Shown here: positions 1 to 46,751 of the stretch, piece after piece | Numbering within the stretch: the first letter of the stretch is position 1 | Layout of the letters: the number at the start of each line of letters is the position of its first letter | Assembly (NCBI GenBank): GCA_902536695.1 | Contig: CACAYQ010000005.1 | Span: forward strand, 1-46,751 | Source: an uncultured Bacteroidota bacterium | GTDB taxonomy: Bacteria; Bacteroidota; Bacteroidia; Flavobacteriales_D; Parvicellaceae | Reading direction: 5' to 3' | DNA length: 46,751 nucleotides | The notes under the pieces: model-generated | Databases searched by the model: none | The model's input: only the letters and a program-made list of their open reading frames with translations | Told to the model about the DNA's origin: nothing | Position numbers and translations under genes: made by a program

Positions 1-1
1 A

Positions 2-721
2 GTTGGGAAAGCTGCAATGGACATGGTGATGGAAGTAAGACGACAATTCAAAGAAATTCCAGGTATTATGGAAGGTACGGGTACTCCAGAATATGGAAAA
101 TGTGTAGAAATTTCTACAAAAGCGGCTCTAAGAGAAATGATGTTACCAGGAGCAATAACAATTATTACTCCAATTATTATTGGTTTTACCATGGGTGCTG
201 AAGCATTAGGTTCATATATGGCTGGTGTTGCCGTTTCGGGTGTATTGTGGGCTATTTTCCAAAATAACGCTGGAGGTGCATGGGATAATGCAAAAAAATC
301 TTTTGAAGCGGGAGTAGAAATAAATGGAGAAATGACTTACAAAGGGTCAGAAGCACACAAGGCTGCAGTAACTGGAGATACAGTTGGTGATCCATTCAAG
401 GATACTTCTGGACCTTCAATGAATATTTTAATCAAACTTACTTGCCTCGTGGGTTTAGTAATTGCTCCAATTCTTGGTGGTCATAGTTCACATGACACTC
501 CAAATAACGAAGTTATTGTTGCGGACAAAAAAAGAGAAACCAAAGAGGTGATGGTGACGGTAGATATGAACTCAGATACTACTGATGTAAGCGTAATTAA
601 AGTCGTAGCAGTAAGCGGTAATGATACGGTTACAAATAAAGAAATCACCCTTGAGGGTGAAACTCCTAATGTTGATTCCATTATTAATGATGCAAAGTCA
701 TCTGCAATGGATTCTTTATAA
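2..721 (+). CDS. hppA: K+/H+-type membrane-bound pyrophosphatase, C-terminal part (5' end outside window)
   Basis: Frame is open from base 2 ([16 protein letters not shown]...). Motifs GGAWDNAKK and [23 protein letters not shown] are typical of membrane pyrophosphatases. About 75 aa of hydrophilic C-terminal extension. Confidence 0.9.
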
Positions 722-774
722 AGATTTAAATAACTTATTTTTAGTCCGGCTTATGCCGGATGTTTTTTGCTTAT

Positions 775-1500
775 ATGTATATAATCATTGACATTGGTAA
801 TAGCATAACAAAAGTGGCCACTTTTGAAGGTGATCGTATGTCGAAATTGACCAAACTTAAAGACAACGAAGTGATTACCTATCTTGACAAATTCAAATCA
901 TGCAGCGGTTTAATATCAACGGTTAGGAACGGAGATTTAACTCAAGATATTCAGAAAAATTGCAAATCATTTTTGAGTTTTAAAACAAGCTTAAAACTAC
1001 CTATTCAACTTCATTATGAAACCTTAAAAACTCTTGGTAAAGATAGAATTGCCAATGCAGTAGGGGCTCATTTTATGTATTCTAATACGAGTAATTTAGT
1101 GATAGACTTAGGAACATGTATTACCTATGATTTTATTGATAACAGAGGTGTTTTTCAAGGTGGAGCAATTTCTCCTGGAATGGGTTTAAGATATAAATCC
1201 TTAAACCAATATACTGCTACACTACCACTAGTGAATCCTGCTGGATCTACTCCAAAATTGATTGGTAAATCCACTGAAAAGTCGATACAATCTGGTGTTG
1301 AAAATGGTGTTTTATTTGAGGTGATAGAAACCATTAATCAATATAAGTCCATATTCAAGGAACTAAAGGTTTTAATTACAGGAGGAGATAGCCTATTAAT
1401 AAAATCAATTGTAGAATATGAAAAAAATGGCATCTTTGCAGTTGAAAATTTAACCTTAATAGGGTTAAATCAGATTTTAAAAGAAAATGTTAAGGCTTAA
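775..1500 (+). CDS. coaX: Type III pantothenate kinase
   Basis: N-terminal IIIDIGNSITK, internal DLGTCITYD and GGAISPGMGLRY motifs. Probable start is Met6 of the ORF-track protein. Confidence 0.88.
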   Translation: MYIIIDIGNSITKVATFEGDRMSKLTKLKDNEVITYLDKFKSCSGLISTVRNGDLTQDIQKNCKSFLSFKTSLKLPIQLHYETLKTLGKDRIANAVGAHFMYSNTSNLVIDLGTCITYDFIDNRGVFQGGAISPGMGLRYKSLNQYTATLPLVNPAGSTPKLIGKSTEKSIQSGVENGVLFEVIETINQYKSIFKELKVLITGGDSLLIKSIVEYEKNGIFAVENLTLIGLNQILKENVKA

Positions 1501-2845
1501 AATAGGACTTATAATTATAGTTTCATTTCATTCTGTATTTGGGCAACAAGTAAATACTTCTCCTTTTTCAAGATATGGAGTTGGTGAGATAAATAATGTT
1601 ATATCAGCTTCTTATTTGGGATTTAGTAATAGTTCAATTGCATTTAGCGACCCTCAGTTTATTAATATTTCTAATCCAGCTTCTTATTCTAGGATGCGAA
1701 AGTATAACCCTTTATTTGATGTCACTATATCAGGTAAAACAGCTAATTATAACTCCAATTATAATGGAAATTTAAATTCATCTTCAGGAACTAATTTAGG
1801 CTTAAATAACATGTACCTAGGGTTACCCATTTCTCAAAAATGGGGTGCCGTTTTAGGAGTTAATACATATTCTTCTCAGGGTTATGAAGTATCATCGACT
1901 ATTTCTATAGATTCCTCACAAGTATCTAACGTTTTCAAAGGTGATGGGACCGTTAACCGATTATTTATGGGAACAGGTTTAGATTTAGTTAATAGAGGTG
2001 ACTCGGTTACTTTTTCAATTGGGGGTAACGCCTCATATATGTTTGGTAACTTAGAAAGATTAAGTTCAGTAGTATTCAATAACTCGAACACATATAATAG
2101 TAGAATTCAATACAGGTCTTCAATAAGTGGCTGGTTATTTGATGGAGGGGTTCAGTTTATGAAGAGAATAACATCTCGAAAAAAGAATAAGATTTACCTA
2201 AGAATGGGGGCTCATTATTCATTAGGATCTGAATGGCAAACTTCTAACGATTATTTTGCATATACGTTTACTTATAATTTTGGAGTTCAAGAAATTCCTA
2301 AAGACACGCTATCATCACAAGAAAATTTAGATGGAAATTTTTCCATTCCAGAAAAGATGACTTTTGGTGTCGGAATAGGAAAAAATAAGCAAGATAGAAG
2401 TAGTTGGGATTTAGCATTTCAATACGAAATCAGAGATTGGACCACGTTTCAGGAAACCAATTCGATTGAGTCATGGACTTCCCCACAGTTAGGAAACAGT
2501 GAAAAGATGTCATTTGGATTTAGGTGGACTCCAAATTTAGATTTTGCTAATACCAATAAATCTATATTTTCAAAATCAACTTACAGTATAGGAGGACATC
2601 AATCCAAGTCTTACATATTAATGGATGAAATTAATTTAGATCATTATGGCATAAATTTTGGTCTAACTGTACCGTTGTTAAGTTCAAGATCATTTTCTAC
2701 AATGAATTTAGGGATGGAACTTGGTAAACTTGGAGACTTAAACAACGTGAATATTGAAGAAAACTATATTAATTTTGCAATCGGTTTTACTATGGCTCCA
2801 GATACCAGGTACGACCGATGGTTTAGAAAAAGACAATATGACTAG
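1487..2845 (+). CDS. Outer-membrane beta-barrel-like protein, function unknown
   Basis: Signal peptide (LIIIVSFHSVFGQ), repeated amphipathic/aromatic strands. Overlaps the coaX end by 14 nt. Confidence 0.6.
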   Translation: MLRLKIGLIIIVSFHSVFGQQVNTSPFSRYGVGEINNVISASYLGFSNSSIAFSDPQFINISNPASYSRMRKYNPLFDVTISGKTANYNSNYNGNLNSSSGTNLGLNNMYLGLPISQKWGAVLGVNTYSSQGYEVSSTISIDSSQVSNVFKGDGTVNRLFMGTGLDLVNRGDSVTFSIGGNASYMFGNLERLSSVVFNNSNTYNSRIQYRSSISGWLFDGGVQFMKRITSRKKNKIYLRMGAHYSLGSEWQTSNDYFAYTFTYNFGVQEIPKDTLSSQENLDGNFSIPEKMTFGVGIGKNKQDRSSWDLAFQYEIRDWTTFQETNSIESWTSPQLGNSEKMSFGFRWTPNLDFANTNKSIFSKSTYSIGGHQSKSYILMDEINLDHYGINFGLTVPLLSSRSFSTMNLGMELGKLGDLNNVNIEENYINFAIGFTMAPDTRYDRWFRKRQYD

Positions 2846-2855
2846 AAATAATAAA

Positions 2856-4160
2856 ATGAAAAATACATTATTATTAAGTGCATTTTTGTTGATACAAACT
2901 GCATTACTTGCTCAAGATTGTAAAATTCAATCTACAGATAATTATGGTGAAGACAGTGTAAATTGTAGAAAAAACTTTGCATTATACACGGGCTATCTGA
3001 AGCAAAAGAATTACGAAGACGCTGTTATTTTTTGGGGTAAGACACAACAAAAGTGTCCTCAATTGAAATCAAATTTATATGCTAATGGAGCTTACATTTA
3101 TAAACAATTAGTTAAAAGTAAAAAGAAAGCGAAATCAGCTGATACAGATGCATATAAAGATTCGCTTTATTTAGTGTATGATAACTGGTTTGAAAATTTT
3201 GGCTTTTGCAATAAGACTAAAGTATCGTTAGCTAAGGATATTATTTATATAAGTGATCAAAAAAAGTTTCCTAAAGCCTATTTGCTTTATAAAGAAGTCA
3301 TTGAAAGTAATCCTGAGATTATTACCTCTACTGATGTAAAGTACTTTTTTGTATACACGGGGATGTACATGTTAAAAACTGGTAAGATCGAATGTGATGA
3401 ATTTTTGTCCAACTATGAGACATTATCTGCGATTTGTGATAACAATATTTCAAAAGGAAACAAAGTTGAAAAATTCACTAATGTACAGAACATAATAGAT
3501 AAGAAATTAGGTGAAACTCCATGTGCTAGCTGTGAAAAATTAGAAGAAATTTACATAGCTAAATACAATAATAATCAGGAAGATATGGATCAAATAAGAA
3601 AAATATTTTCCAGTTTAAGTAATAATAAATGTACAGAATCAAAATTATATCTTACCCTGTTAGATAAGGTGTTGAACGATCCAAACAACCCGCCTACATC
3701 CAAAGATTTATACAGCGCTGCAATTGCTGACTATAGAAGAAAAGATTTTTCTAAAGCAGAACAAAGATTGAATCGTGCACTAACCATTTCTGAAGATGAA
3801 GCACAAAATCAAAAGACTTTTGAAATATTATATGATATTGCTTTCAACAAAAAACAATATAAAAAAGGGTTTGATATTGCTGGGAAATTATCAGACAACT
3901 GTGCAGCAAATGATAAAAAAGCGAGAATTGTTGCAGCTAGTTCATCAAAATACGGAAACAGCGCACTAAACAAGAGCTTAATTTATTGCCTAGCTTTGGA
4001 GTATGCTTCTAAATCTTGTGGTAAAACTTCTTCAGCTTTAAACAGTTGGAAAGGTCAGTTGCTTCCCAAGAGTGAACTAATTATGCTTGATATGAAGAGT
4101 GGAAGTAGTCAAACGGTTCCTTTTTGGGGACAAAATGTTGAACTTAAAACTAGGGATTGA
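2856..4160 (+). CDS. Secreted TPR-like repeat protein
   Basis: Signal peptide MKNTLLLSAFLLIQTALLAQ from an internal ATG. Helical repeat character (YSAAIADYRRKDFSKAEQRLNRAL). Confidence 0.55.
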   Translation: MKNTLLLSAFLLIQTALLAQDCKIQSTDNYGEDSVNCRKNFALYTGYLKQKNYEDAVIFWGKTQQKCPQLKSNLYANGAYIYKQLVKSKKKAKSADTDAYKDSLYLVYDNWFENFGFCNKTKVSLAKDIIYISDQKKFPKAYLLYKEVIESNPEIITSTDVKYFFVYTGMYMLKTGKIECDEFLSNYETLSAICDNNISKGNKVEKFTNVQNIIDKKLGETPCASCEKLEEIYIAKYNNNQEDMDQIRKIFSSLSNNKCTESKLYLTLLDKVLNDPNNPPTSKDLYSAAIADYRRKDFSKAEQRLNRALTISEDEAQNQKTFEILYDIAFNKKQYKKGFDIAGKLSDNCAANDKKARIVAASSSKYGNSALNKSLIYCLALEYASKSCGKTSSALNSWKGQLLPKSELIMLDMKSGSSQTVPFWGQNVELKTRD

Positions 4161-4717
4161 GCATTTACAAAAATTCAAGAATTTTTTTATTCTTTTATTT
4201 ACTCTCTCTTTCATCTTGCTCGTCATCTGGAGATCAGTTGGTGATTTCTAACGAAGGTGTTCATGATGTATTCACCGAAACGGCTATGGGAGTGACATTA
4301 AACTTCTCAGAATTTGGTCAATCAAAATTAATGCTGAAGGCTCCTAAATTGGTTCGATTTGAAGATGAAGAAAATCAGCTTATTATGGAGTGCCCTGCTG
4401 GCCTTGAGCTAACCTTTTTTGATTCGCTAAAAAATGTGGAATCTGTTCTAACAGCTGATTATGGGAAATTATTTACGCTAAATCAATTATTGGATGTACA
4501 AGAAAATGTGGTTTTTCACAACCAAAAACAAGACACATTATTCGCTAAAGAATTGCTAATTGATTTTGCAAAAGACAGTATATACTCAAAAAATGAAGTA
4601 ACTTTTTCCAACATTGAGGGTAGAATTACAGGAAACACGTTAAAGGCAAATAGTAATTTTACTTTTTTTGAGCTTTCAGACATTTCAGAAAGTCACGTAA
4701 ATTATAAAATGGAATAA
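4157..4717 (+). CDS. lptC: LptC-like LPS export lipoprotein
   Basis: Lipobox LSLSSC; core ELLIDFAKDSIYSKNEVTFSNIEGRITGNTLKAN resembles the LptC/OstA-like fold. TTG start overlaps the preceding stop (TTGA). Confidence 0.65.
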   Translation: MSIYKNSRIFLFFYLLSLSSCSSSGDQLVISNEGVHDVFTETAMGVTLNFSEFGQSKLMLKAPKLVRFEDEENQLIMECPAGLELTFFDSLKNVESVLTADYGKLFTLNQLLDVQENVVFHNQKQDTLFAKELLIDFAKDSIYSKNEVTFSNIEGRITGNTLKANSNFTFFELSDISESHVNYKME

Positions 4718-4935
4718 TGGATTTAACTAAAAAAATAAACAAGTTTGCTGAACGGTTTTGGCTAGTAATTGCTATATGCTCGTCAGTAGCTGTAGTTGTA
4801 TTTAGAATCATTGATGGTTATTTTAATCAATATTACTTATTACTTGTCCCATTTACATGGGGCATATATTTAGTACGGAGAGGTTTACGTATTAGATTAA
4901 ACAGAGTAAGTTCACAAAAAGACCAAAAGAAATAA
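4717..4935 (+). CDS. Small two-TM hypothetical protein
   Basis: 72 aa, two hydrophobic segments, tightly packed between lptC and the CNNM gene. Confidence 0.5.
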   Translation: MDLTKKINKFAERFWLVIAICSSVAVVVFRIIDGYFNQYYLLLVPFTWGIYLVRRGLRIRLNRVSSQKDQKK

Positions 4936-6201
4936 ATGTCCATTTTACTTCTATTTTCTTTAGTTCTTTTTTCTCTTTTATGTTCTGCTTTTTTTTCAGG
5001 TATGGAAATTGCATTTATTTCCTCGAATAAGTTGAAAATTGAGTTAGATAATAATAAAGGGGAAATTGGCGCAAAGATTCTTTCTTATTTCAGCGATAAA
5101 CCAGCTTGGTTTATTGCTACTATGCTTGTTGGTAATAACATAGCATTAGTTATTTACACCTTATATATGGCTGTGTTATTAGATCCATATTTGATGGCAG
5201 CTGGACTAGGGTCTTCATCTATATTACTATTACAAACTATATTTTCTACCATCTTCATTTTAATATTTGCTGAATTTTTACCAAAAGCTATATTTAGGTT
5301 GAATCCTAATTTCATACTTAAGCTCTTCAGCGGAATTCTTTTGGTCTTTTATATTTTATTATGGCCTATAACCTCCCTTGTTGTATATCTAACAAGAGTG
5401 ATTTTACGTTTTTTTGGTAAAGAAGATGGTAGTGATGAAAAGGTGAGTTTTAAAAAAACAGATTTAGATCAATATTTAGAAGAGCTTAAAAATGATTTAG
5501 ATGAAGACGAGGAAATGGAACATGATGTAAAAATATTTCACAATGCACTTGGCTTTTCGGAAATTATAGCAAGAGATTGTATGATCCCTAGGAATGAAAT
5601 TGTGGCACTTGAGATAAATGAATCCATTGAAGAATTAAAGTCACAATTCTTAGATACGGGATTTTCAAGAATTCTAATTTTTAAGGATAATATTGATAAT
5701 ATCATTGGATACGTACATAGTACAGCTTTATTTAAATCACCTGAAAATATAAAATCAGCATTAATGCCAGTTGGTATTATCCCTGAAGCGATGGCGGCCA
5801 ATCACATATTGGAAGATTTCATAGCAAAAAACAGAAATTTGGCTATTGTAGTAGATGAATTTGGAGGCACATCAGGTATTGTTACCATGGAAGACATAAT
5901 AGAAGAAATTTTCGGAGAAATAGACGATGAACATGATCAAGAACTGTATACCCAGAAGAAATTATCTACTAATGAATTTGTTTTCTCTGCCCGATTAGAA
6001 ATAGATATGATTAATGAAAAATATAGACTGGGGCTTCCCGAAAAAGAAGATTATGAAACTCTTGGAGGCTTAATTATTAATATTGCTGAAACAATCCCTC
6101 AAAAAGGAGATGAATACCACATCGATCATTTTCATTTTCGGATTTTAGAAGTTGAAGAGACAAAAATTGTGGAGGTGTATATCAAAGTAGATGAAGAATA
6201 G
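4936..6201 (+). CDS. CNNM/CBS-domain transporter (hemolysin C family, GldE-like)
   Basis: N-terminal DUF21-type TM domain, tandem CBS region (MIPRNEIVALEI, VVDEFGGTSGIVTMEDIIEEIFGEIDDEHD), CorC_HlyC C-terminus. Confidence 0.85.
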   Translation: MSILLLFSLVLFSLLCSAFFSGMEIAFISSNKLKIELDNNKGEIGAKILSYFSDKPAWFIATMLVGNNIALVIYTLYMAVLLDPYLMAAGLGSSSILLLQTIFSTIFILIFAEFLPKAIFRLNPNFILKLFSGILLVFYILLWPITSLVVYLTRVILRFFGKEDGSDEKVSFKKTDLDQYLEELKNDLDEDEEMEHDVKIFHNALGFSEIIARDCMIPRNEIVALEINESIEELKSQFLDTGFSRILIFKDNIDNIIGYVHSTALFKSPENIKSALMPVGIIPEAMAANHILEDFIAKNRNLAIVVDEFGGTSGIVTMEDIIEEIFGEIDDEHDQELYTQKKLSTNEFVFSARLEIDMINEKYRLGLPEKEDYETLGGLIINIAETIPQKGDEYHIDHFHFRILEVEETKIVEVYIKVDEE

Positions 6202-7410
6202 TTAATTAAATACCTTTTTCATTAATAACCTTCCCGGTAGATAGGATGACACAAACCCCACTATAGTTAAAATGGAAAGTAATAGGAATACATCAAAAGC
6301 TTTGATTACGATAGGCCAATATTCCAATGATGCATCACTAAATGTAATGAGCTTGAATTCCATTTGAACATAACAAATAAATAATCCAAATAATAACCCT
6401 AAGAGGCTTCCCAATAAGCTAATGAGCAACCCCTCCTTAAAAAAAATATTTCTTATCATATATTGATTACATCCTAAGGAAGATAATGTGAAGATATCTT
6501 TCTTTTTGTCGATGATGAGCATTGTAATAGATGAAGTTATGGTAAATGAAGATAACAAGAGTACAAAAATAAGTATGGCCATGACCATCCACTTTTCAGT
6601 AGCATTTGCCGCATAAATTAGTTTGTTCTTTTCTTCGTGAGAATAAGAAACTAGGTGCGGAAATTGTTTTTTGATATCCTCTTTAATTTCGTAGATATGA
6701 TCGTTGTTTTCAGCGTAAATTAAAATAGTTGAAGCCCCGTTTTTATAGTTAAAAATTTTGTTTGCTGCTTCGTAATCTATTACTGCGGTTGATTCATCTA
6801 TATCAGGATTTATAGAAAATACACCATTTAGGATGAAGTGGTTTTGTCTTAACAGACTTTGATTTTGTACTGAAATTTTTTGGTCTTTATTTACTGAATA
6901 CATTAAAATTTCAGACATGAAATTTTGATTCAGATCTACCTGTAATTGATGTTGTAGGCCATAGCCTAATATTATTCCAGGAAAAGACTTGAAATATAAA
7001 TCAGCCTTTCCCTGGGTAAGATCATGTTCCCAATTTTGATTTTGAAATAAAACGCTATCTAAACCTATTACAGTTGCCGCCACCCATCTCTTATTATATT
7101 TTAATATGGATGTTTCTTGAATTTGTTTGAAATAGTCTATGTTTTTTTTATACTTATTTAGATACGAAAAAAGGTGATCATCTGCATTTATTATTTTCCC
7201 TTTTTCAGGTTCTACGTACATGTCAGCTGCATGTCTTCCGTACATGTCTTCAACGTATTCTTGTATCCCATTAAATGCACTTAAAATGATAACAAGGGCA
7301 GAAGCGCTTATAAAAATTCCTAGAAAAGAAATAATGGAAATAACATTAATGATGTTTCTTGATTTTTTAGAAAAGAGATAACGCTTAGCTATAAACGTAG
7401 ATACATTCAT
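6202..7410 (-). CDS. FtsX-like/LolE-type ABC transporter permease
   Basis: MNVSTFIAKRYLFSKKSRNIINVISIIS start and four TM topology with MacB-like periplasmic domain. Confidence 0.82.
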   Translation of the reverse strand: MNVSTFIAKRYLFSKKSRNIINVISIISFLGIFISASALVIILSAFNGIQEYVEDMYGRHAADMYVEPEKGKIINADDHLFSYLNKYKKNIDYFKQIQETSILKYNKRWVAATVIGLDSVLFQNQNWEHDLTQGKADLYFKSFPGIILGYGLQHQLQVDLNQNFMSEILMYSVNKDQKISVQNQSLLRQNHFILNGVFSINPDIDESTAVIDYEAANKIFNYKNGASTILIYAENNDHIYEIKEDIKKQFPHLVSYSHEEKNKLIYAANATEKWMVMAILIFVLLLSSFTITSSITMLIIDKKKDIFTLSSLGCNQYMIRNIFFKEGLLISLLGSLLGLLFGLFICYVQMEFKLITFSDASLEYWPIVIKAFDVFLLLSILTIVGFVSSYLPGRLLMKKVFN

Positions 7411-7439
7411 AATTGCTAAGCTAGTTAATCATTTTATCA

Positions 7440-8486
7440 TTATTGCGATGTAACATAATAATTGCCTGGTTTTTTAATGATTAGCAGATCTAATTCCATT
7501 TGAGTAAGAAAAGCATACAATTTAGAAGGATTATATTTTAGAAAGGATGCTATCCTATCCGCATGAACGGGCTGATTATCTAGAACAAATGACAACACCT
7601 TTTCCTCTTCGTTTGATAATTTATTTTTAATGATTTTTTCATTAAAACATGCATTTGGTTTTAGTTCCTCGGTTATTTGTTCTATGTCCTGTAATAAAAT
7701 GGCAAGATTATTTTTCACTAATTGGTTGCAACCTTCTGAAGAGGGGGAGTTAATATTCCCAGGTACAGCATATACATCTCTGTTATAACTTCCAGCAATT
7801 TGAGCTGTGATTAAACTACCACCTTTCTTTTTGGACTCTACCACTACGGTACTTTGGCTTACTCCTGCGATAATTCTATTTCTTTTTGGGAAGTTATATT
7901 TAGTAGGTTTACTCTTTGGGGGGAACTCTGAAATGATGGCCCCTATTTCTAAAATTTGTTCTATTTCTTTTTGATGGTTTTTAGGGTAAATTTGAAGATG
8001 ACCACTACCTAAAACAGCAAAATTTGAAATATTTAGATCAATGGCCTTTCTGTGCGCGATGATATCAATTCCATACGCTAATCCGCTTACTATTGCTACC
8101 TTAAATCCATTCAGTGTTGCTACGATTTCGTTGGTGATATCAAGTCCATATTTTGTATTATTTCTAGTTCCAACTATACTAATACAAGGTATGTGATTTA
8201 TGTGTTTTTTACCTTTTTGATAAATAACATGAGGTCGGTCAATACAATTTAAAAGAAGCTTAGGGTAGTATTTGTCCTTTTGATTAATGATCTGAATATT
8301 GTTTTCTAAACAATCTTCTATGATTTGACTAGCCCGGTCTATTGTTTTATTGACGTTACACCTATAATTCTGTGCAATTTTTTCAAAAAGCTCTTTTTCA
8401 TTTTGATCATGTGCATGTACTTGGTTGAGTATTTTCGGAGATAACCCCTTGACGAGTGTTAATGCAATTGAATATTTCATAAACAT
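7440..8486 (-). CDS. dprA: DNA processing protein DprA
   Basis: SIVGTRNNTKYGLDIT, SGLAYGIDIIAHRKAI, FPKRNRIIAGVS, VVVESKKKGGSLITA motifs (Rossmann-like DprA/Smf). Confidence 0.92.
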   Translation of the reverse strand: MFMKYSIALTLVKGLSPKILNQVHAHDQNEKELFEKIAQNYRCNVNKTIDRASQIIEDCLENNIQIINQKDKYYPKLLLNCIDRPHVIYQKGKKHINHIPCISIVGTRNNTKYGLDITNEIVATLNGFKVAIVSGLAYGIDIIAHRKAIDLNISNFAVLGSGHLQIYPKNHQKEIEQILEIGAIISEFPPKSKPTKYNFPKRNRIIAGVSQSTVVVESKKKGGSLITAQIAGSYNRDVYAVPGNINSPSSEGCNQLVKNNLAILLQDIEQITEELKPNACFNEKIIKNKLSNEEEKVLSFVLDNQPVHADRIASFLKYNPSKLYAFLTQMELDLLIIKKPGNYYVTSQ

Positions 8487-8524
8487 TAATAAAAAAAATT
8501 AGGGCATAGTTTTTTTACGTTTTA

Positions 8525-8555
8525 TTTGTCAATCCCATATTAAAGATTACATTTG
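8525..8555 (+). promoter_or_regulatory. Bacteroidota-type promoter for the rimP operon
   Basis: TTTG (8525-8528), N19, TACATTTG (8548-8555): exact match to TTTG/TAnnTTTG. Confidence 0.6.
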
Positions 8556-8575
8556 CAACGTATTTTACAAATTTG

Positions 8576-8611
8576 AGAGGGGACGCGGGGACGCAAGTCC
8601 CCTCTTTTTTT
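8576..8611 (+). terminator. Terminator-like hairpin in the rimP leader (possible attenuator)
   Basis: AGAGGGGAC / GTCCCCTCT 9-bp perfect stem followed by a T-run, ending 3 nt before the rimP ATG (8614). Confidence 0.65.
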
Positions 8612-8613
8612 AT

Positions 8614-9084
8614 ATGATAGCGAAAGAAAAAGTAATAGCATTAGCAGAAGAGCGTATTCAAGAATTGAATGACGACAATTACTTAGTAAAAGTCACCGTC
8701 ACTAACAAGAACCAAATAAAAGTGGTAATGGATAATCTTCATAGAGGTGTTAGTATAAAGGATTGCATGAGTGTTAGTAGAAACATTGAGCATAACCTTG
8801 ATCGTTCTGTAGAAGATTTCCAGCTCGAAGTAACTTCACCTGGTCTTGACCAACCTTTTTTTGTAGAACAACAGTATATCAAAAATATAGGCAGAAAAGT
8901 AATTGTAACTACCCTAGAACATCAGACCTTTTTAGGAGAGTTATTGGCTGTTAATGAAAACCATATTTCTGTACTTGAATATGTAAAACCAAAAAACAGT
9001 AAATTAAAAAAAATGATTCCGGGTAACACCATATTCATTGAAAAATCAAAGATTAAAGAAAGTAAACTAATAATATCTATTTAA
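8614..9084 (+). CDS. rimP: Ribosome maturation factor RimP
   Basis: LEVTSPGLDQPF motif; located directly before nusA and infB. Confidence 0.9.
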   Translation: MIAKEKVIALAEERIQELNDDNYLVKVTVTNKNQIKVVMDNLHRGVSIKDCMSVSRNIEHNLDRSVEDFQLEVTSPGLDQPFFVEQQYIKNIGRKVIVTTLEHQTFLGELLAVNENHISVLEYVKPKNSKLKKMIPGNTIFIEKSKIKESKLIISI

Positions 9085-9094
9085 ATTAACTAAT

Positions 9095-10330
9095 ATGAAC
9101 GCAATAGATTTAATTGATTCATTCACCGAATTCAAAGAGCTCAAAAATATTGACAGAGTCACTATGATGAGAATTGTTGAAGATGTCTTTAGGACTACTC
9201 TTAAAAGAAAATATGGATCTGATGATAACGTAGATGTTATTATCAATCCAGATAAAGGAGACTTAGAAATATGGCTTAGTAGAGAAATTGTTCAGGACGT
9301 TGATCTAGAAGATGAAGGTACCCAAATTAAATTATCTGAAGCTTTAAAAATAGAACCTGATTTTGAAATTGGAGAAGAGGTTTCACAAGAAATTAAAGTG
9401 GAAGATTTTGGAAGAAGAAACATATTAGCACTAAGACAGAATTTAGTTGCAAAAGTACTTGAACTTGAGAAAGACGGAATTTATCAAAAATACAAGGAAA
9501 GAGTAGGAGACATTGTGAATGGGGAGGTGTATCAAATTTGGAAAAGAGAAATTTTAGTACTGGATGATGATGGAAATGAATTGATTTTACCCAAATCTGA
9601 ACAAATACCATCAGATTATTTTAGAAAAGGTGATACCATAAGAGCAGTGGTGGCCAAAGTAGATTTAAGAAATAATAACCCAGTGATTATTTTATCCAGA
9701 ACAGCACCTGAGTTTTTAGCCAGATTGTTTGAACAAGAAGTACCTGAAGTTTTTGATGGTTTAATTACAATTAAAAAAATTGTTAGAAATCCAGGTGAAA
9801 GAGCAAAAGTTGCTGTGGAATCTTACGATGATAGAATTGATCCCGTAGGAGCTTGTGTTGGGATGAACGGAACTAGAATACATGGGATTGTAAGAGAATT
9901 AAGAAATGAAAATATTGATGTTATTCCATGGACGAATAATATGCAATTGCTTATACAAAGATCCCTTAACCCTGCAAAAATTACCAATATGGAAATTAAT
10001 GATGATGAGATGAGGGTTGAAGTTTTCCTAAAACCTGATGAAGTTTCAAAAGCGATAGGTAAGGGAGGTCATAACATAAAATTAGCATCTAAGTTAACAG
10101 GTTACGAAATTGATGTTTATCGAGAAGGAGCAGAAGATATTGATGATGTAGATTTAGATGAATTCTCAGATGAAATTGATGGTTGGATCATAGACGAATT
10201 GAAAGCAATAGGTTGTGATTCTGCTAAAAGTGTATTAGAAATAGGAGTAGAAGATTTAGTAAAAAGAACTGATCTTGAGGAGGAAACAATTGAAGAAATT
10301 GTCAAAATTTTAAATTCAGAATTTGAGTAA
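9095..10330 (+). CDS. nusA: Transcription termination/antitermination factor NusA
   Basis: S1 and KH regions: VRNPGERAKVAVESYDDRIDPVGACVGMNGTRIHGIVRELRNENIDVIPW, AIGKGGHNIKLASKLTGYEIDV. Confidence 0.96.
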   Translation: MNAIDLIDSFTEFKELKNIDRVTMMRIVEDVFRTTLKRKYGSDDNVDVIINPDKGDLEIWLSREIVQDVDLEDEGTQIKLSEALKIEPDFEIGEEVSQEIKVEDFGRRNILALRQNLVAKVLELEKDGIYQKYKERVGDIVNGEVYQIWKREILVLDDDGNELILPKSEQIPSDYFRKGDTIRAVVAKVDLRNNNPVIILSRTAPEFLARLFEQEVPEVFDGLITIKKIVRNPGERAKVAVESYDDRIDPVGACVGMNGTRIHGIVRELRNENIDVIPWTNNMQLLIQRSLNPAKITNMEINDDEMRVEVFLKPDEVSKAIGKGGHNIKLASKLTGYEIDVYREGAEDIDDVDLDEFSDEIDGWIIDELKAIGCDSAKSVLEIGVEDLVKRTDLEEETIEEIVKILNSEFE

Positions 10331-10354
10331 ATAAAGTAAGAAAGAAAACCAGTT

Positions 10355-12892
10355 ATGTCAGTAATTAAAAGGTTAAGTAAAGTAGCAAGAGAATTAAATG
10401 TAGGGATATCCACTATTGTTGAATTTTTGGGTTCGCAAGGAAAAGAGGTGAGCGCAAATCCTAATACAAAAATTGATGAAGAACTCTATATGCTATTACT
10501 TGAAGAATTTCATAAAGAGAAATTTGAAAAGGAAAAAGCAGACAAAGTAAATATTGATAAGCCAGAAAGAACGGTCATAACCATATCAAAAGAAGAGCAG
10601 GGTAAATCTGAAGAAAAAGTCGACAAGATTGAAGCAAAAGCGGATAAGCTATCCGGGCTATCAGTGGTAGGCAAAATTGATTTAGATACTAAACCAGCTA
10701 AAAAGGAACTAGATTCAGAAAAGGAAGTAAAAGAACCTGAATTTAAGTCTGATAATGAGCCAAAAGAAGAAATAAGCACCATAAAAGCAGAGGCGAAAAA
10801 ACTTTCAGGGCCAACGGTTTTAGGAAAAATTAACCTTCCTGTGGAAAAGGAAAAGAAAAAATCTGATGATGAAAACGACAGTGACTCATCAAGAAGAAAA
10901 AGAAAAAGAATTAAAAAAGTAAACGTAGAGAAAGCAGGAAGAAGAGCATCAAAAGAACATAAGAAAACAACCAAAGGGCCACAGAAAACAGAAGTTTCAG
11001 AAGAAGAAATTCAAAAGGAAATTCGTGAAACCTTAGCAAGGTTGAGCAGTAAGGGTAAGTCAAAGGCTTCCAAGTTTAGAAGAGAAAAAAGACAGGCTGT
11101 CTCTGAAAAAATTGAGCAGGAAGAAATCAGAGCAGAGGCAGAAAAAAATGTTTTAAAACTGACAGAATTTGTGACGGTTTCTGAGCTAGCTTTGATGATG
11201 TCTAAGTCACCTAATGAGGTGATAGGTACGCTGATGTCAATCGGAATATTCGCTTCCATTAATCAAAGACTGGATGCAGAAACGTTAACCATGGTTGCAG
11301 AAGAGTATGGATTTGAAGTGGAATTTGTGAGTGCGGATGTTACTGCTTCTGTTATTGAGGATACTCAGGATCCAGCTCTAATGGTAGATAGACCGCCAAT
11401 AGTCACAGTAATGGGTCACGTTGATCACGGTAAAACATCCTTGTTAGATTACATTAGAAATGCAGATGTAACATCCGGTGAAGCAGGTGGAATAACCCAA
11501 CATATTGGAGCATATTCGGTTAAGCACAATAAAAAGTTAATTACATTCTTAGATACTCCTGGTCATGAAGCGTTTACCGCAATGAGAGCTAGAGGAGCAC
11601 AAGTTACAGACGTAGCCATCATTATTATTGCGGCAGATGATAGAGTTATGCCACAAACTAAAGAGGCTATTAATCACGCCCAGGCTGCAGGAGTACCCAT
11701 GGTATTTGCTTTAAATAAATGTGACAGACCTAGTGCTAACCCTGATAAGATTAAAGAAGAACTTTCTGCTATGAATATTTTGGTAGAAGATTGGGGAGGA
11801 AAATATCAATGTCAAGAAATTTCAGCAAAATCAGGAAATGGAATTGAAGATTTACTTGAGAAAGTGCTATTAGAGTCTGAACTTTTAGAACTTAAAGCTG
11901 ACCCTGAAACACATGCTAAAGGTACGGTGATCGAAGCTTCTCTTGATAAAGGACGTGGATTTGTTACTACGCTACTTGTACAATATGGAACATTAACAGT
12001 TGGAGACTCTTTGATTGCTGGTACAGAATTTGGGAAAATTAAGGCTATGCATGATGAAAATGGTCGTACAGTTAAAGAGGCTGGTCCTTCAAGACCAGTT
12101 TCAGTACTCGGGATGAATGGTGCATCTAGTGCTGGTGATGTGTTTAATGTAATGACAGACGAAAAGGAAATAAAACAAATTGCGTTAAAGCGTCAGCAAC
12201 TTCAACGTGAACAAGGTCTTAGAACCACTAAACACATTACTCTTGATGAAATAGGAAGAAGAATTGCCCTTGGTGATTTCCAAGAACTAAATGTCATTGT
12301 GAAAGGTGATGTAGATGGTTCAATTGAAGCTCTATCTGATTCTTTATTGAAACTCTCTCAGGAGTCTATTCAAATTAATGTGATCCATAAAGCAGTAGGC
12401 CAGATAACCGAGTCTGATATCTTATTGGCGTCTGCGTCTGATGCGATAGTCATTGGATTTCAGGTAAGACCATCTGCTGGAGCAAGAAAACTAGCAGAAA
12501 AAGAAGAAATTGACATAAGGTTATATTCTATTATTTACAAGGCCATTGAAGAAATTAAAGAGGCGATGGAGGGTATGCTTTCACCTGAATTTAAAGAAGA
12601 AATTGTAGCAACTGCTGAAATCCGGGAGACTTTTAAAATTTCTAAAGTAGGAACAATTGCTGGGTGTTATGTGGTTGAGGGCAAGATTAACCGCAATCAT
12701 AAAGTCCGTATCATAAGAGACGGTATTGTAGTTTACTCTGGTGAATTGGGATCTTTAAAACGATTTAAAGACGATGTAAAGGAAGTTCAGCATGGTTACG
12801 AATGTGGATTGAATATTGATAAATTCAATGATATAAAAGTTGGAGATGTAGTGGAAGCATACGAGGAAGTAGAAGTAAATAGAAAACTCTAG
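10355..12892 (+). CDS. infB: Translation initiation factor IF-2
   Basis: [37 protein letters not shown] motifs; charged N-terminal linker. Confidence 0.97.
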
Positions 12893-13638
12893 TTTTTAGT
12901 TTTTTCCATACTCAAGGGTAAAAAATATTTCAGCTGAATATTGAAATAATTTCCTCTTAAGAAAGCAGCTTCATAATTATCAAAATCTCCGCCTGATCCG
13001 GAATAATAATATTTAAAATGGGTAACTAAAATGGTAGATATGGGTATATTCACCTGACTACCAATATAAAATATACCAGCATCTTTATCTCGAAATTCTA
13101 CGCCAATTGATGTGTTAACAGAACCATTTATCCATCTCGCTCTTTCGGAGTAATGATGAATTAAATTTTGGCTGCTTTTTGAAGCCACTGCTGAAGCATA
13201 AAAGTCCAATTCAGCACCTAACGAAGTATTCATGTGCATATTGTCACTTAGCTGAATAAAAACAAGTGCATTTAAAGGGAAAGCGTAGTTAATATATCCA
13301 AAGTCACCTACATCTGAACTAAATGAACTAATGAAATTATTTTCACCTTTAAATTTAAAGTTTCGTCTACAAAATAAAATACCTGACTCTAGGGTAATAT
13401 TTTTTGATTTGGTATTTCTCATTAACATGCCAAATTGATACCCAATTTTACTAGACAGTTCAATATTAGAAAAATTGTTTTCAAGAAGAAGTGGCCCTGC
13501 TCCAAAGTAATCAATGGGTATTAACGGGCTTAAAGTGAATCCGATCATTTTATCCCCCTCATTATTTTGTGACATAGTTTGATGGAAACATGTCAACAAT
13601 AACATAATGAACAGGTAGTAAAGTGGTTTAGTTGCCAT
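12889..13638 (-). CDS. Outer-membrane beta-barrel-like protein
   Basis: From internal Met ([24 protein letters not shown], signal peptide); beta-rich, ends in an aromatic-rich strand. Confidence 0.5.
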
Positions 13639-13991
13639 TATTGATTTTGCATATAGGAGATAATAGCAAATATAATAATGAGAAGGCAAATGGCATAAAT
13701 GGATACTCTTCCCCAATAAGAACTTATAATGGGAGAACGAAATTTACCTAGAGCTTCGTAATTCAGTTTTTGAACAATTTGATTATCTGTTTTTCTAACC
13801 CCAAATAAATAAACTAAACCTCTGTTAGATTCTTCTTCACCTCTTTCAAAATGAATATTTCTTTCTTTAAGTGAAGTTTCAAAATAGTGTGCTTTTTCCT
13901 TATCATAAAAGAAAAACACTTTGTAAGCTTTGTTGGTAGGATGATCCTTATGATTGGTTAATTTTAAGAATCCCTCGTCCATATCATCCAT
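13638..13991 (-). CDS. Hypothetical membrane protein (single C-terminal TM)
   Basis: ORF 117 aa with one hydrophobic segment near the C-terminus. Confidence 0.45.
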   Translation of the reverse strand: MDDMDEGFLKLTNHKDHPTNKAYKVFFFYDKEKAHYFETSLKERNIHFERGEEESNRGLVYLFGVRKTDNQIVQKLNYEALGKFRSPIISSYWGRVSIYAICLLIIIFAIISYMQNQ

Positions 13992-14002
13992 ACCACTTGA
14001 TT

Positions 14003-14587
14003 TTAATCATACCACTCTGTTACATATTCAATAGGTTTCCGTTGCCCTTTTGGCCAATCCTCATTTGGATAACCCAAGTAAATAATACCCATGCATTTGT
14101 CCTGATCTCTGATTTTTAATATTTCATTCATTTCTGGCGCATAAATTACTTTAGGAGTTGACCAAAATGAACCAATGCCGTAGGCAGTAGCGGTTAAACA
14201 TATATTTTGAACTGCACATGCTACGGATGAAATTTCTTCTATTTCAGGAATTTTTGGATTATCTCCTCTTTTCATATATACGACTATGGCTGCAGATGAT
14301 TGAAAGGGCCTCGCTTGAATTTTCAGTAATTTATCTTCTCTGAATTGATCTTCTGGCGTAAGTTTTTTGTAAAGACTACTTAAAGATTCAGCTAATGCAT
14401 TTCTGCTTTCCCCTGTGTATATCTTAAAACGCCAAGGTTGAGTCATGCCATGCGTTGGAGCCCAGGTAGCATTTTGTAATAAGTGCTCAATGATTTCTTT
14501 ATGAATCACTCTAGAAGAGTAATGTTGAGGATATATGGTTCTCCTATTTTTTATCACTTCAGTAATTTCGCTAAGATTATATTTCAT
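14003..14587 (-). CDS. Nitroreductase family protein
   Basis: VIKNRRTIYPQHYSSRVI, ATWAPTHGMTQPWRF, AYGIGSFWSTP, IIYLGYPNE motifs. Confidence 0.85.
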   Translation of the reverse strand: MKYNLSEITEVIKNRRTIYPQHYSSRVIHKEIIEHLLQNATWAPTHGMTQPWRFKIYTGESRNALAESLSSLYKKLTPEDQFREDKLLKIQARPFQSSAAIVVYMKRGDNPKIPEIEEISSVACAVQNICLTATAYGIGSFWSTPKVIYAPEMNEILKIRDQDKCMGIIYLGYPNEDWPKGQRKPIEYVTEWYD

Positions 14588-14687
14588 ACTCGTGAATTAA
14601 AATGTAATATTAAATCTCATTTTCTTATTTATTAAATATTTCATGGAAAATATGATAAAATAATACCTTTGTTGAACAAGTTTCGGA

Positions 14688-15428
14688 ATGAAAATTAGTG
14701 CCATCATACCCACATTCAATGAAGAAGATAATATAATTGCTGCCATAGAATCCTTAGCTTGGGCAGATGAAATCATTGTGGTAGATTCCTTTAGTACGGA
14801 TAATACAGTAGCTCTTGCTAAATCGAAAGGAGTCAAAATTCTTCAACGCAATTATGAGTATTCAGCGTCACAGAAAAACTGGGCTATTCCTCAAGCAAGT
14901 TATGATTGGGTATTCATTTTAGACGCTGACGAAAGGGTGAAAGACAATCTCAAAAAAGAAATTAGTAAGATAAAAAATATTCAACCTAAAAACGATGCAT
15001 ATTGGGTGCCTCGACAAAACCATTTCATGGGGAGAAAAATTAGTTTTTCGGGTTGGCAAGGAGATAAAGTAATAAGGCTATTCAATAGAAAGAAATGTCA
15101 TTATGAAGATAAGAAAGTACACGCTGAAATCATTTGTAGCGGTAGCGTAGGTAAACTGAAATCTCCTTTGATGCATTATACTTTTAAAAGTGTGGCTCAT
15201 TATATGGAAAAGTGGGATAGGTATTCCACCTGGAGTGCTCAAGATCACCTAGGCACTTCATCACCCAATCTTTTTCATTTTGTAGTAAAACCTGCTTTTC
15301 GCTTTTTTAGAGACTTTATATTAAAGGGGGGGATACTAGACGGAAAGGTAGGATATATCGTCTGTAAACTTTCTAGTATGGGTGTATTTATGCGATATGT
15401 GAAAATACAAGAAAAGTTTAAAAACTAG
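14688..15428 (+). CDS. Family 2 glycosyltransferase (LPS core WaaE/KdtX-like)
   Basis: ISAIIPTFNEEDNIIAAIESLAWADEIIVVDSFSTDNT, DADERV, and C-terminal RFFRDFILKGGILDGKVGY. Confidence 0.85.
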   Translation: MKISAIIPTFNEEDNIIAAIESLAWADEIIVVDSFSTDNTVALAKSKGVKILQRNYEYSASQKNWAIPQASYDWVFILDADERVKDNLKKEISKIKNIQPKNDAYWVPRQNHFMGRKISFSGWQGDKVIRLFNRKKCHYEDKKVHAEIICSGSVGKLKSPLMHYTFKSVAHYMEKWDRYSTWSAQDHLGTSSPNLFHFVVKPAFRFFRDFILKGGILDGKVGYIVCKLSSMGVFMRYVKIQEKFKN

Positions 15429-15430
15429 TT

Positions 15431-16183
15431 TTACCATTTTGCATCTGGGTAGAGCAATGGTAAGTGTTGCATTTCTGCTAGTAAATATCCCATGTACTCC
15501 GTGTGAAAACCATCTTTTCCATATTGTAGGGTGTAAGGGATATTTTCTGGTGAGGAAAGACCAGCATCATTTAACGTATCAGTAACGATGTTAAACCAAT
15601 TGTTTTTTATTTCACGATTTGATACACCAATTCCTTCTTTAGTCATTTCATTATCGATTTCATTATCATAGAATAATTCATCTATATACATCCATAATTC
15701 GTTTATAGTGACTTGTAATCTATGGTTGCTTTCTTCTGTTCCTTGTCCAAGACGAATTATCCAGTCTTGACTTCTTTGAAGGTGGTATCGGACTTCTTTA
15801 ATGGATTTTTTACTTATTCCAGCAATGGTTTCGTCTTTGCTGTTGCATAATGAAGTGTAAAATAAATTGTGATATACGTCAATAAAGAATTGCCTAACTA
15901 AAACGTATGCAAAATCAATATTGGGAACTTCTACCAAGTGAAACGATCTAAAATCTTTCTCCTTTCGCTTAAATGCTAGTTCATCAGCTGTAAGTTCTTC
16001 TTTTAAACTAGCCGCATATGTTAAGAAATTTTCTGCTTGTCCTAGCAGATCAAGGCCTACATTAGTTATGGCCAAATCTTCCTCCAAATGTGGTGCTTTA
16101 CTACAATATTCGCCAATACGTTGGCTTAAGATTAAAGGCGTGTCTCCAAGCCTTAAGCAGTATTCATAAAGTGATTGATTCAT
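15431..16183 (-). CDS. paaC: 1,2-phenylacetyl-CoA epoxidase subunit PaaC
   Basis: LRLGDTPLILSQRIGEYCSKAPHLEEDLAITNVGLDLLGQAENFL is characteristic of PaaC. Confidence 0.9.
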   Translation of the reverse strand: MNQSLYEYCLRLGDTPLILSQRIGEYCSKAPHLEEDLAITNVGLDLLGQAENFLTYAASLKEELTADELAFKRKEKDFRSFHLVEVPNIDFAYVLVRQFFIDVYHNLFYTSLCNSKDETIAGISKKSIKEVRYHLQRSQDWIIRLGQGTEESNHRLQVTINELWMYIDELFYDNEIDNEMTKEGIGVSNREIKNNWFNIVTDTLNDAGLSSPENIPYTLQYGKDGFHTEYMGYLLAEMQHLPLLYPDAKW

Positions 16184-16473
16184 TATATGTGTTTTACCCC
16201 ATCAGGAACTTTGTAAAAAGTAGGATGACGATATACCTTATCATTAGACGGGTCAAAGAAGGCTTCATCATCAACGGATTGGGAGGAAACAATATCATCT
16301 GCTTTAACGAGCCAAATCCCATTTCCTTCGTTCCTTCTTGTATAAAGGTCTCTAGCTGACTGCATGGCCATTTCCTTATCATACGCATGTAAACTGCCTA
16401 CGTGTTTGAAAGGTCTTCCTGCTTTAACTTGAATAAAAACTTCCCATAAAACGCCTTGATTATCCTTTTCCAT
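16183..16473 (-). CDS. paaB: 1,2-phenylacetyl-CoA epoxidase subunit PaaB
   Basis: WEVFIQVKAGRPFKHVGSLHAYDKEMAMQSARDLYTRRNEGNGIWLVKADDI. Confidence 0.92.
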   Translation of the reverse strand: MEKDNQGVLWEVFIQVKAGRPFKHVGSLHAYDKEMAMQSARDLYTRRNEGNGIWLVKADDIVSSQSVDDEAFFDPSNDKVYRHPTFYKVPDGVKHI

Positions 16474-17414
16474 TACGCTGTTTTTTGAATACTTCTTTTC
16501 TTTTTGGCATAAGCTATTGCACCTTGTCTAACCCAACTACCCTCTTCATGAGCATCTTTGTGATGTGCTAATCTTTTTTTATTTCCTGGACCATACCCTT
16601 TTACTACATTCCAAAATTCATTCCAATTTATTTTTCCATATTCGTAATGGCCACTTGATTTATTCCATTTAAGATCAGGATCAGGAAAAGATAATCCGAT
16701 GTGTTCCCCTTGCTCTACGGTTTTATCAATAAATTTTTGCCTTAGTTCATCATTGGATTCTCGTTTTATCTTCCATTTTAGTGATTGATTGGAGTGTGCA
16801 CTGTCTGCATCATGGGGTCCAAACATCATGATAGATGGCCACCACCATCTATTCAATGCATCTTGTGCCATTTCTTTTTGTTCTTTGGTACCATTCGCTA
16901 GCGTAACCATAATTTCATATCCCTGTCTTTGGTGGAAACTTTCTTCCATACAGATCTTTACCATGGCTCTAGAGTATGGTCCATATGAAGTACCTTGTAA
17001 AGAAACTTGATTTACAATAGCAGCTCCGTCTACCAACCATCCTATAGCTCCGATATCAGCCCATGTTAAAGTAGGATAATTGAAAACACTGGAATATTTG
17101 GCTTTACCCTCATGCAACCACTCTAAGAATTGTTCTCTTTTGATCCCGAGGGTTTCTGCAGCACAATATAAATACAGTCCATGTCCAGCTTCATCTTGAA
17201 TCTTGGCCATCAATATTTTCTTACTTCTTAAACTTGGGGCTCTTGTTAGCCAATTTCCTTCAGGCTGCATCCCAATTACTTCCGAATGAGCGTGTTGTGA
17301 TATTTGCCTGATAAGCGTTCGCCTGTACTTTTCAGGCATCCAATCTTTAGGCTCAATTTTAATATCGGCATCTATCTTTGCTTGAAAAGCTTCTAGTTTT
17401 TTTGCATTTTCCAT
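16473..17414 (-). CDS. paaA: 1,2-phenylacetyl-CoA epoxidase subunit PaaA
   Basis: [60 protein letters not shown], di-iron ExxH motifs. Confidence 0.95.
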
Positions 17415-17417
17415 GGC

Positions 17418-18458
17418 TCAAATTTCAATTTGAGTAAAATTAGTAAGGATTTCATGACCGTCAAGGTTTTGTTTACCCCAATTCTTCATTTCGTCATTTG
17501 TCCATAATTTAGGAAAAAACACCCTACGTTGGTATTTTGGATGCATGTATTTTTTCCAATCACTTCCGCCCGTAGCTTCTTCTTTTTTCTTGCCACTCTC
17601 TAAGTAATGGCTTGCTGTTTTGTAGTGTTCCATCACCCATTTTACATTCACGGTGTGATCATAATGCCTTAATGAATTCACTAGGCTAAGATTTTCTTTT
17701 TCATTTTTTGGAAGGTTTTGAAACAGCGTCCATATGTTTCTTGTGTTGTAATCTTTCATGAATCGGATGAAAGTATCCATGTACTTTTCCTCAAAAAGGC
17801 GAATCATTAATGATTTTTCACCTGTTTGATGATCTTTTCCTGCTGCTTGCCAATACAAGTGCTCAAAAGCATGTCTGAAAGGGGTATTTCGGTTAATGGT
17901 AGATCTAAAACGATAGTCAATCAAATTTATAAGTTCTGTACTTGCAAATTCAATCATTCGGTATTGAGCACTTTGAAATCCGCTTGCTGGTGCCAATGTT
18001 TTTCTAAATTTCATGTATTGCTCTACATCCATACCTTCACCCATGATTTTGAAGGAACTACTTAGCATATCAAAATACCGACTGATTCGATCTAAACGAC
18101 TACTAAAGAAATTAGCAGTTAACTTTTTTTCAAAGGCTACTTGTTCAATTTCCCAGAGAATCATTTTGAATAGCAATTCATTAATCTGGTGATAAACAAT
18201 AAATACCATTTCATCAGGCAGGGTAGATCGTTGAATTTGAAGATTAAGGAGAGTATCCGTTTGAATGTAATCCCAATAATTTAGCGGCTTTCCATGTAAT
18301 AGCCCTTCGAAATGGGTTTCTGCATTTTGTCCTAATGCTTCAAATTTTTTAGAGATGTCGTTAATGAGGTTATCCAAAATGCAAAAATTAAAGTGTTCCT
18401 CTTTTCTCTTGTTCCCGTTCAATGGCTTCAAATAGGGCCTTGAAATTACCAGCTCCAA
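17418..18458 (-). CDS. Tryptophan 2,3-dioxygenase family protein (start uncertain)
   Basis: LNYWDYIQTDTLLNLQ, HQINELLFKMILWEIEQV, SGFQSAQYRMIEF, GGSDWKKYM. Annotated ATG would overlap hpd by 71 nt; the true start may be downstream. Confidence 0.85.
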   Translation of the reverse strand: MELVISRPYLKPLNGNKRKEEHFNFCILDNLINDISKKFEALGQNAETHFEGLLHGKPLNYWDYIQTDTLLNLQIQRSTLPDEMVFIVYHQINELLFKMILWEIEQVAFEKKLTANFFSSRLDRISRYFDMLSSSFKIMGEGMDVEQYMKFRKTLAPASGFQSAQYRMIEFASTELINLIDYRFRSTINRNTPFRHAFEHLYWQAAGKDHQTGEKSLMIRLFEEKYMDTFIRFMKDYNTRNIWTLFQNLPKNEKENLSLVNSLRHYDHTVNVKWVMEHYKTASHYLESGKKKEEATGGSDWKKYMHPKYQRRVFFPKLWTNDEMKNWGKQNLDGHEILTNFTQIEI

Positions 18459-19545
18459 ATCCTAAAGCTCCCATTCGTTGGATAATTTCAAAAAATAAAG
18501 TAGGCCTGTCTTCCACTGGTTTAGTAAAGATTTGAAGTAAGTAACCTTCTTCATCTGCGTCAATCATGATCCCCAAATTTTTTAGTTTTTCGATGTCTTC
18601 ACCAAGATGGTGATTGTGTTCTTCTAATCTCAATGGAACTGCTTTATAATACTCATCAGGAGGTGTACTTAAAAATTCTACTCCTCTTTTTCTCATTTCA
18701 GTTACAGTACCAATAATATCGTTAGTTGCTACAGCGATGTGTTGAACACCAGGTCCTTCATAAAAATCCAGATACTCTTCAATTTGCGATCTTTTCTTTC
18801 CTTTAGCAGGTTCATTTATAGGAAATTTAATTCTTCCATTTCCATTACTCATTACTTTACTCATTAGCGCAGAGTATTCCGTGTGAATTTGCTTATCATC
18901 AAATGAAAGAAAATTTTCAAATCCCATAACATCTTCATACCATTTCACCCAAATATCCATTTCTCCCCAACCCACATTTCCAACCATATGATCAATGTAT
19001 TTTAGACCAATAGCTGATGGGTTGTAATCCGATTCCCATTTTTTAAATCCTGGCATAAATGTACCGTGGTAGTTTTTTCTTTCCACAAACATATGAATGG
19101 TTTCACCATAAGTATAGATACCTGCTCTTACTACTTCTCCATCTTTATCAGTTTCTATAGTAGGTTCCATGTAGGATTTTGCTCCTCTTAATGTGGTTTC
19201 TTCATAAGCTTTTCTAGCATTATCTACCCAGAGCGCTACTATTTTGACTCCATCACCGTGTTTTACGATATGCTCATTGATGGGAGACTTTGAATTTAGA
19301 GGCGTAGTTAAAATCAACTTTATTTTATCTTGTTTTACCACATAGGAAACAGAGTCCTTGCTGCCAGTTTCTAAACCTCTATAAGCAAAGGATTGAAAAC
19401 CAAATGCAGTTTTGTAAAAGTGAGCAGCTTGCTTGGCATTACCTACATAAAATTCAACATAGTCTGTTCCAAGAAGGGGCAAGAAATCTTGTGCCCCTTG
19501 AAATATTTTTTCTAATCCGTAATCAATATTTTTTACTTCTTTCAT
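18388..19545 (-). CDS. hpd: 4-hydroxyphenylpyruvate dioxygenase
   Basis: DYVEFYVGNAKQAAHFYKTAFGF, YIDHMVGNV, GPGVQHIAVATNDI, FFEIIQRMGALGFGAGNFKALFEAIEREQEKRG. Confidence 0.96.
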   Translation of the reverse strand: MKEVKNIDYGLEKIFQGAQDFLPLLGTDYVEFYVGNAKQAAHFYKTAFGFQSFAYRGLETGSKDSVSYVVKQDKIKLILTTPLNSKSPINEHIVKHGDGVKIVALWVDNARKAYEETTLRGAKSYMEPTIETDKDGEVVRAGIYTYGETIHMFVERKNYHGTFMPGFKKWESDYNPSAIGLKYIDHMVGNVGWGEMDIWVKWYEDVMGFENFLSFDDKQIHTEYSALMSKVMSNGNGRIKFPINEPAKGKKRSQIEEYLDFYEGPGVQHIAVATNDIIGTVTEMRKRGVEFLSTPPDEYYKAVPLRLEEHNHHLGEDIEKLKNLGIMIDADEEGYLLQIFTKPVEDRPTLFFEIIQRMGALGFGAGNFKALFEAIEREQEKRGTL

Positions 19546-19555
19546 TTTATTATTT

Positions 19556-20713
19556 TTAATGTATCCAAGATTTGTAGTAATCTTTAATTTCTATGTCTAA
19601 TGCTTGTTGAGTAAGTTTTAAGGGTTTGAAGGTATCTACCATAACCGCTAATTCTTCTGTTGATTTTTTTCCAATACTTCTTTCATAGGCACCTGGGTGT
19701 GGCCCATGCGGAATACCTGCTGGGTGGAGTGTAATTTGACCCATTTCAATATCATTTCTGCTCATGAAATCACCATCTACGTAATATAATACCTCATCGG
19801 AGTCAATATTGCTATGATTATAAGGGGCAGGTATGGCCTCAGGATGATAATCATATAGTCTAGGACAGAATGAGCAAATCACAAAAGCAGGTGTTTCAAA
19901 GGTTTGATGAACAGGTGGGGGCTGATGTATCCTACCAGTTATAGGCTCAAAGTCATGAATAGAAAAGGCATAAGGGTAGTTATATCCGTCCCAACCCACG
20001 ACATCAAATGGGTGACTGGCATATACATAGTCGTGTAATAATCCTTCTTTTTTAATCTTTATTAAAAACTCTCCTTTTTCATCAAAAGTCTCTAGTTCTG
20101 TGGGTCCCCTTAGATCCCTTTCACAAAATGGGGAATGCTCTAATAGTTGTCCAAACCAGTTTCTATATCTTTTAGGTGTATAAATAGGATGACTGGATTC
20201 AATGATGAAATGCTTATTGTTTTCATCTTTGAATTCTATTTGATATATCATTCCTCTAGGAATCACCAAATAGTCTCCTTCAAAAAAAGGAATATTTCCT
20301 AATTGTGTTTTCAGCTTTCCCTCTCCATGATGAATAAATATTACTTCATCTGCATCTACATTTTTATAGAAATAGGTAGTATTTGATTGTTGAGGCTTGG
20401 CTAAATGTAAGGTCACATCATTATTGGTTAGCACAGGAATTCTAGATTGTAATACATCCTTATGAGCTGGGATATCAAAACCTTTTAACGCTCTCATCTG
20501 CATATTGTGTACTACAGCAACTTTGGGAGATACATCTATGTGCCCTTTAAGTTCTGAAACCTGTGTGGGCGGATGTAAGTGATACAATAAAGATGACATA
20601 CCATCAAAACCAATGGTTCCAAAAAGTTGTTCAAAGTGAATTTCTCCATTTTCTTTTCTGAAAACCGTATGTCGTTTATGCGGTATTTTGCCTAATGTAT
20701 GGTAACGAGGCAT
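19556..20713 (-). CDS. hmgA: Homogentisate 1,2-dioxygenase
   Basis: FGTIGFDGMSSLLYHLHPP, VVGWDGYNYPYAFSIHDFEPITGRIHQPPPVHQTF, ICSFCPRLYDYHPEAIPAPYNHSN, LHPAGIPHGPHPG. Confidence 0.95.
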   Translation of the reverse strand: MPRYHTLGKIPHKRHTVFRKENGEIHFEQLFGTIGFDGMSSLLYHLHPPTQVSELKGHIDVSPKVAVVHNMQMRALKGFDIPAHKDVLQSRIPVLTNNDVTLHLAKPQQSNTTYFYKNVDADEVIFIHHGEGKLKTQLGNIPFFEGDYLVIPRGMIYQIEFKDENNKHFIIESSHPIYTPKRYRNWFGQLLEHSPFCERDLRGPTELETFDEKGEFLIKIKKEGLLHDYVYASHPFDVVGWDGYNYPYAFSIHDFEPITGRIHQPPPVHQTFETPAFVICSFCPRLYDYHPEAIPAPYNHSNIDSDEVLYYVDGDFMSRNDIEMGQITLHPAGIPHGPHPGAYERSIGKKSTEELAVMVDTFKPLKLTQQALDIEIKDYYKSWIH

Positions 20714-20755
20714 AGTTAGATTTTAATAATTTAATAAGATATAAAAATAATGGTT

Positions 20756-20773
20756 GAAATCAATATTGATTTC
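20756..20773. promoter_or_regulatory. 18-bp perfect palindrome, candidate operator
   Basis: GAAATCAATATTGATTTC, 43 bp upstream of the hmgA start codon on the minus strand. Confidence 0.5.
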
Positions 20774-20872
20774 TTAAAAGAGTGATAAGAAATATCATTC
20801 TGGATTACGCTTTTTATAATCTTTTTGTGGAATGATACAAACAGAAAAATTTACATGTAATTTATAGATCAT

Positions 20873-22075
20873 CTAGAATGAAGCTTTAATTTTTCTTTTT
20901 TGATGCATATTGATAGTACGATACGATTTTGCAGCATTATTAAATTTCTTGTAGGCTGAAAGAGTCAAAAACATGTAGCTATCGTCATTATCAGGATTTC
21001 CCCTTTGCATCCCATGTTCAGTATGGGTTCGTTGTACCTTATAAGGGTTATTATCTATAGAGCCAATTTCTGGAGCAGGAGACCATCCATCGAAAGGATA
21101 GGTTCCATCCGGTGCATAACCATAGTAAGTCCATTCATATCCAGTGCCAGTTCCAGACATTCTGATTTGGGTTTCAGAACCTACTTCACCATCATACTTA
21201 CTTGGGTCTGACCAGTCATGGTATGTCCTACTTACGTCATCAAGATAATCTGTGTTAGTAAAGCGGAAGCCAAATTCTAATTTTATACCTCCATTTCCAT
21301 TGAAAGCTTTTTTAATACCTATTCCCATTGGAATACACATGGCGACAGGGCCATAAGTTTGACCTTCTGCAAAAAGTGTATCACCAGGAAATCCATTTCC
21401 TTCTGTGTTTAGTTCTCTGAGTTTATACCTGGCTCCCGCTATCATTGAGCCATCGTCAGGTCTTATTTCACCATTAGCATCAATATAACGATCGAAACCT
21501 GCAGGGTCGAAATACACTCCCCCAATTCCTCCAAAAACATATAAGCCTATTCCAAGTGGCGATTTTACTCCTAAATACTTTCCAGCCGGAGTTTTTAAAT
21601 TATACCGGTTTCCCGTTCTTTCGTTGATAATAATGAATTCACTCATCAACGCCACTTCCCCTAGGAAAGTATTAAAATTTAATCTTCTATTGTTCCTGTA
21701 ATATTCTTGGGTTTCTGCATCATCTCCTGATATTTGTGAAATAGCAGCATTCAGTCTAAATGTTAGTTTACTAGCTAAATTATAGATGTAAGAAAAGTTT
21801 CCAGTAAAATTTGTTTTGGCTAAATCAATATCATAAACTGATCTGAACGTGTTTCTGAAATCACTTTGTTCGAAGTCTTGTTTTGTTAAATCACTTCCTC
21901 CTACATCTGTTAAGCAAGATGAAGCTCCAGCTCCAAATGTAATTTCATGACGCTTTCTTCTGTATTCGTATCTGTTGTAATAGCCCTGTGCATCCAAAAG
22001 CTCTGGTGCGCCAAGAAAAACAATAAGCAACGCTACAACGAATTTATTTATCAAAAGTTTCATGTTAACAAACAA
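20873..22075 (-). CDS. Outer-membrane protein, DUF6089-like
   Basis: Signal peptide, then YEYRRKRHEITFGAGASSCLTDVGGSD and beta-rich sequence. Family assigned from memory. Confidence 0.6.
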   Translation of the reverse strand: MFVNMKLLINKFVVALLIVFLGAPELLDAQGYYNRYEYRRKRHEITFGAGASSCLTDVGGSDLTKQDFEQSDFRNTFRSVYDIDLAKTNFTGNFSYIYNLASKLTFRLNAAISQISGDDAETQEYYRNNRRLNFNTFLGEVALMSEFIIINERTGNRYNLKTPAGKYLGVKSPLGIGLYVFGGIGGVYFDPAGFDRYIDANGEIRPDDGSMIAGARYKLRELNTEGNGFPGDTLFAEGQTYGPVAMCIPMGIGIKKAFNGNGGIKLEFGFRFTNTDYLDDVSRTYHDWSDPSKYDGEVGSETQIRMSGTGTGYEWTYYGYAPDGTYPFDGWSPAPEIGSIDNNPYKVQRTHTEHGMQRGNPDNDDSYMFLTLSAYKKFNNAAKSYRTINMHQKRKIKASF

Positions 22076-22098
22076 ATATATAAACTTTTATCTGTTTA

Positions 22099-22626
22099 TT
22101 AACCCAACTTTGATTTTAAATCCCATAAAATAATTCCAGCGGATACTGAAATATTCAAAGAATGTTTAGTTCCCCACTGTGGAATTTCAATGGACAAATC
22201 AGCCATGTCAATGATGTTTTGTTGTACTCCATTTACCTCATTACCGAAAATAATCATGGTTTTTTCATTATTCCATTTGTATTTTGTTAAATCCTTGGAG
22301 TTAACGGTTTGTTCCACAGCAATTATTTTGTAACCTAGATTTTTGTATTTTAAAACAACAGATTCCGCACTTTCTACATGTTCCCATTTCACACTTTCTG
22401 TAGCCCCAATAGCTGTTTTTTGAATTTCTCTGTGGGGCGGTTTTGCAGTAATGCCTCCTAAGTATAATTTTTCAATTGCCATCGCGTCACAAGTCCTAAA
22501 TACAGAACCCACATTGTGAAGACTTCGTACATTATCCAATAGAACTACAGTGGGGTCTTTCTTTTGGGATTTAAAATCAGTTATAGATAATCTATTAAGT
22601 TCTTCTAATTTTAATTTTCTATTCAT
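22099..22626 (-). CDS. TrmH/SpoU family RNA methyltransferase
   Basis: VVLLDNVRSLHNVGSVFRTCDA, IIFGNEVNGVQQNIIDMADLSIEIPQWGTKHSLNISVSAGIILW. Confidence 0.92.
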   Translation of the reverse strand: MNRKLKLEELNRLSITDFKSQKKDPTVVLLDNVRSLHNVGSVFRTCDAMAIEKLYLGGITAKPPHREIQKTAIGATESVKWEHVESAESVVLKYKNLGYKIIAVEQTVNSKDLTKYKWNNEKTMIIFGNEVNGVQQNIIDMADLSIEIPQWGTKHSLNISVSAGIILWDLKSKLG

Positions 22627-22705
22627 CCTTCTTCTCTTAGTCTCTTGGTTAAATGGTGAATTCCATTATTTTTACAAACATATCTCTGACAACGATAAAA
22701 AACAA

Positions 22706-25312
22706 ATGCCTAAAGCCAAAACAGAAACACCCTTAATGCAACAATATAATCGGATTAAATCTAATTATCCAGAAGCGTTACTTTTATTTCGAGTTGGAGA
22801 TTTTTATGAAACCTTTGGTCAAGATGCTATAACTGCGGCTAATGTACTTGGAATTGTATTAACGGCTAGAAACAATGGTTCGTCTAAAATTGAATTAGCA
22901 GGTTTCCCTCATCACGCGCTAGGAAACTACTTACCTAAATTAGTACGATCTGGTTTAAGAGTAGCTGTCTGCGATCAGCTTGAAGAACCTCAAAAAGGGA
23001 AAAAAATAGTTAAAAGAGGAGTTACAGAATTGGTTACTCCAGGAGTCGTGTTGAACGATCAAATTCTGGAAAACAAGGGGAATAATTATTTAGCTGCTGT
23101 CCACGTTCAAAAAAATCAGGCTGGGGTAGCATTTCTAGATATTTCTACAGGAGAATTTTATGTAGCAGAAGGACATGTAGATTATATTGCTAAGTTGGTT
23201 AATAATTACAATCCAAGTGAAATTCTATATCAAAGAAGTCACGATAAGGAATTTCAAGAAAAATTTAATGCTAAAACGTACACCTTTAGATTAGATGACT
23301 GGGCTTTTGAAAAAGATTTTACTACAGAAAAACTATTGACCCAATTTGGCACTAAGTCGCTCAAAGGATTTGGTATTGAAAAGCTGGAGTTAGCAATTAT
23401 TTCTGCTGGTGTAATTCTTCATTACATTAATACCGCAGAGCATCACAGGGTTAGCCACATTACAAGCATTCAACGAATTGAAAAAGATCATCATGTGTGG
23501 ATGGATGATTTCACCATTTCAAATTTAGAACTTATACAATCACCCCATTATAATGGGCATACTCTTTACGAGATTTTAGATTACACCATTACATCCATGG
23601 GAGGTCGCTTATTGAAAAGATGGATGCTGTTCCCATTGAAGTCTAAAAAAGAAATAGATTACCGTTTGGATCAGGTAAATTACTTTTTTAATCACAGATA
23701 TGATGCTGATTTAGTAAAAGAAAAACTCGAATTTATCGGAGACCTTGAGCGGATGTCTTCAAGATTAGCGGTGTTAAAAATTTCACCAAGAGAGTTAAAC
23801 CAACTTAAGTCTTCTTTAGAAATTATAAAACCAGTAAAAGAATGGGCATTAAGATGTAATAACAAAACCATTCAAAAATGGGGCAAAAGCATATCAGAGA
23901 ACAATAAAGTCATTGAGAAAATAGAAACTGCATTAGATCCAGAAGCGCCTGTTGTTATTGGGAAAGAAAAGGTCATTAAAGATGGATTTCACAAAGAAAT
24001 AGATGAGCTTAGGTCTTTATCTTCAGATGCTAAAGAGGTACTGTTAAATATCCAACAAAGAGAAGCTGAAGCTACAGGCATTCCCAGTCTAAAAATTGCC
24101 TATAATAATGTATTTGGCTATTACCTAGAAGTTAGAAACACCCATAAAGATAAAGTGCCAGAGAGTTGGATAAGAAAGCAAACATTAACTTCTGCGGAAC
24201 GATATATTACAGAAGAACTAAAAGAATATGAGCAGAAAATTTTAGGTGCAGAAGATAAAATTCTACAAATTGAACAAGAACTTTATCAAAAGCTACTCAG
24301 CGAATTACTATCGGAGATCCCGTGGATAATTCATAATGCCAAACTCATAGCTCAGCTAGATATTATACAAGGACTAGCTAAAGCAGCTAAGTTAAATGAC
24401 TATTGTTTACCGGAGATTGAAAATAATCAAGTATTAGAAATTAAAAATGGAAGACATCCGGTGATTGAACGTTACTTACCACTGGGGGAGGAGTATATCC
24501 CAAATGACATTTACTTAGATTGTAATTCGCAACAAATCATGATGATTACGGGGCCTAATATGAGCGGAAAATCAGCTCTTTTACGCCAAACGGCCTTGAC
24601 GGTAATCATGGCTCAAATGGGATCGTTCGTTCCTGCAGAATCTTGTAAAATCGGAGTTGTGGATAAAATTTTCACGAGAGTAGGTGCTAGCGACAATATA
24701 TCTTCTGGTGAATCTACTTTTATGGTGGAGATGAACGAGACATCAAGTATCATGAACAATTTATCAGAAAATAGTTTGATTTTATTGGACGAAATCGGAA
24801 GAGGAACAAGTACTTATGATGGAATTTCTATTGCATGGGCTATTGCTACTTATCTACATGAACACCCTAAGTACCATCCTAAAACCATGTTTGCTACCCA
24901 TTATCATGAATTAAACTTGATGACAGATCAATTTAAGCGGATAAAGAATTTTAATGTTTTCGTTAAGGAAATGAATAAACAGATTCTCTTTTTAAGAAAA
25001 TTGACAGCAGGGGGCAGTGAACATAGCTTTGGTATTCATGTAGCAAAAGTGGCAGGAATGCCCGATAAGATTGTTTCTGATGCAGAAGGAATATTAGTAC
25101 AACTAGAAAATAAATCTTCAGATTCAGGCGTGAAAACAACTGTTGTCAAAAAAGAGAAAACAGATGGTGAACCACAACTAAGCTTTTTTCAACTTGACGA
25201 TCCGGTTTTAAGTGAGATAAGGAGTCAAATAGAGAATTTAGATATCAATTCATTAACTCCAGTAGAGGCGCTTTTAAAGCTGAATGAAATTAAAAAAATG
25301 GTAGGAGGGTAA
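22706..25312 (+). CDS. mutS: DNA mismatch repair protein MutS
   Basis: MQQYNRIKSNYPEALLLFRVGDFYETFG, TGPNMSGKSALLRQTAL Walker A, LLDEIGRGTSTYDG, TMFATHYHEL. Start set at the ATG of MPKAKTETPLM. Confidence 0.97.
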   Translation: MPKAKTETPLMQQYNRIKSNYPEALLLFRVGDFYETFGQDAITAANVLGIVLTARNNGSSKIELAGFPHHALGNYLPKLVRSGLRVAVCDQLEEPQKGKKIVKRGVTELVTPGVVLNDQILENKGNNYLAAVHVQKNQAGVAFLDISTGEFYVAEGHVDYIAKLVNNYNPSEILYQRSHDKEFQEKFNAKTYTFRLDDWAFEKDFTTEKLLTQFGTKSLKGFGIEKLELAIISAGVILHYINTAEHHRVSHITSIQRIEKDHHVWMDDFTISNLELIQSPHYNGHTLYEILDYTITSMGGRLLKRWMLFPLKSKKEIDYRLDQVNYFFNHRYDADLVKEKLEFIGDLERMSSRLAVLKISPRELNQLKSSLEIIKPVKEWALRCNNKTIQKWGKSISENNKVIEKIETALDPEAPVVIGKEKVIKDGFHKEIDELRSLSSDAKEVLLNIQQREAEATGIPSLKIAYNNVFGYYLEVRNTHKDKVPESWIRKQTLTSAERYITEELKEYEQKILGAEDKILQIEQELYQKLLSELLSEIPWIIHNAKLIAQLDIIQGLAKAAKLNDYCLPEIENNQVLEIKNGRHPVIERYLPLGEEYIPNDIYLDCNSQQIMMITGPNMSGKSALLRQTALTVIMAQMGSFVPAESCKIGVVDKIFTRVGASDNISSGESTFMVEMNETSSIMNNLSENSLILLDEIGRGTSTYDGISIAWAIATYLHEHPKYHPKTMFATHYHELNLMTDQFKRIKNFNVFVKEMNKQILFLRKLTAGGSEHSFGIHVAKVAGMPDKIVSDAEGILVQLENKSSDSGVKTTVVKKEKTDGEPQLSFFQLDDPVLSEIRSQIENLDINSLTPVEALLKLNEIKKMVGG

Positions 25313-25375
25313 ATTTTAATTTTCTTTTATCAAAATTTAATTATTTTTGCCGTCCAATTGTTCTTTACAATACAA

Positions 25376-25448
<73 letters not shown>

Positions 25449-25469
25449 CTGCACCATATTCAAGGTTTT

Positions 25470-25553
25470 GCCCGGGTGGTGGAATTGGTAGACACGCAAG
25501 ACTTAAAATCTTGTGACCATTTGGTCGTGCGGGTTCAAGTCCCGCCCCGGGTA
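25470..25553 (+). tRNA. tRNA-Leu (anticodon TAA)
   Basis: Class II tRNA: GCCCGGG...CCCGGGT acceptor pairing, anticodon arm CAAGA-CTTAAAA-TCTTG, variable arm, GGGTTCAAGTCCC T-arm. Confidence 0.93.
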
Positions 25554-25560
25554 CATAAAA
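25541..25560 (+). repeat. Left attachment repeat (attL)
   Basis: CCCGCCCCGGGTACATAAAA, inside the 3' end of tRNA-Leu; one mismatch to 35273-35292. Confidence 0.85.
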
Positions 25561-25561
25561 A

Positions 25562-25590
25562 GCCTCCTTAACTGATAAGGGGGTTTTTTT
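25562..25590 (+). terminator. Rho-independent terminator after tRNA-Leu, inside the element
   Basis: CCTCCTTA-ACTGA-TAAGGGGG followed by a T8 run. Confidence 0.7.
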
Positions 25591-25610
25591 TGTGCCAAAC
25601 TTTGTGCCAA
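25591..25610 (+). repeat. Terminal 20-bp motif, left copy (candidate arm-type recombinase/excisionase site)
   Basis: TGTGCCAAACTTTGTGCCAA, identical to 35144-35163. Confidence 0.65.
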
Positions 25611-25721
25611 AACTGGTAAATTAATAACAATTATTTACTAATTATCTTTTGGTACTTTTTGGTATCTAAAAAAGTGTATCAATCTAATAATCTTTGCGAA
25701 TAATAATTTAAAAGATTAAAG

Positions 25722-25985
25722 ATGCAAGTTGTACAAATTAATTCAATAGAGTTTGAAGATTTACTGGATGGAGTCTACAAACTCGGCAAAAGACTAGATA
25801 AGATCGATGAGAAACTAAGTGGTAAATGCATTGAATATGTTCCGCTAAATCAAGCTCTTAAAACTTTAGGGATCAGTAGAAAAACAGCAGATAACTGGCA
25901 TAGACAAAAAATACTAACTAAGAAATATATAGGCTCTAAAGTATTTTATTCTATAAGCGATATTAAGAAAGTAATGGAGATATAA
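25722..25985 (+). CDS. HTH DNA-binding protein (excisionase-like, HTH_17/MerR-type)
   Basis: PLNQALKTLGISRKTADNWHRQKILTKKYIGSKVFYSISDIKKVMEI; first gene from attL. Confidence 0.7.
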   Translation: MQVVQINSIEFEDLLDGVYKLGKRLDKIDEKLSGKCIEYVPLNQALKTLGISRKTADNWHRQKILTKKYIGSKVFYSISDIKKVMEI

Positions 25986-25994
25986 TTAATAGGT

Positions 25995-26528
25995 ATGTTT
26001 CTAGAAAAAAAAGAAAAAGAAAAGGAAATTACTATAGATTACGAATTTCCTGATGGTAGTATTTTAAAGAATGAAAAAGTTAAATATAAAGCCAGAGATT
26101 TCACCTATTTAAATATAGATAATCAATGGTTTTTAACTAATGATTTAAGCTATAAAGCCAACCTAAAATATCTTGGTCCATATGTTCTAGCAACTATACT
26201 TTATTGCAAGAATTTAGGGAAATTGACCTATGTTCAATGCAGTAAAAAGATTGGAGAGGATAACTTAAAAGCTCTTATTGATTTGGAAGAAATACACATA
26301 TATGAAGATGAGGAGATAAAATACGTAAAGGTCAATTTGGGTGAAAAGACAATATATAATAGTTGTGTAGGGAGTATTAGGAAAAGAATTAGTGCAATGG
26401 GACTTAAAAAGGAACTAAATAGAACCCCAAATGCTAATGATGTTCTACAACACAGAAAAAAAAATGCACCCTTAAAAATAAATACTCATAAAATCTACAA
26501 GACTGATAAAGAAAACAATACTTATTAG
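25995..26528 (+). CDS. Hypothetical protein of the integrative element
   Basis: 177 aa ORF directly following the HTH gene; no family recognised. Confidence 0.5.
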   Translation: MFLEKKEKEKEITIDYEFPDGSILKNEKVKYKARDFTYLNIDNQWFLTNDLSYKANLKYLGPYVLATILYCKNLGKLTYVQCSKKIGEDNLKALIDLEEIHIYEDEEIKYVKVNLGEKTIYNSCVGSIRKRISAMGLKKELNRTPNANDVLQHRKKNAPLKINTHKIYKTDKENNTY

Positions 26529-26549
26529 CAACTGCTAACAACTGCTAAC
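26525..26549. repeat. Palindrome and tandem 10-bp repeat (iteron/operator-like)
   Basis: TTAGCA-AC-TGCTAA palindrome overlapping AACTGCTAAC x2 exact tandem copies. Confidence 0.55.
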
Positions 26550-26736
26550 AATGTATATAGTATATAGTAATTGTAATTATTAAGAGTAATTAGTCAAAGT
26601 AAATTTAGATAGTAGATATTATTTAATAAATGTAATTGGTATTTTATCAAATTAACAGCGGGACAACAGCGAATATTTTGATTAATCAATCTTTTTCAAG
26701 GTTGTTTTTTGTAATTTATTTTTGTTTATTACTTAC

Positions 26737-27420
26737 ATGACTAAAGAGGAAGCAATAAAAAAACTTAAAGAAGCAAAGGAGCTTAGAGATTTAGAAGTTA
26801 TTTCATCGGAGGAATATAACAGTCTTTTAGAAAAATATAAACCTTTACTTTTAGATGAAGAAAGTTTTGATAATACAATTCCTAGCAATCATTTAACTTA
26901 TGTGCCAAAAGATCACAAATCAGTTGCTGATAACAATTTAGCTGAAAGGCAAAAAGGTGATTCAACACCTTCTGAAGGCAACACTGCAGCTAGATCAAAA
27001 CAAAATAACACTACAAATAAAAATTCAAATCAAAATACAACTGGTACTATATTGTGGTTAATATTTTTCTCTCCTGTTGGTTTATATAAAATGTGGAATA
27101 GAAGATATTGGACAAAAAGTACAAGATGGATAATTACAGTTGTTTGTATTCTTGTTTATTCAGCTTTTTCGGAAAGTGGAGGGTTATCAAAAAAAGATAA
27201 ATTGAATATACAAAGTGAATATACAACGCCAAAAACTAATAATATTCCAGCGGGTGTTTCTACAGCTTGCTATTGTCAAGATGCACTTAGCGGAGGTAAT
27301 ATTTATAACTCATCTTCAGATTACATAAAATGCAAAAGAATGTATATATGTTTTGAAAACGCCCAAGCAGATTGTATGTTTGGTACAAGTAGAGTGTGGA
27401 CAACATGTATTGGTCGCTAA
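26737..27420 (+). CDS. SHOCT-like N-terminus, two-TM protein with C-terminal six-Cys module
   Basis: MTKEEAIKKLKEAKELRDLEVISSEEYNSLLEKYKP (SHOCT-like); TM region TILWLIFFSPVGLYKMWNRRYWTKSTRWIITVVCILVY; C-terminal ACYCQDALSG...CKRMYICFENAQADCMFGTSRVWTTC. ATG start chosen over the upstream TTG. Confidence 0.65.
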   Translation: MTKEEAIKKLKEAKELRDLEVISSEEYNSLLEKYKPLLLDEESFDNTIPSNHLTYVPKDHKSVADNNLAERQKGDSTPSEGNTAARSKQNNTTNKNSNQNTTGTILWLIFFSPVGLYKMWNRRYWTKSTRWIITVVCILVYSAFSESGGLSKKDKLNIQSEYTTPKTNNIPAGVSTACYCQDALSGGNIYNSSSDYIKCKRMYICFENAQADCMFGTSRVWTTCIGR

Positions 27421-27496
27421 AAATCTTTTTAAAAGTCACTTAAATAGTATAACAACAGAGTTTAATTTGAATTCATCACATCCTTAAATATAAAAT

Positions 27497-29617
27497 GTGA
27501 ACAAAAAGGAAGCAATAAAAAAACTAAAGTATTATAAAGAATTACTAGAGATAGAAGCAATATCAAAAGAAGAGTACAGTAAATACGTAAAACTCTACAA
27601 GCCACATATTTTAGCAAATGAAGATGATTATGAAGATAATAACAAAGAAACTTCCCGAGAATCATCTAAAGTTAAAGATCCAAAAACTGTTATACAAAAA
27701 GAAATAAATCCTAAGGAACAAACACCTATTTTACAAAAAGAAATAAATCCTAAGGAACAAACACCTATTTTAGAAAGAGAGGTTGATACAAAAAATAATA
27801 ACAAAGAAACTTCCTCAGAATCGTCTAAAGTTAAAGATCCAAAAACTGTTATACAAAAAGAAATAAATCCTACAAATCAATCATCAAAGACTGAAAAAAA
27901 ATCTCTCAAAAAACAAAAGAAGGATATAAAAAGCCCCAAATCTAAAAAATCAATTTATGTTCTAATGGGTCTGTTTATAACAATAATAGTTCTTTTACTC
28001 TTTTCTGATTCAGATTCAACTTCTATATTATATGAGGAAAGATTTACAGGCTTAAATGGAAAGGGTATAACTTCTACAGAAACAAATCTTACTAGATGTA
28101 ATTGGTCTGTTGATGTTTCAGGGGCGTCTTTAACGAATGGTTTTAAACATTTAAAAGTAGTAAATGAGCGTTTAGAAGCAAGATATTTAGATGGCCCAGC
28201 ATATTGGTTATCCCCATCTATTTCAATTACTGATTATAATAATGTATCAATAGCTCTGGCTGCAACTGAAATAGGTGCAATTGAAGTTGACGATGTTATT
28301 GAAACTGAGTATCGAATTGACGGTGGTGAATGGATAACATTCTCAACAAATGGATCTTTGAGTGATGATTTCACTTCTGCAGCTGTTTATCAAGACGGAC
28401 TAAGTGGTAATGTGCTTGAAATTAGAGTTAAAATGGAAAATAATAGCTCACAAGAATACTTTAGAATTGATGATATAATAGTTACTGGTGATATTTCGGA
28501 TTCATTGCATACTGGTGAAGACAGCTCTAATCCAAAAAATAAAGTTACAAATCAAATTATCAGTCAACCCTTAATTAAAAAAAAGAAATTTATCTCCGAA
28601 AATGATAAATATTTTAAAAAGGATTCAAAAAATAGTTTTCCTATTTGGTCTTGGATAAATCAGTTTGAAAAGTCTGGTGATACGAAAATAGATAGCACTT
28701 ATGATGATGTGTATGAATTTTACGCAAAAGAAAAAACAACGGAGTTCGCTAACGGAATGATTGTTTATGAAAGAAATAATAGAGAAGGTATTATTTTATC
28801 TATTGAAAACTTCCCATATAAAAGTGTAGATGATCAGATTAATTTCATCAGAAAGGCAAAACAAATAAACATTTTAGATATCGAATACCCTGATGATTAT
28901 CCTAGACTAAACAGATTAATTTGGGAAAAAGAGTCAAAACTACAGTGGGGTCAAGGTGAGTGTATTCCATCCTATGCACCATTTTCTCCTTCAATTGAAA
29001 TCATTAAAGAAAGTAACCCAAACTGGCTTAGAGAAGAATGGAAATATGAGTTTTTAAAACTAAGTGAAGATGTTGGAGATGGTAAAGGCATAACTGTCGA
29101 GAATACTCCTCAATTATTAAATCCTAAAAACTGGGATGGGTTTTTAATGGCAGAGTTTACAGTAGAATCAGAATGTAAAATACAAAGTGTTAAAGTTTTA
29201 AAAGAACATCCAAATACAACTATTAATATTAATAACCAAGACATAGAATTTATAGAGGATGATCTTAAAATGAAATTTAAATTTTCTTGTGATAAATCAC
29301 TTAAACCATTAAATAAATTTATTAAAAGAATTCATTATTTAAGTTCAGAAAATAATATTAAACCTGAAAACAAAGTGTCAGCATCAATTATATTGGGAAG
29401 TTTTAGTATAGAAGAAAATGCTAGAAAATTAGAAAAGAATTTAATTTTAGAAGGATATTCTCCGGCTTTTACATCTCAGACATCAATAATAAATGGAAAA
29501 TTAAAAAACAACTTTAAAGTATCAGTTATTATAAACGATACCAAAGAAAAGATAAGTGAAATTCATTCAAATTTAAAAGTGAAATACAAAGATGCATGGA
29601 TAAGCTATGATAAATAA
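27497..29617 (+). CDS. SHOCT-like / TM / lectin-like (MAM/LamG-type) / SPOR-like modular protein
   Basis: N-terminal MNKKEAIKKLKYYKELLEIEAISKEEYSKYVKLYKP; TM VLMGLFITIIVLLLF; YEERFTGLNGKG...FRIDDIIVTG beta-sandwich-like region; C-terminal SASIILGSFSIEENARKLEKNLILEGY. GTG start. Confidence 0.6.
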   Translation: MNKKEAIKKLKYYKELLEIEAISKEEYSKYVKLYKPHILANEDDYEDNNKETSRESSKVKDPKTVIQKEINPKEQTPILQKEINPKEQTPILEREVDTKNNNKETSSESSKVKDPKTVIQKEINPTNQSSKTEKKSLKKQKKDIKSPKSKKSIYVLMGLFITIIVLLLFSDSDSTSILYEERFTGLNGKGITSTETNLTRCNWSVDVSGASLTNGFKHLKVVNERLEARYLDGPAYWLSPSISITDYNNVSIALAATEIGAIEVDDVIETEYRIDGGEWITFSTNGSLSDDFTSAAVYQDGLSGNVLEIRVKMENNSSQEYFRIDDIIVTGDISDSLHTGEDSSNPKNKVTNQIISQPLIKKKKFISENDKYFKKDSKNSFPIWSWINQFEKSGDTKIDSTYDDVYEFYAKEKTTEFANGMIVYERNNREGIILSIENFPYKSVDDQINFIRKAKQINILDIEYPDDYPRLNRLIWEKESKLQWGQGECIPSYAPFSPSIEIIKESNPNWLREEWKYEFLKLSEDVGDGKGITVENTPQLLNPKNWDGFLMAEFTVESECKIQSVKVLKEHPNTTININNQDIEFIEDDLKMKFKFSCDKSLKPLNKFIKRIHYLSSENNIKPENKVSASIILGSFSIEENARKLEKNLILEGYSPAFTSQTSIINGKLKNNFKVSVIINDTKEKISEIHSNLKVKYKDAWISYDK
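27695..27772 (+). repeat. Exact 39-bp tandem duplication in linker of the modular gene
   Basis: CAAAAAGAAATAAATCCTAAGGAACAAACACCTATTTTA at 27695-27733 and 27734-27772 (QKEINPKEQTPIL x2). Confidence 0.85.
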
Positions 29618-29739
29618 TTTATATGAACATAGGCAGTTAGTTTTTTAATCACTATTACACTCACCCTCTGTTTAGTATTCCGTAACATTCTGTCGTTTCC
29701 CAATTTGGATAAGTAACATCATTACATCCACATATTTGG

Positions 29740-29985
29740 TTAATAAAATGAACCAATAAGTAAAAACCCTAATATCATAACTGCTAAAATTGTAATCATT
29801 ACTATTATTAAAGTTTTAGCACCATTATAAATAAAATATCCAGCGTTTCCTAATTTTTTATTTTCAAGTTCTTTAGATGCATTAAATAATTTTATTCCAC
29901 CTTTCTTGATTTGATTAAGTCCATAAAGCACAAAACAATAAATAACTAAATAAATGGTATATGTTAATACTAAAGTTTCTTCCAT
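29740..29985 (-). CDS. Small two-TM membrane protein
   Basis: 81 aa, two hydrophobic segments; preceded by a repeated upstream block. Confidence 0.5.
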   Translation of the reverse strand: MEETLVLTYTIYLVIYCFVLYGLNQIKKGGIKLFNASKELENKKLGNAGYFIYNGAKTLIIVMITILAVMILGFLLIGSFY

Positions 29986-30047
29986 CTTGTAAACTTTGAT
30001 ACTAATTTAAGAAAAGTATTTATTGGCTTAATTGGTGTGGATTAGTT
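29986..30047 (-). repeat. Duplicated upstream/promoter block, copy 1
   Basis: ~62 bp, about 5 mismatches to 32866-32927; both sit directly upstream of a minus-strand start codon. Confidence 0.75.
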
Positions 30048-30071
30048 AAGAAAGCAAAGGGAGGTTAGTAA

Positions 30072-30185
30072 TTAAATTGCTGAGTTGATTTCATCAATTG
30101 TCATATCCTCTAAATATAGATTAATTTGAAGAGCATTAGCTTTAATTAAAGTAGCCCTAAATGGTTGTTCAAGTTGATCAAACAT
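30072..30185 (-). CDS. Possible 37-aa small ORF
   Basis: MFDQLEQPFRATLIKANALQINLYLEDMTIDEINSAI; not in the ORF track because of length. Confidence 0.3.
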   Translation of the reverse strand: MFDQLEQPFRATLIKANALQINLYLEDMTIDEINSAI

Positions 30186-30215
30186 AGGCCAAACATTTTA
30201 AGTGACTAAATGTTT

Positions 30216-31565
30216 TTATTTATAGCTAATCCATACTCCTTTGTGAGTTTTTTTAATTTTTAGCTGAGTTTCTTTTATATTTTTTTTGGTGTCATTTAAT
30301 AAAATTGACACTCTATTAACTGAGCCTATTTTCGAAATTTCAATATTCTTATAGCCCTCCGATACTAATTCTTTTTTTAGTTTTTTTGCATTTTCTAATG
30401 AACCGAAACTTCCTATTATTAATGAGGCTGAAATTATACTATCATTATTTTTTTGTGGATTAATATCCTCCCTATTTTTTTCGATTTTAGAATTTATTTT
30501 TTTTAATATAACAAGTTCCGCTGTTTTAACCCAACCCTCAGTTGTTGTTCCCCTTTTCTTGTTATGATATGTGATAAAGGAAAAATCATCTTTTTCATCT
30601 TTAACAGTACATAAATCATCCTTAATTATAAATTTATTTTTTTTACTCCCATTTTCAATGTTCCAAAAATAAACCCTTTTTGATTTCGCCTTGGCAGACT
30701 TATATTCTTTAGTACGATCTTTGTTTTCTAATAAATTAGTTTCAATTTCTGAATTTTTCAGTGAATCATTTATTTCGTTGTTAAATTTTTTGCTCTTTAT
30801 CTCTTGATCATTCTTTTTACTCAATAAATCACCATTTTTATTATACTTTATAAATTCAATTTGCAAACTATGTGGTTTTTTGACAAGTTCTATTTCTGAA
30901 CCATTTGGAGTCTCATATACTACGTAGTTAAATGACTGATCAATGGTTACCCATCTATATTTTTCAGGATAGCTGTAACTAATTTCATCTCCAATTGTAA
31001 GAGTTTCAATAGTATCATTTATGCTCGTGGCATTACCATCATTATCTGACTTATTATTAGCGTAGTTGTTAATAGAACCATTTTTTGTCCATAAAAAAGT
31101 GTATGATCTTTTATTGTGTGAAGTAATTAATATAAAAGAATCTTTATTTTTAATAATAATTCCTGTGAAAGATCCTTTATCGTCCTCTGGTATATTATTA
31201 AATTCTAATTCGTAAAAAAACTCATACTCTGTTATGCCATCTACAACTCTTTCTTGGGTATTAAGGTTAATGTCTTTATAAGTCAAAGAAAAATCAGATG
31301 GACTAAATTTAAACTCTCCTTTACGCAATGTATTGTCATTTTTAGTATTGTAAATGAATGTTTTATTTTTACTTAATGTGATATTACTATTATCATATTT
31401 ATTGTAATAAGACCCTGCAATTATATTTAATATTTTTTTTTCATCTGCGTAAGTATCAATTTTATCAGCAGAAGAAATCTTATCAATATAAATCTTATCA
31501 ATATTCATATCACAACTACACGTAAATACATAAAAAAATGATAATAAAAATATATTATTTTTCAT
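30216..31565 (-). CDS. Lipoprotein with SH3-like and C-terminal SPOR-like domain
   Basis: Signal/lipobox-like MKNNIFLLSFFYVFTCSC; KRVYFWNIENGS...GWVKTAELV SH3-like region; C-terminal SASLIIGSFGSLENAKKLKKELVSEGY. Confidence 0.6.
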   Translation of the reverse strand: MKNNIFLLSFFYVFTCSCDMNIDKIYIDKISSADKIDTYADEKKILNIIAGSYYNKYDNSNITLSKNKTFIYNTKNDNTLRKGEFKFSPSDFSLTYKDINLNTQERVVDGITEYEFFYELEFNNIPEDDKGSFTGIIIKNKDSFILITSHNKRSYTFLWTKNGSINNYANNKSDNDGNATSINDTIETLTIGDEISYSYPEKYRWVTIDQSFNYVVYETPNGSEIELVKKPHSLQIEFIKYNKNGDLLSKKNDQEIKSKKFNNEINDSLKNSEIETNLLENKDRTKEYKSAKAKSKRVYFWNIENGSKKNKFIIKDDLCTVKDEKDDFSFITYHNKKRGTTTEGWVKTAELVILKKINSKIEKNREDINPQKNNDSIISASLIIGSFGSLENAKKLKKELVSEGYKNIEISKIGSVNRVSILLNDTKKNIKETQLKIKKTHKGVWISYK

Positions 31566-31620
31566 ATTTATAGATTTCTAAAATTCAATTTAAAACATAT
31601 ATTATAAAATTTAGATAAAC

Positions 31621-32865
31621 CTAATAACACCTATCCCAAACATTTGAAGTTCCCAAGAGACAATCAGTTTTCGCATTATTAAAGCATATATACATTCTAA
31701 GGCACTTTGACCTAATTCCGACATAATATTCACCATAATCAACACCTGATAAAGCTTTCATACACGCACAGGCACTTGATTCTCTACTATCACTAGAATA
31801 ATCCCTTGAAGATTGTAACGATGGATGTGACGGTAGCATTTTTTTTAGTTCATATTTTTTAAGCAAACTGGGCGAAACGTTTGTTATTTTTCCTTTATTT
31901 ACTGTTATTCGTCCCAAGGTTTCAAAATTATCACCCACCTTAATATAATACGGTTCTTCGTGCATTACTTTTGTATTACCCCATCCCTTATAAGAATTAT
32001 CAACAAATTTTTCATCCACGTTGAAATAATATTCTCCTTCTAATGAAATTCCTTTAGAGGCAGAATTATAACCAGTTGAAACATAAACAGTATTCCCTTT
32101 TGTAAAGGATGTAGCAAAAATTTCTTTAGTAGCAAGACGCTGTGCCTTTTTTTTCCACTCAGGTAGGGGCTCTTCACCCATATAGGGCCTAAAATAACTT
32201 GCAAGAATATAGCCTTCGTTATCTTTAATTATTAAATCTAGAACCTCATTTCTAAATTCTGATGTATCCTCTAACTCCACAAAACTACTAATTATCGATC
32301 CTGCTTTTAAACCTAAAGAAATATCCTTCTTCTCCAAACTCGCATATTTACCAAGGATAGGACATTTAAATTCAAAACGATAATTTAAATTTTTATAATT
32401 AAACTGCCAATAATACCATTCTGGAATAATTCCAGATGAATCCTTAAGATTTTGAATTTCATTGTCCATATCTCCGATATGAATTACTTTTTCATAATTA
32501 TACATTTTTAAAAGTTCATCCATTGTAGGATTCTGAGAATTCAAACAAAAAATTCTATTACCATTGACTACTTCAAATCTCGAGAGTTTTTTGTTAGGTG
32601 TTTCGTTAGAAAATAATTTGTATTTGTACTCCCCGTTTTTAGTTTTGTAAATCTTTATTTTACCGTTATGTTTAAATTCATTTTCTTGTTCATATCCACT
32701 AAAATACATTGAAGGTGCTATTCTTTCAGTTGGAAATGGTAGATTAGTTCTATAAGTTCCCAGAAGATTATTTTTAATAAATTCCTGGTCTTCATCACTC
32801 ATAGCTCCTTGATTACAACTCCCGAACAGAGCCACAGCAAATACAAATACGAATAATCTTTTCAT
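31621..32865 (-). CDS. Lipoprotein with C-terminal six-Cys module
   Basis: MKRLFVFVFAVALFGSC lipobox; C-terminal ACACMKALSG...CLRMYICFNNAKTDCLLGTSNVWDRC matching the 26737-27420 protein. Confidence 0.6.
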   Translation of the reverse strand: MKRLFVFVFAVALFGSCNQGAMSDEDQEFIKNNLLGTYRTNLPFPTERIAPSMYFSGYEQENEFKHNGKIKIYKTKNGEYKYKLFSNETPNKKLSRFEVVNGNRIFCLNSQNPTMDELLKMYNYEKVIHIGDMDNEIQNLKDSSGIIPEWYYWQFNYKNLNYRFEFKCPILGKYASLEKKDISLGLKAGSIISSFVELEDTSEFRNEVLDLIIKDNEGYILASYFRPYMGEEPLPEWKKKAQRLATKEIFATSFTKGNTVYVSTGYNSASKGISLEGEYYFNVDEKFVDNSYKGWGNTKVMHEEPYYIKVGDNFETLGRITVNKGKITNVSPSLLKKYELKKMLPSHPSLQSSRDYSSDSRESSACACMKALSGVDYGEYYVGIRSKCLRMYICFNNAKTDCLLGTSNVWDRCY

Positions 32866-32927
32866 CTTATAAGTTTTGATACTAATTTAAGAAAAGTATT
32901 TATTGGGTTAATTGGTGAGGATTAGTA
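32866..32927 (-). repeat. Duplicated upstream/promoter block, copy 2
   Basis: Near-identical to 29986-30047, including TGATACTAATTTAAGAAAAGTATTTATTGG identical core. Confidence 0.75.
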
Positions 32928-33638
32928 ACCTATTCTTTTATTATTTCTGGCATATGGTAGTTTGAAGATATTTGGGTCATGGTAGGTCCTTGTGTACCTC
33001 TTAATTTGTCTTCTCACAGGATGTATCTCGGGTTCACGTTTCCATCTGCTAGCTATGTCCTTCTCATCTTTAAAATAATAATCTCTCACCCATTTGCGCC
33101 ACTTTGTTTCATTACACCTCATCAGTATTTTATTACCTCCAAACTCACTCCAAAAACACATAAATAAGGACTTGTTGTATTCTTCAACATCAAAGCTGTC
33201 TAAGACGTAAAGAAATGCCTTGTAGTGGTGATTTGTATGAAATATTCCAACCCATTTATATCTTTCAATCTCTTTTTCAAATAAATCAAATAAAGGATTA
33301 TTATTTGTTACTAATTCATGGTGTATGATTTTAAATTGTATCAGAGCATAATCGTTATTATACTCTGATTTGACTGCCCTAATTACCTCCTCAGGTGTTA
33401 AACGCCTAGCTATCTCTCTTCTAAAAGATTTTTCTAATTTTCTTGAGTAATTATATTTGGAAGTTTCAAATTGAATTGCAAATGCTCTAAGTTTAGCTCT
33501 TTTAATAAATTCATTTTGCCATTTTAAATGACCTTCAAGTCCCCATTCAAAACCATAAAATTTAATCTCTTTGCACCAAAACGAATAAATAACATTATTC
33601 TTTGCCTCTTGGTCAACTAAGTTTTTTTCTAATTTCAT
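32922..33638 (-). CDS. Hypothetical protein of the integrative element
   Basis: 238 aa, Trp/His/charged-rich, no family recognised; replication- or DNA-processing role possible but unsupported. Confidence 0.5.
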   Translation of the reverse strand: MKLEKNLVDQEAKNNVIYSFWCKEIKFYGFEWGLEGHLKWQNEFIKRAKLRAFAIQFETSKYNYSRKLEKSFRREIARRLTPEEVIRAVKSEYNNDYALIQFKIIHHELVTNNNPLFDLFEKEIERYKWVGIFHTNHHYKAFLYVLDSFDVEEYNKSLFMCFWSEFGGNKILMRCNETKWRKWVRDYYFKDEKDIASRWKREPEIHPVRRQIKRYTRTYHDPNIFKLPYARNNKRIGY

Positions 33639-33670
33639 TTCTTCTTTCTTTCTCTTCTTATTAATCTCAC

Positions 33671-33766
33671 TTACGGCTTAAAATACTTTACATACAACCA
33701 ACAACACAAGCATATTATTGTGCAAGTAATTATTACGATGTTTACCCAGTTTTTTTTATAATCCAT
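33671..33766 (-). CDS. 31-aa single-TM small ORF coupled to the integrase gene
   Basis: MDYKKNWVNIVIITCTIICLCCWLYVKYFKP; its ATG overlaps the integrase stop as TAATG. Confidence 0.45.
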   Translation of the reverse strand: MDYKKNWVNIVIITCTIICLCCWLYVKYFKP

Positions 33767-35103
33767 TATGCTATTCTTAAATGCTTTCTATTTACTTTTT
33801 TAAAGTAGTCAGTTTGGGTCCATCTAAGGGCGTGTTGTTCTTCCGTGACGTTTATATAGCCTAAAAGTACTTTTTCGCTCTTATGTCCGCTAATATTCAT
33901 AATATCTAAGGTGTTTACTCCCGCTTTGTAAGTTAAAGTACAAAAAGTCTTCCTGGCTACGTGATTTGTTAGTATTTCCCATTGTTTTGCCTCTAATATT
34001 TTACCATTAGCCAATTTTTTAGAAATCTTCTTATTCAGATTTGCTTTCTTAGCTAGGATTTTAAGAACCTCGTTAGAACGTTGAGAGCTTTCCGGCATAG
34101 GGATCCTTCCATATTTTTTGATAATATTAAGACCGATATTTGGTATCGGAACTACAACTCTACCACCTGTTTTTTGTTGGTTAAACTCTAAAACATCAAA
34201 AGAATTTCCTGCCTTATCCTCAACAGTTTTAATCTCTTTGTCTTTAAGTTCCAAGAAATCTCCTATTCTCATTCCACAAGTGTGAGCGTTAAATACAAAT
34301 ACATCTCTGTATAAATCATATTCAGGATTATCGGACAAATCTAACTTGTATAAAGTGTCTAGCTCATCTTCTGTTAATGCCCAGGAAAGAGTTTGGTTAG
34401 ATATTTCAGTCCACTCTCTTGAATTATACTCTGTCATTTGTTTTTTATAAGGTTTCATAGGTTCCTTATTTACAATAGCCTTAAAACAAACTATCCATTT
34501 GTTAATAGCGTTATTAAGATATTCGTTGGAATGTGTTTCGTAGTAATTAACGAATCTTGAGTGTAAAGTTTCATTGATTTGATGAGGTAATATTTTACCA
34601 AATTTTTTCTCATACTCTGCCCATTTATTTAAAGATCCTTTATGATTTTGAATAGTATTTTTAGAATATGGTTTTTTACCACTGTTTGTCTTGTGCTTAT
34701 AAAGCCCTGACTCCATACCAACAATAAATTCAGTCCATATCTTGGTGAGATCAAATTTTTCATTAGAAAGCTTAATTTTCTTATTCGTAACTGAGTTCCC
34801 AAAAGTTTTTTCTATTCTTTTAATCACCTCTTTGTCAAGACTTATATCGTTCTTGTAACACTCTTTAAGTCTTTCTATGAAATGAGCTTTAAATTCATAT
34901 AACTTATCATTGTAAATCTTAGCATTTGGCTCAGATGGAGTTATTTTAATTTTCTCTTTGTTTTGATCCCAGTTGCTACGATTATTAAGTCTAATGTTTG
35001 GGAAGATTCTGAATCTATTATTAGTTCCGTTTGATATACTTAAGTATATGTAGGTTTTGTTTTTAGATACCCGAGTATGGTATTTGAGAGTAGCATTAAT
35101 CAT
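33766..35103 (-). CDS. Tyrosine recombinase/integrase
   Basis: Catalytic-type motifs CGMRIGDFL, NHVARKTFCTLTYKAGV, ISGHKSEKVLLGYINV; N-terminal SAM-like/arm-binding region; adjacent to attR. Confidence 0.93.
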   Translation of the reverse strand: MINATLKYHTRVSKNKTYIYLSISNGTNNRFRIFPNIRLNNRSNWDQNKEKIKITPSEPNAKIYNDKLYEFKAHFIERLKECYKNDISLDKEVIKRIEKTFGNSVTNKKIKLSNEKFDLTKIWTEFIVGMESGLYKHKTNSGKKPYSKNTIQNHKGSLNKWAEYEKKFGKILPHQINETLHSRFVNYYETHSNEYLNNAINKWIVCFKAIVNKEPMKPYKKQMTEYNSREWTEISNQTLSWALTEDELDTLYKLDLSDNPEYDLYRDVFVFNAHTCGMRIGDFLELKDKEIKTVEDKAGNSFDVLEFNQQKTGGRVVVPIPNIGLNIIKKYGRIPMPESSQRSNEVLKILAKKANLNKKISKKLANGKILEAKQWEILTNHVARKTFCTLTYKAGVNTLDIMNISGHKSEKVLLGYINVTEEQHALRWTQTDYFKKVNRKHLRIA

Positions 35104-35143
35104 ATTAAAATTTGTAATCGTAAATATATGCTACTCAGAAAAT

Positions 35144-35163
35144 TGTGCCAAACTTTGTGCCAA
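35144..35163 (+). repeat. Terminal 20-bp motif, right copy
   Basis: TGTGCCAAACTTTGTGCCAA, identical to and in the same orientation as 25591-25610. Confidence 0.65.
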
Positions 35164-35272
35164 TAATTTCTTTTTACGATTTTATATTATTTATCACTAA
35201 TTCCCTTTTTTAATCTGTTAAAAAGATTTGATTTGAGAAATTATGATAATGTGTAGATATGGCTTATTTACC

Positions 35273-35292
35273 CCCGTCCCGGGTACATAAAA
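35273..35292 (+). repeat. Right attachment repeat (attR)
   Basis: CCCGTCCCGGGTACATAAAA, one mismatch to 25541-25560. Confidence 0.85.
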
Positions 35293-35322
35293 GGAAGTTA
35301 TCGAAAAATGGCTTCCTTTTTT
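35293..35322 (+). terminator. Probable original tRNA-Leu terminator
   Basis: GGAAGTTAT-CGAAAA-ATGGCTTCC 9-bp stem (with G-T pairs) followed by T6. Confidence 0.65.
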
Positions 35323-35381
35323 AGTTTGCAAGGTTATTACCTATTAGAAAGAACCGAAAATTAAATTTATTTTAAAAAAAA

Positions 35382-35400
35382 AGAGAGGCAGTGCCTCTCT
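35382..35400 (-). terminator. Terminator for the minus-strand SnoaL-like gene (bidirectional)
   Basis: AGAGAGG-CAGTG-CCTCTCT flanked by A-run and T-rich sequence. Confidence 0.6.
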
Positions 35401-35423
35401 AGATTTTTATTTTCAAGTTGTTT

Positions 35424-35996
35424 TTATTCTTGTGCGCCACCCATCATTTGTTGCATCATTTCTTCAGGCAAAATTTGCATCATAGTCATGCTAAAATCTG
35501 CATAATGTGCCAAAGACGTTATTAATCCTTCGTCATTGAAATCTGCTGTTCCATACACCTTTAGGTCTGCATCTTTTTCTCCTACTGCAAAGTTCCATGT
35601 TCCATAATAACGAACAGAACCGTCCATTTCTAAAGAAACAGTATCAATTCCTGGAAGATAAATGGCTTGTTTCAGTGTTGGTTTCATGATGGTCATCATT
35701 CCTTCATTTCCAGCTTTCCATTCCTCTTTGTTTCGGTCCGGCTCGCCATAACCTGTTCCTGTTTCCATGAAATCATCTGCCATTAGGTTAAGAGCTGCTT
35801 CAACATCTTGGTTATTCCAAGCATCTAACATTGCTTTAAAATTGGCTAGATTACGATCATAATTGGTTTTTGTATCAGAACTTGTTTCGGCTTGTTTAAC
35901 TGCTGCACTTTCTTCAGTATTTTCAACTTTTTTTGAACTGTTGTTACAAGAAATCAGAAAACAGCTAAAAATGGTGTAATAAATAATTTTTTTCAT
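35424..35996 (-). CDS. SnoaL/NTF2-like lipoprotein
   Basis: Lipobox FSCFLISC; NLANFKAMLDAWNNQDVEAALNLMADDFMETGTG is NTF2-like. Confidence 0.75.
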   Translation of the reverse strand: MKKIIYYTIFSCFLISCNNSSKKVENTEESAAVKQAETSSDTKTNYDRNLANFKAMLDAWNNQDVEAALNLMADDFMETGTGYGEPDRNKEEWKAGNEGMMTIMKPTLKQAIYLPGIDTVSLEMDGSVRYYGTWNFAVGEKDADLKVYGTADFNDEGLITSLAHYADFSMTMMQILPEEMMQQMMGGAQE

Positions 35997-36074
35997 GTTT
36001 TATGTTTAATAATTTTAGGCAAACTTAATTAATTTTTATTTTCAATTTAAATTGATTCGAAATAACGAGTATTT

Positions 36075-36116
36075 GAGTACAAAAAAGCAAGTCATCGAAA
36101 AATGGCTTCCTTTTTT
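36075..36116 (+). repeat. Degenerate second copy of att/terminator segment
   Basis: 42 bp aligned to 35281-35322 with 4 mismatches, including TCGAAAAATGGCTTCCTTTTTT. Confidence 0.75.
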
Positions 36117-36130
36117 TTGATTAGGATATT

Positions 36131-36583
36131 GTGGTTTCAATAAAGCAGAGCATAAAATCGGAAGTTTTAAGGCAATTAGTATTAAAAATAGAAGATATTT
36201 CTACTGCTGTTACCTCGCTTACAGAAAGTAGAGATGCCAATATGAAAAGCAGTGCAGGTGATAAGCATGAAACTAGTAGAGCCAAAATTCAAATCGAAAT
36301 TGACCTACTTTCCAAACAGCTTAACCATGTCCAATGGCAAAAAAATAACTTATCGAATATGGATATCAACCAAATCCACTATGTAGCGGATGTAGGAAGT
36401 TTAATAAAAACAGACAAGGGCTATTTTTTGATTTCCATAGGTTGGGGTCGCATTCAAATAAGGGACAAATATTATTTTGTTATTTCAGTTGGATCTCCAA
36501 TTGGCAGGTTACTTCAAAACAAAAAGAAAGGAGATATCGTTCAGTTTAGGAATACAACTTATGATATTCTTAGTATTTCCTAG
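36131..36583 (+). CDS. GreA/GreB C-terminal-like protein (often mis-annotated 3-oxoacyl-ACP synthase)
   Basis: RDANMKSSAGDKHETSRAKIQIEIDLLSKQL resembles GreA-like N-terminal helices; GTG start. Assignment from memory. Confidence 0.55.
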   Translation: MVSIKQSIKSEVLRQLVLKIEDISTAVTSLTESRDANMKSSAGDKHETSRAKIQIEIDLLSKQLNHVQWQKNNLSNMDINQIHYVADVGSLIKTDKGYFLISIGWGRIQIRDKYYFVISVGSPIGRLLQNKKKGDIVQFRNTTYDILSIS

Positions 36584-36610
36584 ATAGGTGTAATGCGATT
36601 TGCCTAATGA

Positions 36611-36880
36611 TTATCTTTTAAAATATTTATGATCACCATAAAAAGTGCCAAATGGAACTAATGATAAAAAGCATAGGAAGATGATTTCCCTTATGCTCCA
36701 ATTTTTAAGTTTTGAATGCTTTAATATTAACAGATTATATATTACAAATAATATTCCATGCGTCATGCCGATCACATAATTGGGCTGTGGAATATCAAAA
36801 CCGTATTTCAAAGGCATTGAAATTCCAAAAAGAAGGAAGGATACTCCTTCCAACCATGCAATTAATCGAAGTATGTTCAT
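36611..36880 (-). CDS. DUF3817 family membrane protein
   Basis: RLIAWLEGVSFLLFGISMPLKY...MTHGILFVIYNL...FLCFLSLVPFGTF. Confidence 0.75.
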   Translation of the reverse strand: MNILRLIAWLEGVSFLLFGISMPLKYGFDIPQPNYVIGMTHGILFVIYNLLILKHSKLKNWSIREIIFLCFLSLVPFGTFYGDHKYFKR

Positions 36881-37112
36881 ATCGCAAAGGTGAACATATT
36901 TTTAACACTAATTATTTATGAGGGTTTACACAAATATTTAACTTTTTCTGTCATATAAGCCGTCACAAATTCTTTACTAATTATTGCCTTTTTTACACTT
37001 TTTAGCTCATTTTTAATAAAATTTGGGAAAATAAAGAAAGTGTAAATTTAACACTTACTAATCATATAAATGAAAAAATGTTTAGTATATGTAAAAAAAA
37101 ATTTAACAAATA

Positions 37113-37145
37113 TTTGGAGTTTTGTTTAATCTATATATAAATTTG
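37113..37145 (+). promoter_or_regulatory. Bacteroidota-type promoter for proteorhodopsin
   Basis: TTTG (37113-37116), N21, TAAATTTG (37138-37145). Confidence 0.55.
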
Positions 37146-37170
37146 TTGAACAAACCTAAAATTTAATTAA

Positions 37171-37908
37171 ATGGAAACTTTAAACAATTTTTTTCTTGCT
37201 GTGCCAAAAATGGCTACTGACGATTATGTAGGTTTTACATTTTTCGTTGGGTGTATGGCTATGATGGCAGCATCAGCGTTTTTCTTTCTATCGATGAGTT
37301 CATTCGATAAAAAGTGGCGCACATCAATACTAGTGTCTGGTTTGATTACGTTTATCGCAGCAGTACACTATTATTACATGAGAGATTATTGGGCTACCAA
37401 TGCAGAATCTCCGACATTTTTCAGATATGTTGACTGGATCTTGACTGTTCCGTTAATGTGTGTTGAATTCTACTTAATCTTAAAAGCAGCTGGCGCTACT
37501 AAAAGATTAATGTGGATTCTAATTGTAGCATCTACTGTAATGTTAGTTACAGGATATATGGGTGAAGGTGTAGACCAAGCAAACGCTCAAGTTTGGGGTG
37601 CTGTTTCTGGAGCTGCTTACTTTTACATAGTATATTTGATATGGTTCGGTGAAGCTAAGGCACTTGCTACATCTGCAGGTGGAGAAACACTGAAAGCTCA
37701 CAATATCTTATGTAAATTTGTTCTTATTGGATGGGCAATATATCCAATTGGGTATATGGCTGGAACTCCAGGATGGTACGAAGGTATATTCGGAGGCTTA
37801 GATATGGATGTAATCTACAACGTAGGTGATGCTATCAACAAAATAGGTTTTGGATTAGTTGTTTATAATTTAGCAGTTAATTCATCAAAACAAGCAGCAG
37901 CTGCATAG
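37171..37908 (+). CDS. Proteorhodopsin (light-driven proton pump, predicted green-absorbing)
   Basis: RYVDWILTVPLMCVEFYLIL (proton acceptor D, T, donor E), VHYYYMRDYW, and retinal Lys in DAINKIGFGLVVYNLAV. Confidence 0.96.
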   Translation: METLNNFFLAVPKMATDDYVGFTFFVGCMAMMAASAFFFLSMSSFDKKWRTSILVSGLITFIAAVHYYYMRDYWATNAESPTFFRYVDWILTVPLMCVEFYLILKAAGATKRLMWILIVASTVMLVTGYMGEGVDQANAQVWGAVSGAAYFYIVYLIWFGEAKALATSAGGETLKAHNILCKFVLIGWAIYPIGYMAGTPGWYEGIFGGLDMDVIYNVGDAINKIGFGLVVYNLAVNSSKQAAAA

Positions 37909-37935
37909 TTCAGTTTTGCTTATAACATAAAGGTA

Positions 37936-37966
37936 AAAAGGAGGACTTCTGTCCTCCTTTTTATTT
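37936..37966 (+). terminator. Rho-independent terminator of the proteorhodopsin gene
   Basis: AAAAGGAGGAC-TTCT-GTCCTCCTTTT 11-bp stem plus T-rich tail. Confidence 0.8.
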
Positions 37967-38482
37967 TTTGAATAATTGGTGTTTGCTGAAATCTTGAACC
38001 CATTCATCTAGTTTGCCAGGGTTGTATTCTTGACCCATAGCTTTAATAACTTCTTTTGGGAATACAATACCCTTTTTTGATGTAAAAGCAAACCGCACTA
38101 CAGAAGCCATATAGGTTTTATCATTTTTGACTGCTTTTTGAAAGAAGTAGAACCACTTTTCGTCATATCCTAACAGCTTTGTTTTCAGTTTAAATCGTTG
38201 AAAAATCCTTAATCGGTGACGATAATTATTATAAGTTCCTGTAATAGTCAATGACCACTTATTTTGTTTTAAGAATTGATTTATGTTCACATTAATAGAA
38301 TACCCAAATCTTCCTAGATCAAGAAGAGTTACATATCTACCGTTATTCAATTCCATAAACGGATCAATGTCTTGAGGTAACACCATTAAGTTGATGCTAT
38401 CTTCTCCTTGGTTGTGAAAATCTACCTTGGTTCTGAAACTGCGAGTTAAAATAACTCGAAATAATCTTACGTATGGATACAT
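37961..38482 (-). CDS. Acyl-CoA thioesterase-like (4HBT) protein
   Basis: MVLPQDIDPFMELNNGRYVTLLDLGRFGYSINVN resembles the hot-dog-fold thioesterase motif. Confidence 0.7.
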   Translation of the reverse strand: MYPYVRLFRVILTRSFRTKVDFHNQGEDSINLMVLPQDIDPFMELNNGRYVTLLDLGRFGYSINVNINQFLKQNKWSLTITGTYNNYRHRLRIFQRFKLKTKLLGYDEKWFYFFQKAVKNDKTYMASVVRFAFTSKKGIVFPKEVIKAMGQEYNPGKLDEWVQDFSKHQLFKK

Positions 38483-38484
38483 AA

Positions 38485-38898
38485 CTAAACGGAAACAAAT
38501 TCAGACTTTAATTTTACTATTTTTTGTAGAAACTCTTTGTTTTCTTTCCAGCTTTTTTCTTTGTTAAATTGAATGTGACTTCCTGCTCCATGAATGGTGA
38601 AAAAATCGCCATTAAAAACAGATAACCTAAAATAAGGTATCGTCCAGGCATGTGTATAGATTCCCTGATTGATGTGTACTATGATGCCATTTGGTCTCAA
38701 TTCGATGTTGGCATATTGAATTCCGCTTACTTTTAGTGCAAGATTTTCAATGTCCTCGCTAAAATTTTCTATGATCATCCTTCTAGATCCTATACCACCT
38801 AGTTTCAGTTTTTCAATCAAGCCAAATGGTTTCCCCATTTCAGCATTTATTTCCTTTTCTGTTTCCTTATTTTTATATGTAATGTTATACAGTCCCAT
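38485..38898 (-). CDS. Hypothetical protein
   Basis: 137 aa ORF between the thioesterase and photolyase-like genes; no family recognised. Confidence 0.45.
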   Translation of the reverse strand: MGLYNITYKNKETEKEINAEMGKPFGLIEKLKLGGIGSRRMIIENFSEDIENLALKVSGIQYANIELRPNGIIVHINQGIYTHAWTIPYFRLSVFNGDFFTIHGAGSHIQFNKEKSWKENKEFLQKIVKLKSEFVSV

Positions 38899-40371
38899 TT
38901 ATAGCTTATTTAAGTAATTATCTGCGGTTATAAGAAAGTTTTCTCTTTTGGTATTATCCATTTTATCAAAGCTGCTAATGAGCATACGCATTCTAGGATT
39001 CTTTAAGAAAAAGGATCGCTGCTTGTCCATGAAATTCCAAAACAGAGCATCCCAAACTTTACACCATTCTCCCTTTTTGTAATTACTCATTTTTAAAATA
39101 TAGTTGCTGCTGCTTATGTATGGTTTGGTAGACATTAGCCCTCCATCCGCGAATTGACTCATTCCGTACACATTAGGTACCATTACCCAGTCATAAGAAT
39201 CTATAAAAACCTCCATAAACCATTTATATACTTCATCAGGATCAAATTCACATAGGAGCATAAAATTCCCAATAATCATCAATCTTTCTATATGATTTGC
39301 ATAACTTGAAACTTTAATTTTATGTATGGTATCATCAACTGGCTCAATTCCTGTATTACCCTCGTAAAATGAATTTGGTATTTTTCTACTAAATCCCCAA
39401 AAATTAGTCGTTCTTTCTTGTGAGCCTTTTGCCACATATACACCTCTGATAAACTCTCTCCAACCAATAATTTGTCGGATGAAACCTTCACATGAATTAA
39501 TAGGTATATTTTTTTCACGGTAATATTTCATACTATGTTGAATAACATTTAGAGGATTTAATAATCCACAATTAATCAAGGGAGATAATAGACTATGATG
39601 AAGAACAGAGAATTCTTTGACTACTGCATCTTCGTAAGGTCCAAACTCTTTAAAACGTATGGCTAAAAATTGATTTAACCAGGCTTCTGCTTCCTCATGA
39701 CTAGTTGGATATCTTTTTTGCTCATTTATGATTCCAAAATTGGTGTTAAAATGATTTTCTACGTAAATCGAAGCATTTTTAAATTCGGTATTTTTTTTGG
39801 GGTGTTGTATAGCAGGAGGAATTCTATCTTTTGGGTATTTCTCTCTATTTTGATCATCGTAAGTCCATTTGCCACCTTCCGGTTTGCCATCTTCATTTAA
39901 TAGGAGATTGAATTTTTGGCGTTGTGTTTTGTAAAACGAAGTTTGGAAAAATTTTTTCTTTTCTTTTTTAAAAAATACATTAAGTTCTTGCTGGTTTGCT
40001 AAAAATAAAGGATTATCAACCCTCACTAATTTTATTCCTTTTTTTACACAAGTTTCTTCAATTCTTTTTTGTAGCCAATTGTCTTCTGGATGATAACAAT
40101 GTAATGTACATTTTTCATCTACTTGTGTTTCTATAAAAGTTCTTATATCGGCATTTTTGTCAAAAGCATCAATATAGCTAACCCTAAAACCAATAGAGGA
40201 TAAATGCTTTTCATAATTTTTCATCGTTGCCCTATGAAAGTGTATCTTTTGCTTGTGAAAATTATATTGTCTAAAGAATAAATACTCTTCAATTAAATAG
40301 GTTTTATTCTCTTTCTTTAGAGAGGGGATTTTAAAAAGTTGATTTGGTAATATGATGTTGATTTCTTCCAT
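38899..40371 (-). CDS. Cryptochrome/photolyase family protein (deoxyribodipyrimidine photolyase-related, PhrB/FeS-BCP clade)
   Basis: INIILPNQLFKIPSL, FHRATMKNYEKHL, GWREFIRGVYV, VMVPNVYGMSQFADGGLMSTKPYISSSNYI. Confidence 0.88.
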   Translation of the reverse strand: MEEINIILPNQLFKIPSLKKENKTYLIEEYLFFRQYNFHKQKIHFHRATMKNYEKHLSSIGFRVSYIDAFDKNADIRTFIETQVDEKCTLHCYHPEDNWLQKRIEETCVKKGIKLVRVDNPLFLANQQELNVFFKKEKKKFFQTSFYKTQRQKFNLLLNEDGKPEGGKWTYDDQNREKYPKDRIPPAIQHPKKNTEFKNASIYVENHFNTNFGIINEQKRYPTSHEEAEAWLNQFLAIRFKEFGPYEDAVVKEFSVLHHSLLSPLINCGLLNPLNVIQHSMKYYREKNIPINSCEGFIRQIIGWREFIRGVYVAKGSQERTTNFWGFSRKIPNSFYEGNTGIEPVDDTIHKIKVSSYANHIERLMIIGNFMLLCEFDPDEVYKWFMEVFIDSYDWVMVPNVYGMSQFADGGLMSTKPYISSSNYILKMSNYKKGEWCKVWDALFWNFMDKQRSFFLKNPRMRMLISSFDKMDNTKRENFLITADNYLNKL

Positions 40372-41100
40372 TTAGTATTTTATGTTAAACGGTATTTTTA
40401 ATGTGTCTTTTCCTATTTCTTGTGTAATCTGTCTTTTCCCGCTCATTTCCCAACGCATTGCGCTCAATGACAGCACCACTGCATCAATAATATCATCCAT
40501 TTTTGCTCTGTCTGATTTGCATTCTTTTGCAAAATCTTTAATTTCTTTAAATGATATATTAATGTAATTATTGATAATTCTTATGCGCTCTTCCATTCCC
40601 AACAGTGTTTTTTTAGAGTGATGTAAGGGACTGTTGTTTAACAGCTCAAAACAAAGTTCAGGATGAGATTCACTCATTTTCTTTTGATATAAATGGCTTT
40701 GAGATAAAAATTGATTTACTTCTTTAATTTTATGACCGATATTCCAAGCCTGTATAGATATCCCTTTTCCAGAAATAGATTTGTTAATTTGATTTCCTAG
40801 TTGATATGTGGGAGCTTCCAGCGCTTCCCTAATTGGAGGTGTAAAAACACTACTTTTCCTTTTTTTTGATAATAACTTTCTAAGTTTAAAATCAACTGTT
40901 CTTGTATTAAATTGATCACCTAGTCCTATGGGTATATCAATGAAAATTAGTTTACTATTAAGGTTTTTGACCTCATTGATGTGTTTAATAAGTTTTAGCG
41001 AAATTGCTTCATTTTTGAGCTGAGCACATATCCAGCCATACTTACATCCATCAATTCCTAAATACATTTTGTTTAATAATAAAACACCAAAGTTAAACAA
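40372..41100 (-). CDS. DUF429 family protein (predicted RNase H-fold nuclease)
   Basis: YLGIDGCKYGWICAQL, IFIDIPIGLGD, SVFTPPIREAL, DDIIDAVVLSLSA. Confidence 0.8.
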   Translation of the reverse strand: MFNFGVLLLNKMYLGIDGCKYGWICAQLKNEAISLKLIKHINEVKNLNSKLIFIDIPIGLGDQFNTRTVDFKLRKLLSKKRKSSVFTPPIREALEAPTYQLGNQINKSISGKGISIQAWNIGHKIKEVNQFLSQSHLYQKKMSESHPELCFELLNNSPLHHSKKTLLGMEERIRIINNYINISFKEIKDFAKECKSDRAKMDDIIDAVVLSLSAMRWEMSGKRQITQEIGKDTLKIPFNIKY

Positions 41101-41119
41101 AAGACAAAATTGATTACAT

Positions 41120-41743
41120 TTGTTTAATCACAAAGACATGAAAACGATAGTCATTTTTTTAATTATTGGACTCACCCTGCTTGTTAGCTGGCAGTTGTAT
41201 GGCGCATATGTCACTAATAAATCCCCTAAAATGGAACCGGAACTAATTGGGGTAAAAAAAGGAATTATTTTCAAAAAATATTTGAATTATCAAAAAGCAT
41301 CAGTCTCCATAGATCATATGTCCTCATCTAATGGAAAGTTTAGCATATTAGCAGATTATATATTTGGTGGTAATCAAGATGAAGTGCAAATTTCCATGAC
41401 ATCGCCTGTAGTTTATCAAATGGACACTTTATCCACATTTTCTTTTATCATGCCTGAAAGCTGGCTTGGAAAAGAATTGCCAAAGCCAAATAATGACAAT
41501 ATCTTTTTTGATGTCGTGAAAAATCAATATGTTGCTGTTTTAGAATTTGGAGGATATGCCAAGCAAGAAATTTGTGAAAGGAAGCATAAAGAAATGAGTC
41601 AAGTTTTACAAAATCTAGGTATCAAGATTAACAATAATTATTCTGTGGCGGTTTATCAGGCGCCATATCAAGTGCTAAATAGAAAAAATGAAATATGGAT
41701 TGAATTAAATGAAAGTCAAATCAAACAACTTTTTCCTAATTAG
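41120..41743 (+). CDS. SOUL heme-binding family protein
   Basis: LADYIFGGNQDEVQISMTSPVVYQ, FIMPESW, VAVYQAPYQVLNRKNEIWIEL. Confidence 0.8.
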   Translation: MFNHKDMKTIVIFLIIGLTLLVSWQLYGAYVTNKSPKMEPELIGVKKGIIFKKYLNYQKASVSIDHMSSSNGKFSILADYIFGGNQDEVQISMTSPVVYQMDTLSTFSFIMPESWLGKELPKPNNDNIFFDVVKNQYVAVLEFGGYAKQEICERKHKEMSQVLQNLGIKINNNYSVAVYQAPYQVLNRKNEIWIELNESQIKQLFPN

Positions 41744-42746
41744 TTTTTTCATCTTCTACCTTAACTTTCATTCTCTCGTAAAAGTTTTGTCTTATGTTCA
41801 ACCAAAAAAGGTTATAATCGGCAATATGATAATCATTCCTTTCAAATATTTTCTGCATAGGAAAACTTTCAAATGTTACCCATAGTAAACCTTGGTGAAC
41901 AACAGCACTTAGAGATTTGGGATGTTTTATTTTAAAATTGCGAAATAATATACCTTCATGTGAATTATACAAACTTGCTGCTCCATTTCTTCGCCAATTG
42001 ACGGGATTTGTGACGGCAATTTTATCACTGTATTTGTAGCTAGGATAAAACCCATGGGAGAACGTCCTCCAGCTTAAAAAACAATGTCTATCTAGAGGGT
42101 CATCGCAGGCTGGATAATCTTTAATTAAACTGTGTACTGGCATTCCAATCAGATAGGCCAATTCTACTTTTTGCAAGATAGAGTCATTTTCAAGAAGAAA
42201 GTCTGTAAATAGTTTTTCAGCGTGATTTGTCCCCTGGCTATGTGCAGCAATTACAATTCGATTTCCATTATTAAAGTGATTTAAGTAATATTTGAAAGCA
42301 TTCTCAATGTCTTTGTATGCTACGTCAAATGCTTTTAAGCCATTGTTGTTATCCTTGTAACCATGTATATGTATTTGTCTATATACGGGTGCATATATAT
42401 TTGCTAGTCCACAAAAAACATTAGCTTGGAATTTTATTGTTGAATTATGTGTTTTTCTATTGATTTTTTTATTGTTTATATCGGCATTCCATTGATCCCC
42501 CTTGAGATAGGTGGTTGGGTGTATGAAAAACACATCTATGGAATCTAAACATAAGGAATCCTCCAACAAGTTCTTGGGAAGTAAGTCGGAATTGTCAAAT
42601 TTTAGTGGATGTGCAATCCATTGGTCAAGTGTGGTGTAATCTGGAACTAACTTAGGAATTTCTTCTTCAAAACGATGAATAGGTATGGGGCTAACACATG
42701 ACCATAAAAGAGAACTTACCAATGTTAAACAGAGTAATTTTTTCAT
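41736..42746 (-). CDS. DUF3089 family lipoprotein (alpha/beta-hydrolase-like)
   Basis: DVFFIHPTTYLKGDQWNADI, IVIAAHSQGTNHAEKL, Ser nucleophile in HSQG. Confidence 0.82.
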   Translation of the reverse strand: MKKLLCLTLVSSLLWSCVSPIPIHRFEEEIPKLVPDYTTLDQWIAHPLKFDNSDLLPKNLLEDSLCLDSIDVFFIHPTTYLKGDQWNADINNKKINRKTHNSTIKFQANVFCGLANIYAPVYRQIHIHGYKDNNNGLKAFDVAYKDIENAFKYYLNHFNNGNRIVIAAHSQGTNHAEKLFTDFLLENDSILQKVELAYLIGMPVHSLIKDYPACDDPLDRHCFLSWRTFSHGFYPSYKYSDKIAVTNPVNWRRNGAASLYNSHEGILFRNFKIKHPKSLSAVVHQGLLWVTFESFPMQKIFERNDYHIADYNLFWLNIRQNFYERMKVKVEDEKTN

Positions 42747-42805
42747 GCCACTAAAGTATTATTTTATACTTTCATCTAAGATCATCTTATAATTCATTTG
42801 TTAAC

Positions 42806-43906
42806 ATGAATATTGGTATAAATGCTAGGCATTTAATTGAGCATAAACTGGAAGGAATTGGTTGGTATAGTTTTGAAATACTAAATCGAATGGTACAACT
42901 TAGGCCTGATGATCATTTTTATTTTTACTACGATCGAAAAATAAAGCCATTAGTTGAAGGTAAAAATATTACTAATGTTATTGTTTATCCATCCGCTAGA
43001 AGTCCTCATTTATTTCGCTTTTGGTTTGATGTAAGACTACCCAGATTATTCAAAAAAAATAAAATCGATTTTTTCTTTTCACCTGATGGTTTCATCAGCT
43101 TAGCGACATCAATTCCACAAATCGCGGTAATTCACGATTTAAATTTTGAACATCATCCAAACGATGTCCCTAAACATATTTTGAAGTATTATAAAAAGTA
43201 CATGCCATTATTTGCAAAAAGAGCTAAAAAGATTGTAACTGTTTCTGATTACTCTAAGAAGGATATTTGTGGAACCTATAAAGTGGATCAATCCAAAGTT
43301 AGTGTGATTTATAATGGAGGGAATTCCATTTATAAACCACTTGAAGATAATCATAAAAAACAGTTTAAGAGAGAACAAAATCAAAAGAGACCCTATTTTG
43401 TGTATGTGGGCTCATTACATAAAAGAAAAAATATTCAGAGAATGTTTGAAGCTTTTAATGACTTCAATAAAGTTGGAAAATTTGATCTTATTGTAATAGG
43501 TGAACCGATGTGGGGTAAAGAATTTCAAAGAACTCAAATTTCATCACATATAAAAATTCTGGGACGGAAGTCAGGAATTGATCTTAGCAGATGGGTGGCT
43601 TCTAGCGAGGCGTTAATATACGTTTCTTACTTTGAAGGATTTGGGCTCCCCGTATTAGAAGGAATGATGGCCGGAGTACCTGTAATTACTAGTGACATAA
43701 CAAGTATTCCCGAAGTAGGAGGTGAAGCGGTTGTGTATGTGGACCCATTTAATGTAAAATCTATATCAAATGGCATGTCAATTGCAATAGAAAAATGTGA
43801 CATATATGCTAAATTAGGCCCAATTCAAGCGGCTAAGTTCAGTTGGGATAAAGCAGCTGATGAATTAAATCATATTTTTAACCACGATATTATAGATCTT
43901 GATTGA
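42806..43906 (+). CDS. Glycosyltransferase family 4 (GT-B)
   Basis: MNIGINARHLIEHKLEGIGWYSFEIL, IVTVSDYSKKDI, FVYVGSLHKRKNIQRMFEAF, YFEGFGLPVLEGMMAGVPVITSDITSIPEVGGEAVVYVDP. Confidence 0.93.
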   Translation: MNIGINARHLIEHKLEGIGWYSFEILNRMVQLRPDDHFYFYYDRKIKPLVEGKNITNVIVYPSARSPHLFRFWFDVRLPRLFKKNKIDFFFSPDGFISLATSIPQIAVIHDLNFEHHPNDVPKHILKYYKKYMPLFAKRAKKIVTVSDYSKKDICGTYKVDQSKVSVIYNGGNSIYKPLEDNHKKQFKREQNQKRPYFVYVGSLHKRKNIQRMFEAFNDFNKVGKFDLIVIGEPMWGKEFQRTQISSHIKILGRKSGIDLSRWVASSEALIYVSYFEGFGLPVLEGMMAGVPVITSDITSIPEVGGEAVVYVDPFNVKSISNGMSIAIEKCDIYAKLGPIQAAKFSWDKAADELNHIFNHDIIDLD

Positions 43907-45864
43907 TGCTATCTACTTTAAAAAGTAACATATTACTAATTGGCTTTTTATTTATTCTAATGGTCACTTTAGGGGTCTATTCGAATCATTTTCATAATCC
44001 ATTCTTTTTTGATGATTCTCATACCATAGTCAATAATAGCGCTATTACAAGTTTAGAAAACTGGACTGATTTTTTTTCTAATCCAGAAACGTTCAGTTCG
44101 CTTCCAGCCAATAGAGCATACAGACCAATGGTTACTTTTTTAAATGCTGTGGATTATTACCTTTCGGGAGAATTAAATTCGACTACTTTTCATATTCATA
44201 TTTTTTTCTGGTATGCAGTTACTGTGTTGTTGTTTTTAATTTTAATGGTTCATTTATCAAAAAAAGCAAACCTTTTACTTGATTTTAAGGGAAAAGTTTT
44301 CATTCTACTAACGTCCTTATTTTTTGCTACGCACACAATTAATGCGGAAACCATAAATTATATCTGTGCTAGATCAGATTCCTTTTCTACTTTATTTGTT
44401 ATAGTTTCTCTTTTGTTATTTATTAACCAAAAGACAAGAAAATATTATCTCTATTTACCCTCATTTCTAATAGGTATTTGGACTAAACAGACTGCTGTCA
44501 TGTTTATCCCCATTCTGTTTTTTTACATCATTCTATTTGATTCAAACACCCATTATAAATTGGTGAAGAGTTCCATTTCTAGATGGATTGCTTCTGTAAT
44601 TAAGATTATGTGGGTCCCCACAATATTTGGAGCAGCTATTTTTCTTGTAAATCAGCTTTACTTGACCCCAAGTTCAACGGTTTCATCTAACTTTACCGTA
44701 ACTAAGTTTGAGTATATCTCCACACAGCTATATGTTATTTTACATTACCTAGGAAACTTTATTCTTCCAACAAGCTTAAGCGCAGATCCAGATATCGAAA
44801 TTATAACTCCGTGGTATGATAAGCGAATTTTAATGGGTCTGCTCTTGATTTTAATGCTCATATATACGGCTTTTAAATGTGCCAAAAATGAAAAAACTAG
44901 GCCCATATCTTTTGGAATAGCCTGGTTTTTTGTTGCGCTTTTACCCACTTCTCTTGTTCCGTTGTTTCAAATTGCAAATGACCATAGGATGTTTTTCCCC
45001 TTTATGGGCATGTTTATTGCCGTTGGATTTGCAGGATTCTATTATTATAATCTAATACAAAAACACATCTATAAAATGAGTTTTGTAATTATTGTTTTAT
45101 TGCTCATTTCATCCTATTCTTTTGGCACATATGAACGAAATAAAGTTTGGTCATCCACGGAATCATTATGGTATGATGTAACAATAAAGAGTCCAAATAA
45201 TGGTAGAGGCCTAATGAATTATGGCTTATCCTTGATGGCCAAGGGCGATTATGATAATGCGGAAGATTATTTTATTCAAGCACATGAGAAATCGCCTTAT
45301 TGGTATACGGTTAAAATAAATTTAGCCATCTTATACGGTGCTAAGGGGAACAAAAAAGAGGCTGAAAATTATTTTAATCAGGCTATTAATTTAAATTCTT
45401 CAGCTCCTGACCCAGAATATTATTACGCAAGATATCTGTTTAAAAATAACCAATATCAAAAGGCGTTGAGTTTAGTTAATAAAGCCTTATCAAAGAGTCC
45501 AAATCATTTGAGCAGCATTAGCTTAAAAGAGCTTATAGTTCCTTACACTCAATCAGAAAATGAGCAAGTGGAGGGTTTAATTACACAACTTTTAAATGAC
45601 CCTCAGAATGAAAATTTAATCTTAAATCTTACGGAGAAACTATATTTGTTGCAACGTTATGATGAAGCTATTTCATACTGTGAAAATGCAATTGATAAAA
45701 ACACAAAAAGTAAGTTTATCTACAATAATTTATGTGCATGTTACAATCAAAAAGGAGAGTGGTTAAAAGCAAAAAGTGCTTGTGAAAAAGCCCTGATTTT
45801 GGATCCCGATTTTCAATTAGCCAAAAATAATCTAAATTGGGCCCTAGGTGGATTAAATAAATAA
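43903..45864 (+). CDS. Multi-TM TPR protein (TMTC/DUF1736-like, O-GlcNAc-transferase-like topology)
   Basis: N-terminal polytopic domain (FFFDDSHTIVNNSAI, RAYRPMVTFLNAVDYYLSG, NYICARSDSFSTLF) and C-terminal TPRs. Overlaps the preceding gene by 4 nt. Confidence 0.85.
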   Translation: MMLSTLKSNILLIGFLFILMVTLGVYSNHFHNPFFFDDSHTIVNNSAITSLENWTDFFSNPETFSSLPANRAYRPMVTFLNAVDYYLSGELNSTTFHIHIFFWYAVTVLLFLILMVHLSKKANLLLDFKGKVFILLTSLFFATHTINAETINYICARSDSFSTLFVIVSLLLFINQKTRKYYLYLPSFLIGIWTKQTAVMFIPILFFYIILFDSNTHYKLVKSSISRWIASVIKIMWVPTIFGAAIFLVNQLYLTPSSTVSSNFTVTKFEYISTQLYVILHYLGNFILPTSLSADPDIEIITPWYDKRILMGLLLILMLIYTAFKCAKNEKTRPISFGIAWFFVALLPTSLVPLFQIANDHRMFFPFMGMFIAVGFAGFYYYNLIQKHIYKMSFVIIVLLLISSYSFGTYERNKVWSSTESLWYDVTIKSPNNGRGLMNYGLSLMAKGDYDNAEDYFIQAHEKSPYWYTVKINLAILYGAKGNKKEAENYFNQAINLNSSAPDPEYYYARYLFKNNQYQKALSLVNKALSKSPNHLSSISLKELIVPYTQSENEQVEGLITQLLNDPQNENLILNLTEKLYLLQRYDEAISYCENAIDKNTKSKFIYNNLCACYNQKGEWLKAKSACEKALILDPDFQLAKNNLNWALGGLNK

Positions 45865-45868
45865 ATGC

Positions 45869-46751
45869 ATGTTAAATGACAAAACCATAGCAGTTGTGAT
45901 ACCTTCCTACAACGAGTCAACTCAAATCGAAATGGTATTAGACAGTATGCCTGATTTTGTAGATCGTATTGTAGTCGTTGATGATTGTTCTAAAGACGAT
46001 ACGCTAAATAAAGTGAAAGCTTATTTGGATAACGATAGTAATAAAAGTGATCTGCAATTAAAATCTATTTTTCTTGAACTGCCAGAGCCCACTCCTTACA
46101 ATAGAGCAGATATTGAGTTTATTCAAAGAGTTCAGTCCGAAAAAGAACTTTTTACTCTACAAAAAATTCATAATAAAAATCAAGAAAGTGAAAAAATTAT
46201 TTTGATTGAGCATACTCAAAATGGAGGAGTTGGGGCAGCCATTGCATCAGGATATAAATGGTGCAAAGATCATGACATAGATTGTGTAGCTGTAATGGCG
46301 GGTGATGGTCAGATGGATCCTGATGAATTACTATCTATTTGCAGCCCTGTAGTAAATGAAAATATAGATTATGTGAAAGGCAATAGACTGCAACACAAAT
46401 CCGCATGGGTAATCATACCAAAAGTTCGATTTCTTGGAAATTCTATACTAAGTATATTAACGAAAATTTCATCGGGTTATTGGCACGTCTCAGATACTCA
46501 AACGGGTTATACAGCTATTTCAAAACATGCTATTAACGCCATACCGTTATATAAAATTTATAAAAGATATGGAATGCCAAATGATATGTTAATTAAGCTA
46601 AATATTGCCTTTTGTACAATAAGAGAAGTAAAAATTAAACCTGTTTATGGAGTGGGTGAAAAGTCTAAATTAAAAGTGCTTAAAGTAAGTTTCCCAATTT
46701 TGTTTCTACTCATCAAAGGCTTTGTTAAAAGGTTGTGGACGAAATATCTGT
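45869..46751 (+). CDS. Family 2 glycosyltransferase (dolichol-P-mannose synthase-like), 3' end outside window
   Basis: MLNDKTIAVVIPSYNESTQIEMVLDSMPDFVDRIVVVDDCSKDDT, NGGVGAAIASGYKWC, MAGDGQMDPDEL; no stop within the window, so absent from the ORF track. Confidence 0.9.
   Translation, partial: MLNDKTIAVVIPSYNESTQIEMVLDSMPDFVDRIVVVDDCSKDDTLNKVKAYLDNDSNKSDLQLKSIFLELPEPTPYNRADIEFIQRVQSEKELFTLQKIHNKNQESEKIILIEHTQNGGVGAAIASGYKWCKDHDIDCVAVMAGDGQMDPDELLSICSPVVNENIDYVKGNRLQHKSAWVIIPKVRFLGNSILSILTKISSGYWHVSDTQTGYTAISKHAINAIPLYKIYKRYGMPNDMLIKLNIAFCTIREVKIKPVYGVGEKSKLKVLKVSFPILFLLIKGFVKRLWTKYL

Follow-up and report, generated by a model that had tools for sequence, protein, structure and literature searches.

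The four envelope-protein genes discussed here (26737, 27497, 30216 and 31621, named by their lowest coordinate) are probably the mosaic cargo of an integrative element at a tRNA-Leu gene, which takes its genes from a pool of exported-protein cassettes spread across the family. The window, i.e., the whole stretch of DNA that was analysed, comprises 46,751 nucleotides. In it, a small mobile element of ~9.75 kb is integrated at the tRNA-Leu gene of a flavobacterium-like bacterium. Its core features are the following:

25470-25554, + strand: tRNA-Leu(TAA), the integration target (ARAGORN)
25541-25558, + strand: left attachment repeat, i.e., the 3' end of the tRNA (17/18 match to 35273-35290)
25590-25610, + strand: 21-nt direct repeat TTGTGCCAAACTTTGTGCCAA, near the left end of the element
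25722-25985, + strand: small HTH protein (Pfam HTH_17 below cut-off; phrog_66, 3e-5) with relatives in sister elements
25995-26528, + strand: element protein adjoining the HTH gene, with a weak relative in L055 at the corresponding position
32922-33638, - strand: integrase-linked gene; in sister islands its homologues lie beside an integrase or alone
33766-35103, - strand: tyrosine recombinase (integrase; Pfam Phage_integrase, 2.1e-10; phrog_1)
35143-35163, + strand: second, perfect copy of the 21-nt repeat, near the opposite end of the element
35273-35290, + strand: right attachment repeat, repeating the tRNA-Leu 3' end

The boundaries of the element are good. As is typical of tRNA-integrated tyrosine-recombinase elements, the tRNA 3' end is duplicated at the far end and an integrase gene lies at one end. 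The direct repeat is probably an arm site of the integrase, and the HTH protein looks like an excisionase or a regulator. The only PHROG matches in the window element are the integrase and the HTH protein; packaging or capsid-hijack genes, by which phage satellites are recognised, were not found by this search. Tycheposons are characterised by a tRNA target, a tyrosine recombinase, an HTH gene, a size of ~10 kb and accessory cargo. The window element resembles them in all these traits, but its cargo is arranged with gene-end tags. The envelope cargo of sister elements differs from that of the window element. Proteins of the GRPKGSLNK type are present in the sister elements L052, L055 and L056.

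An earlier note had described the four cargo genes as coding for envelope proteins that share and swap terminal modules. All four open reading frames were found at the positions which that note gives, and their products do have the appearance of envelope or exported proteins:

26737-27420, + strand: cargo 1, with a SHOCT-like N-end (26737-26871), a hydrophobic middle and a six-Cys C-end (27259-27411)
27497-29617, + strand: cargo 2, with a SHOCT-like N-end, a TM segment, a captured beta-sandwich domain, a TonB-C-like part and a SPOR C-end
28005-28497, + strand: adhesin-like segment of cargo 2, 83% DNA-identical to one repeat of a 3307-aa adhesin-like host gene (G000:C29)
29072-29350, + strand: TonB-like segment of cargo 2, with 42% amino-acid identity to the C-terminal end of a TonB-like host protein encoded beside ExbB/ExbD-type genes (G000:C2)
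29366-29611, + strand: SPOR-like C-end of cargo 2
29740-29985, - strand: cargo 5, an 81-aa membrane protein after the tag (profile match below cut-off)
30216-31565, - strand: cargo 3, lipoprotein-like, with a SPOR C-end (30222-30443; Pfam SPOR, 8.9e-6)
31621-32865, - strand: cargo 4, a lipoprotein with a six-Cys C-end (31627-31779)

The sharing of modules is borne out by alignment scores. The SHOCT-like N-end common to 26737 and 27497 scores 108 against a shuffled null of 30 ± 6 (Z 13.3), the SPOR-like C-end common to 27497 and 30216 scores 161 against 37 ± 7 (Z 18.6), and the six-Cys C-end common to 26737 and 31621 scores 136 against 25 ± 5 (Z 21.4), with all six cysteines aligned. The pairs for which no sharing had been claimed, 26737 × 30216, 27497 × 31621 and 30216 × 31621, stay at noise level in the shuffle test (Z 0.1-0.7). 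Judged by their sequences, the three similarities are true homologies, far over shuffled controls. At the codon level the paired ends are 56-63% identical in nucleotides, with 38-54% of third positions identical, so the exchanges are old, not recent.

Modules at the ends of the cargo proteins and of proteins from sister cassettes resemble SPOR, SHOCT, TonB C-terminal and T9SS C-terminal sorting domains, but the SPOR end of 27497, the SHOCT-like ends of 26737 and 27497 and the TonB part are all under the Pfam cut-offs. For PF05036 (SPOR; cut-off 21 bits), the 30216 protein passes with 26.4 bits and the 27497 protein stays below with 13.7. Pfam gives no PF09851 (SHOCT) match for 26737 or 27497; the label "SHOCT-like" is, therefore, one given by eye. 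Another cassette protein does pass PF09851; it is encoded in G017 (L102:5805-6392), at the same tRNA-Leu locus. The six-Cys module matched no family in a Pfam search, and a PDB structure search with its model (pLDDT 80) yielded no match. The 26737 protein has at most two hydrophobic stretches.

Alignment shows 27497 to be a chimera, containing segments that have relatives among the genes of the host (own-genome comparisons were run on stretches of the host genome). The lectin-like domain that had been suspected in its middle is confidently predicted as a beta-sandwich (pLDDT 88.8). The segment 28005-28497 belongs to the same fold class as known binding domains (TM up to 0.63), i.e., a hyaluronan-binding module (4d0q), a porphyran CBM (8xmz) and the Eph ligand-binding domain, to which its identity is ≤12%.

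An intergenic repeat in the element, at 30041-30068, led to arrays in other genomes that bear the same sequence as a gene-end tag. In the window the relevant features are:

29980-30046, - strand: 67-nt leader that shares 91% identity with the one at 32860-32926
30041-30068, + strand: 28-nt gene-end tag, in gene sense CTAACCTCCCTTTGCTTTCTTAACTAAT; an intergenic repeat, 0 expected by chance
30072-30185, - strand: end of a truncated gene, its stop 3 nt ahead of the tag
32860-32926, - strand: first-cassette junction, the end of the 32922 gene being fused directly to the leader type found after the tag

The element holds one first-cassette junction and only one intact tag, and the four genes are not directly separated by tags. 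Among 39 genomes of the family the tag repeats in 12, of genera g1 and g6; the reversed tag, used as a control, has no match in the same 39. In other genera of the order only single matches with 3 mismatches were seen, and those in G140, G316 and G390, lone TCTGCC variants, were taken as noise. The g1/g6 islands lie at tRNA or tmRNA genes and hold arrays of mostly exported-protein genes, which close with the same 28-nt tag. An ORF of at least 50 codons stops at -40 to +8 nt of 40 of the 62 tags (random 8.8%), and neighbouring tags have the same orientation in 36 of 37 cases. Signal-like ORFs make up 34/56 in cassettes versus 88/285 (p=5e-5). Independent tags were found in g4 (13 matches) and g3 (7 matches), neither with matches elsewhere in the family. 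A symmetrical core is not obvious in the tags. In this lineage a cassette is made up of a leader and an ORF, whose stop codon is marked by a short tag that is specific to the genus.

Cassette boundaries coincide with tags, as is expected of mobile integron cassettes. A cassette of 1150 nt (gene plus tag) is 99.2% identical at two arrays of G021, the identity beginning within the first tag, and a mini-cassette of ~180 nt is ~99% identical between G023 and G015, where the neighbours differ. The genomes compared are drafts. Around tags homology is one-sided in 33 pairs, many of which carry a common T9SS C-terminal domain and hence are non-independent, and two-sided in 0. At control gene ends it is two-sided in 24/55 (p=1e-6 versus tags); without the pairs having a common T9SS C-end, the one-sided and two-sided counts at tags are 7 versus 0 (p=0.037). 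Since homology between loci stops at the tag, entire genes are swapped between tags, in the manner of integron cassettes. The SPOR end recurs in a cassette of G021, with a tag-like sequence behind it, and the SHOCT-like segment in an exported protein of G008 that ends at a g3 tag.

Integrons are the standard textbook means of single-gene shuffling in bacteria. In Bacteroidetes they are reported to be very rare (PMC9024848). The tag arrays are like integron cassettes and CALIN arrays in being built of single ORFs of the same orientation with a recombination-like site near each stop, where homology ends. Unlike integron sites, however, the tag is conserved in sequence, has 28 nt and lacks an attC-type fold (on either strand, the folding of tags from three genera is no better than that of shuffled sequences; z -0.9 to 1.0). 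Also, the array start adjoins a phage-type integrase and a 32922-type gene, and the arrays sit in tRNA/tmRNA islands. In 0 of the 12 tag-bearing genomes, which are incomplete drafts, did an IntI-type integrase exceed the TIGR02249 cut-off; XerC/D-like matches only were obtained. On the fold test and the absence of an integrase over the cut-off, the integron reading of the tag was rejected. The IntI-like recombinases of G015, G016 and G019 are XerC/D-like genes of 276-293 aa; they are not the partner of the tag, because they are absent from the tag-rich G021 and G023 and have no tag alongside. The first candidate for the enzyme at the tags is the integrase of the element together with the 32922-type protein.

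We tentatively consider a non-integron cassette system in one flavobacterial family, in which genus-specific gene-end tags may be recognised by a recombinase, possibly the element integrase plus the 32922-type protein, that would take up genes for exported proteins in tRNA/tmRNA islands, reshuffle them and fuse them anew. Recombination would recur in such islands, at tags with exchange of whole genes, at other short similarities with exchange of gene ends, which would yield the shared termini of the cargo proteins. The latter lie within coding sequence, and tag recombination alone, therefore, cannot account for them; that the two processes are linked is what we infer. Each cargo protein would work on its own, either in the envelope or at the cell surface, rather than in a joint complex. 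The SPOR module may contact peptidoglycan, the TonB-like part may serve as a periplasmic link, and the beta-sandwich may bind glycans or proteins.

The main rival to a cassette enzyme is homologous recombination at short repeats. The tags would then be ordinary regulatory or 3'-UTR sequence (terminator, sRNA target or promoter part), and RecA would swap genes via similarity of tags, leaders, signal peptides and C-ends. This is rather unlikely. Leaders and signal peptides around the tags are indeed conserved too, which extends the similarity to 60-100 nt, and upstream-homologous pairs keep their identity a few nt beyond the tag. In L094, however, a foreign flank joins the cassette inside the 28-nt tag, which leaves little homology on that side. 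Nor do the tags look regulatory: they have no hairpin, an Rfam scan matched tRNAs alone and nothing at tags, and some tags lie at array ends without a downstream array gene (L054, L057:464, L090:6231), so that they are not simply promoters. By eye, TTTG is present, but it lies too far from a TAnnTTTG-like box, which speaks against the promoter reading as well.

That the shared ends arose simply because paralogues were duplicated in tandem within the element and then diverged, with no link to cassettes, is improbable. Of course, 26737 and 27497 adjoin on the same strand and have related N-ends, and the identity between shared ends is low and old. The C-ends, however, are common crosswise to genes on opposite strands with unrelated remainders, and a host gene contains a relative of one 27497 domain.

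It is very improbable that the four proteins make up a single envelope system, as the earlier note had surmised, whether for surface exclusion, superinfection exclusion or a contact interaction, and with parts that bind via shared ends: all are predicted to be membrane or exported proteins of one element and share ends pairwise, yet their homologues never co-occur in the 39 family genomes, an outcome that the note itself had named as refuting, and the modules recur singly within unrelated proteins, so that a conserved four-part machine is not supported. Among these 39 genomes there is no further full-length homologue of 26737, 30216 or 31621; 26737 matches elsewhere solely via its N-end, 30216 solely via its SPOR end, and 31621 lacks any homologue. 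The Cys module is found in 1 other genome among 399 of the order, as a stand-alone lipoprotein (G208), and a scan of a genome collection gave a single relative, which is again the G208 gene; L013, among the weak matches (E 0.002-0.006), was on reading unlike a relative. Neither viral contigs nor phages yielded a match when searched with 31621, 32922 and the Cys module, and a plasmid search with 27497 was likewise negative. An exclusion or contact function found no positive support (PADLOC, 0 matches for 7 proteins; PHROG, none for the cargo), and the cargo matches no defence or phage family.

If the non-integron cassette system is real, cassette-type gene shuffling would have arisen anew from other parts, with sites that are short and differ from genus to genus. 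Its arrays, given over mainly to exported proteins, would explain surface variation in these bacteria and also why the genes of an element resemble recombined ends of one another.

The tRNA-Leu element of the window is about 9.75 kb long and is recognised by the following features:

25470-25554: tRNA-Leu gene
25722: HTH gene
33766-35103: tyrosine recombinase
35273-35290: repeat of the tRNA-Leu 3' end

Sister elements in the family have an integrase, often adjoined by a relative of gene 32922. Their cargo differs: it comprises TPR, LRR and MORN-repeat proteins and lipoproteins, i.e., envelope or secreted proteins (types partly assigned by eye). Three of them (L052:4390-4692, L055:13396-13776, L056:8984-9361) encode small GHKLATGRPKGSLNK-type proteins, which are possibly related to phage packaging; the elements in question could be phage satellites. 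At a contig end of genome G022 (L049:3-290 and 798-1547) lies a close but decayed relative of the window element, its broken integrase being 86-96% identical.

The ORFs of the cargo genes 26737 (+), 27497 (+), 30216 (-) and 31621 (-), named by their starts, are present in the window. The earlier note saw them linked pairwise by common ends, and these links are real. Local alignment against shuffled sequence yields Z 13.3 (N-end, 26737/27497), 18.6 (C-end, 27497/30216) and 21.4 (six-Cys C-end, 26737/31621), while the three unclaimed pairs stay at noise level; BLAST and phmmer agree. The shared ends display 56-63% nucleotide identity and, in the codon comparison, only 38-54% at third positions, which implies that the exchanges are old. 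The label SHOCT formally applies to neither 26737 nor 27497, and SPOR formally fits only the 30216 protein.

Gene 27497 is chimeric. Its stretch 28005-28497 shows 83% nucleotide identity with one of the repeats in an adhesin-like gene (3307 aa) located at another place in this genome; the product of the stretch is modelled as a galactose-binding-like beta-sandwich, and its nearest structural match is a hyaluronan-binding module (TM 0.63). A further part, residues 526-618, has its match in the C-end of a TonB-like protein, whose gene comes after ExbB/ExbD-type genes (operon identity by eye). We infer a transfer from host to element. The beta-sandwich domain, of ~160 aa, is seen in several giant adhesin-like proteins (L021:2608-3081, 5011-5535, 6727-7221; L022:458-982) and at 28005-28497; at L022 and L021:6727 it looks inserted within another repeated module, as if it were itself mobile. 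Short tandem repeats, a 39-nt unit and a 122-nt pair, lie at 27603-27883, in the linker that precedes the TM segment of this protein.

That the four genes form a single envelope system could not be upheld. Among 39 family genomes 31621 has no homologue, 30216 is matched by its SPOR end only and 26737 by its N-end only. The Cys module occurs in one more genome among 399 of the order and once in a collection of 84,980 species, both times in the same gene, a 94-aa lipoprotein that carries just the module. In these sampled, partly incomplete genomes, homologues of the four thus do not co-occur, which is the outcome that the earlier note had named as speaking against its inference of a common function. 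The cargo proteins had no PADLOC or PHROG match.

Part of the leader of gene 29740 is found again in other genomes. The common part, in gene sense, is CTAACCTCCCTTTGCTTTCTTAACTAAG, located at stop codons; we call it a tag, and leader, ORF and tag together a cassette. It occurs in 12 of the 39 family genomes (drafts, one per species; the window genome is 62% complete), in genera g1 and g6 only; the reversed pattern had zero matches there. An ORF stop lies near 40 of 62 copies (8.8% expected), and neighbouring tags are oriented alike 36 times and opposed once. Signal-like starts, scored by rule instead of a trained predictor, are found in 61% of tag-attached ORFs vs 31% (p=5e-5). Arrays are located near tRNA-Ala/Met, tRNA-Leu, tRNA-Arg, tRNA-Gln and tmRNA genes; one (L102, genome G017 of another genus) occupies the same mutS-tRNA-Gly-tRNA-Leu locus as the window element.

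Genera g4 and g3 have tags of their own, AACCACCTATTCTGTTTTTAGTATATTAGAT (13 copies) and CCCTAACCCTTCATTCTAATCTT (7 copies), each in two genomes and absent from the rest of the family. In g4 the first tag follows the stop of an integrase-linked 32922-type gene, and the two genomes are 90% identical as far as this tag, no identity being reported beyond. In the window the end of 32922 is joined directly to a leader that elsewhere follows a tag. The end of the 32922-type gene looks like the array start, which may be likened to attI.

Window modules recur inside cassettes: the SPOR end in a TPR protein of G021, with tag-like sequence immediately after, and a SHOCT-like segment in an exported protein of G008 ending at the g3 tag (E=1e-3, modest). 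The signal peptide of 31621 resembles those of several tagged cassettes. An 81-nt region upstream of two cargo genes (29966-30046 and 32846-32926) is 85% identical between its copies; a similar stretch lies near a cassette-like gene on contig C2 of the same genome (L185).

Cassettes appear to be mobile. In G021 a 1150-nt cassette is present at two loci with 99.2% identity, the homology beginning within the upstream tag and ending just beyond the downstream one, and a mini-cassette of ~180 nt is common to G023 and G015 with different neighbours. When tag flanks were compared all-against-all, 29 pairs had homology upstream only, 4 had it downstream only and none had it on both sides, vs 24/55 two-sided at ordinary gene ends of the same loci (p=1e-6). 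Many of the pairs share a T9SS C-terminal domain, and leaving these out gives 0/7 (p=0.037); the cassette claim therefore rests on few independent cases, together with position and orientation. The core of the g1/g6 tag is also seen, apparently between convergent genes, in one IMG/VR viral contig (IMGVR_UViG_3300028284_000003, 107,642 bp; L089:834-854), a possible carrier of cassettes.

The system works like an integron, yet neither an integron integrase nor an attC fold was found, and the arrays are therefore not classed as one. A large serine recombinase-like gene adjoins the tmRNA-linked array of G021 (L094:5118-6512); the tags thus occur in islands with differing integrase types. The literature searched yielded no account of such arrays, which is weak evidence, as it did not cover most subscription papers. 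The main rival explanation is RecA recombination via short similarities. That genes are exchanged in a tag-bounded manner is shown, and recombination in the same islands may also have fused gene ends within the window.
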